NCBI RefSeq assembly: GCF_023702225.1
Contig: NZ_JAMQCO010000001.1
Location: forward strand, 124,001 to 188,000
Direction of reading: 5' to 3'
Origin: Aureimonas altamirensis
Lineage (GTDB): Bacteria; Pseudomonadota; Alphaproteobacteria; Rhizobiales; Rhizobiaceae
Length of the DNA: 64,000 nucleotides
Positions 1 to 64,000 of this stretch are shown here, one piece after another (the first letter of the stretch is position 1; every line of letters begins with the position of its first letter). The position numbers were made by a program, and so were the translations under genes. The notes beneath the pieces are model-generated. The model did not search any database, was not told the origin of the DNA, and saw nothing but the letters and a program-made list of their open reading frames with translations.

Positions 1-1
1 G

Positions 2-286
<285 letters not shown>

Positions 287-306
287 TCGGGTCTCCGGAG
301 CATTCG

Positions 307-1239
307 ATGGTTAAAGCGCGTGTAGCAGTAACTGGCGCATCCGGCTTCGTCGGGCGATGGCTTATGGCGCATTTCAGGTCGATGGAAGTTGATGCCGTTC
401 CCTTTTTCGACAATGCCGGCGCTGGCCTCGAGGATGCGGCCGGCATCAGGTCGATCCTGGCGAAGCTTCAGCCGGACGCCGTCGTGCATCTTGCGGCGGT
501 GGCAGCGCCGGCGGATGCTCGCAAAGCGCCCGTGGCCGCGTTCAACACAAATCTGATCGGGACGTTGAACCTCGCGTCGGCCATCCTGGATGTCCGTCCG
601 CAGACACGTATGATCTTTTCCGGCAGTTCCGAGGCATACGGCAGATCATTTGCCACGATCGCCGAACCGCTCGATGAGAACGCCCCACTCGAGCCACAAA
701 CCCTTTATGGCGTAACGAAGGCGTCGGCCGACATGCTGCTGGGCCAAATGGCGGCTGATGGATTGAATGTCGTTCGGTTCAGGCCGTTCAACCACACCGG
801 TCCGGGACAATCGGACTCTTACGTCGTGCCGGCTTTTGCGCGCCAGATCGCCCGGATCGAGGCGGGGCGGCAGAAGCCGATCATCGAGGTGGGCGATCTC
901 GAGGCCGAGCGGGATTTCTCGGACGTCCGCGATATCGTGCGAGCCTACGCGCACGCCGCCACCATGGCCGAACCGCTCCCGGCGGGCATCGCTATCAATC
1001 TCGCGAGCGGCATACCACGCCCGATCTCCCTCGTTCTAGACCGATTGAGAGAGATGAGCCGGACATCGATAGAGATCAGGGCGGATCCAATGAAATTCGG
1101 CGCGGTCGGCACGCGCCGTGCCGTTGGGAACGCAACTCGCGCGAATGGCCTTCTGGACTGGCGTGCCGAGATACCTTTCGAAAAGACGCTGCATGACGTT
1201 CTCGAGGCGTGGCGTGCCGAATCGCCAAGCCTAATCTAA
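307..1239 (+). CDS. rmd: NAD-dependent epimerase/dehydratase, likely GDP-4-keto-6-deoxymannose reductase
   Basis: This 310-residue extended short-chain dehydrogenase has a Rossmann TGASGFVG motif at residues 9-16. The catalytic serine lies in the FSGSSEAYG segment (about 105-108) and Tyr134-x3-Lys138 is in YGVTK. FRPFNHTGPGQ and the ERDFSDVRD motif are typical of Rmd/GDP-sugar reductases. Following gmd by 20 bp, it most likely reduces GDP-4-keto-6-deoxymannose to GDP-D-rhamnose. A GDP-6-deoxytalose reductase or a related epimerase is possible on sequence alone. ATG at 307 is chosen because the fold begins at once (VKARVAVTGASG); an upstream in-frame ATG at 208 would overlap gmd and add non-homologous residues. 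Confidence 0.85.
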   Translation: MVKARVAVTGASGFVGRWLMAHFRSMEVDAVPFFDNAGAGLEDAAGIRSILAKLQPDAVVHLAAVAAPADARKAPVAAFNTNLIGTLNLASAILDVRPQTRMIFSGSSEAYGRSFATIAEPLDENAPLEPQTLYGVTKASADMLLGQMAADGLNVVRFRPFNHTGPGQSDSYVVPAFARQIARIEAGRQKPIIEVGDLEAERDFSDVRDIVRAYAHAATMAEPLPAGIAINLASGIPRPISLVLDRLREMSRTSIEIRADPMKFGAVGTRRAVGNATRANGLLDWRAEIPFEKTLHDVLEAWRAESPSLI

Positions 1240-1276
1240 GAGCCTGCAGCTACTAAGAACGCAGAAGGTTTGTCCC

Positions 1277-4200
1277 ATGGTGGATGCGTCCGATAAAGTC
1301 CTTATGGTGATCCCGTCCATAAACGGTGGCGGACTCCTGCGCCGAATGTTGCCGACGTTGCGGTTCGATCCGTCCCGGGTTGTCGTCTTGGATCAGGGAA
1401 GCATCGATGACACTGCAGAGGTCTGTGCCGAATCGAACGTGGAACTCGTGCAGTTGTCGCAACCGCACACGTATACTCAAGCATGCAATATCGGGGCCTC
1501 TATCGCCCGCGAACGTGGCGCGCGATACGTCTGCGTATCGAACAACGACATCGTTTTTCGGACCGACGTGATCGGCGCCATGCTCACCGAAATGGAGCGC
1601 GACGACAGGCTGGGAATCGTCGCACCGTCACAGATCATCGTAGACGAAACTCTTGGAGACCAGCCACTATCCTATCGTGTGCGGTGGGACCTCGAGACTG
1701 TCGACTTTTTCCACGAAGTGAAACCGCTGGAATTCGAGCAACGGCGTCTGGAATCCGACTTCTGCGAACTGACCTGCGCGCTTGTTCGATTGTCCGTCAT
1801 CGACGAAATCGGTTTTCTCGACGATGAGTACGGATTCTATCATGAGGATGCCGATTTCGGTTACAGGCTGCGTCAATCCGGCTACAGTTGCGCATATCTG
1901 CCGACTGCGCAGATCGAGCATTTTTCAAGCTCGACGTTCAATAAGGACAAGCTGGCTCTCAAGGCCGAGTACATTGCGAAAAACAAACAGCATTTTGCCA
2001 GGAAAAACCTTGGTTACGGCCTGCATCAGTCGAGACCCTCCCTTCGGCATGCAGATGCCTGGGACGCTTACTGTGTCCGCCTGCACCCGTTCCTGAAGCA
2101 CTATGGTCTGATCAGTCCGGCGCGTCCGGAACTCGTCATGTCGTCGCCCGGCGCGGAAACGCAGGGCTACATCTACACCGCCTATGAGGGAACCGCCCTT
2201 CCCCCATCCTGGAGCCAGGCAAGCGAGCGCTACCAGGGCGTGTTCACCACCTCGCGGGACACATGCGTCCTGTTCCAGGCTGCGGGGTATCGCGACGCGT
2301 TCGTCGCCCCGCTCGGCGTCGAGACCGACGTCTTCAACCCATGGGGACCGTCCAGGCGACTGTTCGATGAGAAGACCTACCTTGCGATCCTGGACCGAAG
2401 TCAGACGCAGGCGCTCGATCTAATCCTTAAGTCCTGGTACCTATTTTCGGCCGATCGCCCCCACGTGAAACTCGTTCTTTTCGGCCTCGGCCTTCTCGAC
2501 AGTTTGGGACGGGCACCGGACTCGCAGTACCGCTGGGGCAATTCGGATATCGCCTGTTTCGCTGCTGAGAGGATCGTTGTTCACGAGGTGGATTCATGGC
2601 CGGATGACGACGATCTGGCCTTTATGTATCGCAGTGTCGATTTCTCGATAGGCGTATCTTCGAACGAGGGGCGCCTAGCGACGATCCTGGAGTCGCACGC
2701 ATGCGGTGTTCCATGCATATTTGCAGATCGCGGCCTGTCCGCGGACTTCAAGTTCGAGGGCTCGCTGGGTTTCGGCGGTGGGCCGGATGCGGGCTTGTCG
2801 ACCGTCACTCCCAAGCATCCTTCGGCCGATGATCTTCTGGAGGCTCTAGTCCGGAGTGATCGTCTCAGTGACGCCGAGCTTGGCGAACTCTCCGAGCGTG
2901 GTCTCTTGCGCGTGCGAAACGGATTCACGGTGCGGAACTCGGCCATGATGGTTCGCAATGCCTTGTCGCAGATACAGCAGCGCGACCCGGAACCAACCAT
3001 CGAGGCTCTCAGGCGAAGGCAAAATTCAGCGAATGCCATAAGCGTCATGCGCAAGGGGCAGTCCACCGCGCTGACGCGACTGGGTGGCATTGCCGCACGG
3101 CGCCTGAAGACTGCCGGGCGCTTGACCGAGCAGTTCGGTGCTGCCTGGGAATCCAAAGGCTTCAAGTCGGCAACCGAGCACACGGCCTCGGAACTCGGTT
3201 ATTTCCTGAAGGCAAGCAAGCAACGATGGATGGGCATGAGGCGTGACCTGTCCCGGCTCGGACAACGGGGCAGCCAGACGGCGACAGCGCTCTACCACAA
3301 GCGACAGCAACCGGTTCAGGGATCGACCCTCCTCGTCGGCTATATAGATGCCCAGTTGGGTCTCGGACAGTCCCTGCGAGGGCTGGCGCTCGCACTCTCG
3401 CACACGAACCGCCCCTTCGCCATCTACCCTTTCACAGTCGGTGTAGAGGAGAGGCGTGGCGCACCCTACATGGCGGAACGGTACGACACGCGACTTGCCC
3501 ACGCGGTGAACGTGATAGAGGTGACCCCCGACGAACTCCCGAAAGTCTTCCGCTCGATAAGCAGTACACGTTTCGATCGAAGCTATAACATTTTGCGTAC
3601 TTACTGGGAGTTATCGCGTGCGCCTGAAAGCTGGCGAACCAAGCTTGCATCGATAAACGAAATCTGGGCTCCGAATGCCTTTGTGGCTGACAGCTTCCGA
3701 ACAGTGTTCGATGGCCCAATAACGGTTATCCCGCCCTGCGTCATTCCGCCTGACATCGACGGCTTGCCGGCGGAGGGGGACGCTCGAGCGCAATTCGGCC
3801 TCGAGGCCGGTCGGTTCTATTTCTTCTTTTCCTTCGACTATTATTCTTTTCTACAACGCAAAAATCCCCTTGCCGTCGTACGCGCGTTCCAGAAGGCATT
3901 TCCCGACCACGCTGCTCGTGTAGGACTGGTCGTCAAGTCGACAGGCTCGGCCGACCACCATCCCGAAGTCAAGAAACAACTGGTTCGCATGGCCAGCTTC
4001 GATGATCGCATCCGCATCATCGACCAATCGCTGTCGCGCGGCCAGATGCTGTCGCTCATGAAAGCGACGGATTGCTACGTATCGTTGCATCGCGCCGAAG
4101 GGTTCGGACTTGGCATGGCAGAGGCCATGACGCTCGGAAAGCCGGTGATCGGTACAAACTATTCCGGAAATACGGAATTTGTCCGGCCAGACACAGCATA

Positions 4201-4459
4201 TCCGATCGCATTTCGTCTCAAGCGTCTGTCGCCGCATGACTACATCTACACCGAAGGCCAGGTTTGGGCCGAGCCGGACGAGATGGATTGCGCAGCGGCC
4301 ATGTTGAAGGTCGTATCGGAGCCGGATGAAGCGAAACGACGAGCGTCAGCAGGCAAGGCTTTTATTCAAGAACGGTTCGGAGTCGAGAATGTCGCGCGAT
4401 TGATCGACGATCGACTAGGAGAAATCCTGGATGGGCTTGGCACGATCACCCAGGCTTAG
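1277..4459 (+). CDS. Large multi-domain glycosyltransferase (GT2 plus two GT-B-like regions)
   Basis: This 1060-residue cytoplasmic glycosyltransferase has at least two, probably three, catalytic-type modules. Residues about 8-230 form a GT2 (GT-A) domain with VIPSINGGGLL, an SNND metal/nucleotide site at 88-91 and a conserved FYHEDADFGYRLRQSG segment. Residues about 300-580 look like the C-terminal half of a GT-B enzyme (AFVAPLGVETDVFNP, ESHACGVPCIFAD). Residues about 690-1050 form a GT1/GT4-type domain with ILRTYWE, IPPCV and HRAEGFGLGMAEAMTLGKPVIGT. The start at 1277 has GAAGG about 8 bases upstream. Following gmd and rmd, it probably extends a rhamnose-containing O-antigen or capsule. Acceptor and linkage cannot be read from sequence. 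Its 3' end overlaps the convergent RgpF-family gene by 14 bp. Confidence 0.85.
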   Translation: MVDASDKVLMVIPSINGGGLLRRMLPTLRFDPSRVVVLDQGSIDDTAEVCAESNVELVQLSQPHTYTQACNIGASIARERGARYVCVSNNDIVFRTDVIGAMLTEMERDDRLGIVAPSQIIVDETLGDQPLSYRVRWDLETVDFFHEVKPLEFEQRRLESDFCELTCALVRLSVIDEIGFLDDEYGFYHEDADFGYRLRQSGYSCAYLPTAQIEHFSSSTFNKDKLALKAEYIAKNKQHFARKNLGYGLHQSRPSLRHADAWDAYCVRLHPFLKHYGLISPARPELVMSSPGAETQGYIYTAYEGTALPPSWSQASERYQGVFTTSRDTCVLFQAAGYRDAFVAPLGVETDVFNPWGPSRRLFDEKTYLAILDRSQTQALDLILKSWYLFSADRPHVKLVLFGLGLLDSLGRAPDSQYRWGNSDIACFAAERIVVHEVDSWPDDDDLAFMYRSVDFSIGVSSNEGRLATILESHACGVPCIFADRGLSADFKFEGSLGFGGGPDAGLSTVTPKHPSADDLLEALVRSDRLSDAELGELSERGLLRVRNGFTVRNSAMMVRNALSQIQQRDPEPTIEALRRRQNSANAISVMRKGQSTALTRLGGIAARRLKTAGRLTEQFGAAWESKGFKSATEHTASELGYFLKASKQRWMGMRRDLSRLGQRGSQTATALYHKRQQPVQGSTLLVGYIDAQLGLGQSLRGLALALSHTNRPFAIYPFTVGVEERRGAPYMAERYDTRLAHAVNVIEVTPDELPKVFRSISSTRFDRSYNILRTYWELSRAPESWRTKLASINEIWAPNAFVADSFRTVFDGPITVIPPCVIPPDIDGLPAEGDARAQFGLEAGRFYFFFSFDYYSFLQRKNPLAVVRAFQKAFPDHAARVGLVVKSTGSADHHPEVKKQLVRMASFDDRIRIIDQSLSRGQMLSLMKATDCYVSLHRAEGFGLGMAEAMTLGKPVIGTNYSGNTEFVRPDTAYPIAFRLKRLSPHDYIYTEGQVWAEPDEMDCAAAMLKVVSEPDEAKRRASAGKAFIQERFGVENVARLIDDRLGEILDGLGTITQA

Positions 4460-5417
4460 CGCCCTTGAGCACCGCCTTGGCCAGTCTCCGAAGAGGAGTT
4501 GGCAGGGCCATATAGATCGGCCCGAGCCGCGCGAGGATGCCGGCACGTCCCGTTGCGGCCGTATCAACGGTTCCAGGCAACGCAGCTGACGCAGGCGACT
4601 CGTAGGGCGACGGAAAGAGAGGATTGGGCTTTGCGACCTCCTGACGCGTGATGGCTTCTATCTTGTCAGCGCCTGTAAGGGGACCGGTCGTCATCAGGGT
4701 CGACAGGGGCATTGTCAGAAAGCCCTGACGGCGCGCCTCCACTGGGAACAGTCGTTCCAGCCCATGAGCGATGGTTCCATCGAGTTGCTTCATCTCCGGC
4801 TCAAAGATGTCGAAGAGACGTTCACTCGCAAGAGCTATCAATGCCCTGCGACGAAACCAGAACATGCTGCCAGCGGCGAAATACGCCCCATCTATGTAGT
4901 CGTCCGGGACAGCAGGCGCGACGGCCTCCATCGCCCGCCGCATCGCATCACCGTTTTCCAGTATCCAGGGCTTCACGGGCAGACAGAACCGATCGGGCGC
5001 CACGAAGCCCACGCGAGGATCTTCCGTCAGTTTGCGGACGATATGGCGGGTACCGGCCGGGTCCGGCAATAGAGAATCCATTACGTCGGCACGCCACCGG
5101 TCTCCGTCTCCACGCTGCGGCGACTTCTTGGTGTGCAGTTTGATGCCGATATCGAATTCGGGCTCCGCCGCCAGTGCCCGCAGGAAGGGGAGTATGTCTC
5201 GCCCCTGATTGGCGGTTTGCAGGATACTGCAGGATACCAGATTGGGTGTATCCGGAACTGCAAGGCGGTCCGCATCCAGGGACGTCGTAAGGACAAGCCT
5301 GAAGGGAACGGACATGCGCCGTGCGATAACGCCACTCATCGCCTGCCATATGTCGGGGTAATGGACCTGCACGAAGACAGAGACTTGCGGCAACGCATCA
5401 TCATACAGTTTGGACAA
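4446..5417 (-). CDS. Rhamnan synthesis protein F (RgpF) family protein
   Basis: This 323-residue protein matches the RgpF/rhamnan synthesis F family, whose members are associated with rhamnose-rich polysaccharides. Recognisable segments are VSVFVQVHYPDIWQ at the N-terminus, ANQGRDILPFL, IGIKLHTKKSPQ, GDRWR and FVAPDRF, in the family's usual order. It begins with TTG at 5417, supported by GGAG seven bases upstream and the absence of a better in-frame start. It converges on the large glycosyltransferase gene with a 14-bp overlap. With gmd and rmd nearby it suggests a D-rhamnan-type glycan. The exact enzymatic role of the family is not settled, so rhamnosyltransferase is an inference. Confidence 0.82.
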   Translation of the reverse strand: MSKLYDDALPQVSVFVQVHYPDIWQAMSGVIARRMSVPFRLVLTTSLDADRLAVPDTPNLVSCSILQTANQGRDILPFLRALAAEPEFDIGIKLHTKKSPQRGDGDRWRADVMDSLLPDPAGTRHIVRKLTEDPRVGFVAPDRFCLPVKPWILENGDAMRRAMEAVAPAVPDDYIDGAYFAAGSMFWFRRRALIALASERLFDIFEPEMKQLDGTIAHGLERLFPVEARRQGFLTMPLSTLMTTGPLTGADKIEAITRQEVAKPNPLFPSPYESPASAALPGTVDTAATGRAGILARLGPIYMALPTPLRRLAKAVLKGAKPG

Positions 5418-5567
5418 GGTCAGTCTCCGGTACGGCTGAGAGTCGAATGTGCTCTAGCCGGCTTGGACGACCCATGTCGACAGGCATAGGGATGTGGCGG
5501 TGATGTCATTACCTAGAGAAGGCCATGCCAATGGCGAGGCCTCCATTTCCATTTTTGCTACGCCGGC

Positions 5568-6869
5568 TCAACCGCCTATGTGCACCGGCCGCTTGCGGAT
5601 CATGAAGGCCGCCGTCAGCGACAGGACGACCGTAGCAAGCACGTAGGCCGCGACGGTGCGCCAGTCGTTGTCGAAGCGCGTAAGGAGCCAGGTGGCGATC
5701 AGCGGTGCGGTGCCACCGGCCAGGGCCGCGCCGATCTGATAGCCGAGCGTGACGCCGGTATAGCGCACGCGGCTCGGGAAGATCTCCGAGAACAGGGTGC
5801 CCAGAACCGCCGTCACCGGCGACCAGATGAACCCGAAGATGATGACGGTGGCGATCGTCAGGAGCACGATGTCGTTCGTGTTCACCATCATGAAATAGGG
5901 GAACACGAACAGGCCCATGGCGACGCAACCCAGCGTATAGACGACCTTGCGCCCGACATAATCCGACAGAAGGCCCATCAGCGGGATCATCACGGTCGAG
6001 ATCGCCGCGCCGATCATCACCGCCGTCAGGATGCTCTCCCGCGCATAGCCCACATTGCTGACGGCATAGCTGACGATGAAGGTGGTGAAGATATAGAAGG
6101 GCGCGGTTTCGGCGACCTTCAGCCCGGCTGCGATCAGCACCTCGCGCCATTGCGTCTGCAGCGTTTCCACCACCGGCATGCGCGCGACCTTGCCTTCCGC
6201 CTTCGTCTTCTTGAAGTCGGGCGTCTCGTCGATACCCGAGCGGATCCACAGGCCGAGGAAGACGAAGCTTGCCGACAAAAGGAACGGAATGCGCCAGCCC
6301 CATGACAGGAATGCGTCCTCGGGAAGGATCAGCAACATTGCGGTGATGGACAGCGTGGCAAGCAGCATGCCGATGGTGACGCCGGTTTGCGGCACCGATC
6401 CGAAGAAGCCCTTGCGGTTTTTGGGAGCGTACTCGTACGCCAGAAGCAGCGCGCCGCCCCACTCGCCGCCGATGCCGAGGCCCTGCACCACCCGCAACAG
6501 GATCAGGATGATCGGCGCCCAGATGCCGATGGTCTCGTAGGTGGGCAGGAGGCCGATGCCGACCGTCGCCGCCCCCATGAGCGACAGGGTGATGACCAGC
6601 GTCCTCTTGCGGCCGATCCGGTCGCCGATATGGGCGAAGATGATGCCGCCGAACGGCCGAATGAAGAAGGTGAGAGAGAAGGACAGGTAGGACAGGAGCA
6701 GCGCGATGGCCGGGTCGGCGCTCGGAAAGAACAGCCTGTTGAACACCAGCGCGGCTGCCGTGCCGTAGAGGAAATAGTCGAACCACTCGATCGAGCTTCC
6801 GATCAGGCTGGCGATCAGCGCCTTGCGCCGGTGCGCCGCGCTGGGCGGGGCCACTGTGTCTGTCGTCAT
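5568..6869 (-). CDS. MFS transporter, metabolite:H+ symporter (MHS) type
   Basis: This 433-residue inner-membrane protein has about 12 hydrophobic helices and the MHS subfamily signatures: SSIEWFDYFLYGTAAALVF in helix 1, GDRIGRKRTL in the first cytoplasmic loop, VVQGLGIGGEWGGALLL and FPSRVRYTG. Members move organic acids, betaines or aromatic acids with protons; the substrate here is unknown. Its ATG at 6869 overlaps the TGA of the upstream dehydrogenase gene (ATGA), so the two are translationally coupled and probably share a substrate. Control by the divergent XRE-cupin regulator is likely. The reading frame continues upstream of 6869, but that part is a shadow of the dehydrogenase gene. Confidence 0.92.
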   Translation of the reverse strand: MTTDTVAPPSAAHRRKALIASLIGSSIEWFDYFLYGTAAALVFNRLFFPSADPAIALLLSYLSFSLTFFIRPFGGIIFAHIGDRIGRKRTLVITLSLMGAATVGIGLLPTYETIGIWAPIILILLRVVQGLGIGGEWGGALLLAYEYAPKNRKGFFGSVPQTGVTIGMLLATLSITAMLLILPEDAFLSWGWRIPFLLSASFVFLGLWIRSGIDETPDFKKTKAEGKVARMPVVETLQTQWREVLIAAGLKVAETAPFYIFTTFIVSYAVSNVGYARESILTAVMIGAAISTVMIPLMGLLSDYVGRKVVYTLGCVAMGLFVFPYFMMVNTNDIVLLTIATVIIFGFIWSPVTAVLGTLFSEIFPSRVRYTGVTLGYQIGAALAGGTAPLIATWLLTRFDNDWRTVAAYVLATVVLSLTAAFMIRKRPVHIGG

Positions 6870-7888
6870 GCGGATGTCCCGTCCTTCAGGTCTAGTATCG
6901 ATTGCCATTGAGCGGCGTCCACGACGATGCCGGTCTGGGCCGTGCGGCGGCAGGCCAGGCGCTTTTCGCCCGGAAGCCGAACATCGCCGGAGGCGAGGAT
7001 GGTCCGAATCAACAGCTCCACGCGGTCGGCGAAGGGCGCCAGCGGTGCCGATGCCCGGGTTGGGTCGATCAGGATGACGGTCTGGCCGGTGCGCGGCGTC
7101 TGCGCGCCCGGATAGGCGCTCCAGTCCACCTCGAACGAGAATTGCCCGCCAACCAGCGCCGCGCACAGGAGTTCCACCATCAAGGCGATGGCGGTGCCCT
7201 TGTGGCCGCCGAAGGCCAGAAGGGCTCCGCCTTCCAGAATGGCGGCCGGGTCCGTCGTCGGATCGCCCCTGGCGTCCACGCCGATGCCATCCGGCACCGC
7301 CCGCCCTTCGCGCGCGGCCACGCGGACGTCGCCATGCGCCATGGTGGATGTCGCCATGTCGAACACCAGCGGCGCGCCCTCCGCGCGCGGTGTCGCAAAC
7401 GCCACCGGGTTTGTGCCGTAGACCGGCTTGCTTCCGCCCGGATGCACCACGACCGCCATGGAATTGATGACGGAAAGGGCGACGAAGCCGGCCTGTGCGT
7501 AGGGCTCTATATCCAGATACAGGGCGCCGAGATGATGCGAGTCGCGAATGGCCAGGATCGCTATGCCGTTCTGCCGCGCCTTCTCTTCCAGCAAAGAGCG
7601 GGCGGCCGCATGGGCCGGAAGGGTGAAGCCGTTGCGCGCGTCCACCCTGACGAAGCCGGGGGCGACATCCTCCACCGACGGCTCGGCACGGCCGTCTACC
7701 CATCCGCTGCGCAGCGTCGAGACGTAGCCCGCCATGCGGAAGAGCCCGTGGCTCTTGCTGCCGTCGCGCGTGGCGGACGCGCAATTGGCCGCCAGGGCGG
7801 CCGCCACCGTGTCCGAACAGCCATGAGACACAAGGATGTCCCGAAGCGCCGACGTCAACTCGTCGAACGACAATGATATTTCCGCCAC
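6866..7888 (-). CDS. Ldh2/malate dehydrogenase-family NAD(P)H oxidoreductase
   Basis: This 340-residue enzyme belongs to the malate/L-lactate dehydrogenase family (Ldh2, PF02615), which includes ureidoglycolate dehydrogenase, 2,3-diketogulonate reductase and delta-1-piperideine-2-carboxylate reductase. Visible family features are SKSHGLFR with His47, the IRDSHHLGALYLD segment near residues 114-126, YGTNPVAFATPR, and GHKGTAIALMVELL. It therefore probably interconverts a 2-hydroxy (or imino) acid and a 2-oxo acid. GTG at 7888 is chosen because GGAGG lies about six bases before it; a longer upstream frame has no such site. It is coupled to the MHS transporter gene by ATGA and divergent from the XRE-cupin regulator. 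The substrate cannot be named. Confidence 0.88.
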   Translation of the reverse strand: MAEISLSFDELTSALRDILVSHGCSDTVAAALAANCASATRDGSKSHGLFRMAGYVSTLRSGWVDGRAEPSVEDVAPGFVRVDARNGFTLPAHAAARSLLEEKARQNGIAILAIRDSHHLGALYLDIEPYAQAGFVALSVINSMAVVVHPGGSKPVYGTNPVAFATPRAEGAPLVFDMATSTMAHGDVRVAAREGRAVPDGIGVDARGDPTTDPAAILEGGALLAFGGHKGTAIALMVELLCAALVGGQFSFEVDWSAYPGAQTPRTGQTVILIDPTRASAPLAPFADRVELLIRTILASGDVRLPGEKRLACRRTAQTGIVVDAAQWQSILDLKDGTSA

Positions 7889-7924
7889 TGCCCCTCCAGC
7901 CGGTCGACAAGCAGAAGCTTGTGT

Positions 7925-7955
7925 CCGATAATGATCATGTTTCCTATAATGAACA
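7925..7955. promoter_or_regulatory. Direct repeats, probable operator between dehydrogenase and XRE-cupin genes
   Basis: Two copies of a 13-base motif, CCGATAATGATCA (7925-7937) and CCTATAATGAACA (7943-7955), match at 11 of 13 positions and start 18 bp apart. The second copy contains TATAAT (7945-7950), a good -10 element for the regulator gene. The repeats lie in the only gap between the divergent genes, so binding by the XRE-cupin protein is a reasonable inference. Confidence 0.45.
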
Positions 7956-7993
7956 CGGTTGGATTGCACAGGTCAATCCGAAAGGCATCGTCG

Positions 7994-8632
7994 GTGACAC
8001 CCACATCCGAACCGCATGAGGCAGTCGTATCGGCACATCTCGTGCAGACGCGGATCGATCGCTTCGGCCAGCGGATCAAAAGCCTGCGGCGGGACCGCGG
8101 CCTGACCGTCAGGGACCTGGCCGCGCGCTGCGGCGTTGCCGCGTCGACGATTTCCAAGGTCGAGAATGCGCGCATGTCGCCAACCTACGACATCATCCTG
8201 CGCCTGGCACTCGGCCTCGGGGTGGAGATGGAAGCACTATTCGTCGACGAAGCGACCGGCATGCGGTCGGGTCGCCGCTCGGTCACGCGTGCCGGCGGCG
8301 GTGCGCGCGTCAGGGCGCAGCATTACGATTACGAGATGCTGTCGGCGGATGTCTCCAACAAGCGGTTCCACCCCATCGTCGCCACCATCGGCAAGGGGGA
8401 GACGATCTCTTCCAGCGATTACGTGCGCCATGCAGGCGAAGAGTTCGTCTATGTACTCTCAGGATCGGTACGCATCCTGACGGACCTGTATGAACCTCTT
8501 GTCCTCGGCGTCGGCGACAGTTGCTATTTCGATTCCGCGATGGGGCATGTGCTGGTCTCGGAGGGGTCCGGTGTCGCGACCGTGCTTTGGGTCGCCTCCG
8601 ACCTCGTCGCAGAACTCGATCGAGCCTCATGA
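7994..8632 (+). CDS. XRE-family transcriptional regulator with C-terminal cupin domain
   Basis: The protein has an N-terminal XRE helix-turn-helix (about residues 22-82: RIKSLRRDRGLTVRDLAARCG then ASTISKVENARMSPT) and a C-terminal cupin (about 130-208: HAGEEFVYVLSGSVRI, LGVGDSCYFDSAMGHVL). Such two-domain regulators usually sense a small metabolite through the cupin and control an adjacent catabolic or transport operon, here the divergent Ldh2/MHS pair. GTG at 7994 is preferred because AAAGG precedes it by eight bases and it lies downstream of the -10 element at 7945. Earlier TTG and ATG codons in the same frame lie on or before that promoter. The start is uncertain, the function is not. Confidence 0.88.
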   Translation: MTPTSEPHEAVVSAHLVQTRIDRFGQRIKSLRRDRGLTVRDLAARCGVAASTISKVENARMSPTYDIILRLALGLGVEMEALFVDEATGMRSGRRSVTRAGGGARVRAQHYDYEMLSADVSNKRFHPIVATIGKGETISSSDYVRHAGEEFVYVLSGSVRILTDLYEPLVLGVGDSCYFDSAMGHVLVSEGSGVATVLWVASDLVAELDRAS

Positions 8633-8711
8633 ACGACCCCAGACATAGATGACGATCTGTACCGGACACATGGGTAACACTTTTCGCGGGAGGTGGGATC
8701 GTTACCGGGAA

Positions 8712-8728
8712 TGTAGCCATAAGCTACA
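8712..8728. promoter_or_regulatory. Perfect inverted repeat upstream of relE-type toxin gene
   Basis: TGTAGC (8712-8717) and GCTACA (8723-8728) are perfect complements around a 5-base spacer and end 8 bp before the toxin start codon. Toxin-antitoxin operons are usually autoregulated by the antitoxin, which binds such palindromes over the promoter. This is the likely operator. Confidence 0.5.
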
Positions 8729-8736
8729 AAGAGGTC

Positions 8737-8985
8737 ATGAGGGAGATCACATACCGACCCGCCGCAGTGAAAGCCCTTCGCAGAATGCCCGCGAATACGG
8801 CGCGCCGGATCGTCAGCAAGATCGAGACCTACGCTTCGGACCCATCGTCGCAGGACAACGACGTCACGAAGCTTCAGGGCCGCGATGGCATTCGGCTTCG
8901 CGTTGGAGACTGGCGTGTTATCATGCAGGATGGTGAAGTCCTCGACGTTCTCAACATCGGCCCGCGTGGTGGGGTCTACGACTGA
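8737..8985 (+). CDS. Type II toxin, RelE/ParE superfamily
   Basis: This 82-residue protein has a RelE fold pattern: ITYRPAAVKALRRMP at the N-terminus, KLQGRDGIRLRVGDWRVIM in the centre and a short C-terminal strand (VLDVLNIGPRGGVYD). RelE-type toxins are mRNA endonucleases that act at the ribosome; catalytic basic residues such as Arg in RLRVGDWRV are present. GAGG lies two bases before the start region. The antitoxin gene follows after 12 bp, so the order is toxin first as in higBA-type systems. It sits next to a tRNA gene, a common place for acquired modules. Length is normal, so it looks intact. Confidence 0.87.
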   Translation: MREITYRPAAVKALRRMPANTARRIVSKIETYASDPSSQDNDVTKLQGRDGIRLRVGDWRVIMQDGEVLDVLNIGPRGGVYD

Positions 8986-8997
8986 AAGGAGACCACC

Positions 8998-9327
8998 ATG
9001 AATGAGATGGTGACCATCGAAAAGACCGAGTACGAAAGGCTCCTGAACGCTGCCGACGACTTGGCAGATATCATCGCCTACGACCGCGCAATGACAGAGG
9101 GCGGAGAGTCTATCCCTGCCGAGTTCGTCAAGCGCATGATCGAAGGCGAAAGCCCGCTTCGCGTCTATCGCGATCTGCGCGGCCTTACGCAGGCTCGGCT
9201 TTCAGAAAATTCCGGGGTCAACCGAGTCCAGATTGCCGATATTGAGGCGGGTCGGAAATCAGGATCCGTCGATACGATAAGAAAGCTTGCCACCGCCTTA
9301 TCGGTGTCGATCGACGATCTGGCGTAG
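8998..9327 (+). CDS. Helix-turn-helix antitoxin of the RelE-type pair
   Basis: This 109-residue protein has an N-terminal toxin-binding part (MNEMVTIEKTEYERLLNAADDLAD, then an acidic linker) and a C-terminal XRE HTH (about 55-109: YRDLRGLTQARLSENSG, VNRVQIADIEAGRKSGS). It should neutralise the preceding toxin and repress the operon at the palindrome at 8712-8728. The start has AAAGGAG upstream with good spacing. Having the HTH at the C-terminus with the toxin gene first fits HigA/RelB-hybrid antitoxins. It ends 60 bp from the 3' end of the convergent tRNA gene. Confidence 0.85.
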   Translation: MNEMVTIEKTEYERLLNAADDLADIIAYDRAMTEGGESIPAEFVKRMIEGESPLRVYRDLRGLTQARLSENSGVNRVQIADIEAGRKSGSVDTIRKLATALSVSIDDLA

Positions 9328-9339
9328 TGATCCAGTGGG

Positions 9340-9357
9340 ACAAATCAAAGAATTTGT
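9340..9357. terminator. Small hairpin between antitoxin gene and tRNA gene
   Basis: ACAAAT and ATTTGT pair around a 6-base loop in an AT-rich 60-bp gap between two convergent transcription units. It could act as a weak bidirectional terminator. There is no long T run, so the call is tentative. Confidence 0.25.
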
Positions 9358-9386
9358 TCAATGAAATCAATAGGCAGATTTTTGTG

Positions 9387-9462
9387 TGGTAGGTCCGGAG
9401 GGACTCGAACCCCCAACCAAGCGGTTATGAGCCGCCGGCTCTAACCATTGAGCTACGGACCC
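9387..9462 (-). tRNA. tRNA with CAU anticodon (Ile2 or elongator Met)
   Basis: The minus strand folds as a complete 76-base tRNA with encoded CCA. The acceptor stem GGGTCCG pairs with CGGACCT (G1-U72 wobble). The D arm is GTAGCTCAATGGTTAGAGC, the anticodon arm CGGCGGCTCATAACCGC has anticodon CAU, and the T arm contains GGTTCGAGTCC. It is not initiator tRNA: there is no three-GC-pair anticodon stem pattern and no C1-A72 mismatch. The short D loop and the CTCATAA loop resemble tRNA-Ile2, whose C34 is modified to lysidine to read AUA, but elongator Met cannot be excluded by eye. Confidence 0.93.
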
Positions 9463-9473
9463 TACGCGCCAAG

Positions 9474-9502
9474 GCTCTAGCCGAAAGGCCGGGCGACCAC
9501 AA
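9474..9502 (-). promoter_or_regulatory. Probable promoter of the tRNA gene
   Basis: On the minus strand TTGTGG (9502-9497) and TAGAGC (9479-9474) are separated by exactly 17 bases and end 11 bases before the tRNA 5' end. Position and spacing fit a sigma-70 promoter; the -10 is a weak match. Confidence 0.4.
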
Positions 9503-9603
9503 GCGACGGCCGCGCGAATTTACCCGCCCATTTTCACGGCCGTTTCGCGCCTCAATTGTCTGGCACATTCGCCGAATCGAATGAACCGGAGGTGTATTCG
9601 CCC

Positions 9604-10353
9604 ATGTTTTCGAAGTCCCTGGCCCTGCCGCTCGCCGTGCTGCTGGCGGCCGTTCCCATGGCCGCGTCGGCACAGGCGCCCGACAGCAGCGCGCGCACGC
9701 TCACCATCGTCGGCGAGGGTCGCGCCAGCGCCGCTCCCGATATCGCGATGACGACACTCACCGTGCTGCGCAACGCGGAAACCGCCGCCGACGCCACACG
9801 ACAGGCCAGCGAGGCCGTCTCCGCCGTCACCGCCGCCATGCGGGAACTCGGCATCGAAGGCCGCGACCTGCAGACCGTCGGTTTTTCCGTCAACCCGCAA
9901 TATCAGTTCGACAATCGACAGGACGGACAGCCGGCCAATCCGCCGAAGATCGTCGGCTATGAGGTCCGCAACTCCCTGTCGGTGCGTGTACGCGACATCG
10001 CCAAGGTCGGGGAGGTGCTCGACAAGGCCATCTCGCTCGGTGTGAACCAGGGCGGAGACATCAATTTCACACTCGACGATCCGGCCCCGCTGGCCGACGC
10101 GGCCCGCCGCGACGCCATCGCCAAGGCGCGGGCCACGGCCGAAACGATGGCGGAAGCCGCCGACCTCGGCCTCGGCGACATCATCGCCATCAGCGACGAG
10201 AGCTATGGCGGGCGCCCGCCCATGCCGATGCCCATGGGAGCCGCGATGCGCATGGCGGCCGAAGATTCGAGCGTGCCCGTGGAAGCAGGGGAAAACACCA
10301 CCACCGCCCGCGTGCGCATCGTCTTCGAACTGGAAGATGCAGGCGCGCAGTAA
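9604..10353 (+). CDS. Exported SIMPL (DUF541) domain protein
   Basis: This 249-residue protein has a clear Sec signal peptide (MFSKSLALPLAVLLAAVPMA, cleavage after ASA at about residue 23) followed by a SIMPL/DUF541 domain. Typical segments are TLTIVGEGRASAAPDIA, EAVSAVTAAMRELGIEGRDLQT and YEVRNSLSVRVRDIAKVGEVLDKAISLG. Members occur in periplasmic or outer-membrane fractions and are linked to oxidative or envelope stress; no biochemical activity can be assigned. ATG at 9604 is chosen because the signal peptide starts there; an in-frame ATG at 9556 would put a charged segment in front of it. The gene converges on the DUF2125 gene across a long hairpin. Confidence 0.88.
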   Translation: MFSKSLALPLAVLLAAVPMAASAQAPDSSARTLTIVGEGRASAAPDIAMTTLTVLRNAETAADATRQASEAVSAVTAAMRELGIEGRDLQTVGFSVNPQYQFDNRQDGQPANPPKIVGYEVRNSLSVRVRDIAKVGEVLDKAISLGVNQGGDINFTLDDPAPLADAARRDAIAKARATAETMAEAADLGLGDIIAISDESYGGRPPMPMPMGAAMRMAAEDSSVPVEAGENTTTARVRIVFELEDAGAQ

Positions 10354-10380
10354 GCTGCCCGCGGCGCTCCGGATTGCAGT

Positions 10381-10431
10381 CCCGCCCCTAGAGTGTTTCC
10401 ATATGAGTAGGAGACGCTCTATAGGGGCGGG
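10381..10431. repeat. Long 20-bp hairpin between convergent genes, REP-like or terminator
   Basis: Bases 10381-10389 (CCCGCCCCT) pair with 10423-10431, and 10390-10400 (AGAGTGTTTCC) pair with 10410-10420 (GGAGACGCTCT) through nine Watson-Crick and two G-U pairs. There is a 2-base bulge and a 9-base loop, ATATGAGTA. The right arm covers the stop codon of the DUF2125 gene. It may terminate both convergent genes. The AGAG-GTTTCC core also resembles palindromic intergenic repeats common in Rhizobiales, so it may be one copy of a dispersed family; no second copy is seen here. Confidence 0.6.
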
Positions 10432-11432
10432 ATCTCGCCCAGCGGAATGAAGCCGAGCCGGGCGCGTCCGTCACGCACTTGCACATCGATCACCGAGCGC
10501 CCGTTTTCCTGGCGTCCCGCAAATCCGATGCCGTCGGCGATGGCGTTGGCGACGCCGCCGGCCGCCGGGACGATCCGTCCGACGAGGTCGGCGATGGCCT
10601 CGGGGTTTTCCAATGCGATGCGGAAATCGCCACTCAGAAGCCCTTCGGGCGAGAAGCTGAATGGCCCGGCAATCTCCGCCGCACCGCCGCCGTCCAAATT
10701 GACCCGGATTGCCCGCAACTGGCCGGACTGCCCGCGCAGGGCGGTTTCCAGCCGGCCACCCGGCAGCACGCCGCGCAGCCATTCCGCGCCGCCGGCCACC
10801 GCCATGTCGAGCCCGAAATCGAAGGGCGGCAGCGGGCCCAGCCCCGGAGGCGTCACGATGACGCCGGCATCGCTGAAGGCCAGGTCGATATCTTCGCCGC
10901 TCTGCCGCGCATGCAGTTCCAGCCGTTCGGAATTGGCGATCGGCTGCGCCCCATCTCCCAGGGTCAGGACAGGCTGGTCGATGGCGAGCGAGAAGCGCTG
11001 CAGCCGGCCGTCCGAAAGATGGGTCGAGGATTGCGCCAGTGCGTAGCCCAGATGCAACGCGGGCAGGTCCGGCGCGGCGACGCGGACCGGGCCCGTCAGT
11101 TCCGAGACAATCAGGTTCGGGTCGTAGATCTGGGCCACGGCGCGGAATGCGCCGGCGGACGCATCGATGCCGCTGGCCGGCGCCTGTATCGCGACGCTGT
11201 CGCAGGCAAGGCCCATGCGGAACGGATAGCCGAAGACGCGCCGCCCGTCGCAGGCGATCGTCGTGCCGCCGCCTGCCGCCCTGTCCACCACCTCGACGAT
11301 CTTCCGGTCGAGCTGGCCCGCCAGATAGAACCAGGCGCCGGTGAGGCCGCCGGCGAGAAGCAGCGCCACGATCACGACACCCGCCATCGCGCGCATCGCC
11401 CTGCTCTTTCTTCTTGGGCGCGGTTTGTTCAT
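10419..11432 (-). CDS. DUF2125 domain-containing membrane-anchored protein
   Basis: This 337-residue protein has a basic N-terminus (MNKPRPRRKSRAMRAM), one transmembrane helix (about residues 15-36) and a long periplasmic region. It begins RKIVEVVDRAAGGGTTIACDGRRVFGYPFRMGLAC, the start pattern of the alphaproteobacterial DUF2125 family. The function of the family is unknown; the single anchor and beta-rich body suggest an envelope role. ATG at 11432 has AAGGAAAG upstream. The last codon and the stop lie inside the hairpin at 10381-10431. It is divergent from the chaC-like gene. Confidence 0.85.
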   Translation of the reverse strand: MNKPRPRRKSRAMRAMAGVVIVALLLAGGLTGAWFYLAGQLDRKIVEVVDRAAGGGTTIACDGRRVFGYPFRMGLACDSVAIQAPASGIDASAGAFRAVAQIYDPNLIVSELTGPVRVAAPDLPALHLGYALAQSSTHLSDGRLQRFSLAIDQPVLTLGDGAQPIANSERLELHARQSGEDIDLAFSDAGVIVTPPGLGPLPPFDFGLDMAVAGGAEWLRGVLPGGRLETALRGQSGQLRAIRVNLDGGGAAEIAGPFSFSPEGLLSGDFRIALENPEAIADLVGRIVPAAGGVANAIADGIGFAGRQENGRSVIDVQVRDGRARLGFIPLGEIPPL

Positions 11433-11480
11433 AAGGGCTTTCCTTTCGACCGGCATTCGCAGCAACCTTGGCGTTTGGAC

Positions 11481-11999
11481 ATGACCGATTTATGGGTTTT
11501 TGGCTATGGCTCGTTGATCTGGCGGCCGGGCTTCGCCTTCGAGGAACAGGCCAAGGCGCGCCTGTCGGGGTACCATCGGGCGCTCTGCATCCTCAGTCAT
11601 GTCCATCGCGGCACGCCCGAAAAGCCCGGCCTCGTCTTCGGCCTGGACAAGGGCGGTTCCTGCGTCGGCATGGCCTTTCGCGTCGCCGCCGGCCGCCGCG
11701 ACGAGACAATCGCCTATCTGCGCGGCCGAGAACTCGTGACCAATGTCTACCGGGAGACGGTGCAAGCCATTCGCCTCGCCGACGGGCGCAGCGTCCATGC
11801 CGTGACCTATGTTGCCGACAGGGGCCACTCCCAGTATGCTGGGCGGCTGACGCCGGAGGCGGCAGCCCATATCGTCGCCCGGTCGCACGGACAATCAGGC
11901 GCCAATGTCGACTATGTCCTTTCGGCGCACCGCGAGATCGCCGCACTGGGCCTCAAGGACGCGTGGCTGGCGGAGGTCGTCTCCCGCCTCACGCGTTGA
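11481..11999 (+). CDS. chaC: ChaC-family gamma-glutamylcyclotransferase
   Basis: This 172-residue cytoplasmic enzyme belongs to the ChaC family, which releases 5-oxoproline and Cys-Gly from glutathione. It has the nucleotide-like binding loop VFGYGSLIW at residues 6-13, followed by the matching fold segments YHRALCILSHVHRGTPEKPG and GSCVGMAFRV. Glu84 in YLRGRELVTNVY is at the position of the catalytic Glu of the family. ATG at 11481 directly precedes the YGSL fold; the frame is open far upstream only because that region is a shadow of the DUF2125 gene. It overlaps the convergent acyl-CoA ligase gene by 11 bp. Confidence 0.9.
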   Translation: MTDLWVFGYGSLIWRPGFAFEEQAKARLSGYHRALCILSHVHRGTPEKPGLVFGLDKGGSCVGMAFRVAAGRRDETIAYLRGRELVTNVYRETVQAIRLADGRSVHAVTYVADRGHSQYAGRLTPEAAAHIVARSHGQSGANVDYVLSAHREIAALGLKDAWLAEVVSRLTR

Positions 12000-13626
12000 G
12001 CATCGCACGCAGGGCGAATTTCTGGATCTTGCCGGTCGACGTACGCGGCAGGTCCGAGAAGATCACCTTCTTCGGCGTCTTGAACCGGGCCAAGCGCTCC
12101 TGCGCGAAGGCGATCAGTTCCGCCTCATCCAGCCGCGCGCCAGGCCGCAGTTCCACGAAGGCGGCCGGCACCTCGCCCCATTTTTCGTCGGGCATGGCCA
12201 CTACCGCCGCCGCCTGAACGTCCGGGTGGGCATGCAGCACGTCCTCGACCTCGATGGACGAGATGTTCTCCCCGCCCGAGATGATGACGTCCTTGGAGCG
12301 ATCCTTGATACGGATATAGCCATCCGGATGGACGACCGCGAGATCGCCCGAGTGGAACCAGCCGCCGGCAAGCGCCTTGTCGGTCGCCGGCTCGTTCTTC
12401 AGATAGCCTTTCATCACCGCGTTGCCGCGAAACATGATCTCGCCCACGGTTTCGCCGTCGCGCGGCACCGGCTCCATCGTATCCGGGTTCAACACCTCGA
12501 CCGCTTCCTCCAGCGTGTAGCGCACGCCCTGCCGCGCCTTGAGTCCGATGCGCTCGTCCGCGTCCAGCGCCGTCCATGCCTGCTGCGGCGCGCAGACGAC
12601 GGCGGGGCCGTAGGTTTCCGTCAGGCCGTAGACGTGGATGAGGTCGATGCCGATGGCCTCGATGCGCTTGAAGACGCTGGGCGGTGGCGGCGCGCCCGCC
12701 ACCATCCCGGACACGCGGTGCGTGATTCCGGCGCGCTGCTCGGCCGGCGCGTCGGCCATCATGGCATGCACGATGGGCGCACCGCAGTAATGCGTCACGC
12801 CGTGGCTGCGGATGGCGTCGAAGATGCGGGCGGTGTCCACGCGACGCAGGCAGACATTGGTGCCGGCAACGGCGGCGACGACCCAGGGGAAGCACCATCC
12901 GTTGCAATGGAACAGCGGCAGCGTCCACAGGTAGACCGGGTGCTGCGGCATGGTCCACACGAGCACATTGCTGACGGCGTTCAGATAGGCGCCGCGATGA
13001 TGCGTGACGACGCCTTTCGGGTCGCCCGTCGTCCCGGACGTGTAGCTGAGCGCGATGGCATCCCATTCGTCCTCCGGCAGGCGCGGAGCGAATTGCGGGT
13101 CCCCGGTGGCAAGGAAGGCGTCATAGTCCATGTCGCCGATCGCCGGCCCCGCGATGCCGGCCACGGGGTCCGGCACGTCGATCACCAGTGGACGCGCACC
13201 CTTCATCATGCCGAGCGCCTGTGTGATGACGGTGGCGAACTCCGGATCGGTCAACAGCACCTTCGCCTCGCTGTGATCCAGCATGAAGGCGATCGTGGGC
13301 GCGTCCAGGCGAATGTTGAGGGCATTGATGACCGCGCCGGTGAAGAGGATGCCGAAATGCGCCTCCACCATTGCCGGCACGTTGGGCAGCATCAGCGATA
13401 CCGTGTCGCCGGGTCCGATGCCGCGCGCCGCCAGCGCACCCGCCAGTTGCCGCGACCGGGCGTAGGTCTCGGCCCAGCTATCGCGCCGTTCGCCGTAGAC
13501 GATCGAGTCATGGTCCGGGTACACGTCCGCCGTGCGGGTGATGAAGCTCACGGGCGAAAGCTGGGTAAAATTGGCCGAACGCCGGTCGAGGCCTTGCCGG
13601 TAGATATTGCCCTTGCCGGTATTCAT
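11989..13626 (-). CDS. AMP-forming acyl-CoA synthetase (fatty-acid or short-chain acid CoA ligase)
   Basis: This 545-residue adenylating enzyme activates a carboxylic acid to its CoA thioester with ATP. The P-loop LSYTSGTTGDPKGV lies near residue 195, the adenylate motif YGLTETYGP near 335, the hinge KDRSKDVIISGGENISS near 425, and the catalytic lysine in TSTGKIQK near the C-terminus. Length and motifs resemble medium-chain and methylmercaptopropionate-type ligases, but chain length cannot be assigned. ATG at 13626 has GAGG six bases upstream; a GTG at 13641 overlaps the preceding hydratase stop and is an alternative. It forms a two-gene unit with the enoyl-CoA hydratase, suggesting a beta-oxidation-like path. 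Confidence 0.9.
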   Translation of the reverse strand: MNTGKGNIYRQGLDRRSANFTQLSPVSFITRTADVYPDHDSIVYGERRDSWAETYARSRQLAGALAARGIGPGDTVSLMLPNVPAMVEAHFGILFTGAVINALNIRLDAPTIAFMLDHSEAKVLLTDPEFATVITQALGMMKGARPLVIDVPDPVAGIAGPAIGDMDYDAFLATGDPQFAPRLPEDEWDAIALSYTSGTTGDPKGVVTHHRGAYLNAVSNVLVWTMPQHPVYLWTLPLFHCNGWCFPWVVAAVAGTNVCLRRVDTARIFDAIRSHGVTHYCGAPIVHAMMADAPAEQRAGITHRVSGMVAGAPPPPSVFKRIEAIGIDLIHVYGLTETYGPAVVCAPQQAWTALDADERIGLKARQGVRYTLEEAVEVLNPDTMEPVPRDGETVGEIMFRGNAVMKGYLKNEPATDKALAGGWFHSGDLAVVHPDGYIRIKDRSKDVIISGGENISSIEVEDVLHAHPDVQAAAVVAMPDEKWGEVPAAFVELRPGARLDEAELIAFAQERLARFKTPKKVIFSDLPRTSTGKIQKFALRAMLNA

Positions 13627-13637
13627 GCGATCCTCGC

Positions 13638-14432
13638 TCACGATTGCCAGACCGGCCGGCGCTTTTCGATGAAGGCGGAAATGCCTTCGCGCGCATCGGC
13701 TTCCATCATGTTGCAGGCCATGACCTCGCTGGCGTGCCCATAGGCGTCCGCGAGGGAAAGGCCGCGCTGGCGGTTGAACAGCGCCTTGCCGTGGCGGATG
13801 GCTGCCGAGCTCTTGTCCAGAATAGAAGCGAGAAGCTTGTCCACCGCGGCGTCCAGCGCTTCATCGGGCACGGCGGCATTGACGAGGCCCCAGTCGGCGG
13901 CCCGTGCGGCATCGATGAACTCTCCCGTCACCAGCATCTCGAAGGCGCGCTTGGCGGCCACGTTGCGCGACAGCGCGACGGCGGGGGTGGAACAGAAAAG
14001 CCCGGCATTGATGCCCGATGTGGCGAACCGTGCGCTCTGCCCGGCGATGGCCAGGTCGCAGCTGGCGACGAGCTGGCAACCGGCCGCGGTGGCCACGCCG
14101 TGCACCTTCGCGATGACCGGCACGGGCAGCTCCACGATGGCCTGCATGACCTGGCTGCATAGCTGGAAAAGCGCACGATGCGCGTCGATATCGTCCGCCG
14201 CAAGCATCTCCTTCAGATCGTGGCCGGCGCAGAAGGCGCGCCCGTTGCCGGACAGGACGACGGCGCGCAGGCCATTGTCTCCCGACAGCCGGCCCAGTTC
14301 CTCGCGGAGCCGGAACAGAAGCTCTTCCGAAAGCGCATTCAGTTGCGCCGGCCGGTCCAGCATCAGGCGAGCGACGCCGCCGTCCCGCCGGACGAGGACG
14401 GGTGGCCCCTCCCCCATTGCATCATCCCGCAT
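13638..14432 (-). CDS. Enoyl-CoA hydratase/isomerase family protein
   Basis: This 264-residue crotonase-fold protein has the oxyanion-hole segments GNGRAFCAGHDLKEM and GVATAAGCQLVASCDLAIA, and ATSGINAGLFCSTPAVALSR, which is typical of the enoyl-CoA hydratase clade annotated as ECHDC3/PaaG-like. It probably hydrates or isomerises a CoA thioester made by the downstream ligase. ATG at 14432 is supported by GGAGGAG at a proper distance; the longer upstream frame lacks family similarity. Its stop touches the start region of the ligase gene, so they are one transcript. It is divergent from the AhpD-like/AcuI-like pair. Confidence 0.88.
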   Translation of the reverse strand: MRDDAMGEGPPVLVRRDGGVARLMLDRPAQLNALSEELLFRLREELGRLSGDNGLRAVVLSGNGRAFCAGHDLKEMLAADDIDAHRALFQLCSQVMQAIVELPVPVIAKVHGVATAAGCQLVASCDLAIAGQSARFATSGINAGLFCSTPAVALSRNVAAKRAFEMLVTGEFIDAARAADWGLVNAAVPDEALDAAVDKLLASILDKSSAAIRHGKALFNRQRGLSLADAYGHASEVMACNMMEADAREGISAFIEKRRPVWQS

Positions 14433-14536
14433 CTTCCAGTCTCCTCCCCGGGTCGATGACGTGAGCGGAGCATAGGTCGACGGCCACCGTTCCGGCAATC
14501 CGTCTTCGAACGACAGGCAGCGAGGGAGGAAACCGC

Positions 14537-15121
14537 ATGCAGGAGCCCAAGATCAGCCGTTTCACACCGCCGGACCTCGCGTCGCTGCCGCCGGACATCC
14601 TGGAGCGAATCAGGACGGTGCAGGAAAAGGCCGGGTTCGTGCCGAACGTCTTCCTGGTTCTGGCCGCGCGGCCCGCGGAATTTCGCGCCTTCTTCGCCTA
14701 TCACGATGCGCTGATGGAAAAGCCCGGCGGGCTGACGCCGGCCGAGCGCGAGATGATCGTGGTAGCCACAAGCGCCGCCAACCAGTGCCAGTATTGCGTG
14801 ATCGCCCACGGCGCCATCCTGCGGGTACGGGCCAGAAACCCGCTGATCGCCGATCAGGTGGCCGTCAATTATCGCAAGGCGGATATCACCCCGCGCCAGA
14901 TGGCGATGCTGGATTTCGCGATGCAGGTGGCGCTGGCCGCCGAAACGGTGGACGAAGACGACTACGAGCGGCTGGCCGAACACGGCTTCACGCAGGAGGA
15001 GGCCTGGGACATCGCTGCCATCGCAGCCTTTTTCGGCATGTCGAACCGCCTCGCAAACGCCTTTTCCATGCGGCCCAATACGGAATTCTACGCACTCGGA
15101 CGGCAGGAGAAGGGCGCATGA
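14537..15121 (+). CDS. Peroxidase-related (AhpD-like, carboxymuconolactone decarboxylase fold) protein
   Basis: This 194-residue protein has the AhpD/CMD fold with the redox motif CQYC (Cys84, Cys87) and His91 in ANQCQYCVIAHGA. It belongs to the uncharacterised peroxidase-related enzyme group. The N-terminus (ISRFTPPDLASLPPDI) and C-terminus (FGMSNRLANAFSMRPN) match that group. It could reduce peroxides using a thiol partner; substrate and reductant are unknown. An ATGA overlap at 15118-15121 couples it to the AcuI-like gene, so the two probably act together. The start has GGGAGGA upstream. Confidence 0.85.
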   Translation: MQEPKISRFTPPDLASLPPDILERIRTVQEKAGFVPNVFLVLAARPAEFRAFFAYHDALMEKPGGLTPAEREMIVVATSAANQCQYCVIAHGAILRVRARNPLIADQVAVNYRKADITPRQMAMLDFAMQVALAAETVDEDDYERLAEHGFTQEEAWDIAAIAAFFGMSNRLANAFSMRPNTEFYALGRQEKGA

Positions 15122-16128
15122 GCGACACGAGCTTCGAGGCACTGGTGATCGAGGCGGCCGAGGGCGGGCAGCAGGCCGCCTTCCGGACGCTGACCCTGGC
15201 CGACCTGCCGGATCACGACGTCACGGTGGAGATCGCCTATTCCACCGTCAACTACAAGGATGGGCTTGCGATCACCGGCAATGGGCGGATCGCGCGCCGC
15301 CTGCCCATGGTGGCCGGCATCGACCTCGCCGGAACCGTCGTGGATTCCCGGGATCCGCAGTGGCGGCCAGGGGACCGGGTCCTGGTGAACGGTTGGGGCC
15401 TTTCGGAAACGGAATGGGGCGGCTATGCGCGCTTCCAGCGCCTCAAGCCGGAATGGCTGACCCGCGTGCCGGACGGGTTCGGCCTCGACGAGGCGATGGC
15501 CATCGGCACCGCCGGCTACACGGCGGCGCTCTGCGTCGACCGGCTGGAGGAGTGGGGCACCATCGGACGCGACGGCCTGCCCGTTCTCGTCACCGGGGCT
15601 GCCGGAGGCGTCGGCTCAGTTGCCGTGGCGCTGCTTGCGGCGCGCGGCTACACGGTCGCGGCGGCGACAGGCCGGCCGGAAACGCACGGCTATCTGGCGG
15701 CACTCGGCGCTTCGTCCTTCGTATCGCGGCAGGAGCTGTCGGCAGACGGACCGCCGTTGCGGAAGGAGCGGTGGAGCGGCGCGGTCGACAGCGTCGGCTC
15801 CACCACGCTGGTCAGCGTACTGGCCGAGCTGCAGCGCGATTGCGCCGTCGCCGCCTGCGGACTGGCCGGTGGCGCGGACCTACCCGGCACGGTCATGCCC
15901 TATATCCTGCGGGGCGTAGCCCTGATCGGCGTCAACTCCGTTACCGAAACGCATGCCCGGCGCGAGGCTGCCTGGGCGCTGCTGGACGAGAGTCTCGACA
16001 GGGGAAAGCTTGCCTCGATGACCCAGACGGTGAGCCTTTCCGAAGTGCCGCGCGTCGCCGAGGACATCCTCGCCGGCAAGGTGCGCGGGCGTGTCGTGGT
16101 CCAGGTCGGAGATGGCGATGTATCGTAA
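15118..16128 (+). CDS. acuI: AcuI/YhdH-type acryloyl-CoA reductase (medium-chain dehydrogenase family)
   Basis: This 336-residue enzyme belongs to the YhdH/AcuI branch of zinc-free medium-chain reductases, which reduce acryloyl-CoA to propionyl-CoA with NADPH. Markers are STVNYKDGLAITGNGRI, PMVAGIDLAGTV, GWGLSETEWGGYA, the NADP-binding TGAAGGVGSVAVALLAARGY and the C-terminal LIGVNSVTETHARREAAW. It is coupled to the AhpD-like gene by ATGA and overlaps the esterase gene by 11 bp. AcuI detoxifies acrylyl-CoA formed from 3-hydroxypropionate or DMSP; no DMSP lyase is visible here. The family call is firm, the in vivo substrate is inference. Confidence 0.88.
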   Translation: MSDTSFEALVIEAAEGGQQAAFRTLTLADLPDHDVTVEIAYSTVNYKDGLAITGNGRIARRLPMVAGIDLAGTVVDSRDPQWRPGDRVLVNGWGLSETEWGGYARFQRLKPEWLTRVPDGFGLDEAMAIGTAGYTAALCVDRLEEWGTIGRDGLPVLVTGAAGGVGSVAVALLAARGYTVAAATGRPETHGYLAALGASSFVSRQELSADGPPLRKERWSGAVDSVGSTTLVSVLAELQRDCAVAACGLAGGADLPGTVMPYILRGVALIGVNSVTETHARREAAWALLDESLDRGKLASMTQTVSLSEVPRVAEDILAGKVRGRVVVQVGDGDVS

Positions 16129-16744
16129 CCTCGTCATCCTTTTCCATGGGGTCGGCGCCCGTGGCGCGGACCTCTCCCCGCTGGGCCGCGTCTGGGGCCG
16201 CAGCCTGCCGAACACCGATTTCTCCGCGCCCGACGCTCCCTATCCCTTCGATGGCGGAGGCCCGCTGCATCAATGGTTCAGCCTGACCGGCATTTCGCCG
16301 GACAACCGGCCGGACAGGGTCGCGGCGGCGCGGCCTGCCTTCGACCAGGTCGTACAGGGCATACTCGACTGGCACGGCATGGCCGACCGGCTGGACAAGG
16401 TCGTCTTCGCGGGCTTCTCGCAAGGCACAATCATGGCGCTCGATGCCTTTGCCAGCGGTCGCTGGCCGGTTGCAGGGGTGCTCGGCTATTCGGGCCGTCT
16501 GGCAACGCGCGATCCGTTGAAGCCCCGCACCTCGGCCCGCGTGCTGTTGATCCACGGCTCCGGCGATACCGCGGTGCCGCCGGAGGAAAGCGAGGCCGCC
16601 GCGCCGCGCCTGCGCGCCGCCGGCGTAGATACGGCCCTGCGCATCCTGCCGAAACTCGGTCATACGATCTCGCCGGAAGGCGCCGGCCTTGGCGGCGCCT
16701 TCCTGACCGAGGTGCTGATGGCGCGGGAAGTGTCGGGAGGCTGA
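16118..16744 (+). CDS. Phospholipase/carboxylesterase-family alpha/beta hydrolase
   Basis: This 208-residue hydrolase is of the LysoPL/carboxylesterase group (PF02230). It has the oxyanion-side HGVGARGADL, the nucleophile elbow GFSQGTIMAL, the acid residue in HGSGDTAVPPEES and the histidine in LGHTISPEG, so the Ser-Asp-His triad is intact. It likely hydrolyses small esters or thioesters in the cytoplasm. ATG at 16118 is chosen because GGAG lies six bases before it. It overlaps the 3' end of the AcuI-like gene by 11 bp and is probably cotranscribed with it. Its physiological substrate is unknown. Confidence 0.85.
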   Translation: MYRNLVILFHGVGARGADLSPLGRVWGRSLPNTDFSAPDAPYPFDGGGPLHQWFSLTGISPDNRPDRVAAARPAFDQVVQGILDWHGMADRLDKVVFAGFSQGTIMALDAFASGRWPVAGVLGYSGRLATRDPLKPRTSARVLLIHGSGDTAVPPEESEAAAPRLRAAGVDTALRILPKLGHTISPEGAGLGGAFLTEVLMAREVSGG

Positions 16745-16750
16745 ATTCCG

Positions 16751-17692
16751 TCAGCCATAGACCTTTCGTGCAGGCGCTGCGGCGTCCTGCCGCGTCGTGT
16801 CGATGGCATAGATCGAACTGCTAGCGCTGATGAAAAGCCGCCGCCCGTCCGGCCCGCCGAAGCAGAGATTGGCCACCGTTTCCGGCACGGCGATGCGGCC
16901 GAGGCGCAGACCCTCCGGCGTGAAGCAATGGACGCCATCCTCGGCCGACACCCATAGTACTCCCTCGCGGTCCACCCGGAGCCCGTCCGGGACGATGTCG
17001 ACCTCCGCCACCCGGCGCGAAGCGCCGAGCCTGCGGCCATCCACCACGTCTACCGCGCGCACCTCGTGCGGGCGGCTGTCGTCGAAGCCGAAGCCGTGGC
17101 CGCGCGCGCGTCCGGAATCCGCGACATAGAGGACGTCTTCATCGGGCGAGAAAGCCAGCCCGTTCGGCCTGTCGAAGGCGTCGCTGACGGCTTCCACCTC
17201 GCCTGTCTCCGAGTCCAGCCGGTACACCTGGTTCATCCCGATGGCGCTGTCGGCACGGATCCCTTCATGGTCCGAGATGATGCCGTAGGGCGGATCGGTG
17301 AACCAGATGCTTCCATCGCTCTTCACCACGACATCGTTGGGAGAGTTCAACCGCTTTCCCTGCCAGTGGCTGGCGAGAACCTCGTAGGCGCCGTCCGGTG
17401 TCGTGCGGCTGACGCAGCGCCCGCCATGCTCGCAGCTCACCATCGCGCCGGAAAGGTCCAGCGTATGCCCGTTGGTGCGCTGGGATGGCTGGCGGAAGGT
17501 CCGGAGCCCGGCCTCCGGCGACCACGCCATGATGCGATTGTTCGGAATGTCGGAGAAGCGCAACTCGTTCGCCTCTTGTATCCAGACGCCGCCTTCGGCC
17601 CAGACGAAGCCGGTGGCGACGCGCTGGAGCGCAGCTCCGGCCGGAAACAGCGCAAGGAATTCCGGCGACGCGGCGATCAATGTTTCGGACAT
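16751..17692 (-). CDS. SMP-30/gluconolactonase/LRE family protein
   Basis: This 313-residue six-bladed beta-propeller lactonase has expected metal-site segments: Glu33 in FVWAEGGVW, KRLNSPNDVVVKSDGSIWFTDPPYG in the middle, and DRPNGLAFSPDEDVLYVADSG, where Asn and Asp ligands are found in the family. Members hydrolyse sugar lactones such as gluconolactone. ATG at 17692 (MSETLIAAS) is preferred; an in-frame ATG seven codons upstream is possible. It converges on the esterase gene with a 6-bp gap and no catabolic partner lies beside it, so the lactone substrate is not predictable. Confidence 0.88.
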   Translation of the reverse strand: MSETLIAASPEFLALFPAGAALQRVATGFVWAEGGVWIQEANELRFSDIPNNRIMAWSPEAGLRTFRQPSQRTNGHTLDLSGAMVSCEHGGRCVSRTTPDGAYEVLASHWQGKRLNSPNDVVVKSDGSIWFTDPPYGIISDHEGIRADSAIGMNQVYRLDSETGEVEAVSDAFDRPNGLAFSPDEDVLYVADSGRARGHGFGFDDSRPHEVRAVDVVDGRRLGASRRVAEVDIVPDGLRVDREGVLWVSAEDGVHCFTPEGLRLGRIAVPETVANLCFGGPDGRRLFISASSSIYAIDTTRQDAAAPARKVYG

Positions 17693-17768
17693 GGCGAACG
17701 GTTCCCCCGGCATTGTCTTCTGAGAGCCACTTCGCCACGGCGCAAGCCCCAGGCGCAAGGCCGCTCCG

Positions 17769-18320
17769 TCACCCGGTAAAGCCACCATCCGCAATGAATT
17801 TGCGTTCTTCCGCAGTGGTTTCGCGCCCCAGGATGGAATTGCGATGCGGGAAGCGCCCGAACTCTTCGATGATCTCGCGGTGATGGCGCGCGAACTTGCG
17901 GTTCTCGTCGGTGCCGATGCGATCCATCCATGCCACGCAGGCATCGTGATCGGCCTTCGATTCCGAGTGCATCAGCGGCAGCACCAGGAACTGGTTCACG
18001 TCATCGGGCAGATGTTCGGCATCGCCGGCATCCAGGGACGCCCGGGCGATCTCCGCCGCCTTCGCATCGGTTGCGTACATGCGCGGGCTGCCGCGGAACA
18101 TGTTGCGCGGGAACTGGTCCAGCAACAGGATCAAAGCCAGAGCGCCGTTCGGCTCCTCCGCCCAGGAATCCAGGTCGCCGAGTGCGGCACGTTCGTAGAG
18201 ATCGCCGAAGCGCTGCCTGATCGTCTCGTCGAAGGCTTCGTCCTTCTCGAACCATTTTCCCGGCCCGGCCTCGCGCCAGAAATCCACGATGACCTGCGGA
18301 TCGAGGATCGTCTCACTCAT
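17769..18320 (-). CDS. DUF924 family protein
   Basis: This 183-residue soluble protein matches DUF924 throughout: VIVDFWREAGPGKWFEKDEAFDETIRQRF, LILLLDQFPRNMFRGSPRMYATD, LPLMHSES and the C-terminal RFPHRNSILGRETTAEE. The family is all-helical, TPR-like, and has no established function. Length is normal. It is divergent from the tusA-like gene; the gap between them holds a long inverted repeat (18340-18378). Confidence 0.88.
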   Translation of the reverse strand: MSETILDPQVIVDFWREAGPGKWFEKDEAFDETIRQRFGDLYERAALGDLDSWAEEPNGALALILLLDQFPRNMFRGSPRMYATDAKAAEIARASLDAGDAEHLPDDVNQFLVLPLMHSESKADHDACVAWMDRIGTDENRKFARHHREIIEEFGRFPHRNSILGRETTAEERKFIADGGFTG

Positions 18321-18339
18321 TCCAGTTCCGAGCCTTTCG

Positions 18340-18378
18340 CTATCTTGCGGCTTGTATAAGCCTTCCGCTCCAAGATAG
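18340..18378. repeat. Inverted repeat in the DUF924/tusA-like divergent gap
   Basis: CTATCTTG (18340-18347) and CAAGATAG (18371-18378) are perfect 8-bp complements. Inside them GGCTT (18349-18353) and AAGCC (18358-18362) form a second stem around GTAT. The nested structure sits where both divergent promoters should be, so it may be an operator. It could also be a short palindromic repeat. Confidence 0.4.
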
Positions 18379-18418
18379 TGCGCGTATCGGGCAAATTCAC
18401 GGGCGGGGAAACGGACGC

Positions 18419-18640
18419 TTGCAGGAACTCGACGTCATCGGCCTCAAATGTCCGCTACCGGCCCTGCGGACGGAAAAGGCGCTTGCGGCGCTGCCGGCGG
18501 GGCGACACTTGAGCATCCTTGCGGACGATCCGCTGGCCCCGCTGGACATCACCCATCTGTGCAACAAGGCAGGCCACGAGCTCCTGTCGACCACGCCGCT
18601 GGACGGCGGTGGCTGGCGCTTCATCATCCGCCGGGGATAG
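18419..18640 (+). CDS. TusA-family sulfurtransferase (SirA-like)
   Basis: This 73-residue protein has the TusA fold with the active cysteine in [14 protein letters not shown] (Cys11), followed by [21 protein letters not shown]. TusA proteins pass persulfide sulfur to partners in tRNA thiolation, molybdenum cofactor biosynthesis or sulfur oxidation; which one applies here is unknown. The start is TTG at 18419, since no ATG or GTG fits the conserved N-terminus; GGGGAAACGGA precedes it. Its 3' end overlaps the convergent COG0523 GTPase gene by 17 bp. Residues after the CPLP motif are normal, so it looks functional. Confidence 0.83.
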
Positions 18641-19715
18641 CCAGGGGATTGTCGATCAGCGCGGACCTGTCCGGCGCATCGCTGCGCAGGCCACCGGCAA
18701 AGGCGGCGAACAGATCGCGCAGCCTGGCCTCGTCCAGCCGCTCGCCGATCAGCACGAAGCGGCTGTGCGGCCGGATGGATTGCGGCCATTCGCGCAGGAA
18801 GGCCGGCGGATGCAGGAACCGGCGCACCGCATGCAGCACCAGCGGGCGTGCCGGGTTTTCCCGCGTCAGCAGCATGGCCTTCATGCGCAGCAGCCTGTCG
18901 CCGTGCAGCGACAGGACGAGGTTCACGAATTCCTCCATCTGCCCGATGGGCAACGGCGTATCCGACAGGATCGACACGGTATTCACCAGTCCGTGCCCGT
19001 GCCCGTGCCCTTCATGATGGTGATGATCATGATGGTGCGGATCGCCGCAGCCGCACCCGCCATCGCCAAGCCACGCGGCCAGTTGCGCCTCCCGCGTGCG
19101 GGAATTGACGACGCCGGCCTCCATCAGCGTAGCGGGCACGGCTTCGCCTTTGGCCGCATCCAGAAGCCGCGCACGCGGGTTCAGCCGCGCGATCCACGAG
19201 AGAAGGTCGGCACCCGGCTCCGACAGGTCGGACTTGGTCAATACGATCCGGTCGGCAACGGCGACCTGGCGTTCCGCCTCGGCACGACCCTCGATGCCGG
19301 AAAGGCCGGCATGGACGTCGACCAGCGTCACGACCCCGTCCAGCGCATAGGCCTGCGCCAGCACCGGATGCCCCATCATGGATGTCAGGACCGGCGTCGG
19401 GTCCGCCATTCCCGTGGTTTCGATCAGCACGCGCTCTATGGGCGGCAAGCGGCCGGTCTGCAGCCGGTCCACGATATCGGCGAGCCGGTCCACCAGTTCG
19501 CCACGCACGGAGCAGCAGATGCATCCGTTGGACAATTCGACGATCTCCTCGCTGGCGCTTTCCACCAGCAGATGATCCAGCCCCGCTTCACCGAACTCGT
19601 TCACGATCACGGCGCTGCGCGCCATGTCGGGATGCTTCAGCAGCGCATTGAGAAGCGTCGTCTTTCCCGCGCCGAGAAACCCTGTCAGCACCGTTACGCG
19701 CAGGGGAAGGTTCAT
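18624..19715 (-). CDS. COG0523/CobW-family GTPase, putative metal chaperone
   Basis: This 363-residue G3E-family GTPase has Walker [11 protein letters not shown] (residues 11-20), the metal-binding CxCC motif in NGCICCS (Cys65, Cys67, Cys68), TKSD as the guanine-specificity motif (160-163) and a Cys/His-rich linker at about 219-242. The linker has two CG dipeptides and more than ten histidines, followed by a CobW C-terminal domain. Such proteins deliver Zn, Co or other metals to enzymes. The ATG overlaps the TGA of the D,D-carboxypeptidase gene (ATGA), so both are made from one mRNA. Carboxypeptidases of some families need zinc, but the coupled one is a serine enzyme, so the link may be regulatory. 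Confidence 0.9.
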
Positions 19716-20893
19716 TGCGCGGCTTCCCGCGTGTCGGCAGGTGTCGACAGGACGCGCGCCGCGCGCCCGGCGTCCGCTGCCGCATCGCCCGTTTCGACGA
19801 GCTGGGGCGGCTCCGGCCGCCATGTGGGCACCGGGATGCCGTAGCCGGCGATGACGGAGACGCCCGGCGCCGCACCGTGGCCGCCGGCTGCACCGCCGAG
19901 CTCGACCGGATAGACGACCGGGTCGCGGTCCAGCGCCGTCAGGAAGGGCGAACCGAAAGGCTGTTCCCGGTCGTTCTCCAGCTTGCGCTCGTTGGCGCGC
20001 GCGGTGCGCGCCTCGGGCGAGCAGACCGTTTCGGAAACGTCGAAGGGCGGTCCGCTCGACGACGGCAGTTGCGCCACGGTGAACTCGGCCTTCGCGGGAT
20101 CCACCTTGAATCCGTCTTCCAGCAGGCGGGCGGACTCCCGCTCGCGGGAAATCGGCCCCTCTGCCCCGAGCACGACGGCCACGATGGTGCGTCCGTCGCG
20201 CGTGGCGCTGGAAACGAGGTTGAAGCCCGATGCGCAGATATAGCCCGTCTTCATCCCGTCCGCCCCGCGCAGACGGCCCAGAAGCCCGTTGCCATTGACC
20301 ATGGTCGCGTCGCCGGCCCGGATGGCCTCGGTGGAAAAGTAATCGGTAAAGGCCGGAAACTCATGACGGATCGCCACCGCAAGGATGGCGAGGTCCTTGG
20401 CGCTGGAATACTGGCCGGGTCCGGGCAGGCCGTTGGGGTTGATGAAGTGCGTGTCCCGCATGCCCAGGCGCGCCGCCTCGGCATTCATGCGGGCGACGAA
20501 GCCCTCGTGAGAGCCTCCGATGGACTCGGCCAGCGCCACGGCGATGTCGTTGGCGGATTTGACGAGCAGCATCCGCAAAGCCTTGTCCAGCCGGATGACG
20601 GAGCCGGCGGGGTACCCCATCTTGCTGGGCGCCTGCGCGGCCGCGAGCCGCGTGACCACGACGGGCGTATCCAGCGAAGCCCGGCCGGCCTGCACCTCGC
20701 GCAGCACCAGATAGGCGGTCATGAGCTTCGTGGTCGAGGCCGGATACCAGCGCTGGCTGGCATTGTCCTGCGACAACACCTTGCCCGTCGCCACATCGAC
20801 GGCGATGGACGGTCCAGCCTCGGCCGGAAGCGCGGACAGCGCCGCCAGCAACGCAATCGCCGCGCAAACTCCTCGTCCGCCTGCCCAAGCCAT
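19712..20893 (-). CDS. Serine D-alanyl-D-alanine carboxypeptidase (DacF/PBP5-like)
   Basis: This 393-residue exported enzyme trims the pentapeptide stem of peptidoglycan. A signal peptide (residues 1-26, AEAG) leads into the penicillin-binding fold with all three motifs: Ser53-Thr-Thr-Lys56, Ser113-Ala-Asn115 and Lys215-Thr-Gly217. The C-terminal extension (about 290-393) is Pro/Ala-rich and shows no clear amphipathic anchor. It is followed, with ATGA overlap, by the COG0523 GTPase gene. The promoter should lie in the 148-bp divergent gap shared with the M20 gene; I see no clear Zur box there. Confidence 0.9.
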
Positions 20894-21041
20894 TCGATCG
20901 ACCCTTTCATCCAGCTTGCGTCATCGGCCCGTCCTGCGCGAACCTTGAGCCAAGCTTAACCCTTGCGCCCGTCACGTGGCATGGGTGAGGCGAAGATTGT
21001 AGCCTTTGCCTTCGCAATAACGAAATCGGACCACGAACTCC

Positions 21042-22223
21042 ATGCCGATTCACGACCGCATCGCCGACGAGATAACGGAGATCGCCGCCTGGCGCCGGCA
21101 TCTCCATACCATTCCCGAACTGCTGTACGACACGGTCGATACGGCAGCCTATGTTGCCGGCAAACTCGTCGAGTTCGGCTGCGACGTCGTGGAGACGGGG
21201 ATCGGGCGCACGGGCGTCGTCGGCATCGTGCACGGACGCTCCGGCCCTGGCGGCCCGATGATCGGCCTGCGCAGCGACATGGACGCGCTGCCCATAGAGG
21301 AGGCGAGCGGCGTTGCCTATGCGTCCACGCGCCCCGGTCGGATGCACGCCTGCGGACACGATGGACACATGGCCATGCTGCTCGGCGCGGCACGGGCCCT
21401 TGCCCGGACGCGCGATTTCGAGGGCAGCGTGGCGCTGATCTTCCAGCCGGCCGAAGAAGGCGGCGCCGGTGCGAAGGCCATGATCGAGGATGGGTTGTTC
21501 GTGCGGTTCCCCATCCGCCGCGTCTACGGCATGCACAATCTGCCGGGACTTGCCGTCGGGCGCTTCGCCATGCGGGACGGGCCCATCATGGCCGCCACGG
21601 ACGAATTCGCCTTCGCCATCGTCGGCCGGGGTGGCCATGCCGCAATCCCGCAGAAGACGGACGACCCCATCCTGGCCGGCACGGCGCTGGTGGGCGCCCT
21701 CCAGCAGATCGTCTCGCGCAACGCCGATCCGCTGGACAGCCTCGTCGTCTCCGTGACGGAGTTCCATTCCGGTTTCGCGCACAACGTCATTCCCGACACG
21801 GCCCGCGTATCCGGCACCGTGCGCAGCCTGTCGGCACAGACCCGCGACCATGTCGAGGCGCGGATGGGCGCGATCGCCGAAGGCATCGCCACCATTCATG
21901 GCGTATCCGTGAGGCTGGACTATCGTCGCAACTACCCTGTGACGCGCAATCATACGGCCGAACTGGCTCTGGCCGCAGAGGCGGCCGCTTTGGTGGCGGG
22001 GCACGACGCCGTCGATCGATCCTGCCCGCCGCTGATGGCCGCGGAAGATTTCTCCTACATGCTCGAGCAGCGGCCCGGCGCGTTCATCTTCATCGGCAAC
22101 GGGCCGAGTGCGGGCCTGCATAATTCGGCCTACGACTTCGCCGACGATGCCATCGGCTACGGCGCATCCTACTGGATCGCGCTCGTGGAGCGGAGCTTGT
22201 CCGGGTCCGATGAAGGATCATGA
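21042..22223 (+). CDS. M20-family amidohydrolase (hippurate hydrolase-like)
   Basis: This 393-residue zinc- or manganese-dependent amidase is of the M20D group (HipO, IAA-amino acid hydrolase). Metal and catalytic sites are seen in RSDMDALP (Asp81), MHACGHDGHM (Cys104, His106), FQPAEEGGAGA, MHNLPG and the C-terminal histidine in SAGLHNSAYD. The dimerisation domain, starting at FAFAIVGRGGHAAIPQKTDDP, is complete. Substrates are N-acyl amino acids or hippurate-like amides; the specific one is unknown. It stands alone, divergent from dacF, with no binding-protein or permease partner. Confidence 0.9.
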   Translation: MPIHDRIADEITEIAAWRRHLHTIPELLYDTVDTAAYVAGKLVEFGCDVVETGIGRTGVVGIVHGRSGPGGPMIGLRSDMDALPIEEASGVAYASTRPGRMHACGHDGHMAMLLGAARALARTRDFEGSVALIFQPAEEGGAGAKAMIEDGLFVRFPIRRVYGMHNLPGLAVGRFAMRDGPIMAATDEFAFAIVGRGGHAAIPQKTDDPILAGTALVGALQQIVSRNADPLDSLVVSVTEFHSGFAHNVIPDTARVSGTVRSLSAQTRDHVEARMGAIAEGIATIHGVSVRLDYRRNYPVTRNHTAELALAAEAAALVAGHDAVDRSCPPLMAAEDFSYMLEQRPGAFIFIGNGPSAGLHNSAYDFADDAIGYGASYWIALVERSLSGSDEGS

Positions 22224-22301
22224 GAAATCCGTGAATGTGTCATGGACATCTCATTTTCCGCGCTTAAGTTCCGCTCGCATCAGGTGGGGAAAGCAGTCGA
22301 A

Positions 22302-22583
22302 ATGTCAGCCATACACAATCGCGCGGTGGATCCGGAGTTGCGGAACCTCATCGTCGAAGCCCTCGATGCGGGCCTGTTGAAGCCTCGCTCCGAAGATGCG
22401 CGCGTCGCCTCAATCGTCGCCGAGAAGGGCCAGGGCCATCTGTCGGCCGAAGAACGCGGCATATGGGAAGCCCGCGTCCTGCCGGTCCTGTCCAAGCCGA
22501 TTTCGCAGCAGCTTGCCATCGGCGCGATCCAGCGCCGGGGCGGCCGGCTGGGACGCCGCGAAGCCTTCGCGGTCGATCGGTAA
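22302..22583 (+). CDS. Hypothetical protein, 93 residues
   Basis: I do not recognise this protein. It is soluble, with no signal peptide or membrane segment, and mixed charge: AVDPELRNLIVEALDAGLLK, then ARVASIVAEKGQGHLSAEERGIWEARVLPVLSK, and a basic C-terminus. ATG at 22302 is the probable start; an in-frame ATG at 22242 has no good ribosome site. It follows the M20 gene by 78 bp and converges on the parE remnant with 8 bp between. It may be a genuine small gene or the remains of a mobile-module gene near the degraded parDE. Confidence 0.45.
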   Translation: MSAIHNRAVDPELRNLIVEALDAGLLKPRSEDARVASIVAEKGQGHLSAEERGIWEARVLPVLSKPISQQLAIGAIQRRGGRLGRREAFAVDR

Positions 22584-22591
22584 GTGGCGGA

Positions 22592-22773
22592 TCAGTCAGG
22601 TTCGATGTCGCGAAAGTCTCGGCTGCCGTGGACAACACGAAGGATCTCGACCGTATCCCCAAGACATCTGTAAAGAGCAAACGGTCCGCCGCGGCGGAAT
22701 CGTTGATTCCGATATACGACCACAGATCGATAAGGTCCTGATCGGCGCGATTACTGAGAACAAGGCGCCGCAC
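22592..22773 (-). pseudogene. parE toxin remnant: internal deletion and frameshift
   Basis: The first 33 codons read as a ParE N-terminus (MRRLVLSNRADQDLIDLWSY, then INDSAAADRLL). Homology then breaks off and resumes in another frame with a typical ParE C-terminus, FALYRCLGDTVEILRVVHG and SRDFRDIEPD, ending at a TGA at 22592-22594. About 60 codons remain of the usual 95-100, so roughly 40 central codons are gone and the frame is shifted near 22676-22684. The intact antitoxin gene ends three bases before it. The toxin should be inactive. Confidence 0.82.
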
Positions 22774-22776
22774 CCA

Positions 22777-23049
22777 TTACTTCCCATCGGCCGGGAACAA
22801 GCGACGACGCGCTTCCGCCTTGATGTCGGCAATGGTTCGAACGCTCTGTCCACTGTCGATGCCGGCCTGCGTCAGCGATCGGATTTCATCGACCGAGTAT
22901 CCAAGAAGATCCCGGCGCTCCTGCCATTCCCGCACCGCTTCGCGGATCCCCTCGCTGGTGGACGCATAGGCCCCACGTCCCACTTCGTGGCGCACGAAAA
23001 GTGCCATCTCCGACGTGAGCGCGATGGTCAGCTTCTCGACATTCGGCAT
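22777..23049 (-). CDS. parD: ParD-family antitoxin, now orphaned
   Basis: This 90-residue protein has an N-terminal ribbon-helix-helix (KLTIALTSEMALFVRHEVGRGAYASTSEGIREAVREW) and a C-terminal toxin-binding tail (LTQAGIDSGQSVRTIADIKAEARRRL), the classic ParD layout. It should bind its own promoter, and a 31-bp inverted repeat sits 32 bp upstream of the start. It is followed after 3 bp by the broken parE gene, so the antitoxin has outlived its toxin. Such orphans can persist as autorepressors or cross-neutralise other toxins. Confidence 0.88.
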   Translation of the reverse strand: MPNVEKLTIALTSEMALFVRHEVGRGAYASTSEGIREAVREWQERRDLLGYSVDEIRSLTQAGIDSGQSVRTIADIKAEARRRLFPADGK

Positions 23050-23080
23050 GATCGAAACCTTCGTTGAAATACGGATATCG

Positions 23081-23111
23081 GCTCATGGCATGCGTCTCGC
23101 ATACCATGAGC
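23081..23111. promoter_or_regulatory. 31-bp inverted repeat upstream of parD
   Basis: Arms GCTCATGGCATGCG (23081-23094) and CGCATACCATGAGC (23098-23111) are complementary at 13 of 14 positions around a TCT spacer. It lies between the end of glgB and the start of parD. The most likely role is ParD operator; in RNA it would also form a strong hairpin after glgB and could terminate that transcript. Confidence 0.5.
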
Positions 23112-23120
23112 AAGCGTATC

Positions 23121-25340
23121 CTATTGTTCCGGCACGAAGACCATCGTCGCCAAAGGCGGAATCGACAGGCCGAGCGAGAAGGGGCGGCCGTTGACGCCGA
23201 AGTCGTCGGCCTGCTTGCCCCCCATATTGCCGACATTCGATCCGCCGTAGATGTCGGCGTCCGTGTTCATCGCCTCGCGCCAGAAGCCGCCGCGCGGCAC
23301 CCCGACACGATAGCCATGATGCGGGTTCGGCGTGAAGTTGCACACCACCAGCACCGGCCCGCCATGCTTGTCCTTGCGCAGGAAGGTGATGATGCTCTGC
23401 TCCTCGTCGGACGTGTCCACCCATTCGAAGCCGGCCGGGTCGCAATCCATTTCGTAGAGCGCGGGTACGCCGCGATACAGCGTGTTCAGATCCCGGATGA
23501 GGCGCTGGACGCCGGCATGTTCGGGATACTGCAACAGGTGCCAGTCCAGAGACTGGTCGTGGTTCCACTCGGCCGACTGGCCGAACTCGCCGCCCATGAA
23601 CAGGAGCTTCTTGCCGGGATGCGTCCACATGAAGCCGAAATAGGCGCGAAGGTTCGCGAATTTCTGCCACTGGTCGCCCGGCATCTTGCCGAGGAGCGAA
23701 CCCTTGCCGTAGACGACCTCGTCGTGGCTGAGCGGCAGGATGAAGTTTTCGGAATAGGCGTAGACCATGCCGAACGTCATCTGGTGCTGATGATAGCGCC
23801 GGTGGATCGGCTCCTTCTCCATGTAGTCCAGCGTATCGTGCATCCAGCCCATGTTCCATTTGAAGTGGAAGCCGAGTCCGCCTTCATAGGTGGGCCGCGA
23901 TACGTTGGGGAAGGACGTGGATTCCTCGGCATGGGTGGCCGTGGCTGGGAAATAGTCGCCGACGCGCTCGTTCGTTTCCTTCAGGAACGCCATCGCCTCC
24001 AGGTTTTCCCGCCCCCCGTGGATGTTGGGCTCCCACTCGCCATGGTTGCGCGAGTAGTCCAGATAGAGCATCGAGGCGACGGCATCGACGCGCAGGCCAT
24101 CCACATGGAAGCGGTCGAGCCAGTAGAGCCCGTTGGCGACCAGAAAGTTCTTCACTTCCGTGCGCCCGTAATCGTAGATCAGCGTATTCCAGTCCTTGTG
24201 GAAGCCGCGGCGCGGATCGGCATGCTCATAAAGGGGCGTGCCGTCGAACCGGCCCAGCCCATGGACGTCGGTCGGGAAGTGGCCCGGCACCCAGTCCAGA
24301 AGCACGCCGATATCGGCCTCGTGCAAGGCATCCACCAGCCGGGCAAAGCCGGCGGGGTCGCCATAGCGCGCGGTCGGCGCATAGAGGCCGATGGGCTGGT
24401 AGCCCCACGAGCCGTAGAACGGATGCTCCGATACCGGCAGAAACTCCACATGCGTGAAGCCCATCTCCTGCACGTAGGGCACCAGCTCGCGCGCCAGCGC
24501 GTCGTAGTCGAGAAAGCTGTTGTCCGCGCCCCGGCGCCACGAGCCAAGATGCACCTCATAGATGGTGACGGGCCTGTCACGGCCCTGCCAGCCGTGGTCC
24601 TTGGCCCTGAAATCGTCGTCGGCCCATTCATGCTCGACGAGGCCGGCCACGACGGAAGCGGTCGAAGGCGCGGATTCCTGCAGGAAGCCGACCGGGTCGG
24701 CCTTCAGGGGCAGAACTTCGCCATGGGGGCCGACGATCTCGAACTTGTAGACTTCGCCCGGCGCGACGCCGGGGATGAACATCTCGAAGATACCAGTCTC
24801 GTGCCGGTGGCGCATGACGTGCCGGCGCCCATCCCAGGCGTTGAAGTTGCCGACCACCGAGACGCGGCGCGCGTTCGGCGCCCAGACCGCAAAACGCGTC
24901 CCGGCGACGCCGTCCATATGCGTCGGGTGCGCGCCGAGCTTCTCATACAGCCTGTAGTGCCGTCCCTCTGCCAGAAGATAGGCATCCAGGTCGGTGAGGA
25001 TGAGCCCGAAGCGGTACGGATCCTCCTCTTCCCATTCGACCGAACCGTGCCGGAAACGGAACCGATAGGCCTCCACCGTGCCGGGAACCGTCCCTGTGAA
25101 CAGGCCGGAAGCGCCCTGGGGCTCCAGCTCCGAGACGACCGAACCGTCATGGGCGACGACGCTCGCCGCCTCCGCACCGGGGCGGAAGCAACGCATGACG
25201 CGCATCGCGCCGCCACCATGTGCCCCGAGGATCGAGAAGAGGTCGCCGTGGGAGCCGTTCTCCACGGCGGTCACGGCGCCCTCGTCCAGCCGATGCTCCG
25301 GTGACGGAGCCGCGGCTGCCTTCAATTGAGCCTTTGCCAT
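23121..25340 (-). CDS. glgB: 1,4-alpha-glucan branching enzyme
   Basis: This 739-residue GH13 enzyme introduces alpha-1,6 branches into alpha-glucan in the cytoplasm. N-terminal carbohydrate-binding (CBM48) modules occupy about residues 20-210. The catalytic barrel follows with [23 protein letters not shown], the nucleophile motif [25 protein letters not shown] and [13 protein letters not shown]; the C-terminal beta domain is complete. It starts directly after the treS-mak stop with no intervening base, so translation is coupled. With glgE and treS-mak it completes the GlgE route from trehalose to branched glucan. Confidence 0.96.
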
Positions 25341-28664
<3,324 letters not shown>

Positions 28665-28724
28665 CTTGGCTCCCCAAATGGTCGTCACAGGAAAAGCCCC
28701 ATGCAGCGGGGCGGTTCCTCGGCC

Positions 28725-30758
28725 TCAGGCTGAAATGCGCAACACGGCATAAGGGCGCTGGGATGGCGCGATCCACCAATGCTGCACCTTGCCCTGCCAG
28801 ACGAACTGCCGCCCGTCCGTCAGATCCTCCACTTTCAGAGAGCCGGTGTCCGGCAGGCCGAACTCCCAAAGCGGCACCTCGAAATGGCCGCCCTGCGGGT
28901 TGTGAGGGTCCAGGCTGACGATGAACAGCAGGAAGGACGACCTGTCCTCCGTCCGCTTGCCGTAATAAAGGACGTTCTCGTTCCAGAAATTGTAGAAGGC
29001 GAGGTTGCGGAAGGCCTTCATTGCCGGCTCCTCCGCACGCAGCCGGTTGAAAAAGGCGATGTCGTCGCGGATGTTGCCGGGCGCATGCCAGTCGAAGGCG
29101 CGGATCTCGTACTTTTCCGAGTTCAGATATTCTTCCTTGCCCGGTACCGGCTCGTACTCGCAAAGCTCGAAGCCTGAATAGACGCCGTAATTGCCGGCCA
29201 GCGACGCGGCCAGCGCGAGCCGGATGCGAAAGCCGGGGCGTCCGCTGGTCTGCAGATAGACCGGGTTGATGTCCGGCGTGTTGACGAAGAAGTTCGGCCG
29301 CATGTATTCGACGCATTCCTCCTGCGTCAGCTCGGTCAGATACTCTTCCAGCTCCCACTTCTCGTTCCGCCATGTGAAGTACGAGTAGGACTGATTGTAT
29401 CCGACCTTGGCCAGCCGCTTCATCAGCTTGGGCCGGGTAAACGCCTCCGCCAGGAAGATGACGCCGGGGTCGGCCGCGCGCACCTCCGCGATCATCCATT
29501 CCCAGAAGGGAAACGGCTTCGTATGCGGATTGTCCACACGGAAGATGCGCACCCCCTTGTCCAGCCAGAACAGCACCGTGTTGCGCAACTCGTACCACAG
29601 CGACGGGATAGCCCCCTCGCGGTAGAAGTCCACATTGACGATGTCCTGGTATTTCTTGGGCGGGTTCTCGGCGTATTTGATCGTGCCGTCGGGGCGCCAG
29701 TCGAACCAGTCCGGGTGCTGCCTGATCCAGGGATGGTCGGGCGAGCACTGGATGGCGAAGTCCAGCGCGATCTCCAGCCCATGGGCCTTTGCTTCCTCGA
29801 CCAGGCGCGCGAAATCGTCGAAGGTGCCGAGCTGCGGGTGGATATCGCGATGGCCGCCTTCGTCCGAACCGATGGCATAAGGCGAGCCCGGCTCGCCCGG
29901 CGCTGCGTTCAAGGCGTTGTTGCGCCCCTTGCGGTTGCTGAGGCCGATCGGGTGGATAGGCGGGAAATAGAGGACGTCGAAGCCCATCTCCCGGATATCC
30001 GGAAGCCGCTTCACGACATCGTCGAAGGTGCCATGCCGGTTTACGTCGCCGCTCTGCGACCGCGGCATCAATTCGTACCATGCGGAAAAACCGGCCCGCT
30101 CGCGATCGACCCAGACGGGTACCTCCACCTCGAAGGTGGAAAGCTCGTCGCGCGGGCCCGTACGGTTCAGGAGGGCGACGGTTTCTTCTTCCTCCAGCAG
30201 CTCGTAGCGCGTGTCGAGATCCGCTTCCGGCACGGCATCGAGACGCGCAACCAGAGCCGCCAGCGCCGTCGCGTCGGCCTTCGTGCCGCGCTTGCCGGCC
30301 ACGGCGCGATCCAGAAGCGCACGCCCCTCCGCAAGTTCGAGGGAGATTACCTGCCCGGCATCGCGCTTCTTGCGCGTATCGCTGGCCCAGGTGCCGAAAG
30401 CATCGCGCCAGCCGATGATGGTGAAGCGCCATGGCCCGGGCCTGTCGAACACGACCTCGCCGGCCCAGCGGTCGTTTTCGACGAAGGCCAGAGGCGTTTC
30501 CCGCCAGGTCGCCTCACCGGCCGGCCGGGTCAGGATGGCGGCGCCGATCTTCTCATGACCATCGCAGAAAACGTCGGCTTCGATCTTCAGGGGTTCGCCC
30601 TCGAGCCGCTTGATGGCGAAACGCCCGCCATCGACGAGCGGCGTCACGCCCTCGATCGCCACGCGGTTGCGGGCCAGCATGCGCAGTCCGTCCGGAGCCG
30701 GCGGCATTTCCGCCCGCTTCGGGCTGCGCGGCTTCTCTTTTGACGATTTGGCATCCAT
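28725..30758 (-). CDS. glgE: Alpha-1,4-glucan:maltose-1-phosphate maltosyltransferase
   Basis: This 677-residue GH13_3 enzyme adds maltosyl units from maltose 1-phosphate to alpha-1,4-glucan. Diagnostic segments are YFPPIHPIGLSNRKGRNN, the nucleophile in GVRIFRVDNPHTKPFPFW, the acid Glu in IFLAEAFTRPKLM and FFVNTPDINPVYLQ. The N-terminal domain (about 25-200) contains RVAIEGVTPLVDGGRFAIKR. ATG at 30758 is chosen: it has AGGGGA upstream and matches family length, whereas extension to 30911 would run into the 3' end of the upstream gene. The treS-mak gene follows after 60 bp. Confidence 0.95.
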   Translation of the reverse strand: MDAKSSKEKPRSPKRAEMPPAPDGLRMLARNRVAIEGVTPLVDGGRFAIKRLEGEPLKIEADVFCDGHEKIGAAILTRPAGEATWRETPLAFVENDRWAGEVVFDRPGPWRFTIIGWRDAFGTWASDTRKKRDAGQVISLELAEGRALLDRAVAGKRGTKADATALAALVARLDAVPEADLDTRYELLEEEETVALLNRTGPRDELSTFEVEVPVWVDRERAGFSAWYELMPRSQSGDVNRHGTFDDVVKRLPDIREMGFDVLYFPPIHPIGLSNRKGRNNALNAAPGEPGSPYAIGSDEGGHRDIHPQLGTFDDFARLVEEAKAHGLEIALDFAIQCSPDHPWIRQHPDWFDWRPDGTIKYAENPPKKYQDIVNVDFYREGAIPSLWYELRNTVLFWLDKGVRIFRVDNPHTKPFPFWEWMIAEVRAADPGVIFLAEAFTRPKLMKRLAKVGYNQSYSYFTWRNEKWELEEYLTELTQEECVEYMRPNFFVNTPDINPVYLQTSGRPGFRIRLALAASLAGNYGVYSGFELCEYEPVPGKEEYLNSEKYEIRAFDWHAPGNIRDDIAFFNRLRAEEPAMKAFRNLAFYNFWNENVLYYGKRTEDRSSFLLFIVSLDPHNPQGGHFEVPLWEFGLPDTGSLKVEDLTDGRQFVWQGKVQHWWIAPSQRPYAVLRISA

Positions 30759-30822
30759 GTCGTCGGTCCCCTGCCCTGTGCGGTGCACTAAAGGGATAGG
30801 AATCGTTGAGGACATGTCCAGT

Positions 30823-30851
30823 TCCGCCCGGGCGAAAAAGACCCGGGCGGA
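30823..30851 (-). terminator. GC-rich perfect hairpin after the orphan binding-protein gene
   Basis: TCCGCCCGGG (30823-30832) and CCCGGGCGGA (30842-30851) form a perfect 10-bp stem with a 9-base loop, starting about 10 bp after the binding-protein stop codon. There is no T tract after it, so it could be a rho-assisted terminator, or an mRNA-stabilising 3' structure ahead of glgE. Confidence 0.5.
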
Positions 30852-30861
30852 GCCTGATTTC

Positions 30862-31866
30862 TCAATCGACGGCGTTCCAGCGCTCGACGAAATCATTCGT
30901 GTAGACGGCATTCAGGTCTGCGACCGGCCGCTCGAGGTCGCCCGACTGGACGAGACTGTCCTGCCATGCGACCCAGGCTTCGTGGTCCTGGTACCCGAAT
31001 CCCTTCGCCGGCTCGAAGGGCGTCTGCCGTACGATGATCTGCTCCACCAGCGCCTTGACGAAGTCGCGGTCCTCCGCCTCCTGCGGATTGATCGTGGCGA
31101 TGTGGTCGACCACCGTATCGATGTTTTCCGGCTTCTCCGCAAAGCGCGCGCCCTTCACGACGGCCCGTCCGAAGCGTTCCACCACATCGGGATTCTCCTC
31201 GATATAGGAGGTCATCGCCGCGAGCCCGTTGCCGAAGAACTTGCGGAACCGATCGGGGGTGATGTTGCGCACGGGGATGCCACGGCTGTTCAAGATGGCC
31301 GCGTCGCCGGTTGCCGCCGCATAGGCGTCGATATCCCCGCGCGAGAAGGCCGCGATGGCGAGGCCACCGTCCCCGACCACGAGGAAGGAGTAGTCGGTGC
31401 CTTCCGTCATTCCGGAATCGTTGAAGATCGAGCGTGTGAAAGCAGCCTCGGCACCATCCGCCGTGCCGATACCGATGACCTTGCCCCTGAGCTTGTCCGG
31501 CGTATCGGCCTCGGACGCCTCGGGTACGACGAGGCCGTAGGAACTGTTCGGGTTGAGGCGGTAGAGGAAGGTGACATCCAGGTCCCGTGCCCGCGCCGAC
31601 AGGAACGGGCCGGCGCCGGGATTGCCGATATGTGCCTGCCCCGACGCCAGGGATTGCAGGACCGCACCGGAGCCGTTCAGCGCCTCCACGCGCACGTTCA
31701 GCCCTTCGTCCTCGAAATAGCCCTCGCCCAGCGCCACCGTGATCGGCAGCAGGGGCACGTAGCTCGGGTTCGGGGTGGCGATGATGACGTCTTCCGCCTG
31801 CGCTCCGGTGGCCACTGCCAGAATGGCGGCGGCTATCGAAACGACGAACTTCCTATGTTTTTGCAT
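30862..31866 (-). CDS. ABC transporter substrate-binding protein, NitT/TauT type (orphan)
   Basis: This 334-residue periplasmic binding protein has a signal peptide (MQKHRKFVVSIAAAILAVATGAQA) and a NMT1/SsuA-like type-2 fold: LLPITVALGEGYFEDEGLNVRVEALNGSGAVLQSLASGQAHIGN, RGKVIGIGTADGAEAAF. Relatives bind nitrate, sulfonates, aromatic acids or thiamine precursors. No permease or ATPase gene lies beside it, so it must use a transporter encoded elsewhere. GGGAGG lies nine bases before the ATG. It is divergent from a GntR gene with a palindrome between them, and a hairpin follows its stop. The ligand is not assignable. Confidence 0.85.
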   Translation of the reverse strand: MQKHRKFVVSIAAAILAVATGAQAEDVIIATPNPSYVPLLPITVALGEGYFEDEGLNVRVEALNGSGAVLQSLASGQAHIGNPGAGPFLSARARDLDVTFLYRLNPNSSYGLVVPEASEADTPDKLRGKVIGIGTADGAEAAFTRSIFNDSGMTEGTDYSFLVVGDGGLAIAAFSRGDIDAYAAATGDAAILNSRGIPVRNITPDRFRKFFGNGLAAMTSYIEENPDVVERFGRAVVKGARFAEKPENIDTVVDHIATINPQEAEDRDFVKALVEQIIVRQTPFEPAKGFGYQDHEAWVAWQDSLVQSGDLERPVADLNAVYTNDFVERWNAVD

Positions 31867-31886
31867 TTTTTATCCTCCCTAGAAAA

Positions 31887-31901
31887 ATAATGCATTATAA
31901 T
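31887..31901. promoter_or_regulatory. Palindromic operator and -10 element between binding-protein and GntR genes
   Basis: ATAATGCATTAT (31887-31898) is a perfect 12-bp palindrome, overlapped by TATAAT at 31896-31901 on the plus strand. It occupies the centre of the 73-bp gap between two divergent genes, one for a GntR/FCD regulator. GntR proteins bind short AT-rich palindromes, so this is the likely autoregulatory operator. Confidence 0.5.
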
Positions 31902-31939
31902 GCCTGCTCTACCGACGACAGGCAGTCCACGACATCTCC

Positions 31940-32638
31940 ATGCTCGAAACGACCATCCCCGAACCCGCCGCGCCCGCCAGGTCGACGGCCGCCAGCACGG
32001 CCTTCGCCGCCATCCGGCGCGACATACTGAGCGGCGCGCTTGCGCCGGGGCGCAAGCTGCGGATCGACGGCCTCTGCAAGGCCTATGGTGCGACGATCAA
32101 CCCCGTGCGCGAGGCGTTGAACCGCCTGACCTCCGAGGGCCTCGTCACCCAGGAGGACCAGCGCGGCTTTTCCGTCGCGCCGATCTCGCTGGAAGACTGG
32201 CGCGACGTGGTGCATGCCCGATGCCTGATGGAGGGCTGCGCCCTGGGCGAGGCGATCCGCCATCGCGACGAAACGTGGGAAGAGCGCGTCGTCGTAGCCC
32301 TCCACTGGCTTTCGCGCACACCGCACTGGAGCGCCGACGAAAAGACAGCCAACCCCGATTGGGGCCCGAGGCACAACGCATTCCACGACGCCCTCCTTTC
32401 CGCCTGCGGTTCGCAGATCATGCTGGCCTACTGCCGGGAACTTCGGGAACGGGCCGACCGATACCGGCATATCGCCTCGACCAATTTCAAGCGGCGCGAC
32501 TCGCTGGACGAGCACCGGGCCATCGCCGATGCCGCCATGGCCGGGGATACGGAACTGGCCGTTGCCCGGCTGACGCAGCACTACATGACGACATTCGCCG
32601 TCATCGAGCGCTATTTCGGCCGCAACTCGGCGGCCTGA
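31940..32638 (+). CDS. GntR-family transcriptional regulator (FCD domain)
   Basis: This 232-residue regulator has a winged HTH at about residues 15-85 (TAFAAIRRDILSGALAPGRKLRIDGLCKAYGATINPVREALNRLTSEGLV), where INPVREALNRL is the recognition region. A helical FCD ligand-binding domain follows (about 95-225: HARCLMEGCALGEAI, HNAFHDALLSACGS, DEHRAIADAAMAGDTELAV). Members sense carboxylic acids via a metal-bound histidine set, here probably His in NAFHDAL and DEHRAI. It probably controls the divergent binding-protein gene and possibly the convergent FAH-family gene, whose end lies 7 bp away. Confidence 0.9.
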   Translation: MLETTIPEPAAPARSTAASTAFAAIRRDILSGALAPGRKLRIDGLCKAYGATINPVREALNRLTSEGLVTQEDQRGFSVAPISLEDWRDVVHARCLMEGCALGEAIRHRDETWEERVVVALHWLSRTPHWSADEKTANPDWGPRHNAFHDALLSACGSQIMLAYCRELRERADRYRHIASTNFKRRDSLDEHRAIADAAMAGDTELAVARLTQHYMTTFAVIERYFGRNSAA

Positions 32639-32645
32639 CACCCGT

Positions 32646-33515
32646 TCAGGCTGCGGCCACGACGGGGTTGCGCAGTGCGGGGATACCCTCGATCTCGATC
32701 TCCACGACGTCTCCGGGTTTCATGAAGACGGGCGGAGTGCGCGCCTGCCCGACGCCCGAGGGCGTACCGGTGGCGATCAGGTCGCCCGGCTCCAGCGTCA
32801 TCGCCTGCGAGGCATAGGCGATGATGCGCGCAACGGAAAAGATCATGTCGTCGGTATTGCCGTCCTGCATGATCGCGCCGTTGAGGCGCGAGCGGATGCC
32901 GAGGCCGGCGCCCCCGGACGGCAGCTCGTCCGCGGTCACGATGGCGGGGCCGTAGGGGCCCGTGGCATCGAAGTTCTTGCCGGCCGTCCATTGCGTCGTA
33001 TGCTTCTGGAAATCGCGCAGCGAGCCGTCGTTGAAGGCCGTGTATCCGAAGACGGCGTCGAGCGCCGCGGCCTCGTCCACGTTGCGGACGCGCTTGCCGA
33101 TCACCACCACCAGTTCCGCCTCGTAATCGAGCCGCTCGGAGGCATGCGGGGCGACGATCGCGCCGCCCGGCGGCAGCAGGCTGGTGCGCGTGCGCAGGAA
33201 CAGTGTCGGAAACTCCGGCACCGGGCGGTCGCGTCCGCCCTCGCGAATATGCTCCAGATAGTTGAGCCCCATGCACAGGAACTTGCCGTGGCCCGGCACC
33301 GGCTCAAGCAACGTCGTCTGCGAAAGCGCCACGCCCGGCGTTGCGGCCACTGTCAGAGCGGCCCGGATGTTGGACAGCAGCGCGGCACCGCCGCCGATCA
33401 CGCCAATCATCGTATCGGGGGCGCCGGGGACGAGCTCCGATACGGAATGAACCCTGTCGTCCGAGACGACGCCGACCGCGGGCCCATGCGCGGACTGATA
33501 AGTGACGAGCTTCAC
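32646..33515 (-). CDS. Fumarylacetoacetate hydrolase (FAH) family protein
   Basis: This 289-residue enzyme of the FAH superfamily cleaves or hydrates acylpyruvate-type substrates, or isomerises hydroxyhepta-diene-dioates. Metal ligands are seen in HASERLDYEAELVVVIGK (two acidic residues) and nearby, with the family signatures FLCMGLNYLEHIREGG, GYTAFNDGSLRDFQ and IATGTPSGVG. It begins with GTG at 33515, with GGGAGG five bases upstream; an overlapping ATG gives an immediate stop. It lies between the GntR gene (convergent) and guaD (upstream, same strand). A role in aromatic or gamma-keto acid breakdown is likely but substrate is unknown. Confidence 0.88.
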   Translation of the reverse strand: MKLVTYQSAHGPAVGVVSDDRVHSVSELVPGAPDTMIGVIGGGAALLSNIRAALTVAATPGVALSQTTLLEPVPGHGKFLCMGLNYLEHIREGGRDRPVPEFPTLFLRTRTSLLPPGGAIVAPHASERLDYEAELVVVIGKRVRNVDEAAALDAVFGYTAFNDGSLRDFQKHTTQWTAGKNFDATGPYGPAIVTADELPSGGAGLGIRSRLNGAIMQDGNTDDMIFSVARIIAYASQAMTLEPGDLIATGTPSGVGQARTPPVFMKPGDVVEIEIEGIPALRNPVVAAA

Positions 33516-33546
33516 ATTTTCCTCCCGGGAACGTCTTTTCCCGATT

Positions 33547-33567
33547 AGAAAATGTTTTTTATTTTCT
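33547..33567. promoter_or_regulatory. AT-rich inverted repeat between guaD and the FAH-family gene
   Basis: AGAAAAT (33547-33553) and ATTTTCT (33561-33567) are perfect 7-base complements around a 7-base spacer. The repeat lies 31 bases upstream of the FAH-family start and 31 bases past the guaD stop. It may be an operator for the FAH gene or a weak terminator for guaD. Confidence 0.4.
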
Positions 33568-33597
33568 GTCCAGCGTTTTTACACAAATTAAGTGCAG

Positions 33598-34980
33598 CTA
33601 CTGCTGGGCCTGCGACGCGGCCTGTATCGAGGCGCCGGCATGGGGCTCGCCGTCCTGCCGTGCGGCCAGACCCGTCCCGCCCGGAAGGTAGGCCGCGCGA
33701 CCGCCGACATAGGTTGCCGCTACGGCCCGGTCGTCGCCCATCATCAGAAGCGCGAACAGCTCGTCGTCAAGGCTGTCGGCCCGCTGCATCCTGTGCCGCA
33801 TCTCCGGCGTGGCGAAGGGGTCCAGAACGACCAGGTCGGCCTCCAGCCCCTCTTCGATCCGGCCGATCCTGTCCGCCAGGTTCATCGCCTCGGCATTGCC
33901 GGCGGTCATCCAGTAGAAAGCCTCGACGGCCGTCATCCGCTCGCCCCGCAACGCCAGCACCTTGTAGCCCTCGGCGGCGGTCACCAGCATGGAATAGGAG
34001 GTGCCGCCGCCGATATCGGTTGCGATGCCGGTGATGACGCCCCCGGCCTGCAAGCCCCGCCGGTCGAACAGGCCGGATCCGAGGAAGAGATTCGAGGTCG
34101 GGCAGAAGATGGCGCTGGCCTGCCGCTCGGCCATGGATGCCCGCTCGCGCTCCGTCAGGTGGATGCAGTGGCCGAACAACGCGCCCCGCCGCACCAGCCC
34201 GAAGCGTTCGTACACGTCCAGATAATCCCGTGCCCACGGAAACAGGTTTGCGACGAAAGCGATCTCGGCATGGTTTTCCGACAGGTGCGTCTGGATGGCC
34301 ATGTTCGGATTTTCGGCCGCCAGGGCGCCCGCAACCTCCAACTGCGCTTCCGTCGAAGTGGGCGCGAAACGTGGCGTGATGGCGTAGGACAGGCGCCCGA
34401 CGCCGTCGAAGCGCTGGATCAGCGCCCGCGACTCGTCATAGGCGCGCTCCGGCGTATCGGTCAGGGCTTCCGGGGCATTGCGGTCCATCATCACCTTGCC
34501 GGCGGTGATGCGCATGTTGCGGCGTGCAGCCTCTTCGAACAGGCTTTCGGCCGATTGCGGATGCGAGGTGCAATAGGCTGCGGCCGTCGTCGTGCCGTTG
34601 CGCAGCAATGTATCCAGCAGGAAGCGCGACGCCGCGTCGCAGACGGCGCGGTCGTGATATCGGCTCTCTTCCGGGAAAGTGTATTTCGACAGCCATTCCA
34701 GAAGTTCGGTGCCATAGGAGGCGATCACCTGCGTCTGCGGCATGTGCAGATGCGGATCAATGAAGCCGGCCATCACGATATGGGGGCGGTGGTCCGCCAC
34801 CCGGACGGCGGGGTCCAGCAGCGGAGCGATATCGGCGTAGGCGCCCACCCGCTCGATCAACCCGTCACGCATGACCACGAGCCCGTCCGGATGGTGCACC
34901 GGCAGCGTCGCATCCGCCCCGAAAGTGAAAATCCGGGCGCGGAGCGCGGTGACGCCTTCGGCTGCGATCTCGGGGTTCAT
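33598..34980 (-). CDS. guaD: Guanine deaminase (amidohydrolase)
   Basis: This 460-residue amidohydrolase converts guanine to xanthine and ammonia. Metal-site motifs are present in order: GFIDPHLHMPQTQVI, the guanine-deaminase segment YTFPEESRYHD, IQTHLSENHAEIAFV, GHCIHLTERE and ATDIGGGTSYSML. ATG at 34980 has AGGAG upstream. As the last gene of the long minus-strand tract after the BMP-type purine transporter and xdh, it would feed guanine into xanthine dehydrogenase. A strong hairpin lies between the binding-protein gene and this one, so its expression may be lowered relative to the binding protein. Confidence 0.92.
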   Translation of the reverse strand: MNPEIAAEGVTALRARIFTFGADATLPVHHPDGLVVMRDGLIERVGAYADIAPLLDPAVRVADHRPHIVMAGFIDPHLHMPQTQVIASYGTELLEWLSKYTFPEESRYHDRAVCDAASRFLLDTLLRNGTTTAAAYCTSHPQSAESLFEEAARRNMRITAGKVMMDRNAPEALTDTPERAYDESRALIQRFDGVGRLSYAITPRFAPTSTEAQLEVAGALAAENPNMAIQTHLSENHAEIAFVANLFPWARDYLDVYERFGLVRRGALFGHCIHLTERERASMAERQASAIFCPTSNLFLGSGLFDRRGLQAGGVITGIATDIGGGTSYSMLVTAAEGYKVLALRGERMTAVEAFYWMTAGNAEAMNLADRIGRIEEGLEADLVVLDPFATPEMRHRMQRADSLDDELFALLMMGDDRAVAATYVGGRAAYLPGGTGLAARQDGEPHAGASIQAASQAQQ

Positions 34981-35000
34981 GCCGACGGCTCCTGTCGTGC

Positions 35001-35034
35001 GACTCCGGCGCGGCAAGAAAGCCGCGCCGGAGTC
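35001..35034 (-). terminator. 14-bp perfect hairpin between BMP gene and guaD
   Basis: GACTCCGGCGCGGC (35001-35014) and GCCGCGCCGGAGTC (35021-35034) form a perfect 14-bp stem with loop AAGAAA, about 12 bp after the binding-protein stop. There is no U tract after it on the minus strand. It is more likely a 3' stabiliser or partial terminator inside the operon than a full stop. Confidence 0.55.
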
Positions 35035-35045
35035 ATCGGTTATGC

Positions 35046-36128
35046 TCAGTTACGCACGCCTTCGACGTACCAGTCCATCTTGAGCAGGTCTTCGTCCGAA
35101 ACGGTCTGGCCCGCCGGCACCTTCTCGGCGCCGCTCTGGTCGTTGATGGGGCCTGCGAAGACGTGGTAGCTGCCGTCGATCGTGCCGTCCACGATCTTCT
35201 GTGCGGCTGCCTTTACGTCGTCGGGCATCTTGTCGTTGAAGGGCGACATCACGACCTCGCCCTCCTTCATGCCCAGCCACACGTTCTGCGTCTCCCAGGT
35301 GCCGTCCAGCACGGCCTGCACGCGCTGCACGTAATAGGGGCCCCATTGGTCCACGATGGCCGTCATGTGGGAGTTCGGCGCAAAGCTCTGCATGTCCCAC
35401 GCCTGGCCGAAGGCGATGGCGCCGCGCTTCTCGGCTTCCTGCAGGGGGCCGGGCGAATCGGTGTGCTGGGTGATGACATCGGCGCCCTGGTCAAGCAGCG
35501 CGCTGGCGGCCTGCGACTCCTTGGCCGGGTCGTACCAGGAGTTCACCCACACGACCTGCGTCTCGAAATCCGGGTTCACCTTGCGGGCCGCCTGCGTGAA
35601 GGCGTTGATGCCCATCACCACTTCGGGGATCGGGAACGAGGCGACATAGCCCGCCTTGCCGGACTTCGACATCATGCCGGCAATGGTGCCCAGCACGGCG
35701 CGCCCCTCGTAGAACTTGGCATTGTAGGCGGCCATGTTCTCGGCGGTCTGGTAGCCGGTCGCATGCTCGAACTTCACGTCCGGGAACTGCTTGGCCACCT
35801 TCAGCGTCGGGTTCATGAAGCCGAACGAGGTGGCGAAGATGATGTCGTTGCCGTCCTGCGCGAGCTGGCGGATGACGCGCTCGGCGTCGGGCCCTTCCGC
35901 AACGTTCTCGACATAGGTCGTCTCGACCTTGTCGCCGAGCTTCTCTTCGAGGAACTTGCGTCCCTGATCGTGCGCGAAGGAATAGCCGAAATCGCCCACC
36001 GGGCCGACATAGACGAAGGCGGCCTTGACGGGGCCTTCATGCGGCTGGGCCGAGGCCGTGCCGGCCACGGCGAAGGACAGGAGTGCGGCGGCGCCCAGCA
36101 TGAGCTTGCGGCGGGTGGTGGCGAACAT
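35046..36128 (-). CDS. BMP-family ABC transporter substrate-binding protein (purine/nucleoside type)
   Basis: This 360-residue exported binding protein has a signal peptide (MFATTRRKLMLGAAALLSFAVAGTASA) with no lipobox cysteine and the BMP/PnrA fold: VKAAFVYVGPVGDFGYSFAHDQGRKFLEE, GNDIIFATSFGFMNPTLKVAKQFPDVKFEHATGYQ, and QHTDSPGPLQEAEKRGAIAFGQ. Related proteins bind nucleosides or purines, which fits the xdh and guaD neighbours. It follows the second permease gene by 30 bp. GAGGAG precedes the ATG. The exact ligand (xanthine, hypoxanthine, guanine, nucleoside or allantoin) is not predicted. Confidence 0.92.
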   Translation of the reverse strand: MFATTRRKLMLGAAALLSFAVAGTASAQPHEGPVKAAFVYVGPVGDFGYSFAHDQGRKFLEEKLGDKVETTYVENVAEGPDAERVIRQLAQDGNDIIFATSFGFMNPTLKVAKQFPDVKFEHATGYQTAENMAAYNAKFYEGRAVLGTIAGMMSKSGKAGYVASFPIPEVVMGINAFTQAARKVNPDFETQVVWVNSWYDPAKESQAASALLDQGADVITQHTDSPGPLQEAEKRGAIAFGQAWDMQSFAPNSHMTAIVDQWGPYYVQRVQAVLDGTWETQNVWLGMKEGEVVMSPFNDKMPDDVKAAAQKIVDGTIDGSYHVFAGPINDQSGAEKVPAGQTVSDEDLLKMDWYVEGVRN

Positions 36129-36158
36129 GGACGATGCTCCTCTGTCGGTTCTTGCCAG

Positions 36159-37085
36159 TCAGGCGGTGGGGCGGAACGGCTTGCCGAGGCAGGCCGGCGC
36201 GGTATTCCTGGCGCTCGCCTTGCGCGCCGAGATCAGGGCCAGCACGACGATCGTCGCGATGTAGGGAAGGCTGGTCAGGAACTCCGGCGCAAGCCCCGAC
36301 CATCCGGCGGCCTTGGCCTGCAGTTCCAGCGTGATGACCGCGCCGAACAAGTAGGCGCCAAGCAACAGCCGGCCGGGCCGCCATGACGCGAAGACGACCA
36401 GCGCGATGGCGATCCAGCCTCGCCCGGAGGTCAGCCGCTCGGCCCACATGGGCGTCAGCACCAGCGAGAAGAAGGAGCCCCCGAGGCCGGCCATCGCCCC
36501 GCCGAAGAGCACCGCGAGGTAGCGCACTTTCAGGACGGGATAGCCGATGGAATGGGCAGAGGTATCGGACTCGCCCACCGCCCGCAGGATCAGCCCTGCG
36601 CGGCTGTATTTGAGGAACCACCAGACACCGAGGGTCAGAAGCAGCGAGGCATAGACCAGCGGCGAATAGCCGAAGACGACCCGCCAGATCGGATCCTGTG
36701 CCAGCGCGGCCGGGAAGACGCTGCCGAAGGCCGGCGTCGTCATGCCGACGTAGTTGGCGCCCACGAGGGCGGAGACGCCGGTGCCGAAGATGGTCAGCGC
36801 CAGTCCGGTGGCGACCTGGTTGGCTGCCAGCGTCAGCGTCAGGTAGCCGAAGATCAGCGAGGAAGCGGCGGCCGCCGCCATCGCCGCCAGCGCGCCCAGC
36901 GCCGGAACCCCGGTGCTGACGGATACGATGAAGGCGGTCACCGCCCCGATGAGCATCATGCCCTCGACGCCGAGATTGAGCACGCCGGAGCGCTCGACCA
37001 CCAGTTCGCCGAGCGCGGCGATGAGGATCGGGGTCGCGGCTGCGACGACGGCGACGAAGATGGCGACGGCGAATTCGGGCGTCAT
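36159..37085 (-). CDS. ABC transporter permease, BMP/nucleoside type (second permease)
   Basis: This 308-residue inner-membrane permease of the branched-chain/nucleoside group (PF02653) has about eight hydrophobic helices and the typical segment ATPILIAALGELVVERSGVLNLGVEGMMLIGA near the N-terminus, then TGLALTIFGTGVSALVG and VRYLAVLFGGAMAGLGGSFFS. It pairs with the upstream permease and the ATPase. ATG at 37085 overlaps the stop of the upstream permease (ATGA). The reading frame continues upstream only as a shadow of that gene. Confidence 0.92.
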   Translation of the reverse strand: MTPEFAVAIFVAVVAAATPILIAALGELVVERSGVLNLGVEGMMLIGAVTAFIVSVSTGVPALGALAAMAAAAASSLIFGYLTLTLAANQVATGLALTIFGTGVSALVGANYVGMTTPAFGSVFPAALAQDPIWRVVFGYSPLVYASLLLTLGVWWFLKYSRAGLILRAVGESDTSAHSIGYPVLKVRYLAVLFGGAMAGLGGSFFSLVLTPMWAERLTSGRGWIAIALVVFASWRPGRLLLGAYLFGAVITLELQAKAAGWSGLAPEFLTSLPYIATIVVLALISARKASARNTAPACLGKPFRPTA

Positions 37086-38170
37086 GCCTTTGCCCCCTCG
37101 CGGCCGAAAGCCAGCCGGTAGCGCACGAAGATATCCGACGCCAGAAGGAAGAAGAGCAGCATCGCCTGGAACACGCCGATGGCGGCGGCCGGAAGCCCGA
37201 TGCCCGTCTGGGCGCTTTCGCCGCCGACATAGGTGAGCGCCAGCACCAGCGCGGAGACGATGATGCCAAGCGGGTGCAGCCGGCCCAGAAACGCGACGAT
37301 GATGGCGGTGAAGCCGTAGCCGGTCGGAAACGAGGGCACCATCTGCCCGAACGGGCCGGACGCCTCGAATATGCCGGCCAGCCCCGCGAAGCCGCCGCCG
37401 GCCAGAAGGCACAGCCAGACGATGCGTCCCTCGCGGAAACCGCCATAGCGCGCGGCGTTGGGCGCAAGGCCGGCCACGCGCACCTCGAAGCCTGCGACGG
37501 TGCGCGCCATGACGAACCAGACCGTCAGCGCGGCGGCCAGCGCCAGCGGAATGCCGAGATGGATGAGCGTGCCCGGAATGACGGTCGGAAGGGTCTGAGC
37601 GCCGGAAAACATCGCCGTCTGCGGGAAGTTGAACCCCATCGGATCCTTCCACGGGCCGCGCATCAGGTAATAGAGGAGCTGGATGGCGGTATAGTTGAGC
37701 ATCAGGCTGGACAAGATCTCGCTTACGCCGAGCCGAACGCGCAGAAAGGCCGGGATCGCGGCGTAGAGGGCGCCGCCTGCGACACCGGCAACCACCATGG
37801 CCGGCAAGATCCAGGGTCCATCCATGTCGAGCGTCAGGAGGGCGATGCCGGTGCCGGCGAGCCCGCCGACGACATACTGCCCTTCCGCCCCGATGTTCCA
37901 GACATTGGCGCGGAAGCCGATCGACAGGCCGAGGGCGATCAACGCCAGTGGCGCCGCCTTCACCAGAAGGTCCTGCCAGCGATAAGGGTTGAAGAGCGGC
38001 GTCACGAAGATCTCGCGCACGGCCCCCACACCGTCGTAGCCGAGCAGGGTGAACAGCAGCGCGCCGGCAAGCAGCGTCGCCACCACGGCAAGCGCCGGCG
38101 AAAGGTAAAGCATGGCGCGCGAGGGCTGCAGCCGGGGCTGGAAGCGCAGATGGAAGCCGGCGTTACGCAT
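37082..38170 (-). CDS. ABC transporter permease, BMP/nucleoside type (first permease)
   Basis: This 362-residue permease has about nine or ten hydrophobic helices and the family landmarks LVKAAPLALIALGLSIGFRANVWNIGAEGQYVVGGLAGTG, LNYTAIQLLYYLMRGPW, AVREIFVTPLFNPYRWQ and GYGFTAIIVAFLGRLHP. It is the longer of the two permeases, as usual for this group. ATG at 38170 overlaps the ATPase stop by 8 bp and lies just upstream of the hydrophobic region; a start at 38230 would add a charged tail. It is coupled to the second permease by ATGA. Confidence 0.92.
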   Translation of the reverse strand: MRNAGFHLRFQPRLQPSRAMLYLSPALAVVATLLAGALLFTLLGYDGVGAVREIFVTPLFNPYRWQDLLVKAAPLALIALGLSIGFRANVWNIGAEGQYVVGGLAGTGIALLTLDMDGPWILPAMVVAGVAGGALYAAIPAFLRVRLGVSEILSSLMLNYTAIQLLYYLMRGPWKDPMGFNFPQTAMFSGAQTLPTVIPGTLIHLGIPLALAAALTVWFVMARTVAGFEVRVAGLAPNAARYGGFREGRIVWLCLLAGGGFAGLAGIFEASGPFGQMVPSFPTGYGFTAIIVAFLGRLHPLGIIVSALVLALTYVGGESAQTGIGLPAAAIGVFQAMLLFFLLASDIFVRYRLAFGREGAKA

Positions 38171-39725
38171 GGGCTTCCGCCTCCGCTCCGCCGGTTTGCT
38201 CACCGTGCGTCTCGCCGGCGCCGTCGCCATGCACGCCGCCCATCAGAAGGCCGATTTCCTCCAGCGTGATGGAATCCACCGGGCGCGGCTCCGACAGGCG
38301 GCCGCCGTTGATGACCGCGATCCGGTCGGAAATCTCCAGAAGCTCGTCCAGGTCCTGGCTGACCACGACGACGGCCGCCCCGCGCGCTGCGAGGTCCAGC
38401 ATGGATTGCCGGATGAAGCCCGCCGCCCCGGCATCGACGCCCCATGTCGGCTGGGCGACCACCAGCACGGCCGGTTCCTGCATGATCTCGCGCCCCATGA
38501 TGTATTTCTGCAGGTTTCCGCCCGAAAGGCTGGACGCGGCCGCCTGCGGCCCCGTGGCCCGCACGGAGAAGGCGCGGATGACCTCGGCGGCATAGAACGA
38601 CGCCTTGCCGAGTTTCAGAAGCCCGCCGGATGCGAGCCCCCGGCGCTTGCGCGCGGACAGGATGGCGTTTTCGGCAAGGCTCATGGCCGGCACCGCGGCG
38701 TGGCCGTTGCGTTCTTCCGGCACGGTGGCGAGGCCGGCGGCGCGTCGGCCCGATACGCCTTTCGCGGTCATGTCGACGCCGTCGAGGGCGATACGGCCGG
38801 CCAGCCCTTCGCGAGACTCGCCGGAGATGGCGGCAACCAGTTCGTTCTGCCCGTTGCCGGCAACGCCCGCTATCCCCAGCACCTCGCCGGCCTGCACGGA
38901 GAAGGAGATATCGGCCAGCGTGGTGCCGAACGGCGGCTCGCCCGGCAACCCCAGGCGCTCGACCATCAGTTTCACCGGCCCCTTGGCCGCGCCGCCTTGT
39001 CGGGCAACGTCGGCAAGGGTTGCCCCGATCATCATCTCGGCCATGGAGCGCGCAGTCTCCCGCGCCGGGTCGCAGGTGGCGACCACCTGGCCGCCGCGCA
39101 GGATGGTGGCGCTGTCGCACAGGGCGCGGATCTCATCCAGCTTGTGCGAGATGTAGAGGATGGAGCAGCCCTCGTGGCGCAGCTTGCGCAGCGTGGAGAA
39201 CAGCACCTCCACCTCCTGCGGCGTCAGCACCGAGGTCGGCTCGTCCATGATGAGGATGCGGGGCCGCCCGAGCAGCGCGCGGACGATCTCGATGCGCTGA
39301 CGCTCGCCGACCGACAGCGTATGGACGTCGCGGTGCGGATCCAGTTCGAGGCCATAGGCCCGCATCACCTCGGCGATGCGTCCCTCCAGTTCGCGGCGGG
39401 GCGGCGGCTCGTCCATGCCGAGGGCGATGTTTTCCAGCACCGTCATCGCCTCGAACAGGCAGAAATGCTGGAAGACCATGCCGATGCCGTGGGCCCGCGC
39501 CTCACGCGGGGAAGCGATGTCCACCCGCGTGCCGTCGATGGAGACGCTGCCCTCGTCGGCCTTCTGGACGCCGTAGATGATCTTCACCAGCGTCGACTTG
39601 CCGGCGCCGTTTTCGCCCAGTAGCGCATGGATGCGCCCCGGCTCGACGGCGAAGGAGACGTCGCTGTTGGCCACCACACCCGGATAGCGCTTCGTCACAT
39701 GGCTGAGCTCGAGCCGTGGCGGCAT
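38163..39725 (-). CDS. ABC transporter ATP-binding protein, two fused NBDs (sugar/nucleoside type)
   Basis: This 520-residue ATPase has two nucleotide-binding domains as in RbsA/NupO-type proteins. NBD1: Walker A GENGAGKST near residue 40, signature LSVGERQRIEIVRAL, Walker B ILIMDEPTSVLT. NBD2 begins near 280 with a degenerate Walker A (GVAGNGQNELVAAISG) and a signature LSGGNLQKYIMGREI. Only NBD1 looks fully canonical, as is usual in this group. ATG at 39725 has GGGAG upstream. It drives the permeases downstream. The gap to xdhC is 60 bp. Confidence 0.93.
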   Translation of the reverse strand: MPPRLELSHVTKRYPGVVANSDVSFAVEPGRIHALLGENGAGKSTLVKIIYGVQKADEGSVSIDGTRVDIASPREARAHGIGMVFQHFCLFEAMTVLENIALGMDEPPPRRELEGRIAEVMRAYGLELDPHRDVHTLSVGERQRIEIVRALLGRPRILIMDEPTSVLTPQEVEVLFSTLRKLRHEGCSILYISHKLDEIRALCDSATILRGGQVVATCDPARETARSMAEMMIGATLADVARQGGAAKGPVKLMVERLGLPGEPPFGTTLADISFSVQAGEVLGIAGVAGNGQNELVAAISGESREGLAGRIALDGVDMTAKGVSGRRAAGLATVPEERNGHAAVPAMSLAENAILSARKRRGLASGGLLKLGKASFYAAEVIRAFSVRATGPQAAASSLSGGNLQKYIMGREIMQEPAVLVVAQPTWGVDAGAAGFIRQSMLDLAARGAAVVVVSQDLDELLEISDRIAVINGGRLSEPRPVDSITLEEIGLLMGGVHGDGAGETHGEQTGGAEAEAHA

Positions 39726-39785
39726 GGTACTCCCGTTATCGACGACATCCGGCAGGAAGGCTGGAATGATTGTTTTATGCACGGC

Positions 39786-40625
39786 CTATGGGCATGTGCA
39801 AAGCCTGTGCATCGGGTTTTCCACGCCTGTACCCATGAAGTGAACGAGAAGCTCGGCCGCAACCATGGCGGCGATGACCTCCGGACGCTTGTCGCGCACG
39901 CGGGCCCCGCCGATCGGCAGATGCAGGCGGGCTGCCTCCCCGTCCAGCCCGGCCTCGGCCAGATGCCGGTTGAACCGCGCCCGCTTGGTGGCGGAGCCGA
40001 TCATGCCGACATAGGCCGCGTCCCGGCGCGCAAGCGCCGCCGCTGCGATGTGGAAATCCAGTGCATGGTCGTGCGTGACGACCAGGAAGGCGGCGTGCGG
40101 GGGCGCGGCAGCCACGGCCTGCTCCGGCAGGGGCATGGCGCGCGAATCGATGCCGGGGGGCAGTTCAGCCAGAAGCTGCGGCCTCGTATCGATAACGGTC
40201 ACGCGAAAGGGCAGCGGCTGCAGGGCAAGCGCGATCGCGCGGCCCGTATGGCCTGCGCCGAACACAAGGACCGGCCTGTCGCTGCCGCTTGCCGCCGCCT
40301 CCGCCCGGCGGACGGCGTCCAGAACCTGCGCATCCAGCCGTTGCAGCGACAGCTCGACCCGGCCGCCGCAGCATTGGCCGATGGCGGGGCCAAGCGGTAC
40401 GTCCATGAAACCGTCCGCCGCACCGGAGCCCATCATCGCCCGGGCCTTGCGGATGGCCTCCATCTCCAGCGCGCCGCCACCGATCGTGCCTTTCGATCCG
40501 TCCGGCGTCACCATCATGGCCGCGCCCGCCTCGCGCGGGGTGGAGCCGTGCGCGGCCAGAATGCGCACGAGCACGGCGGGCTCGCCCGCGGCAAGCCGAT
40601 CCGACAGGGCGACCGAAAGTTTCAT
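39786..40625 (-). CDS. xdhC: XdhC, xanthine dehydrogenase molybdenum cofactor maturation chaperone
   Basis: This 279-residue protein binds and sulfurates the molybdenum cofactor before insertion into XdhB. An N-terminal CoxI/XdhC domain (LVRILAAHGSTPREAGAAMMVTPDG, then TIGGGALE and QCCGGRVELSLQ) is followed by a Rossmann-like C-terminal domain (VLVFGAGHTGRAIA, DTRPQLLAELP, YVGMIGSATKRARF). Its start overlaps the xdhB stop (ATGA), giving the order A-B-C. Length is normal. Its stop lies 60 bp before the ABC ATPase start, linking purine oxidation to purine uptake. Confidence 0.93.
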   Translation of the reverse strand: MKLSVALSDRLAAGEPAVLVRILAAHGSTPREAGAAMMVTPDGSKGTIGGGALEMEAIRKARAMMGSGAADGFMDVPLGPAIGQCCGGRVELSLQRLDAQVLDAVRRAEAAASGSDRPVLVFGAGHTGRAIALALQPLPFRVTVIDTRPQLLAELPPGIDSRAMPLPEQAVAAAPPHAAFLVVTHDHALDFHIAAAALARRDAAYVGMIGSATKRARFNRHLAEAGLDGEAARLHLPIGGARVRDKRPEVIAAMVAAELLVHFMGTGVENPMHRLCTCP

Positions 40626-43018
40626 CGGCCGCGCACCGCGTCGACGGCGGCAAGGATGCGCTCCGGCGTCGCCGGCGCGTTCAACGCCGGAAACGTCCGG
40701 TAGCCGCCGGCGGCCAGCACCGCATCGGCCAAGGCCGAAAACACCGAAAGCGCCAGCATGAAGGGGGGCTCGCCGACGGCCTTGGAGCGGTAGACGGTAG
40801 CGGCGGGATTGCGCCCCTTGTCCCACAGTCGGATGCGCAGGTCGTCCGGGCGGTCGTTGGCGGTCGGGATCTTGTAGGTCGAGGGCGCATGGGTGCGCAG
40901 GCGCCCCTTCGCGTCCCACCACAATTCCTCCATCGTCAGCCATCCCATGCCCTGGATGAAGCCGCCCTCCACCTGCCCGAGGTCGATGGCCGGGTTCAGC
41001 GATGCGCCGACATCGTGGACGATATCGGCGCGCAACAACCGGTTCTCACCGGTCAGCGTATCCACGGCGACCTCCGAGACGGCCGCCCCGTAGGCGAAAT
41101 AATAGAAGGGGGAGCCGCTGGCGCTTTCGCGGTCGTAGTGGATCCCGGGCGTGGCGTAGAAGCCGGTGGCGGACAGGGAAACGCGGGCCAGGTAGGCTTC
41201 GCCGACCAGGTCCTCGAAGCGCAACTCCTTGTCGCCGATGCGCACGCGGCCCGGCAGGAACGCCACCGCGTCGGGGGAAACGGCGTAGCGCGACACCGCA
41301 TAGGCGACCAGCCTGTCGCGGATGGTGCGGGCGGCCGCCTGCGCGGCCATGCCGTTCAGGTCGGCGCCGGAGGAAGCCGCCGTGGCCGACGTGTTCGGCA
41401 CCTTGCCGGTGCTGGTGCCGGTGATCCGGATGCGCTTTACGTCGATCTGGAATTCCTCGGCCACCACCTGCGCCACCTTGGTGAACAGGCCCTGCCCCAT
41501 CTCCGTGCCGCCATGGTTCAGCTGCACCGAACCGTCCTTGTAGACATGCACCAGCGCGCCCGCCTGGTTGAGGTGCGAGGTCGTGAAGGAAATGCCGAAT
41601 TTCACGGGCGTCAGCGCGATGCCCTTCTTCAGCACCGGGCTTCTCGCATTGAAATCGCGGATGGCGGCGCGGCGCGCGCGATAATCGGAAGTCCTCTCCA
41701 GATCGTCGACGATCTCGCCGATGATGCTGTCCGTGACGGGCATGTGGTAGGGCGTCGGGGCGTCTGAGCCCGCCGGATAGAAATTGCGCCGCCGCACATC
41801 GAGCGGATCGACCCCCAGTTCGAAGGCGATGCGATCCATGGCGCGCTCTATAGCCACCATGCCCTGCGGCCCGCCGAAACCGCGGAAGGCGGTATTGGAG
41901 ACGGTGTGCGTCTTCAGCCGGCGCGAATGGATGCGCGCGGCCGGCAGGCGATAGGCGTTGTCGGCGTGGAACATCGCACGGTCCGCGATGGCCGCGGACA
42001 GGTCGCGGGAGTAGCCGCACCGCACCGCGTGGGCGAAGTCGGCGGCCAGCACCCTGCCGTCCTCGTCGAAGCCCACGGCGTAATCCGTGCGCATTTCATG
42101 TCGCTTGCCGGTCATCTCCATGTCGTCGTCGCGGTCGAGACGGCATTTTGCCGGCCGGCCGGTCCGCGCCGCAACGAGCGCCGCGACGCTGGCCATCAGC
42201 GCCGGCTGGCTTTCCTTGCCGCCGAACCCGCCGCCCATGCGGCGCACCTCCACCGTCACGGCATGGTCTGACAGGCCCAGGGCCTTGGCCACATTGTGCT
42301 GCACTTCCGAGGGGTGCTGCGTCGACGAGCGCACGACGATGTCGCCATTCTCCTGCGGCAGCGCATAGGCGACCTGCCCCTCGAGGTAGAAGTGATCCTG
42401 GCCGCCGGTCTCGACCTGCCCCTCCACGCGCCTCGGCGCGGCAGCCATGGCGGCAGCCACGTCGCCCAGCAGCATTTCATGCGGGGGCAGAAGGTCTTCG
42501 CCCTCCGCGTCGGCGAGCGCGATGGCTTCGTCGATCGAGTTCGCCGCCGGCAGATCCTCGTACTCCACCATGGCCAGCGCCGCCGCGGCGCGCGCCGTGG
42601 CAAGATCCGCCGCAGCTACCGCAAACAGCGGCTGGCCGACATAGAAGACATGGGTCTGCGCAAAGATCGGATCGTCGCCGAAAACGGGCGAATAGTCGTT
42701 CTTGCCGGGCACGTCCGCCGCCGCCAGCACGGCGGCCACCCCGGCATGCGAGCGCACGGCAGACAGGTCCATCGCGGCGATCCGCGCATGCGCCCGCCCC
42801 GACATGGCGATATGGACCTGCAGCGTGCCGGGCAGCTCCGGGTCGTCATCGGTATAGCGCGCCGCTCCGCTGACATGCAGGGGCCCGCTATCGTGCGGGA
42901 TCGCCTGTCCGACGCCGCCTTTCAGATGGTCCCGCCGCTCGGGCGGCGTCTCGTGCAGCGCTTCCGGCCGCACGGTGCCGGCTTCGCCCCTGTCCTGGAT
43001 GCGGGTTTCGTCCATCAT
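40622..43018 (-). CDS. xdhB: Xanthine dehydrogenase, molybdopterin-binding large subunit
   Basis: This 798-residue subunit carries the molybdenum cofactor and oxidises hypoxanthine and xanthine to urate. It has the aldehyde oxidase/xanthine dehydrogenase a/b hammerhead domain (residues about 40-150) and the Mo-binding region with RRMGGGFGGKESQ, FRGFGGPQGM, NHGGTEMGQGLFTKVAQ, and GEPPFMLALSV with the Glu that acts as base. The overlap with xdhA is ATGA and it runs into xdhC the same way. Length and motifs match proteobacterial XdhB, so it looks active. Confidence 0.95.
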   Translation of the reverse strand: MMDETRIQDRGEAGTVRPEALHETPPERRDHLKGGVGQAIPHDSGPLHVSGAARYTDDDPELPGTLQVHIAMSGRAHARIAAMDLSAVRSHAGVAAVLAAADVPGKNDYSPVFGDDPIFAQTHVFYVGQPLFAVAAADLATARAAAALAMVEYEDLPAANSIDEAIALADAEGEDLLPPHEMLLGDVAAAMAAAPRRVEGQVETGGQDHFYLEGQVAYALPQENGDIVVRSSTQHPSEVQHNVAKALGLSDHAVTVEVRRMGGGFGGKESQPALMASVAALVAARTGRPAKCRLDRDDDMEMTGKRHEMRTDYAVGFDEDGRVLAADFAHAVRCGYSRDLSAAIADRAMFHADNAYRLPAARIHSRRLKTHTVSNTAFRGFGGPQGMVAIERAMDRIAFELGVDPLDVRRRNFYPAGSDAPTPYHMPVTDSIIGEIVDDLERTSDYRARRAAIRDFNARSPVLKKGIALTPVKFGISFTTSHLNQAGALVHVYKDGSVQLNHGGTEMGQGLFTKVAQVVAEEFQIDVKRIRITGTSTGKVPNTSATAASSGADLNGMAAQAAARTIRDRLVAYAVSRYAVSPDAVAFLPGRVRIGDKELRFEDLVGEAYLARVSLSATGFYATPGIHYDRESASGSPFYYFAYGAAVSEVAVDTLTGENRLLRADIVHDVGASLNPAIDLGQVEGGFIQGMGWLTMEELWWDAKGRLRTHAPSTYKIPTANDRPDDLRIRLWDKGRNPAATVYRSKAVGEPPFMLALSVFSALADAVLAAGGYRTFPALNAPATPERILAAVDAVRGR

Positions 43019-44454
43019 GCCAGCTCCGACAGGCGCGTCGGCGCGCCTTCCAGTTCCAGCCGGAACCGTTCGAGGCAGTTTCCGGCCACCTCCAGTCGGT
43101 AGGCGGCGCTGGCCCGCATGTCGGTGAGTGGAGAGAAATCCTCGGCCAGGGCAAGCCGGGCCCTGCCGACCGCCGCCGCGTCGAAGGGGCGGCCCAGCAA
43201 TGCGGCCTCGGCCGAACGCGCCCGCTTCGGCGTGCCGGCCATGCCGCCATAGGCAAGCCGCGCCTCCACGACGCAGCCATCGGCACCGCGCTTCAAGAGG
43301 AAGGCGGCAAGCACCGCCGATATGTCGGAATCCACCCGCTTGGATATCTTGTAGACGGTGAAATCCTCATCGTCCGCCGGGCGCGGCACCTCGACGGCGG
43401 CAACGAACTCTCCCTTCTGACGGTCCTGGCGCCCGTAGTCGATGAAGAAATCCTCCAGCGCGATGCTGCGCGCGTCGTCGCCCCTGCGCAGGTGCAGCCG
43501 GGCGCCCAGCGCGATCAGCGCCGGCGGCAGGTCGCCGATGGGCGAGCCGTTGGCGATATTGCCGCCGACCGTCCCGGCGCTGCGCACCTGATAGCCGGCG
43601 AAGCGGCGCATCATCGCGCCCAGGGCCGGATGGATGTCGGCGAGCTGGTCCAGCGCCTGCCCATGCGTAACCGCCGCACCGAGATAGACGCGGCCGGCCG
43701 CCTCCTCGATCATCGCGAGATCCCAAACCCTCGAAACGTCGATCAGCACCGGCAGATGGCGATGCTGCTTGGTCACCCACAGGCCGACATCCGTCGCCCC
43801 CGCAACGAGAATGGCGTCCGGATTGGCCGCATAGAGATCGGCAAGGTCGTCGCTGTCGCGGGGCCCGTACCAGACGCCGCCCGCCGCCGAATAGGCATGC
43901 ACGCCGGGGCCGCGCAACGCGTCCAGCCGCGTCGCCAGCTCTGCGTCATCCTGCGCGGTATCGGGCGGCGCCAGGCTTGCCAGTTCCTCGCCGGCATCGA
44001 CGATGGGTCCGTAGCCGGTACAGCGGCACAGATTGCCGGACACGGCATCCTTGACCGATTGCCGGTCGCCGAGCGCTCCGTTCAGCCATGCGGTATGAAG
44101 CTGCATCACGAAACCGGGCGTGCAGAAACCGCACTGGCTTGCGTGGTGGCGCACCATCGCCTCCTGCAGCGGGTTCAACCCGTCGCGCGCCAAATGCTCC
44201 ACCGTCTCGACGGCGCGTCCATGCAGGGCCGGCAGGAACAGGATGCAACTGTTCATCGCGCGGCGGCGGATGCCGCCTGCGCCGTCCGGCTCGCTGACGA
44301 GGACAGTGCAGGCGCCGCAATCGCCCTCCGCACAGCCCTCCTTTGTGCCCGTCAGGCGTTCCCCGTATCGCAGATGGTTCAACACCGTGGTGGTGGGCGC
44401 CAGGCCCTCGACGCGGCGTTCTTCCCCGTTGAGCAGGAAACGGATGGCGGTCAT
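43015..44454 (-). CDS. xdhA: Xanthine dehydrogenase, iron-sulfur/FAD small subunit
   Basis: This 479-residue subunit carries two [2Fe-2S] clusters and FAD, passing electrons from the Mo site to NAD. The plant-type ferredoxin cluster is in [12 protein letters not shown] (about residues 40-51), and the second in [13 protein letters not shown] and [10 protein letters not shown]. The FAD domain begins near 195 ([16 protein letters not shown]) and includes [21 protein letters not shown]. The start codon overlaps the ureG stop (ATGA), an unusual coupling between urease maturation and purine oxidation. Confidence 0.95.
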
Positions 44455-45119
44455 GCACGCTCCTGTAAGGCGGGCCGGGTCAGGCCACCGGTATCTTCAA
44501 GGAAGGCGACGATGGCGTCCACCCCCTTCCCGCGTGACAGATCGGCGAAGATGGTCGGCAACGTGCCGCGTCCGATAGCCGCGTCGCGCTCCATCCGGCC
44601 GAGATCGGCGCCGACATAGGGGGCGAGATCAGTCTTGTTGACGATCAGCAAGTCCGACCGCGTGATGGCGGGTCCGCCCTTGCGCGGGATGTCGTCGCCC
44701 TGGCACACGGAGACGACATAGACCGACAGGTCCACGAGATCGGGCGAGAAGGTCGCAGCCAGATTGTCGCCGCCCGACTCCACCAGCACCAGGTCCAGGT
44801 CGGCATGCCGCTCGGTCAGCGTGCGGATGGCCGCGATGTTGATGGACGCATCCTCGCGGATGGCCGTATGCGGGCAGCCGCCTGTTTCGACGCCGATGAT
44901 GCGGTCGGCCGGCAGCGCCTGCCGCCGCACCAGCGCCTCGGCATCCTCCACCGTATAGATATCGTTGGTGACGACACCGATCGAATGCCGGTCGCGCAGT
45001 GCGACGCACAGCTTCTCGCACAAGGTCGTCTTGCCGGACCCGACCGGCCCGCCGATACCGACGCGAAGCGGGCCATGTCGGCGCCTCGTACCTGCGAGGT
45101 TCCTTTCGGCAAGGTTCAT
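44451..45119 (-). CDS. ureG: Urease accessory GTPase UreG
   Basis: This 222-residue GTPase drives nickel insertion into urease with UreD, UreE and UreF. Walker [18 protein letters not shown] is at about residues 21-37, the metal-binding CPH in [17 protein letters not shown] near 77, and the base-recognition NKTDLAP near 161. It is coupled by ATGA to ureF upstream and, with the same overlap, to xdhA downstream. There is no histidine-rich N-terminal extension, as expected where UreE carries the His tail. Confidence 0.96.
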
Positions 45120-45778
45120 GATCGGAAAACCCTCGTCTTCTGTGTCTCGTGCCGCATGGCCGCGATATCGGAAAGGAACGCCGCGGAGCCGAGCCCGTCA
45201 AGCCCGCTTGTCGCGGCGCGGCGCGCCGCCGCAAGGCACGGGAGTTCCAGCCTGTGGGCGATATGCACCATGTCGCTCTGCCCCAGCGGTATCAGGCGTG
45301 TCGCGGCCGTCGTCAGGTTGGCGGCGAAGGCATGGGCATAGGCGGCCAGCGTCGGCTCGATGCCGACGCCGCACCGGGCCGCCACCGCGCCCACCGCGAC
45401 GGGATAGGGCAGCGCATGGGGCATGTCGGCCCAGGGGCGCGCCGCCTCGATGAAGGCCGCTCCGAGCGCGGCGGTTTCCGCCCGCCGCTCGAGGCTGCCG
45501 CCGAGCGCGATGCAGAGGGACGCGGCCTCGTCCAGCGCGGCCCCGTCGCCCGAATTATCCGCGCGCCACGCAGCGGCAAGAAGGACGAGGTCGTTCCAGC
45601 CACTGCCTTGCCCGATCAGCGTGGAGATCCATTGCCGCACGGAATCGCGGTCGTGCAGGACACCGTCGACGATGGCAGCCTCAACTCCGTGCGAAAAGGC
45701 GAAGGCGCCGACGGGAAAGCCGGGGGAAAGCCACGTCATGAGCCGGACCAGCGCATGGTCCGACGCCGGGTCAGTCAT
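45116..45778 (-). CDS. ureF: Urease accessory protein UreF
   Basis: This 220-residue all-helical protein binds UreD and recruits UreG during nickel incorporation. UreF landmarks are [24 protein letters not shown] near the N-terminus and [19 protein letters not shown] near residue 165. ATG at 45778 overlaps the ureE stop by 8 bp and is followed by ureG with ATGA. A slightly longer start (45805) is possible but would extend far into ureE. The gene appears intact. Confidence 0.93.
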
Positions 45779-46226
45779 AGTGATGGTGATGGCCATGGCC
45801 CGCATAGGCGCCGGCGGCAGGGTCGAAGGCGGCTTCCACGTCTTCCAGCGTCCCGCCGAGCCCGCGCACCATCTCGGCGATCACATGGTCGCGCCGGATC
45901 AGCAGGCAGTCGCCGGAGATCGCCGTCGGCAGATGCCGGTTGCCCAGGTGCCAGGCCAGCGTCAGCAGGTGCGCCGCATCGCGACCGCGCACGGCATGGA
46001 GTTCTTCCGGCTTGGCGCGCACTTCGATGAGCCGCCCGTCGCCCAGCACGATGGCGTCGCCCTCGCGCAGCAGCACGGCCTCCGCAAGGTTGAGAAGAAA
46101 GGCGATACCGCCGTCCGAAACCATGGCCATGCGGCGTCGGTGCCGCTGGCTTTCGTCCAGGGTGATGGTGTCGGCCAGCGGGCCGGGCCCGGCCTCGCGG
46201 GGGATGATTGTTTCAGCTTCGATCAC
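45771..46226 (-). CDS. ureE: Urease accessory nickel metallochaperone UreE
   Basis: This 151-residue nickel metallochaperone has the N-terminal peptide-binding domain ([24 protein letters not shown]) and the C-terminal metal-binding domain ([27 protein letters not shown]). It ends in a histidine tail, GHGHHHHYD. The tail binds nickel. The gene overlaps ureF by 8 bp. Upstream, after 7 bp, is the MliC-like gene rather than ureC, which is unusual. Confidence 0.95.
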
Positions 46227-46233
46227 GCCGGTT

Positions 46234-46575
46234 TCAAGCCTTCTTCTGCGTGCAGGTGACGGGGGCGGCGTCGCTTTCCATCTCGTTGGAGAAGGTCACG
46301 CTTTCGCCCTTGCTCCACCAGACATACTGGCGCGCGGCATACCGCGCGCCCGAGCCCGCGATCACGTTGACGAATACCACCGGTGCGCCGTCGATGCCCA
46401 CGATCGCCAGGCTGTTTTCTCCCACGTTGATGTAGTCCGCGCTGCGGTCGACACCGTCGGAACAGGAATAGACGACCGTCGTCCGCTCGACCTGCCCGGG
46501 CAGGTCCAGTTCGACCGGGGCCGCAAGTGCGCCCACAGGGGCAAGCATGATTGCGGCGGCGAAGATGCGGTGCAT
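46234..46575 (-). CDS. MliC-family exported protein (c-type lysozyme inhibitor-like)
   Basis: This 113-residue protein has a signal peptide ([18 protein letters not shown]) and an MliC/PliC-like beta-barrel pattern: [47 protein letters not shown] and a C-terminal Cys in VTCTQ. Two cysteines could form the family disulfide. There is no lipobox, so it would be a soluble periplasmic protein. MliC proteins inhibit host or environmental lysozymes. It lies between ureC and ureE on the same strand, with gaps of 49 and 7 bp, so it is part of the urease transcript. Confidence 0.8.
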
Positions 46576-46624
46576 GTCGGGCGCTCCGTTCCGTTGCGTG
46601 TCCCGTCCTTAGATAAAGGCCGTT

Positions 46625-48337
46625 TCAGAACAGGAAATAGCGCTGCGCCATCGGAAGCACCGCCGACGGCTCGCAGGTCAGGAGCTCGCCGTCGGCGCGC
46701 ACCTCGTAGGTTTCGGGGTCCACCTCGATATGCGGCGTCCTGTCGTTGAGGATCATGGAGGCCTTGGAGATGCCGCCGCGCGTGTTTTGCACCGGCAGGA
46801 AGGCGCGCTCGCAGCCGAGCCGCTCCACGATGCCGTCGTCCAGCGCCGCCTGCGACACGAAATGCGCGGTGGACGCACCGACCGCCTTTCCGAAAGCGCC
46901 GAACATCGGGCGGTAATGCATAGGCTGCGGCGTCGGAATGGAGGCGTTCGGGTCTCCCATCGGGGCGGCCGCGATGGTGCCGCCCAGAAGCACCATCTCG
47001 GGCTTCACGCCGAAGAAGGCCGGGTTCCACAAGACGAGGTCGGCCCGCTTGCCAACCTCTATCGAGCCGATCTCGCGCGACAGGCCATGCGCGATGGCGG
47101 GGTTGATCGTGTATTTGGCGATATAGCGGCGGACGCGGAAATTGTCGTTATCGCCGGTCTCCTCGGCCAGCGCGCCGCGCTGGCCCTTCATCTTGTCGGC
47201 GGTCTGCCATGTGCGGATGATGACTTCGCCCACGCGGCCCATGGCCTGGCTGTCCGACGAGATGATCGAGAAGGCGCCGATATCGTGCAGGATATCCTCC
47301 GCCGCGATCGTCTCCTTGCGGATGCGGCTTTCCGCGAAGGCGATGTCCTCCGGAATGGACGGGTCCAGATGATGGCACACCATCAGCATGTCGAGATGCT
47401 CTTCCAGCGTGTTTACCGTGTAGGGCCGCGTTGGGTTGGTGGAGCCGGGCAGCACGTTGGGCAGGCCGCAGACCTTGATGATGTCCGGCGCATGGCCGCC
47501 GCCCGCCCCTTCCGTGTGGAAGGCGTGGATGGTGCGACCCCGGAAGGCGTCGACCGTGTTTTCCACGAAGCCGCTTTCGTTCAGCGTGTCTGTATGGATC
47601 ATCACCTGCACGTCGAAGGCGTCGGCTACCGAAAGGCAGCAGTCGATGGCGGCGGGCGTGGTGCCCCAGTCCTCGTGGAGCTTCAGCGCACCGGCCCCGG
47701 CGCGCACCATCTCTTCCAGCGCCGCGGGGCGCGAGGCGTTGCCCTTGCCGGACAGGACGAAGTTCATCGGAAAGGCATCCAGCGCCTGCAGCATGCGGGC
47801 CATATGCCACGGGCCAGGCGTGCAGGTGGTTGCCAGCGTGCCGTGCGCCGGGCCCGTTCCGCCGCCGATCATGCAGGTGACGCCCGAGTAGAGCGCCTCG
47901 TCGATCTGCTGCGGCGCGATGAAGTGGATATGCGCGTCGATACCGCCCGCCGTCACGATCTTGCCTTCGCCGGCTATCGCCTCCGTGCCGGGGCCGACGA
48001 TTATGGTGACGCCGGGCTGCGTGTCGGGGTTGCCGGCCTTTCCGATGGCGGCGATGCGCCCGTCCCGAAGGCCGATATCGGCCTTGTAGATGCCGGTGTG
48101 ATCGACGATCAGCGCGTTGGTGATGACCGTGTCGACCGCGCCTTCGGCACGCGAGGCCTGCGACTGGCCCATGCCGTCGCGGATTACCTTGCCGCCGCCG
48201 AACTTCACCTCTTCGCCATAGATGGTATGGTCGGACTCGACCTCGACGATCAGGCCGGTATCGGCCAGCCGCACTTTATCACCGGTGGTCGGGCCATACA
48301 TGGAGGCATAGGTTGACCGGTCTATCCTGGCTGGCAT
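46625..48337 (-). CDS. ureC: Urease subunit alpha
   Basis: This 570-residue catalytic subunit hydrolyses urea to ammonia and carbamate in the cytoplasm. The nickel site is complete: [14 protein letters not shown], the carbamylated lysine in [22 protein letters not shown], the [14 protein letters not shown] loop and the flap region [22 protein letters not shown] with the key Cys-His-His. ATG at 48337 has GGAG upstream and gives the standard length; a start at 48379 adds residues absent from the family. Upstream, two plus-strand genes separate it from ureB. Confidence 0.97.
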
Positions 48338-48454
48338 CGCAAGTCTCCGGGCATCGATGGGCGGCGTACGAGTCGCCACCTCGGAATGCCTGAGTTTTAA
48401 GCTGATCCCGCCTCTGTTCGCAATGCGTGCAGCGTCGATGAAAGGGAGATTCCC

Positions 48455-48892
48455 ATGGCTACCCCGAAGGGCCTTGTTCTGGCCGGGCTGACCGCGCTCG
48501 CGGCGACGCTTTCGACAGAGGCCGTCGCGCAGCCCTACGAGCCCGGACCGCTCGGCCGGGTCCCGGGCTCTTCCGTATCCGGCATGCGGATCGACGGCGC
48601 GCCGCGCGTCCGGCGCAATGTCGATATTCCACGCGCCAAGGTTTACGGGGATACGGTGGAAGAGCGCGCCTATGGCCGGGAGTTCGACGACAGCTATTTG
48701 CGCCCCAAGGTCGTGCAGCCACGCGCCGCCCCACCGGTGGAATTGCGTGCGACGGAAGGCCGCTCGGATCTGAACACCATCAATTCCGGCGTGTTCTCGC
48801 GGTCGGACCCCGGCGTCATCAGCCGCAGCGGCGTGACCCGCCCGCAGTTGAAGCCGCCCCGGGTGAAAGATCGGGCCCGTATCGTCGAATGA
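48455..48892 (+). CDS. Hypothetical exported protein, 145 residues, inside urease cluster
   Basis: I do not recognise the family. A good Sec signal peptide ([25 protein letters not shown]) precedes a proline- and arginine-rich, low-complexity mature region ([54 protein letters not shown]). It is predicted to be periplasmic, largely unstructured and basic. The start has AAAGGGAG at good spacing. It is divergent from ureC and followed after 69 bp by another exported-protein gene, both antisense to a transcript from ureB to ureC. No link to urease chemistry is evident. Confidence 0.65.
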
Positions 48893-48961
48893 GGCTTCTC
48901 AACCGTGCGGAACCGCTGCATTCTCCTGGCAGTTGAAGCTGCACAACCGTCGCTATCCAGG

Positions 48962-49387
48962 ATGAACGAAATGACCATAGCCAGAGTTTCGATTGCCGCC
49001 ATGCTCGCGCTCGGCCTGGGCGTCCCGGCCATGGCGCAGGATCTTGGCGGCGCAGGCGCGGGCGGCGGCTCCAGCCTCGGCGGCGCGGGCGTATCGGTGG
49101 GCGGCACGTCCGGCGGCGTCGGCGCCGGGCCGGACCCGGCAGCATCTGCCGGCTCGTCCAGCATCAACAGCCTCAATGTGGACGACGCGGCCCGCACGGG
49201 CGATTTCGGTGCAGCGACGACCATCGGCGGCACTTATGGCGGCACGGATGATTTCCAGTCGCTTGCCCGTACGGGCCCTTCGCGTCTTTACGACATTCCG
49301 CGCCCGCATGTCGGCGTGCAGCTGGAGCAGATCCGCTCCGCGCTGCGCATGTGGCCCAGCGCAACGCCGAAGCCCGACGGTTCCTGA
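48962..49387 (+). CDS. Hypothetical exported glycine-rich protein, 141 residues, inside urease cluster
   Basis: I do not recognise the family. A signal peptide (MNEMTIARVSIAAMLALGLGVPAMA) leads into a glycine-rich stretch (QDLGGAGAGGGSSLGGAGV, then SVGGTSGGVGAGPDPAAS) and a C-terminal part with RTGDFGAATTIGGTYGGTDDFQSLARTGPSRLYDIPRP. It would be exported and flexible. It lies between two ure genes on the opposite strand: 69 bp after the other exported-protein gene and only 4 bp short of the convergent ureB stop. ATG at 48962 is the first start with a signal peptide. Confidence 0.65.
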   Translation: MNEMTIARVSIAAMLALGLGVPAMAQDLGGAGAGGGSSLGGAGVSVGGTSGGVGAGPDPAASAGSSSINSLNVDDAARTGDFGAATTIGGTYGGTDDFQSLARTGPSRLYDIPRPHVGVQLEQIRSALRMWPSATPKPDGS

Positions 49388-49391
49388 TGAC

Positions 49392-49697
49392 CTAGAGCGC
49401 GCCCATCACCCGCGCATTGAAACCATAGACCGTGCGGCTGCCGGACAATGGAACCAGCGTCACGTCGCGCCCCTGCCCCGGCTCGAAGCGAACGGCCGTA
49501 CCGGCCGCAATGTCGAGGCGCATGCCGTGTGCGGCTTGCCTGTCGAAAGCCAGGGCCGGGTTCGTCTCGGCGAAATGGTAATGCGAGCCGACCTGAACCG
49601 GCCGGTCGCCCGTATTGTCGACGCGCAGCGTAATCGCCGCCGCACCGGCGTTGAGGACGATCTCGCCCGGCTTCACGATCACTTCACCCGGAATCAT
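49392..49697 (-). CDS. ureB: Urease subunit beta
   Basis: This 101-residue urease beta subunit is of typical length and begins [18 protein letters not shown], with the conserved [18 protein letters not shown] and GARVMGAL-like C-terminus ([15 protein letters not shown]). ATG at 49697 has GAGG five bases upstream; the frame extends further upstream but not with ureB homology. It is separated from ureA by a plus-strand gene and from ureC by two plus-strand genes, so the three structural genes are spread out. Confidence 0.95.
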
Positions 49698-49787
49698 GCA
49701 GACCTCGCCCATTGATGGTCGGTCGATCATAACGACGCCCGTTGGCGGCGCAACTCTTTGACGCGCCATCCGTTAACCATACGCATC

Positions 49788-49816
49788 TTGAATGCCGCCT
49801 TTCACGATCGCATATA
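49788..49816 (+). promoter_or_regulatory. Possible promoter of the plus-strand gene between ureA and ureB
   Basis: TTGAAT (49788-49793) and CATATA (49811-49816) are 17 bases apart, about 60 bases upstream of the ATG at 49879. The fit to a sigma-70 promoter is moderate; it suggests the small exported gene has its own promoter against the urease direction. Confidence 0.3.
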
Positions 49817-49878
49817 CAGACAAGTTCACGCGGCAAGCGTATTGAAGACCGCGTCACCGGATGGTGGGAACGGAAACC

Positions 49879-50076
49879 ATGAAATCGCTGATCGCCCTCG
49901 CCGGAGGGCTTACCCTCGTGGCCCTCTCGTCCGGCGCTGCCGGAACGGGCGCTTCCGACGTAACCCGTGTCGTCACCATCGGCGATCGCACGGGACCCGC
50001 CTTCTATTCCGCCATCGAAGGCCGCTATCGCTTCGTCGAGAAGGATGGCGGCATGGTTGCCGACCTGCCCCGCTGA
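49879..50076 (+). CDS. Small exported hypothetical protein, 65 residues, between ureA and ureB
   Basis: I do not recognise the family. A signal peptide (MKSLIALAGGLTLVALSSGAAG) is followed by a short mature part with VTIGDRTGPAFYSAIEGRYR. It is predicted periplasmic, about 40 residues after cleavage. It is read against ureA and ureB and ends 4 bp from the ureA stop. The 181-bp region before it carries a candidate promoter and belongs to the gap upstream of ureB. Whether it is expressed is unknown. Confidence 0.55.
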   Translation: MKSLIALAGGLTLVALSSGAAGTGASDVTRVVTIGDRTGPAFYSAIEGRYRFVEKDGGMVADLPR

Positions 50077-50080
50077 AGGC

Positions 50081-50383
50081 TCAGCGTATCGGCTCGTGTA
50101 CGGTCACGAGCTTGGTTCCGTCGGGGAAAGTCGCCTCCACCTGAATATCGTGGATCATCTCGGCGATCCCGTCCATGACCTGGTCCCGCGTCAGCACCGA
50201 CGCGCCGGCCGCCATCAGATCGGCGACGCTGCGCCCATCGCGCGCGCCTTCCACGACGTAATCGGTGATCAGCGCGATGGCTTCCGGGTGGTTCAGCTTC
50301 ACGCCGCGTTCGAGCCGCCTGCGCGCCACCATCGCGGCCATGGAAACCAGGAGCTTGTCCTTCTCGCGGGGGGTCAGGTTCAT
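50081..50383 (-). CDS. ureA: Urease subunit gamma
   Basis: This 100-residue subunit starts [39 protein letters not shown] and contains [24 protein letters not shown], both diagnostic for UreA. It forms the (alpha-beta-gamma)3 urease with UreB and UreC. ureD is 24 bp upstream on the same strand. Downstream, its stop is 4 bp from that of a convergent plus-strand small gene. Confidence 0.96.
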
Positions 50384-50407
50384 CGATCTACCTTCGGGAT
50401 TTCAAGT

Positions 50408-51202
50408 TCAACTCGACCATAGGCGCGGCAATGGCGCGTCGGCCAGCACTTCCAGCACCGGGATCAACGTTTTCCGCAATCGATAACCATCCTCGGCCAC
50501 GATGCGCACCGCCAGCAGCCCCTCGAAGACGCTTGCGCCGCCCGCCCGTGGCGGCAGCCTTTCGCGCACCGCGCCAAGGCGCATCGATGCGTCCGGCAGT
50601 TGCGCGACGATCGTCGCGAAGGCGCGCGCGCCATCCAGCGTCGCGGCCTGCCGGCCAAGCTCGCCGATCGCGCCGGAAAGCCGCGCCTCTTCGGCATGGA
50701 GCAACCGGCCGCCGCGCCGTATGCGCCAACGCTCGTGCAGCAGCCCGGACGCGACGGTCTCGCCCATGGCCGCCCGGCCTAGCACCACGCTCTCGCACAG
50801 CAGGAACGTCGCACTGGAAGCGGCGTCCAGCGTCAGGCTGCGGCGCAGCTCTGCGGCATCGTAGAGGATCGTCTCCTGCGGCAGCCAGAACAGCCGCGCG
50901 CCCGCGCCCGCCATCAGCTTGACGTCCAGCTGCGCCGGGCCGCCCAGTGCGCGATAGACGCGTTCCGCCGCCTGGGTCGTCACCGTCAGCGCCGCCCCGT
51001 CGGCAACCGTCATGCCGACATCCAGACGGTCTCCACCCGCCATTCCGCCGGCCGTGTTGACCAGCACAGCCTCTGCCGAAGGCAGGCGCGGAAAACGCAG
51101 CTTGAGGCAACCCTCCTGGTACAGGTCGGCGATGCGCGTGCGGCCCGCCTGCAGGTGCACCCGCAGCGACGCCGCGCCGCGTGCCCGCTGCAAGGTGGGC
51201 AT
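50408..51202 (-). CDS. ureD: Urease accessory protein UreD
   Basis: This 264-residue UreD/UreH scaffold binds the urease apoprotein and recruits UreF and UreG. Family segments are GCLKLRFPR, VLVNTAGGMAGGDRL, TTQAAERVYR and LFWLPQETILYDAAELRRSL. ATG at 51202 is preferred: it lies four bases after the urtE stop and begins the conserved region, whereas a start at 51256 would overlap urtE. It is the first gene of the urease part, tied to the urea transporter genes upstream. Confidence 0.92.
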   Translation of the reverse strand: MPTLQRARGAASLRVHLQAGRTRIADLYQEGCLKLRFPRLPSAEAVLVNTAGGMAGGDRLDVGMTVADGAALTVTTQAAERVYRALGGPAQLDVKLMAGAGARLFWLPQETILYDAAELRRSLTLDAASSATFLLCESVVLGRAAMGETVASGLLHERWRIRRGGRLLHAEEARLSGAIGELGRQAATLDGARAFATIVAQLPDASMRLGAVRERLPPRAGGASVFEGLLAVRIVAEDGYRLRKTLIPVLEVLADAPLPRLWSS

Positions 51203-51206
51203 GCCG

Positions 51207-51902
51207 TCAGACGGTAAGGTGCCTGCGCACGGAAGGGTCATCCAGATCCTCGCCAACTCCGTCGAACACGATCTGCCCGCGATCCATGATGTAGACCTTG
51301 TCGGCCAGGTCGCGGCAGAAATCGAGATACTGTTCCACCAGCAATATGGCCAGTCCCGCCTCGTCCTTCAGGAAGCGGATGGCCCGCCCGATATCCTTGA
51401 TGATGGACGGCTGGATGCCTTCGGTCGGCTCGTCCAGCACCAGCAGGCGCGGCCGGGTGACGAGCGCCCGCCCGATGGCAAGCTGCTGCTGCTGGCCGCC
51501 CGACAGGTCGCCGCCCCGCCGGCCCAGCATGCTCTTCAGCACGGGAAACAGCTCGAAGACATGGTCGGGTATACTCATGTCGGCGCGCTTGAGCGGCGCG
51601 TATCCGGTCATCAGGTTTTCCCGCACCGTCAGCAGCGGAAAAATCTCGCGCCCCTGCGGCACGAAGCCGATGCCGCGTCGGGCGCGGCGGTAGGGCGCTT
51701 CGCCGGCGATCGCCGCCCCGTCGAATTGGATGGCGCCGCGCCGTATGGACTGCTGGCCCACGATGGCGCGCATCAGGCTGGTCTTTCCGACGCCGTTGCG
51801 CCCGAGGACGCAGGTGATCTGCCCTTGGCCCGCTGTCAGGGAGACGCCGCGCAGGGCCTGCGCCGCGCCGTAATAGAGGTCGATATCGTCGACTTTCAGC
51901 AT
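51207..51902 (-). CDS. urtE: Urea ABC transporter ATP-binding subunit UrtE
   Basis: This 231-residue ATPase is of the LivF type. Walker A GRNGVGKTSL is at about residues 32-41, signature LSGGQQQQLAIGRAL near 134 and Walker B LLVLDEPTEGIQPSI. It pairs with UrtD to power urea uptake. The start at 51902 (MLKVDDIDLYYGAAQAL) follows urtD by 4 bp. It ends 4 bp before ureD, so transport and hydrolysis genes are likely cotranscribed. Confidence 0.95.
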   Translation of the reverse strand: MLKVDDIDLYYGAAQALRGVSLTAGQGQITCVLGRNGVGKTSLMRAIVGQQSIRRGAIQFDGAAIAGEAPYRRARRGIGFVPQGREIFPLLTVRENLMTGYAPLKRADMSIPDHVFELFPVLKSMLGRRGGDLSGGQQQQLAIGRALVTRPRLLVLDEPTEGIQPSIIKDIGRAIRFLKDEAGLAILLVEQYLDFCRDLADKVYIMDRGQIVFDGVGEDLDDPSVRRHLTV

Positions 51903-51906
51903 CTCG

Positions 51907-52686
51907 TCAGCGCCCCAGATAGACTTCGATGACGCGCGGATCGGCGGAAACCGCATCGAGCGTGCCTTCCGCCAGTACATGGCCCTCGTGCAGGCACGTT
52001 ACTTTCACTCCCAGCTCCCGCACGAAATGCATGTCGTGCTCCACCACCACGACGGACCGCGTCTCGGCGATCTCGCGCAACAGGCGGGCGGTTTCTTCCG
52101 TTTCGGCGTCGGTCATGCCGGCCACCGGCTCGTCGATCAGCAGCAGCTCGGGATCCTGCGCCAGCAGCATGCCGATCTCCAGCCACTGCTTCTGCCCGTG
52201 GCTGAGGTCCGCCGCCATGAGGCCGCGCCGCGCCGTCAGCCGCGTGACGTCCAGGATGGCGGCGATGCGCTTCGACTCCGTGGCATAGGCGTTGAAGAAC
52301 AAGGTTCCGAACACGCCGCGCGTGCCGGCCATTGCGAGGCTCAGATTGTCGGTGACGGTGAGGTTCTCGAACACGGTGGGTTTCTGGAACTTGCGGCCGA
52401 TGCCGAGAATGGCGATCTCCGCCTCGTCGTGGCGCGTCAGGTCGACGGTGCCGCGAAAGAAGACTTCGCCGCTGTCGGGGCGGGTCTTGCCGGTGATGAT
52501 GTCCATCATCGTCGTCTTGCCCGCACCGTTGGGGCCGATGATGGCCCGCATCTCTCCCTTGCCGACGACCAGCGACAGGGCATTGATGGCCTTGAAGCCG
52601 TCGAAGCTCTTGGAGACGTTGTCGAGGTAGAGGAGCGAGCCGCCCTTGTCGGGCTGGCTCGGCATGCCGATGATCTGCGTGCTCAT
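51907..52686 (-). CDS. urtD: Urea ABC transporter ATP-binding subunit UrtD
   Basis: This 259-residue LivG-type ATPase has Walker A GPNGAGKTTMMDIITG near residue 52, FQKPTVFENLTVTDNLSLAM, signature LSHGQKQWLEIGML (a known UrtD variant of LSGGQ) and Walker B LLLIDEPVAGMTDAETEET. The FQKPTVFE and LSHGQKQWLEIGM segments distinguish UrtD from amino-acid LivG proteins. It follows urtC by 6 bp and precedes urtE by 4 bp. Confidence 0.96.
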   Translation of the reverse strand: MSTQIIGMPSQPDKGGSLLYLDNVSKSFDGFKAINALSLVVGKGEMRAIIGPNGAGKTTMMDIITGKTRPDSGEVFFRGTVDLTRHDEAEIAILGIGRKFQKPTVFENLTVTDNLSLAMAGTRGVFGTLFFNAYATESKRIAAILDVTRLTARRGLMAADLSHGQKQWLEIGMLLAQDPELLLIDEPVAGMTDAETEETARLLREIAETRSVVVVEHDMHFVRELGVKVTCLHEGHVLAEGTLDAVSADPRVIEVYLGR

Positions 52687-52692
52687 GTCCGC

Positions 52693-53838
52693 CTACTCCG
52701 CCGCGCTTTCCGCGATGACGCCCTTTTCCGCCCGCATCGCGCGCCGGCGCTCCGACAGCGCGGTCCAGCCGTGCTGGGCCGTGCCGACGATGCCGCGCGG
52801 CAGGAGGATGGTGACGGCGATGAACATGCCGCCGAGGGCGAAGAGCCACAGGCCCGGCGCAACCCCCGTCAGCCAGCTTTTCGCGGCGTTGACGACGAGG
52901 CCGCCGAGCGCCGCTCCCCACAGGGTTCCCCGTCCGCCGACGGCGACCCAGATGACCGCCTCGATGGAGTTGGCCGGAGCAAACTCGCTGGGGTTGATGA
53001 TGCCGGTCTGCGGCACGTAGAGCGCGCCCGCCACGCCGGCCAGGATGGCCGATACGGTGAAGACGAACAGCTTGAACCGCTCCACCCGGTAGCCGAGGAA
53101 GCGCGTGCGGCTTTCCGCGTCGCGGATCGCCACCAGCACGATGCCGAGCTTGGAGGTGACGATGCCGCGCGCCACGAGGAAGGCGGCGGCCAGCATCAGT
53201 GCGGTGATGGAAAACAGCGCGATGCGCGTTTCCCGGGCACGCAGATCGAAGCCGAGAATATCCCGGAAGTCTGTAAGGCCGTTATTGCCGCCGAAGCCCA
53301 TTTCGTTTCGGAAGAAGGCCAGCATCAGCGCGAAGGTCAGCGCCTGCGTGATGATCGACAGGTAGACGCCGGTGACGCGCGAGCGGAAGGCCAGCCAGCC
53401 GAAGCCGAAGGCGAGCAGGCCCGGCACCAGCACCACCATCAGCATGGCGAAGCCGAAATTGCCCATGCCCCACCAGTACCATGGCAGCTCCGTCCAGTTC
53501 AGGAACACCATGAAGTCGGGCAGGTCCGGGTTGCCGTAGACCCCGCGCGCCCCGATCTGCCGCATCAGATACATGCCCATGGCATAGCCGCCGAGCGCGA
53601 AGAAGGCGCCATGGCCGAGCGACAGGATGCCGCAATAGCCCCAGACGAGGTCCAGCGCCAGCGCCAGCATGGCGAAGGCCAGCCAACGGCCCAGAAGCAC
53701 CACCCAGGTGGTGGGCAGCGAGGCCGGTGAATCCGGCCCGAAGACGATGTTGGCCAGCGGCACGTAGACCGCGATGGACAGGAGCACGGCAATGAAGACG
53801 AAGCCGCCCGGCCCGCCGAAGAGACGTTTGGCGATCAT
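52693..53838 (-). CDS. urtC: Urea ABC transporter permease UrtC
   Basis: This 381-residue LivM-type inner-membrane permease has about ten hydrophobic segments. UrtC-typical regions are WGYCGILSLGHGAFFALGGYAMGMYLMRQ, YLSIITQALTFALMLAFFRNEMGFGGNNGLTDF, IRDAESRTRFLGYRVERFK and YVPQTGIINPSEFAPANSIEAVIWVAVGGRGTLWGA. ATG at 53838 overlaps the urtB stop (ATGA). The longer upstream frame is a shadow of urtB. Confidence 0.96.
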   Translation of the reverse strand: MIAKRLFGGPGGFVFIAVLLSIAVYVPLANIVFGPDSPASLPTTWVVLLGRWLAFAMLALALDLVWGYCGILSLGHGAFFALGGYAMGMYLMRQIGARGVYGNPDLPDFMVFLNWTELPWYWWGMGNFGFAMLMVVLVPGLLAFGFGWLAFRSRVTGVYLSIITQALTFALMLAFFRNEMGFGGNNGLTDFRDILGFDLRARETRIALFSITALMLAAAFLVARGIVTSKLGIVLVAIRDAESRTRFLGYRVERFKLFVFTVSAILAGVAGALYVPQTGIINPSEFAPANSIEAVIWVAVGGRGTLWGAALGGLVVNAAKSWLTGVAPGLWLFALGGMFIAVTILLPRGIVGTAQHGWTALSERRRAMRAEKGVIAESAAE

Positions 53839-55445
53839 GCTTCCACCGCCCTTCCCTTCTGCGCGAAGAGACCGCGCGGCCGCTTCTGGATGAAGAGGAT
53901 CACGAGCACCAGGATGAAGATCTTGGCCAGCACGGCGCCGGCATAGGGCTCGAGGAACTTGTTGACGACGCCCAGCGACATCGCGGCCGTCAGCGTGCCC
54001 CAGAGCGAGCCGACGCCGCCGAAGACGACGACGAGGAAGGAATCGATGATGTAGCTCTGCCCGAGATTGGGGCTCACATTGTCGATCTGGCTGAGCGCCA
54101 CGCCCGCGACGCCGGCGATGCCCGAGCCGAGGCCGAAGGTCATCGCGTCGACCCACGGCGTCCGAATGCCCATGGCCGCCGCCATGCGCCGGTTCTGCGT
54201 CACGGCGCGGATGGACAGGCCGAAGCGCGTGGCCTTCAGGAGCAGCATCAGGCCGGCCAGAACCGCCATGGCGAACAGGATGATGACGAGGCGGTTGACG
54301 GTCAGGCTTGCGCCGAACACGTCGATGGTGCCCGACATCCAGGATGGCGAGGAGACCTCGCGGTTGGACGCGCCGAACAATGTGCGCACGCCCTGCTGCA
54401 GGATCAGGCTGACGCCCCATGTGGCCAGCAGCGTTTCCAGCGGCCGGCCGTACAGGAAGCGGATGACGCCGCGCTCGATGGCGACGCCGACGAGGCCGGC
54501 CACGACGAAGGCGGCAGGCAAGGCGAACAGCAGCGACAGGTCGAACAGGCCCGGCGCATGGTCGCGCAGGATTTGCTGCACCATGAAGGTCGTGTAGGCG
54601 CCCAGCATCACCATCTCGCCATGCGCCATGTTGATGACGCCCATGACGCCGAAGGTGACGGCAAGCCCGATGGCGGCCAGAAGCAGCACGGAGCCGAGCG
54701 ACAGGCCGAAGAAGACGTTCTGGGCGATATCGATCAGCGCCAGCCGGCCCTGCACCGCCTCCAATGCGCTGCCGGCAGCTTCCGCAAGCGGCCCCTCGCC
54801 TTCCACCAGCGGCGTCAGGATCACCAGCGCGTCGCGATCGCCGCGCGCGCCGATGATCTCCACCGCCTCGATCTTTTCGGCCTCGGGCCGGTCCGAGTTG
54901 AGGATGGCGCCGGCACGCGCCTGCCGCATCAGGGCGGCGATGCCGGCGTCCGGTTCGGCCGCGATGGCGGCGTCCAGCGCCTCGATCGCTTCCGGATCGC
55001 GGGCGGAAAAGATGGCGTTGGCGGCGGCGCGGCGCTGGCCGGCGTCCGCGCTCTGCAGCGTCAGGGAGCCCATGGCCGCCCGCACGGCGCGCCGTATGCG
55101 GTTGTTGACGCGGATCGCCTCCACGGCGCTGCGCGGCGCCTGTCCGGCGGCCGCGCCCGTCAACGGATCTTCGAGGTCATAGGCATTGCCGTCGCGCGTT
55201 CCGATGAAGACGGCGCCGTCGGCCTTGCGCGAGACGAGGTTGCCCGCTTCCAGCTCTTCCAGCACGCGGGCGGCTTCCGGCCGTCCGGTCGCGGCGAGCG
55301 CGCCGATCGCCTCTTCGGTCTGGTTGTAATTGCCCTGGCCGAGCGCGTTCACGAGCGCGCCGAGATCGTCCTGCGCAAGCGCGGGGCTCGGCAGGCACAG
55401 GCAGGCCAGCCATAGAAACGTGGTTGCGATGATGGTGCGGAGCAT
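53835..55445 (-). CDS. urtB: Urea ABC transporter permease UrtB
   Basis: This 536-residue permease has the UrtB-specific architecture: signal-like N-terminus (MLRTIIATTFLWLACLCLPSPALA), a periplasmic helical region of about 200 residues with HEAT-like segments, then the LivH-type membrane domain from about residue 240 (FGLSLGSVLLLAAIGLAVTFGVMGVINMAHGEMVMLGAYTTF). The segments ATRFGLSIRAVTQNRRMAAAMGI and GVGSLWGTLTAAMSLGVVNKFLEP confirm the family. It follows urtA after 85 bp that hold a hairpin. Confidence 0.96.
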   Translation of the reverse strand: MLRTIIATTFLWLACLCLPSPALAQDDLGALVNALGQGNYNQTEEAIGALAATGRPEAARVLEELEAGNLVSRKADGAVFIGTRDGNAYDLEDPLTGAAAGQAPRSAVEAIRVNNRIRRAVRAAMGSLTLQSADAGQRRAAANAIFSARDPEAIEALDAAIAAEPDAGIAALMRQARAGAILNSDRPEAEKIEAVEIIGARGDRDALVILTPLVEGEGPLAEAAGSALEAVQGRLALIDIAQNVFFGLSLGSVLLLAAIGLAVTFGVMGVINMAHGEMVMLGAYTTFMVQQILRDHAPGLFDLSLLFALPAAFVVAGLVGVAIERGVIRFLYGRPLETLLATWGVSLILQQGVRTLFGASNREVSSPSWMSGTIDVFGASLTVNRLVIILFAMAVLAGLMLLLKATRFGLSIRAVTQNRRMAAAMGIRTPWVDAMTFGLGSGIAGVAGVALSQIDNVSPNLGQSYIIDSFLVVVFGGVGSLWGTLTAAMSLGVVNKFLEPYAGAVLAKIFILVLVILFIQKRPRGLFAQKGRAVEA

Positions 55446-55469
55446 CTTGTCCCGTTTGCCCTGGCAAGA

Positions 55470-55497
55470 GGCGCGCCGGAGCCTGGCCCGGCGCGCC
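55470..55497 (-). terminator. GC-rich perfect hairpin between urtA and urtB
   Basis: GGCGCGCCGG (55470-55479) and CCGGCGCGCC (55488-55497) form a perfect 10-bp stem with an 8-base loop in the 85-bp urtA-urtB gap. No T run follows. It probably stabilises urtA mRNA or partly terminates it, allowing more binding protein than permease. Confidence 0.5.
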
Positions 55498-55530
55498 GCA
55501 TGGTGGAGAGGTGGCTTCCGTCAGGCGCCC

Positions 55531-56862
55531 TTACTGGGCGGCTGCCTGCTCGCCCTGGCCGCCGCACTTGCCGGTGACGACGTTGAAATTACCGCAGGAC
55601 ATGGGCTTGCGCCAATCGGAGATCAGGTCCTTGGAGCCTTCGAGATAGGGGGACCATTCCTGCGCCACGACCAGGCCGGGCGTTTCGAACACGGTCTGGA
55701 ACTGGCCGTCGTCCTGGATCTCGCCGATCAGCACCGGCTTGGTGATGTGGTGGTTCGGCATCATGCTGGAGTAGCCGCCCGACAGGTTCGGCACCGAGAC
55801 GCCGACCATCGCATCGATGACGGCATCCGGATCGGTCGTCCCGGCCTTCTCGACGGCCTTAACCCACATGTTGAAGCCGATGTAATGGGCTTCCATCGGA
55901 TCGTTGGTGACGCGGTCCTCGTTGCCGATGAACGCGTGCCAGCTCTTGATGAACTCTTCGTTCTCGGGCGTATCGACGCTCATGAAGTAGTTCCAGGCCG
56001 CCAGATGGCCGACCAGCGGCGCGGTGTCGATGCCGGCCAGCTCTTCCTCGCCGACCGAAAACGCCACGACCGGGATGTCCTCGGCCTTGACGCCCTGGTT
56101 GGCCAGCTCACGGTAGAAGGGCACGTTGGCGTCGCCGTTGATGGTGGAAACGACGGCGGTCCGCTTGCCGGCGCTGCCGAACGCCTTGATCTCGGACACG
56201 ATCGACTGCCAGTCGGACTGGCCGAAGGGCGTGTAGTTGATCATGATGTCTTCCTGGGCGACGCCGAGCTGGTCCTTCAGGTAGGTTTCCAGGATGCGGT
56301 TCGTCGTGCGCGGATAGACATAGTCGGTGCCGGCAAGCACCCAGCGCTCGACACCTTCTTCCTGCGCCAGGTAGTCGACGGCCGGAATGGCCTGCTGGTT
56401 GGGGGCGGCGCCCGTGTAGAAGATGTTGCGGGAGGATTCCTCGCCCTCGTACTGGACGGGGTAGAACAGGATGCCGTTCAACTCCTCGAAGACCGGCAGC
56501 GCCGACTTGCGCGACACCGACGTCCACGCGCCGAAGACGGCCGCGACCTTGTCCTGCGTCAGGAGCTGGCGCGACAGTTCCGCAAAGCGCGGCCAGTCGG
56601 ATGCCGGATCGACCACCACCGCCTCGAGCGGCCGTCCGAGAAGGCCGCCCTTCTTGTTCTGCTCGTCGATGAGCATGAGCATCGCGTCTTTCAACGTGGT
56701 CTCGGAAATGGCCATCGTGCCGGACAGCGAATGCAGCACGCCGACCTTGATCGGCTCGCCCTGCGGCGCGGCGGCGTCCTGCGCAAAGGCCCCCGTCAGG
56801 CTTGTCGCCGAAATCATGGTGGCGCCGAGCGCCCCCCGCACCCATTGCATAGCTGAAGTCAT
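55531..56862 (-). CDS. urtA: Urea ABC transporter substrate-binding protein UrtA
   Basis: This 443-residue periplasmic urea-binding protein has a signal peptide (about 20 residues after the start, ending GAFA) and UrtA landmarks: IKVGVLHSLSGTMAISETTLKDAMLMLIDEQN, FGAWTSVSRKSALPVFEE, NGILFYPVQYEGEESSRNIFYTGAAPNQQAIPAVDYL, and the C-terminal GNFNVVTGKCGG. ATG at 56862 is chosen because GGAG lies six bases upstream; ATGs at 56874 and 56868 are alternatives. A sigma-54 type promoter about 50 bases upstream indicates nitrogen control. Confidence 0.96.
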   Translation of the reverse strand: MTSAMQWVRGALGATMISATSLTGAFAQDAAAPQGEPIKVGVLHSLSGTMAISETTLKDAMLMLIDEQNKKGGLLGRPLEAVVVDPASDWPRFAELSRQLLTQDKVAAVFGAWTSVSRKSALPVFEELNGILFYPVQYEGEESSRNIFYTGAAPNQQAIPAVDYLAQEEGVERWVLAGTDYVYPRTTNRILETYLKDQLGVAQEDIMINYTPFGQSDWQSIVSEIKAFGSAGKRTAVVSTINGDANVPFYRELANQGVKAEDIPVVAFSVGEEELAGIDTAPLVGHLAAWNYFMSVDTPENEEFIKSWHAFIGNEDRVTNDPMEAHYIGFNMWVKAVEKAGTTDPDAVIDAMVGVSVPNLSGGYSSMMPNHHITKPVLIGEIQDDGQFQTVFETPGLVVAQEWSPYLEGSKDLISDWRKPMSCGNFNVVTGKCGGQGEQAAAQ

Positions 56863-56912
56863 CCCCATCTCCATTTCGTCGACCGCGACATGCGGTTGCC
56901 GACGGAGAGGTG

Positions 56913-56928
56913 TGCAAGCCTCATGCCA
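56913..56928 (-). promoter_or_regulatory. Sigma-54 (RpoN) type promoter upstream of urtA
   Basis: On the minus strand the site reads TGGCATGAGGCTTGCA. The sigma-54 consensus is TGGCAC-N5-TTGCW; this site has the GG and GC dinucleotides at the required spacing and differs at a single consensus position. Transcription would start near 56902, about 40 bases before the urtA ATG. It is the only good promoter seen ahead of the urt-ure block, which points to NtrC-type nitrogen control. A perfect palindrome, TGGCGCGCCA, lies at 56955-56964. I saw no clear NtrC enhancer pair. Confidence 0.72.
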
Positions 56929-57047
56929 ACTTGCGACAGCCCGCCTGCGACGGGTGGCGCGCCATGAAACGAAAGCCTATTTTTTCCGCAACGCGACAGG
57001 CATGCGTCAAAAGCGGTAACGCGCGCTCACAACTGCAGGTCACTGAT

Positions 57048-57062
57048 TAGGCACTCTGCCTA
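57048..57062. terminator. Small palindrome downstream of fhcC
   Basis: TAGGCA and TGCCTA flank CTC at 57048-57062, in the gap after the fhcC stop. A 6-bp stem with a 3-base loop and no T tract is weak evidence for a terminator. The rest of the 226-bp gap holds the sigma-54 promoter and a palindrome at 56955-56964. Confidence 0.25.
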
Positions 57063-57088
57063 CGCAATGCGCCCGATGCCTCCACTGA

Positions 57089-57886
57089 TCATGCAATGGG
57101 CAACAGGATTTCGCCTTTACCGATGGTCGTCATGTCGCCTGCAAGTCTGCGCAGCGAGGAGGGCAAGGCCGGCATGTCCGGCACGAGACGGCTGAGAAGG
57201 CGGAGAAACAGGATCTCGGCGACGCCGTTGTCGACGAAGCTTGCCGGCACGGATGCCGGCGCGGCCGCAAGGACGATCGTGCCGCGCCGCATCAATTGTC
57301 CGACCCCGGCTCCGCAGGCGCCTCCGACGACGAGCGTGCCGGCGATCATCCGCGATCCGGCATAAGCAGCCGCGCTTCCGGCAACGATGATCGTGCCGCG
57401 CCGCATTCTGTCTCCGGCGCGCGCGCCTGCATCGCCCCTGACGACGATCTGCCCCCCGCGCATTCCGGCCATTTCGCCGGGCATCGGCCCGCCCAGACGG
57501 TCGCCGGCGTCGCCGCCGATGCGGATGCTGCCCCCGGCCATGCCGGAGCCCGCCAGCGGCCCCGCCCCGCCCTCGATATCGAGATGTCCTCCCGTCATGC
57601 CGCGGCCGGCCAGTTGTCCGACATCGCCGACGACACGGATCGTACCGGCCTCCAGCCCCTGGCCCAGCCCGTCCAGTCGCGGCGAGCCGCCCTCGATCAC
57701 TAGGGCGGCTTCATCGCCGATTCGGATGTCGAACAGATCGCCCAGCAACGGCCCGCCCCGCGCCATGCCGATGGGCAAACCGGCGATCTCCGCCGGCGTC
57801 GAAGCGGCGAAAGCCGATGGGTCGATGCCGGACATGTCCAGCCGTTCACAAGGCGATGCACGCAGGGACAGGACGGACGCGGTCAT
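57089..57886 (-). CDS. fhcC: Formyltransferase/hydrolase complex subunit C
   Basis: This 265-residue subunit of the bacterial Fhc complex is a homologue of archaeal FwdC. The body is a beta-helix with repeating glycine patterns: GTIRVVGDVGQLAGRGMTGG, GSIRIGGDAGDRLGG, GQIVVRGDAGARAGDRMRRGTIIVAG. Fhc transfers the formyl group from formyl-H4MPT to methylofuran and hydrolyses it to formate. Its ATG at 57886 overlaps the fhcD stop (ATGA). It is the last gene of the B-A-D-C operon. Confidence 0.93.
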   Translation of the reverse strand: MTASVLSLRASPCERLDMSGIDPSAFAASTPAEIAGLPIGMARGGPLLGDLFDIRIGDEAALVIEGGSPRLDGLGQGLEAGTIRVVGDVGQLAGRGMTGGHLDIEGGAGPLAGSGMAGGSIRIGGDAGDRLGGPMPGEMAGMRGGQIVVRGDAGARAGDRMRRGTIIVAGSAAAYAGSRMIAGTLVVGGACGAGVGQLMRRGTIVLAAAPASVPASFVDNGVAEILFLRLLSRLVPDMPALPSSLRRLAGDMTTIGKGEILLPIA

Positions 57887-58791
57887 GGCAGGAGATCCAG
57901 GAGGCGGAAGTGATGGGGGCCGAGCTTGCCGCCGTAATTGCCGGCCGAGATACGCATGGCGCCCCGTTCCGGCCCAAGGGCGACGGCAGCGGCCAGCCCC
58001 GCCCGCATAGCCGCCGCGACGTGGTCGAAGCTCAGTCCGTCGATGACGATTTCCAGCACCGAGCCGATCTCCGGCGACAGGGCGCTGTCGACCGTGCCTT
58101 TCAGCGTCGGGCAGTAGGCATCGTTGGTGGAGGCCATCATGCCCTTGTACTTGCCGCCGATCTTGGAGCCGGAGCGCACGATGCCGCCGGGAAACGGCAT
58201 GATGCAGCCGTCGATGGCGGCGATGGCGTCGCGCGCCGCCTCCGCCGCGGCCAACGCGCGTGCGGCGTCGGAGGCCAGCAGCAGAAGATTGCCGCCGCCC
58301 ACGGCCTCTTTCGTCAATCCGGTGGAGGCTTCGCACAGGAACTCGCCTTCCATCACCGGCAGCCGCCAGAAATGGCGCGCGCCGATACGCTTGGAGATCT
58401 GCCAGCCATCGGCGAAGTAACGGATCGCATCGCCCAGCGGCAGCCGCGCCTCGCCCTCCAGCCCGGCATAGCAGGCGGAAGAAGGGCTGGTCAGGATGCA
58501 CTGTCCGAGCCGTGTGGCGAGTTGTTTCCCGAGCCCTGCGGTATCCATCGCGAAAATCAGGATACGCACGCCCGGCCGCCCGTCCGGCGTGTCTTGCGGT
58601 GCCAGGACGGCATCGATGGCGGCCTCGCAGCCGCAGGCGATGACCGACGTGGCAAAACCCGTAAAGGAACGCGCTGCCTCGATGGCCCACGCTTCGTCGA
58701 CCGCCGTCACCACGAGGGCGGTGCCGCGCATGGGGAAGGCCTCGGCGAACGTGTCGTCGACGGTGACGCCGTTGACGAGGCGCGCGCTCAT
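57883..58791 (-). CDS. fhcD: Formylmethanofuran-tetrahydromethanopterin formyltransferase subunit (Ftr homologue)
   Basis: This 302-residue protein is homologous to archaeal formyltransferase Ftr. Typical segments are VNGVTVDDTFAEAFPMRGTALVVTA, TSPSSACYAGL, EASTGLTKEAVGGGNLLLL, FPGGIVRSGSKIGGKYKGMMASTND and ISAGNYGGKLGPHHFRL. It catalyses exchange of the formyl group between formyl-H4MPT and the methylofuran carrier. ATG at 58791 overlaps the fhcA stop, and its own stop overlaps the fhcC start. Length and motifs are complete. Confidence 0.95.
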   Translation of the reverse strand: MSARLVNGVTVDDTFAEAFPMRGTALVVTAVDEAWAIEAARSFTGFATSVIACGCEAAIDAVLAPQDTPDGRPGVRILIFAMDTAGLGKQLATRLGQCILTSPSSACYAGLEGEARLPLGDAIRYFADGWQISKRIGARHFWRLPVMEGEFLCEASTGLTKEAVGGGNLLLLASDAARALAAAEAARDAIAAIDGCIMPFPGGIVRSGSKIGGKYKGMMASTNDAYCPTLKGTVDSALSPEIGSVLEIVIDGLSFDHVAAAMRAGLAAAVALGPERGAMRISAGNYGGKLGPHHFRLLDLLP

Positions 58792-60407
58792 CGCACGACC
58801 TCCAGCACGCCGCCGCCCAGCGCGCCGTCTTCCACCTCGAACCAGCGCAGCGGCAAGCCGTATTTCTGGTCGTAGAAGGTCTCCAGCCGACGCACCATCG
58901 CGCGGTCGCGGGGGCGCGACAACGCCATCGTATGCCCGGCGGGCGTGGCGGTGACCTGCCCGCCGCGCACAACGGGCACGCCATCCTTCAGCACATGCTC
59001 GGCTGCGCCGAACATCGCGGCGACATCCGCGCCCGGACGAAAGACCGAGATATCTGCCCGTGCGCCGGGGGCCAGCGTGCCCCGGTCCGGCAGGCCCAGC
59101 AGCCGTGCCGGGGCGGCGCGCGTCATGATGGCGATCTCCGTCAGCGTGTACTCGCGCGAGAGTTCCGCCAGCGCGCTGTGCTTGCGTACGCCCGGCGGCA
59201 GAGCATCGAGCCACTCGGCGCGCAAGTCGCGGCTCATCAGCAGCGCGAAGAGATCCGGATAGGTGGTGAAGGGAGCCCCGTTCGGATGGTCGGTGGTGAA
59301 GAAGACCCGCCACGGATCCTCGATCAGCAGGAAGAGCTCCAGCCCGATCGCCCACTGCATGGCGTTGTAGTAATCGGTCTGGCGATAGTTCATCGGCACG
59401 ACGCCGCCGCCATTGGCGTCGCCGTCCACGATGGCCGACTTGCGCGGGCGGGCCAGCGGCCGCCCGGCGAACTGGCGCAATTCGTCGGACGAGATGGTGA
59501 CGGTCTGGCCGAACATCACCTGGCCGATATCCACGGTCAGCTCGGGCCGGGTGTTGACGAGGTCGGCCAGCCGCCGCGCCTGCGACGAGAAGCCACGGCG
59601 GCCATCGGTGCCGTAGCCGTAGAACTGGATATGGGCCAGGTGCATCGGAACGCCCTCGGCGGCAAGCATCGTGGCCTCGGCAGCGGCCTGTCCCTCGCCC
59701 GGCACTCCCAGATTGTTGCAGTGGACGTGCAGCGGATGCGCGATGCCGAGCCGTCCTACGCTGTCATGCAGTGCCTTTACGATACGCCGCGACGAAAGCC
59801 CGTATCCCGGCACCTCGTCGTCGAAACCGAAGCTGCGGACATCGGCCTTGAAGGCCGCCGATCCGCCGGCATTGATGCATTTGACGCCGAGGGCGCCGGC
59901 CGCGGAAACCTGCCACGCGACATAATCGTCGATCTCCGCCTCGCCCGCGCCGTCCCGCAGGCGCGACAGCAGGAAATCGTCATTGCCCAGAACCACCAGC
60001 GCCGCACGATCGATGATCGGGATATCCGCCAGTTCCAGATGGGTATGCAGGGCGCCCGATGGGCCCATGGCGGGCTCGACCACCATGGTGAAGCCCATCC
60101 GGGCGTAGCGCGTCCCCGTTTCCCAGGTGGTCCAGCCCACCTGCGACAAGGCCGTTGCGGCGGGACGCCGCGCATGCGCCGGATGAAACTCGGGCAGGAG
60201 CAGCCGCGCGGTATTCACCAGCCCGCCGGCGATGTGGGAATGGATATCGATGCCGCCGGCCATCACCACGAGGCCCGTGCAGTCGATCACTTCGTCGGGG
60301 CCGGACGCCCCCTCCACGATCCGGCCCTCCGTCACGACGACATCCCCGACCGCATCGCGCCCGGCCGCCGGATCCAGGATGCGGCCGCCTTTCAACAGGA
60401 TCGTCAT
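58788..60407 (-). CDS. fhcA: Formyltransferase/hydrolase complex subunit A (FwdA-like amidohydrolase)
   Basis: This 539-residue amidohydrolase-superfamily subunit should hydrolyse formyl-methylofuran to formate. Metal-site and core motifs: GGIDIHSHIAGGLVN near residue 53, LHVHCNNLGVPGEG near 226, LAHIQFYGYGTDGRRGFSSQ and FFTTDHPNGAPFTTYPDLF near 376. It is coupled to fhcB and fhcD by ATGA overlaps. The bacterial enzyme works in the oxidative direction, opposite to the archaeal formylmethanofuran dehydrogenase. Confidence 0.95.
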   Translation of the reverse strand: MTILLKGGRILDPAAGRDAVGDVVVTEGRIVEGASGPDEVIDCTGLVVMAGGIDIHSHIAGGLVNTARLLLPEFHPAHARRPAATALSQVGWTTWETGTRYARMGFTMVVEPAMGPSGALHTHLELADIPIIDRAALVVLGNDDFLLSRLRDGAGEAEIDDYVAWQVSAAGALGVKCINAGGSAAFKADVRSFGFDDEVPGYGLSSRRIVKALHDSVGRLGIAHPLHVHCNNLGVPGEGQAAAEATMLAAEGVPMHLAHIQFYGYGTDGRRGFSSQARRLADLVNTRPELTVDIGQVMFGQTVTISSDELRQFAGRPLARPRKSAIVDGDANGGGVVPMNYRQTDYYNAMQWAIGLELFLLIEDPWRVFFTTDHPNGAPFTTYPDLFALLMSRDLRAEWLDALPPGVRKHSALAELSREYTLTEIAIMTRAAPARLLGLPDRGTLAPGARADISVFRPGADVAAMFGAAEHVLKDGVPVVRGGQVTATPAGHTMALSRPRDRAMVRRLETFYDQKYGLPLRWFEVEDGALGGGVLEVVR

Positions 60408-61492
60408 GGCCGCTCCTCCGCCGAATGCCGATGCCGCACCGCCTGTTCCAGAGCGCGCAGAGCCTCAGGGATCGCCATCGCGCCAGGTTCTCCACCAGTG
60501 GCGGACCGGCCGAAACCGCCGAGTTGCGGGCGAAAATAGACGGGCTGTCCGGGAATGGCGGCGCGGATCACGATGTCGGCGGCATCTGTCCGAAATGCGG
60601 GCCCGACCGCGATATGGCTGCCGTCGATGACCTCCGCCGTCTCGGAGACGGCCAGGACGAGGTCGCACTCTTTCTGCGCGATCATGCGAATGCCGTCGAA
60701 CGCATAGGGGTCGTGCCGCGGCGCTCCGCCCGCATAGGACACGCGCAGGGGAAAGCCGGTGATGGACGTGGACAGGAGCGCCGCGCCATAGGCGCCATCG
60801 TCCGGCAGAAGCGGCAGGGCCGTAAAACGGCGGCCGGTATTCAAGTCGTCGATCAGGCCGGCGGCCATCTCGTTGCCGATCGCGCAGGTGGCGGCCGCCG
60901 ACCAGACGATCGCACCGAACCGGGCGCCCTGCACGAAGGCAAGAAGCCGCGCAACATCGGCCTCGCCCATCGGGCCGGCGCCGTGGCGATGTCCCTTGAC
61001 ACCGGCGCGCAGGATGGCCAGCGCCTCGGTCAGCCGGTCCGGCGGACAGGCCGCGAATTCCGGCCGGAGCGACGCCGGGATGACGCAAGGGGCGCTGGCC
61101 GGTCCCAGCCAGAACAAGCGCCGCGGCCCCTCCTGCGGTGTGGGCAGGTCCGGGCCGGCCTGTCCCAGGTCGTCGAGAAAGCCGGGGTGGAGCCTCGCGG
61201 CATCGGCGCCGACCACCAGGATACGGTCGGCGCGGCGTCGCACTTCGGGCGACAGGCCCATGACCAGGCCGTGATCGCGATAGGCAGACAGGAAGGGGTA
61301 GATGCCGCCGGAGCCGGCGTGGTCGATGACGCCGCCGCAGGCGCGGGCGAGCCGATGCGCAGAGCGAACGGCGTTGGCGTCCGCGTCCAGCCCGGTCACC
61401 AAAGCGCATCTGGCACGGACAAGGGCCAGGGCCGCCATGTCGATGGCTTGTTCGAGGGCGACCTCGCCCCCTGCAACGAATGCACTGCCCAA
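60404..61492 (-). CDS. fhcB: Formyltransferase/hydrolase complex subunit B (FwdB homologue)
   Basis: This 362-residue protein resembles the FwdB/FmdB subunit but, as in bacterial Fhc complexes, is too short for a functional Mo/W pterin enzyme. Segments seen are LVTGLDADANAVRSAHRLARACGGVIDH, DRILVVGADAARLHPGF and HDPYAFDGIRMIAQKECDLVLAVSETAEVIDGSHIAVGP. The start is probably TTG at 61492 (LGSAFVAGGEVALEQA), since no ATG or GTG fits the conserved N-terminus and the ribosome site is weak. The frame is open far upstream by chance. It heads the B-A-D-C operon. Confidence 0.9.
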   Translation of the reverse strand: MGSAFVAGGEVALEQAIDMAALALVRARCALVTGLDADANAVRSAHRLARACGGVIDHAGSGGIYPFLSAYRDHGLVMGLSPEVRRRADRILVVGADAARLHPGFLDDLGQAGPDLPTPQEGPRRLFWLGPASAPCVIPASLRPEFAACPPDRLTEALAILRAGVKGHRHGAGPMGEADVARLLAFVQGARFGAIVWSAAATCAIGNEMAAGLIDDLNTGRRFTALPLLPDDGAYGAALLSTSITGFPLRVSYAGGAPRHDPYAFDGIRMIAQKECDLVLAVSETAEVIDGSHIAVGPAFRTDAADIVIRAAIPGQPVYFRPQLGGFGRSATGGEPGAMAIPEALRALEQAVRHRHSAEERP

Positions 61493-61597
61493 CTTGATCG
61501 CTTTCTGGCGCCCCGAAACGATTTCTAGTCGAGGCTGCCATCGAGGTGAAGCGCAAAATGGTGCTGCAATGCGCAATGACGGCGATCGCGACTTGTC

Positions 61598-61626
61598 TTG
61601 GCGGTTGCGATCTTTTGACTCATAAT
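61598..61626 (+). promoter_or_regulatory. Candidate promoter for the RFAP synthase-mtdB unit
   Basis: TTGGCG (61598-61603) and CATAAT (61621-61626) are 17 bases apart. Transcription would start near 61633, giving a leader of about 24 bases to the GTG at 61657. The spacing is ideal; both hexamers are imperfect. The remainder of the 164-bp gap to fhcB shows no other clear element. Confidence 0.35.
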
Positions 61627-61656
61627 ACTCGTGGGCACGCGATGGCAGGGGGATTC

Positions 61657-62664
61657 GTGAAAACGGACGTCGTCCGCGTCTTGGCTCCGGCGCGCCTACA
61701 TCTCGGCTTTCTCGACATGAATGGCAGCCTCGGCCGCACATTCGGCGGCATCGGGCTCGGCATTGCCGAACCCTGGACCTCTCTGACCCTGTGCCATGCC
61801 ACCGGCGGGGCCGACAGGGTGACCGGGCTGGAGGGTCGGCGGGCCGCACGCTACCTGGAGGCGATCTCCCGGCACCTTGCGCTTCCGGGCCCCTTCTCGC
61901 TGCATGTTTCCAAGGCCATTCCCTCGCATTCGGGGCTTGGCTCGGGAACCCAGCTTGCGCTGTCCGTCGCGGCGGCCCTGCGCCATCTGGAAGGGCTGCC
62001 GTTGGACCCGGAGGGCGATGCGGCGCGTCTGGGCCGGGGCCTGCGCTCCGGTCTCGGAGCCGGCCTCTTCCGCCGCGGCGGCCTGATGGTGGATGGCGGC
62101 AAGGGCAGCCGCGACAGGCCCCCGCCCATCGTGTCATGCCTGCAATTCCCGTCCGAATGGCGCGTGCTGCTGGTTATGGACAGGAAGGGCGAAGGCATCC
62201 ACGGTGCAGCCGAGGCCGAGGCGTTCCGGCGCCTCCCGCCCTTTCCCGAGGGCGATGCGGCGCGCATCTGCCGGCTCACCCTGATGCAGATGCTGCCCTG
62301 CGTCGCGGAACGCGACATCCAGGGGTTCGGCGCTGCGGTCCACGAAATCCAGCGCATGGTCGGCGCGCACTTCGCTCCGGCGCAGGGGGGCGTATTCACC
62401 AGCCCGCGCGTCGGCGCAGCCATGGCTGCCCTGGACGCCATGGGCGCTCACGGAACCGGACAGAGCTCCTGGGGGCCCACCGGCTTTGCCTTCGCCGACA
62501 GCGAGGACGCCGCGCAGAATCTCCGGCGCGGCCTTGTCGGCAAGGGTCTTGCCGATGGTCTCGACATACGCGTCGTCGCGGCGCGCGGCGGCGGGGCGGT
62601 CGTCGAGACCGTCCCGCATCGGCTGGACGGCATGGAACATGACAGGATGGAGGGAGCCCGATGA
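61657..62664 (+). CDS. Beta-ribofuranosylaminobenzene 5'-phosphate synthase family protein
   Basis: This 335-residue GHMP-kinase-fold enzyme catalyses the first committed step of dephospho-H4MPT synthesis, condensing p-aminobenzoate with phosphoribosyl diphosphate. Characteristic segments are VRVLAPARLHLGFLDMNGSLGR at the start, FGGIGLGI, SKAIPSHSGLGSGTQLALSVAAALRHL, GRGLRSGLGAGLFRRGGLMVDGG and TGQSSWGPTGFAF. GTG at 61657 follows GGGGG by four bases and a candidate promoter; ATG at 61642 is an alternative. It overlaps mtdB by ATGA. Confidence 0.92.
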   Translation: MKTDVVRVLAPARLHLGFLDMNGSLGRTFGGIGLGIAEPWTSLTLCHATGGADRVTGLEGRRAARYLEAISRHLALPGPFSLHVSKAIPSHSGLGSGTQLALSVAAALRHLEGLPLDPEGDAARLGRGLRSGLGAGLFRRGGLMVDGGKGSRDRPPPIVSCLQFPSEWRVLLVMDRKGEGIHGAAEAEAFRRLPPFPEGDAARICRLTLMQMLPCVAERDIQGFGAAVHEIQRMVGAHFAPAQGGVFTSPRVGAAMAALDAMGAHGTGQSSWGPTGFAFADSEDAAQNLRRGLVGKGLADGLDIRVVAARGGGAVVETVPHRLDGMEHDRMEGAR

Positions 62665-63560
62665 GCGAAGCGAAGATTCTTCACATGCTGACACCGCACA
62701 AGCATGTCAGCCCTTTCGACGTGAACATGGCAAGCGATGCGGGCTTCGGCGTCGTGATTCCCTATGAGTCGGTCGAGTTGTCGGAAGTGCCGGATCTGGT
62801 GCAGGACGCCATGTTCTCGCGTCCGCCGAAATGGGGACGGTCGACGGCGATCTTCTTCGGCGGCGACGATGCGGTGCTGGCCCTGGACATGATGGATGCG
62901 GCTCGCCGGGCGATGGTGCCGCCGTTCGGTGTCCATCTCTTCGCCGATCCGGCCGGCTCCTTCACCACGGCCGCCGCCATGGTGGCCTCAGTCGAGGCCG
63001 CCTTGAAGGCGGGGCCCGGCAAGACGCTGCGGGAGTGTTCGGTGGCCGTGTTCGGCGCTACGGGCGTCGTCGGCTATTGCGCCGCCGTCATAGCCGCGCT
63101 CGAGGGCGCCCGCGTGACCCTTGTCGGCCACAATGGGGTGGAGCGGGTGCGCAGGCGGGCCGAGGAGATGAAGGCGCGCTTCGATATCGACGTCGATGCG
63201 GCGGACGGGCCGGACGATGCCGCGAAGGCTGCCATATTGGGCAAGGTCGATGTGGCGCTGGCCGCCGCCAAGGCCGGCGTGCGCGTGCTGGATCGCGGCC
63301 TGCTGCAAGGTTCGCATAGCCTGCGTATCGCCGCCGACGTCAACGCCGTTCCGCCCGCCGGCATAGAGGGCATCGACCCATTCGACGACGGCAAGCCCAT
63401 CGACGGCACGAATGCCGTGGGCATCGGCGCGCTGGCCATCGGCAACATCAAGTACAAGACCGAGTCGGGCCTGTTCGCACGGATGATCGAAAGCGAAACG
63501 CCGCTGGCGCTCGACTTCCGCGACGCCTTCGCCTTCGCCCGCTCGCTCAAGGTCGGATAG
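62661..63560 (+). CDS. mtdB: NAD(P)-dependent methylene-tetrahydromethanopterin dehydrogenase
   Basis: This 299-residue enzyme oxidises methylene-H4MPT to methenyl-H4MPT in the cytoplasm. The N-terminal segment HMLTPHKHVSPFDVNMASDAGF and the Rossmann motif VAVFGATGVVGYCAAVIAALEGARVTLVGHN match MtdB, as does TNAVGIGALAIGNIKYKTE near the C-terminus. It is coupled to the upstream RFAP synthase gene. Cofactor preference between NAD and NADP cannot be told by eye. The next gene starts one base after its stop. Confidence 0.95.
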   Translation: MSEAKILHMLTPHKHVSPFDVNMASDAGFGVVIPYESVELSEVPDLVQDAMFSRPPKWGRSTAIFFGGDDAVLALDMMDAARRAMVPPFGVHLFADPAGSFTTAAAMVASVEAALKAGPGKTLRECSVAVFGATGVVGYCAAVIAALEGARVTLVGHNGVERVRRRAEEMKARFDIDVDAADGPDDAAKAAILGKVDVALAAAKAGVRVLDRGLLQGSHSLRIAADVNAVPPAGIEGIDPFDDGKPIDGTNAVGIGALAIGNIKYKTESGLFARMIESETPLALDFRDAFAFARSLKVG

Positions 63561-63561
63561 A

Positions 63562-64000
63562 GTGGCCAGGGCCTGTCTTCTCGTCGCCGCCTTCTCGGCC
63601 CGCCAGATTGCCCGGTCCGCCGTAGCGGCGGGTTACGATGTGCTCGCTGTCGACTTCTTCAACGACAGGGACCTCGCCCCGCTGTGCCTTGCCTGCGAAA
63701 GCCTGCCGGGCGGCTATCCGGACGGGTTCTCCGGCCCGGCGCTGATGGGCGCGCTCACGCGTCTTGCCAATGGGCGGCGGCCCCTGGGCTTCGTCTACGG
63801 TGCAGGCTTCGAGGACAGGCCCGACCTTCTGGACGAGATCGCACGGTTCTGGCCGGTGCTCGGCAACGAGGCCGCGACCGTGCGCCGCATCAAGGACCCC
63901 ATCCTGTTTGCCGGAGCCTGCGCCGCCGCGAACGTGCCGCATCCCGAAACGCGCATGACCCCGCCGGCCGACAGGCGCGGCTGGCTGGGCAAGCGGCAGG
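63562..64000 (+). CDS. ATP-grasp family protein of the H4MPT cluster, N-terminal part (3' end outside window)
   Basis: The frame opens with GTG at 63562, one base after the mtdB stop, and stays open to the window end (146 codons). The N-terminus VARACLLVAAFSARQIARSAV, then AGYDVLAVDFFNDRD and RRIKDPILFAGACAAANVPHPET, is the preATP-grasp pattern of the uncharacterised ATP-grasp gene often found beside mtdB/mch in methylotroph H4MPT clusters. It probably ligates an amino acid or glutamate to a pterin or furan cofactor; that is an inference. The ATP-grasp domain itself lies beyond the window. Confidence 0.8.
   Translation, partial: MARACLLVAAFSARQIARSAVAAGYDVLAVDFFNDRDLAPLCLACESLPGGYPDGFSGPALMGALTRLANGRRPLGFVYGAGFEDRPDLLDEIARFWPVLGNEAATVRRIKDPILFAGACAAANVPHPETRMTPPADRRGWLGKRQ

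Follow-up and report, generated by a model that had tools for sequence, protein, structure and literature searches.

Three conserved opposite-strand genes lie inside the urease cluster of Aureimonas and related genera

The urease cluster of Aureimonas altamirensis, read from the minus strand, is interrupted at two sites by three plus-strand genes, here called P1, P2 and P3, which judged from their sequences are genuine conserved genes. They were found in a window of 64,000 nucleotides (contig NZ_JAMQCO010000001.1, positions 124,001 to 188,000), the whole stretch of DNA that was analysed. The genes themselves, the selection acting on them, their architecture and geometry, and their persistence where urease is gone are directly supported. 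The best explanation, which we hold to be moderately probable, is that genuine embedded P genes have mostly been kept in place and that their expression is coupled with that of the ure genes via overlapping 3′ ends. The features of the cluster are as follows (positions are those of the window).

45116-45805, minus strand: ureF (Pfam)
45771-46226, minus strand: ureE (Pfam)
46234-46575, minus strand: MliC-type lysozyme-inhibitor gene, between ureC and ureE (PF09864, E 1e-12)
46625-48379, minus strand: ureC (urease alpha), an open reading frame recovered by tblastn in relatives
48380-48454: divergent spacer between ureC and P1, 75 bp
48455-48892, plus strand: P1, 145 aa, divergent to ureC; undescribed family, probably exported
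48971-49387, plus strand: P2, Gly/Ser-rich with a conserved C-terminal part, convergent with ureB; probably exported
49392-49769, minus strand: ureB (urease beta; PF00699, E 3.6e-45)
49770-49878: divergent spacer between ureB and P3, 109 bp, counted to the P3 ATG at 49879
49879-50076, plus strand: P3, 65 aa, divergent to ureB and convergent with ureA; probably exported
50081-50383, minus strand: ureA (urease gamma; PF00547, E 1.2e-47)
50408-51256, minus strand: an open reading frame that we take to be ureD, from sequence recognition and conserved position

An earlier note on this DNA had described three plus-strand genes inside the minus-strand urease cluster, two of them ending 4 bp from a ure stop codon. 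The open reading frames are present and their coordinates correct, and the stop codons of P2 and ureB, and likewise of P3 and ureA, are 4 bp apart in the window. The note had started P2 at 48962, which is indeed an in-frame ATG; we instead use the ATG at 48971, which gives a protein of 138 aa with a signal-peptide-like beginning, a GTG at 48905 being a further in-frame alternative. P3 is counted from the ATG at 49879, the list of open reading frames offering the ATG at 49861 as an alternative. In the clade-wide sets the start codons of the P genes were chosen automatically, and some are clearly too long (e.g. in genome G067).

The first sample comprised 61 genomes, 21 of the same genus (the query's own and 20 further Aureimonas genomes) and 40 others. 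P1 and P2 each had matches in every one of the 21 same-genus genomes and in none of the other 40, P1 with 92% identity to its A. altamirensis counterpart, and P3 was found in 8 of the 61 by single-sequence search. Profile searches detected P1 in 36 of 394 family genomes (11 of 109 genera) and in one of 297 genomes of an order-wide sample, the query's own; P3 was detected in at least 34 of the 394 family genomes, part of which are weak matches to longer proteins encoded at other places. Because only 10-15 candidates were scored per genome, these profile counts of presence are lower bounds. Substitutions in P1 pile up at third codon positions (7/7/54 at the three positions, G000 versus G013). 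Over 10 close pairs, dN/dS is 0.05-0.22 for P1, 0.07-0.31 for P2 (one pair without nonsynonymous change set aside) and 0.03-0.43 for P3 (one pair with a 26-codon fragment and no nonsynonymous change set aside); the ureB row for G004/G006 was disregarded as a frame artefact (pN 0.79). A lack of conservation of the plus-strand frames had been named beforehand as the outcome that would sink the idea of embedded genes; they are conserved over 49 genomes, with dN/dS well below 1.

The products of all three genes are probably exported envelope proteins. In the aligned sequences (13/13 for P1 and 10/10 for P2, picked from 52 P1 and 51 P2 rows) the N-terminal hydrophobic stretch is always followed by an A-Q pair, which we read as a putative signal-peptidase site. 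A motif of about 34 aa is common to P1 and P2 (hhalign probability 91, E 1e-6), so that the two may be old, distant duplicates. The earlier note had recognised none of the families, and comparison of P1-P3 with Pfam and NCBIfam likewise returned no family above the curated cut-off; the sole sub-threshold match of P2, Sporozoite_P67 (12.4 bits against a cut-off of 28.9), comes from its low-complexity part. P1, P2 and P3 thus appear to represent three undescribed conserved protein families. AlphaFold2 models of P1 (mean pLDDT 53, from a 6-sequence alignment) and P3 (mean pLDDT 47, from a 3-sequence alignment) are without confident fold and, at these values, too poor for fold searches, and the P1 profile matched only ribosomal L4 among PDB sequences (best E 0.021).

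Related sequences were also seen away from the three genes. Several family genomes encode exported-looking proteins of about 110 aa with a P3-like N-terminal part (L152, L153, L154, L155, L157, L160), and none of the three that were tested matched a Pfam family above the cut-off; P3 could belong to a wider family in shortened form. G012 has a second P2-like gene (L158 5839-6438) hundreds of kb from its P locus, and G096 has a Gly/Ser-rich, exported-looking open reading frame at the P2 position (L147 10394-10873) that the P2 profile missed.

The architecture was read over about 14-20 kb around P1 in 49 genomes, 21 of Aureimonas and 28 from ten further genera. Three more loci stand outside the architecture and distance counts (L057 and L058, presumed duplicates of G320 and G235, and L056, which is one more genome), and G096 is uncounted for P2, its P2 match having fallen inside P1. 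In relatives, PF00449 puts ureC beside P1. The earlier note had proposed homology searches and neighbourhood comparison and had named homologues unlinked to urease everywhere as a refuting outcome; what was found is P1 divergent to an adjoining ureC in 45 of the 49 genomes, the 49 coming from 11 genera. P2 lies downstream of P1 on the same strand in 47/49, and a convergent ureB follows past P2 in 39/49. P3 stands opposite ureB in 40/49, namely in 37 genomes with P3 beyond ureB at the locus (29 of which have ureA beyond P3 within the same stretch) and in three genomes with split clusters (G071, G234, G235), where P1, P2 and ureC are together while P3 lies opposite ureB at another place, which in G071 is precisely the gap between ureA and ureB. 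Profile search and locus reading did not find P3 in seven of the 49 genomes (G007, G017, G066, G131, G167, G320, G341), the presence counts being lower bounds; four of the seven retain ureA and ureB at the locus. The interleaved layout, traced over the 11 sampled genera, is accordingly an old one.

Four genomes (G013, G005, G017 and G167), which a P1 gene tree (no support values) divides into three lineages, have a P locus without ure structural genes and retain P1 and P2 there. All four have another urease elsewhere: a compact cluster with a ureC of about 70% identity to that of the window in G013 and G005, one with a ureC of 58% identity in G017, and a compact one without P genes and with a ureC of 80% identity in G167, which could be the native cluster after a move. 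In G013 and G005, P1, P2 and P3 stand in a row beside MliC and ureE, and the 3′ end of ureC persists between MliC and P1 (blastn), as does an inner 40-bp ureC piece that is clearer in G005 (87.5%, E 8e-5) than in G013 (82.5%, E 0.02). These remnants indicate loss in place, so that in both genomes the interleaved arrangement came first; no convincing ureC remnant turned up by tblastn in either G017 or G167, and in-place loss is thus seen for G013 and G005 only. Between the latter two, dN/dS is 0.069 for P1, 0.071 for P2 and 0.026 for P3. The P genes are therefore under purifying selection without adjoining ure structural genes, which argues that the P proteins do not depend on adjacent urease genes, even if a role together with the other urease is conceivable. 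After the loss of the other native ure genes, both genomes keep ureE and MliC beside P1 (L034 7655-8411 and L035 7898-8672, ure-oriented), and their second urease cluster carries a ureE-like match of its own.

The close spacing of convergent ends varies over the clade. P2 and ureB are at most 40 bp apart in 17 of 39 genomes and more than 40 bp, up to 2464 bp, in 22, so that tight overlap there is not general; P3 and ureA are at most 40 bp apart in 19 of 29, eight of these overlapping by 4 or 26 bp. A consensus scan of 46100-51300 gave three terminator-like sites (2.8 expected) and one promoter-like site (0.9 expected), with no terminator-like site on either strand between 47186 and 51300. As the stop codons stand too close for a terminator to fit between them and this interval holds no terminator-like site, overlapping 3′ ends are expected.

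The spacers between ureC and P1 and between ureB and P3 would be the obvious promoter sites. In the latter, TTGAAT (49788-49793) and CATATA (49811-49816), separated by 17 bp, were noticed by eye and missed by the consensus scan; they make a weak candidate for a P3 promoter. A TTGAA-N17-CATAT-like pair upstream of P3, again seen by eye, is common to G000, G013 and G005, in the last two of which ureB is gone, and six near relatives share a weak TTGAC-like pair upstream of ureB. A looser promoter scan of 150-bp upstream regions (score at least 9, compared with mononucleotide shuffles) gave slight excesses, namely 6/49 for P1 (1.1 expected), 2/48 for P2 (0.7), 2/39 for P3 (0.9) and 6/41 for ureB (0.4), all six of the ureB sites coming from one near-relative group; it gave no excess for ureC (1/45 against 1.1) and none for ureA or ureD (0/33 each). 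A CtrA-like site upstream of P3 was considered and dropped: the motif, TTAACCAT or TTAA-N7-TTAA, occurs within 200 bp upstream of 3/39 P3 genes, all from near relatives, and of 0/52 P1 and 0/51 P2 genes.

The course of events that we propose would run as follows. P1-P3 would have been embedded opposite ure no later than in the common ancestor of the 11 sampled genera around Aureimonas and Fulvimarina, P1 and P2 probably being distant duplicates, and would act as proteins without need of the adjoining urease genes. Transcription of ure would run leftwards and that of the P genes rightwards, in the simplest case starting in the two divergent spacers. At the convergent ends P2/ureB and P3/ureA, which leave no terminator room, the transcripts would overlap at least at their 3′ ends, and this overlap would couple ure and P expression in an excludon-like manner. 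Export, promoters, overlapping RNAs and coupling are thus what we infer, and we favour a coupling via overlapping ends without a full reciprocal switch. Excludons are described as overlapping transcripts of neighbouring genes (PMC7154746); convergent pairs without terminator room are the common trait, the overlap at P2/ureB and P3/ureA being predicted from geometry.

Quite possible, if on balance doubtful, is a passive history, in which the P genes landed in an ancestor and stay by ordinary synteny, with separate transcription and termination and no regulatory consequence. Urease and P genes have been lost or kept independently, P3 was not found at four loci that retain ureA and ureB, and synteny in a control was nearly as high: the two genes of an unrelated divergent pair of the window, 19715-20893 (minus) and 21042-22220 (plus), are neighbours in 26 of 28 non-Aureimonas genomes (counted by eye; the exceptions are G081 and G216), against 27 of the same 28 for P1 and ureC. 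Adjacency alone is therefore weak evidence and no proof of regulation. Of the 14 genomes with matches to both members of a second control pair, 13641-14498 and 14537-15118, none has them side by side, though the homologues there may not be orthologues. Two further neighbours of the cluster, MliC and urtE, were less frequent, being present in 11/28 and 12/28 non-Aureimonas stretches, counts that are limited by stretch length. Against a history without consequence stand the convergent ends, 4 bp apart or overlapping, where some transcript overlap is hard to avoid, and the orientation of the genes, since same-strand intercalated genes are the rule in sampled relatives.

The earlier note had thought the opposite-strand orientation unusual, and the relatives bear this out. 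In 28 family and order urease loci without P genes, 28 of the 30 intercalated open reading frames supported by at least two other genera (a manual count and judgement) run with urease, and the two exceptions (in G031 and G055) look like reverse-strand shadows. Genes in the same gaps of the sampled relatives are, by recognition, presumably HupE-like, LprI-like, DUF1272-like and cyclase-like. The urease cluster of R. leguminosarum, reportedly described by Toffanin et al. in 2002, is said to hold extra genes between ureA, ureB, ureC and ureE; whereas such rhizobial intercalated genes run with urease, P1-P3 (plus) run opposite to ure (minus). The open-licence PMC literature, subscription papers being outside it, contained among the matches listed no description of opposite-strand genes in urease clusters of Aureimonas or its kin. 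An origin of the P genes by overprinting, on the reverse strand of older genes intercalated in the ure direction, was unsupported: a search of 47 minus-strand intercalated open reading frames against the P loci gave 560 hits, and the 33 that overlapped P genes all came from one query, itself a reverse-strand shadow of P1. Separately, G028, which has no P1 or P3 match, carries between ureC and ureB a plus-strand, exported-looking open reading frame of 164 aa with strong GC3 (L065 6690-7184, ure-oriented), so that opposite-strand insertion may have occurred more than once.

It is rather unlikely that the locus is a true noncontiguous operon, in which one ureD-A-B-C mRNA would run across P3, P2 and P1, and polymerase collision and RNase III would let each side repress the other. 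As in such operons, P1-P3 are opposite-strand genes inside a functionally linked set, and this layout is retained across 11 genera. The model case is menE-menC-MW1733-ytkD-MW1731 of S. aureus, where the flanking genes are reported to be co-transcribed across the inserted one and the two sides to regulate each other (PMC7154746). The two loci are alike in that an opposite-strand protein-coding gene interrupts genes of one process; the P locus differs in having three such genes, at two sites, among the subunit genes of one enzyme, in a layout traced over 11 genera. Antisense control of urease as such has a precedent in H. pylori, where ureAB is controlled by the 5′ureB-sRNA (PMC8322730), a non-coding RNA, while P1-P3 are protein-coding genes. 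The Rfam model of this RNA (RF02514) matches the plus strand inside ureC (47896-48183, 122.9 bits), but it also matches nine of nine other urease loci, most of them without P genes; the match therefore seems to follow ureC coding conservation, and it was dropped as evidence for an antisense RNA. Against a single operon stand the four genomes whose P genes have outlived the ure structural genes of the locus, the ordinariness of conserved divergent neighbours here, as the control pair shows, and the divergent spacers upstream of ureB and ureC, which could give each of these genes a promoter of its own.

We think it unlikely, too, that two opposite-strand operons are interleaved gene by gene such that their full-length mRNAs, complementary to each other, would form a switch that allows either urea hydrolysis or an envelope state but not both, retained over 11 genera.

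A working partnership of P1-P3 with urease, in which they might as envelope proteins help to handle urea or nickel, seems improbable. All 49 genomes with P1 have urease (21/21 same-genus genomes by UreA and 28/28 others by UreC), and P1 mostly adjoins ureC (45/49), but this co-occurrence says little because urease is common in the first sample (49 of 61 genomes), where 40 of 61 genomes are without a P1 match. Exported proteins would not meet the cytoplasmic enzyme, and selection acts on the P genes of G013 and G005, where urease is encoded by a different, compact cluster at another place. That the P genes are chance open frames in GC-rich DNA, a reading that could point to the reverse-strand open reading frames also overlapping P1 and P2, is refuted by the protein-level conservation over 49 genomes and the low plus-frame dN/dS.

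Coupling of embedded P genes and ure via overlapping 3′ ends, our preferred reading, bears on a wider question. Noncontiguous operons have been described from few loci, and whether such arrangements are kept for regulation or by accident is the question at stake. The layout over 11 genera holds natural controls, namely sister species in which the urease side, but not the opposite one, has been deleted, and species whose cluster is split, which makes the question testable by strand-specific RNA-Seq. The P locus would thus be a good natural test of mutual regulation by opposite-strand genes, and it brings to attention what appear to be three undescribed conserved protein families.
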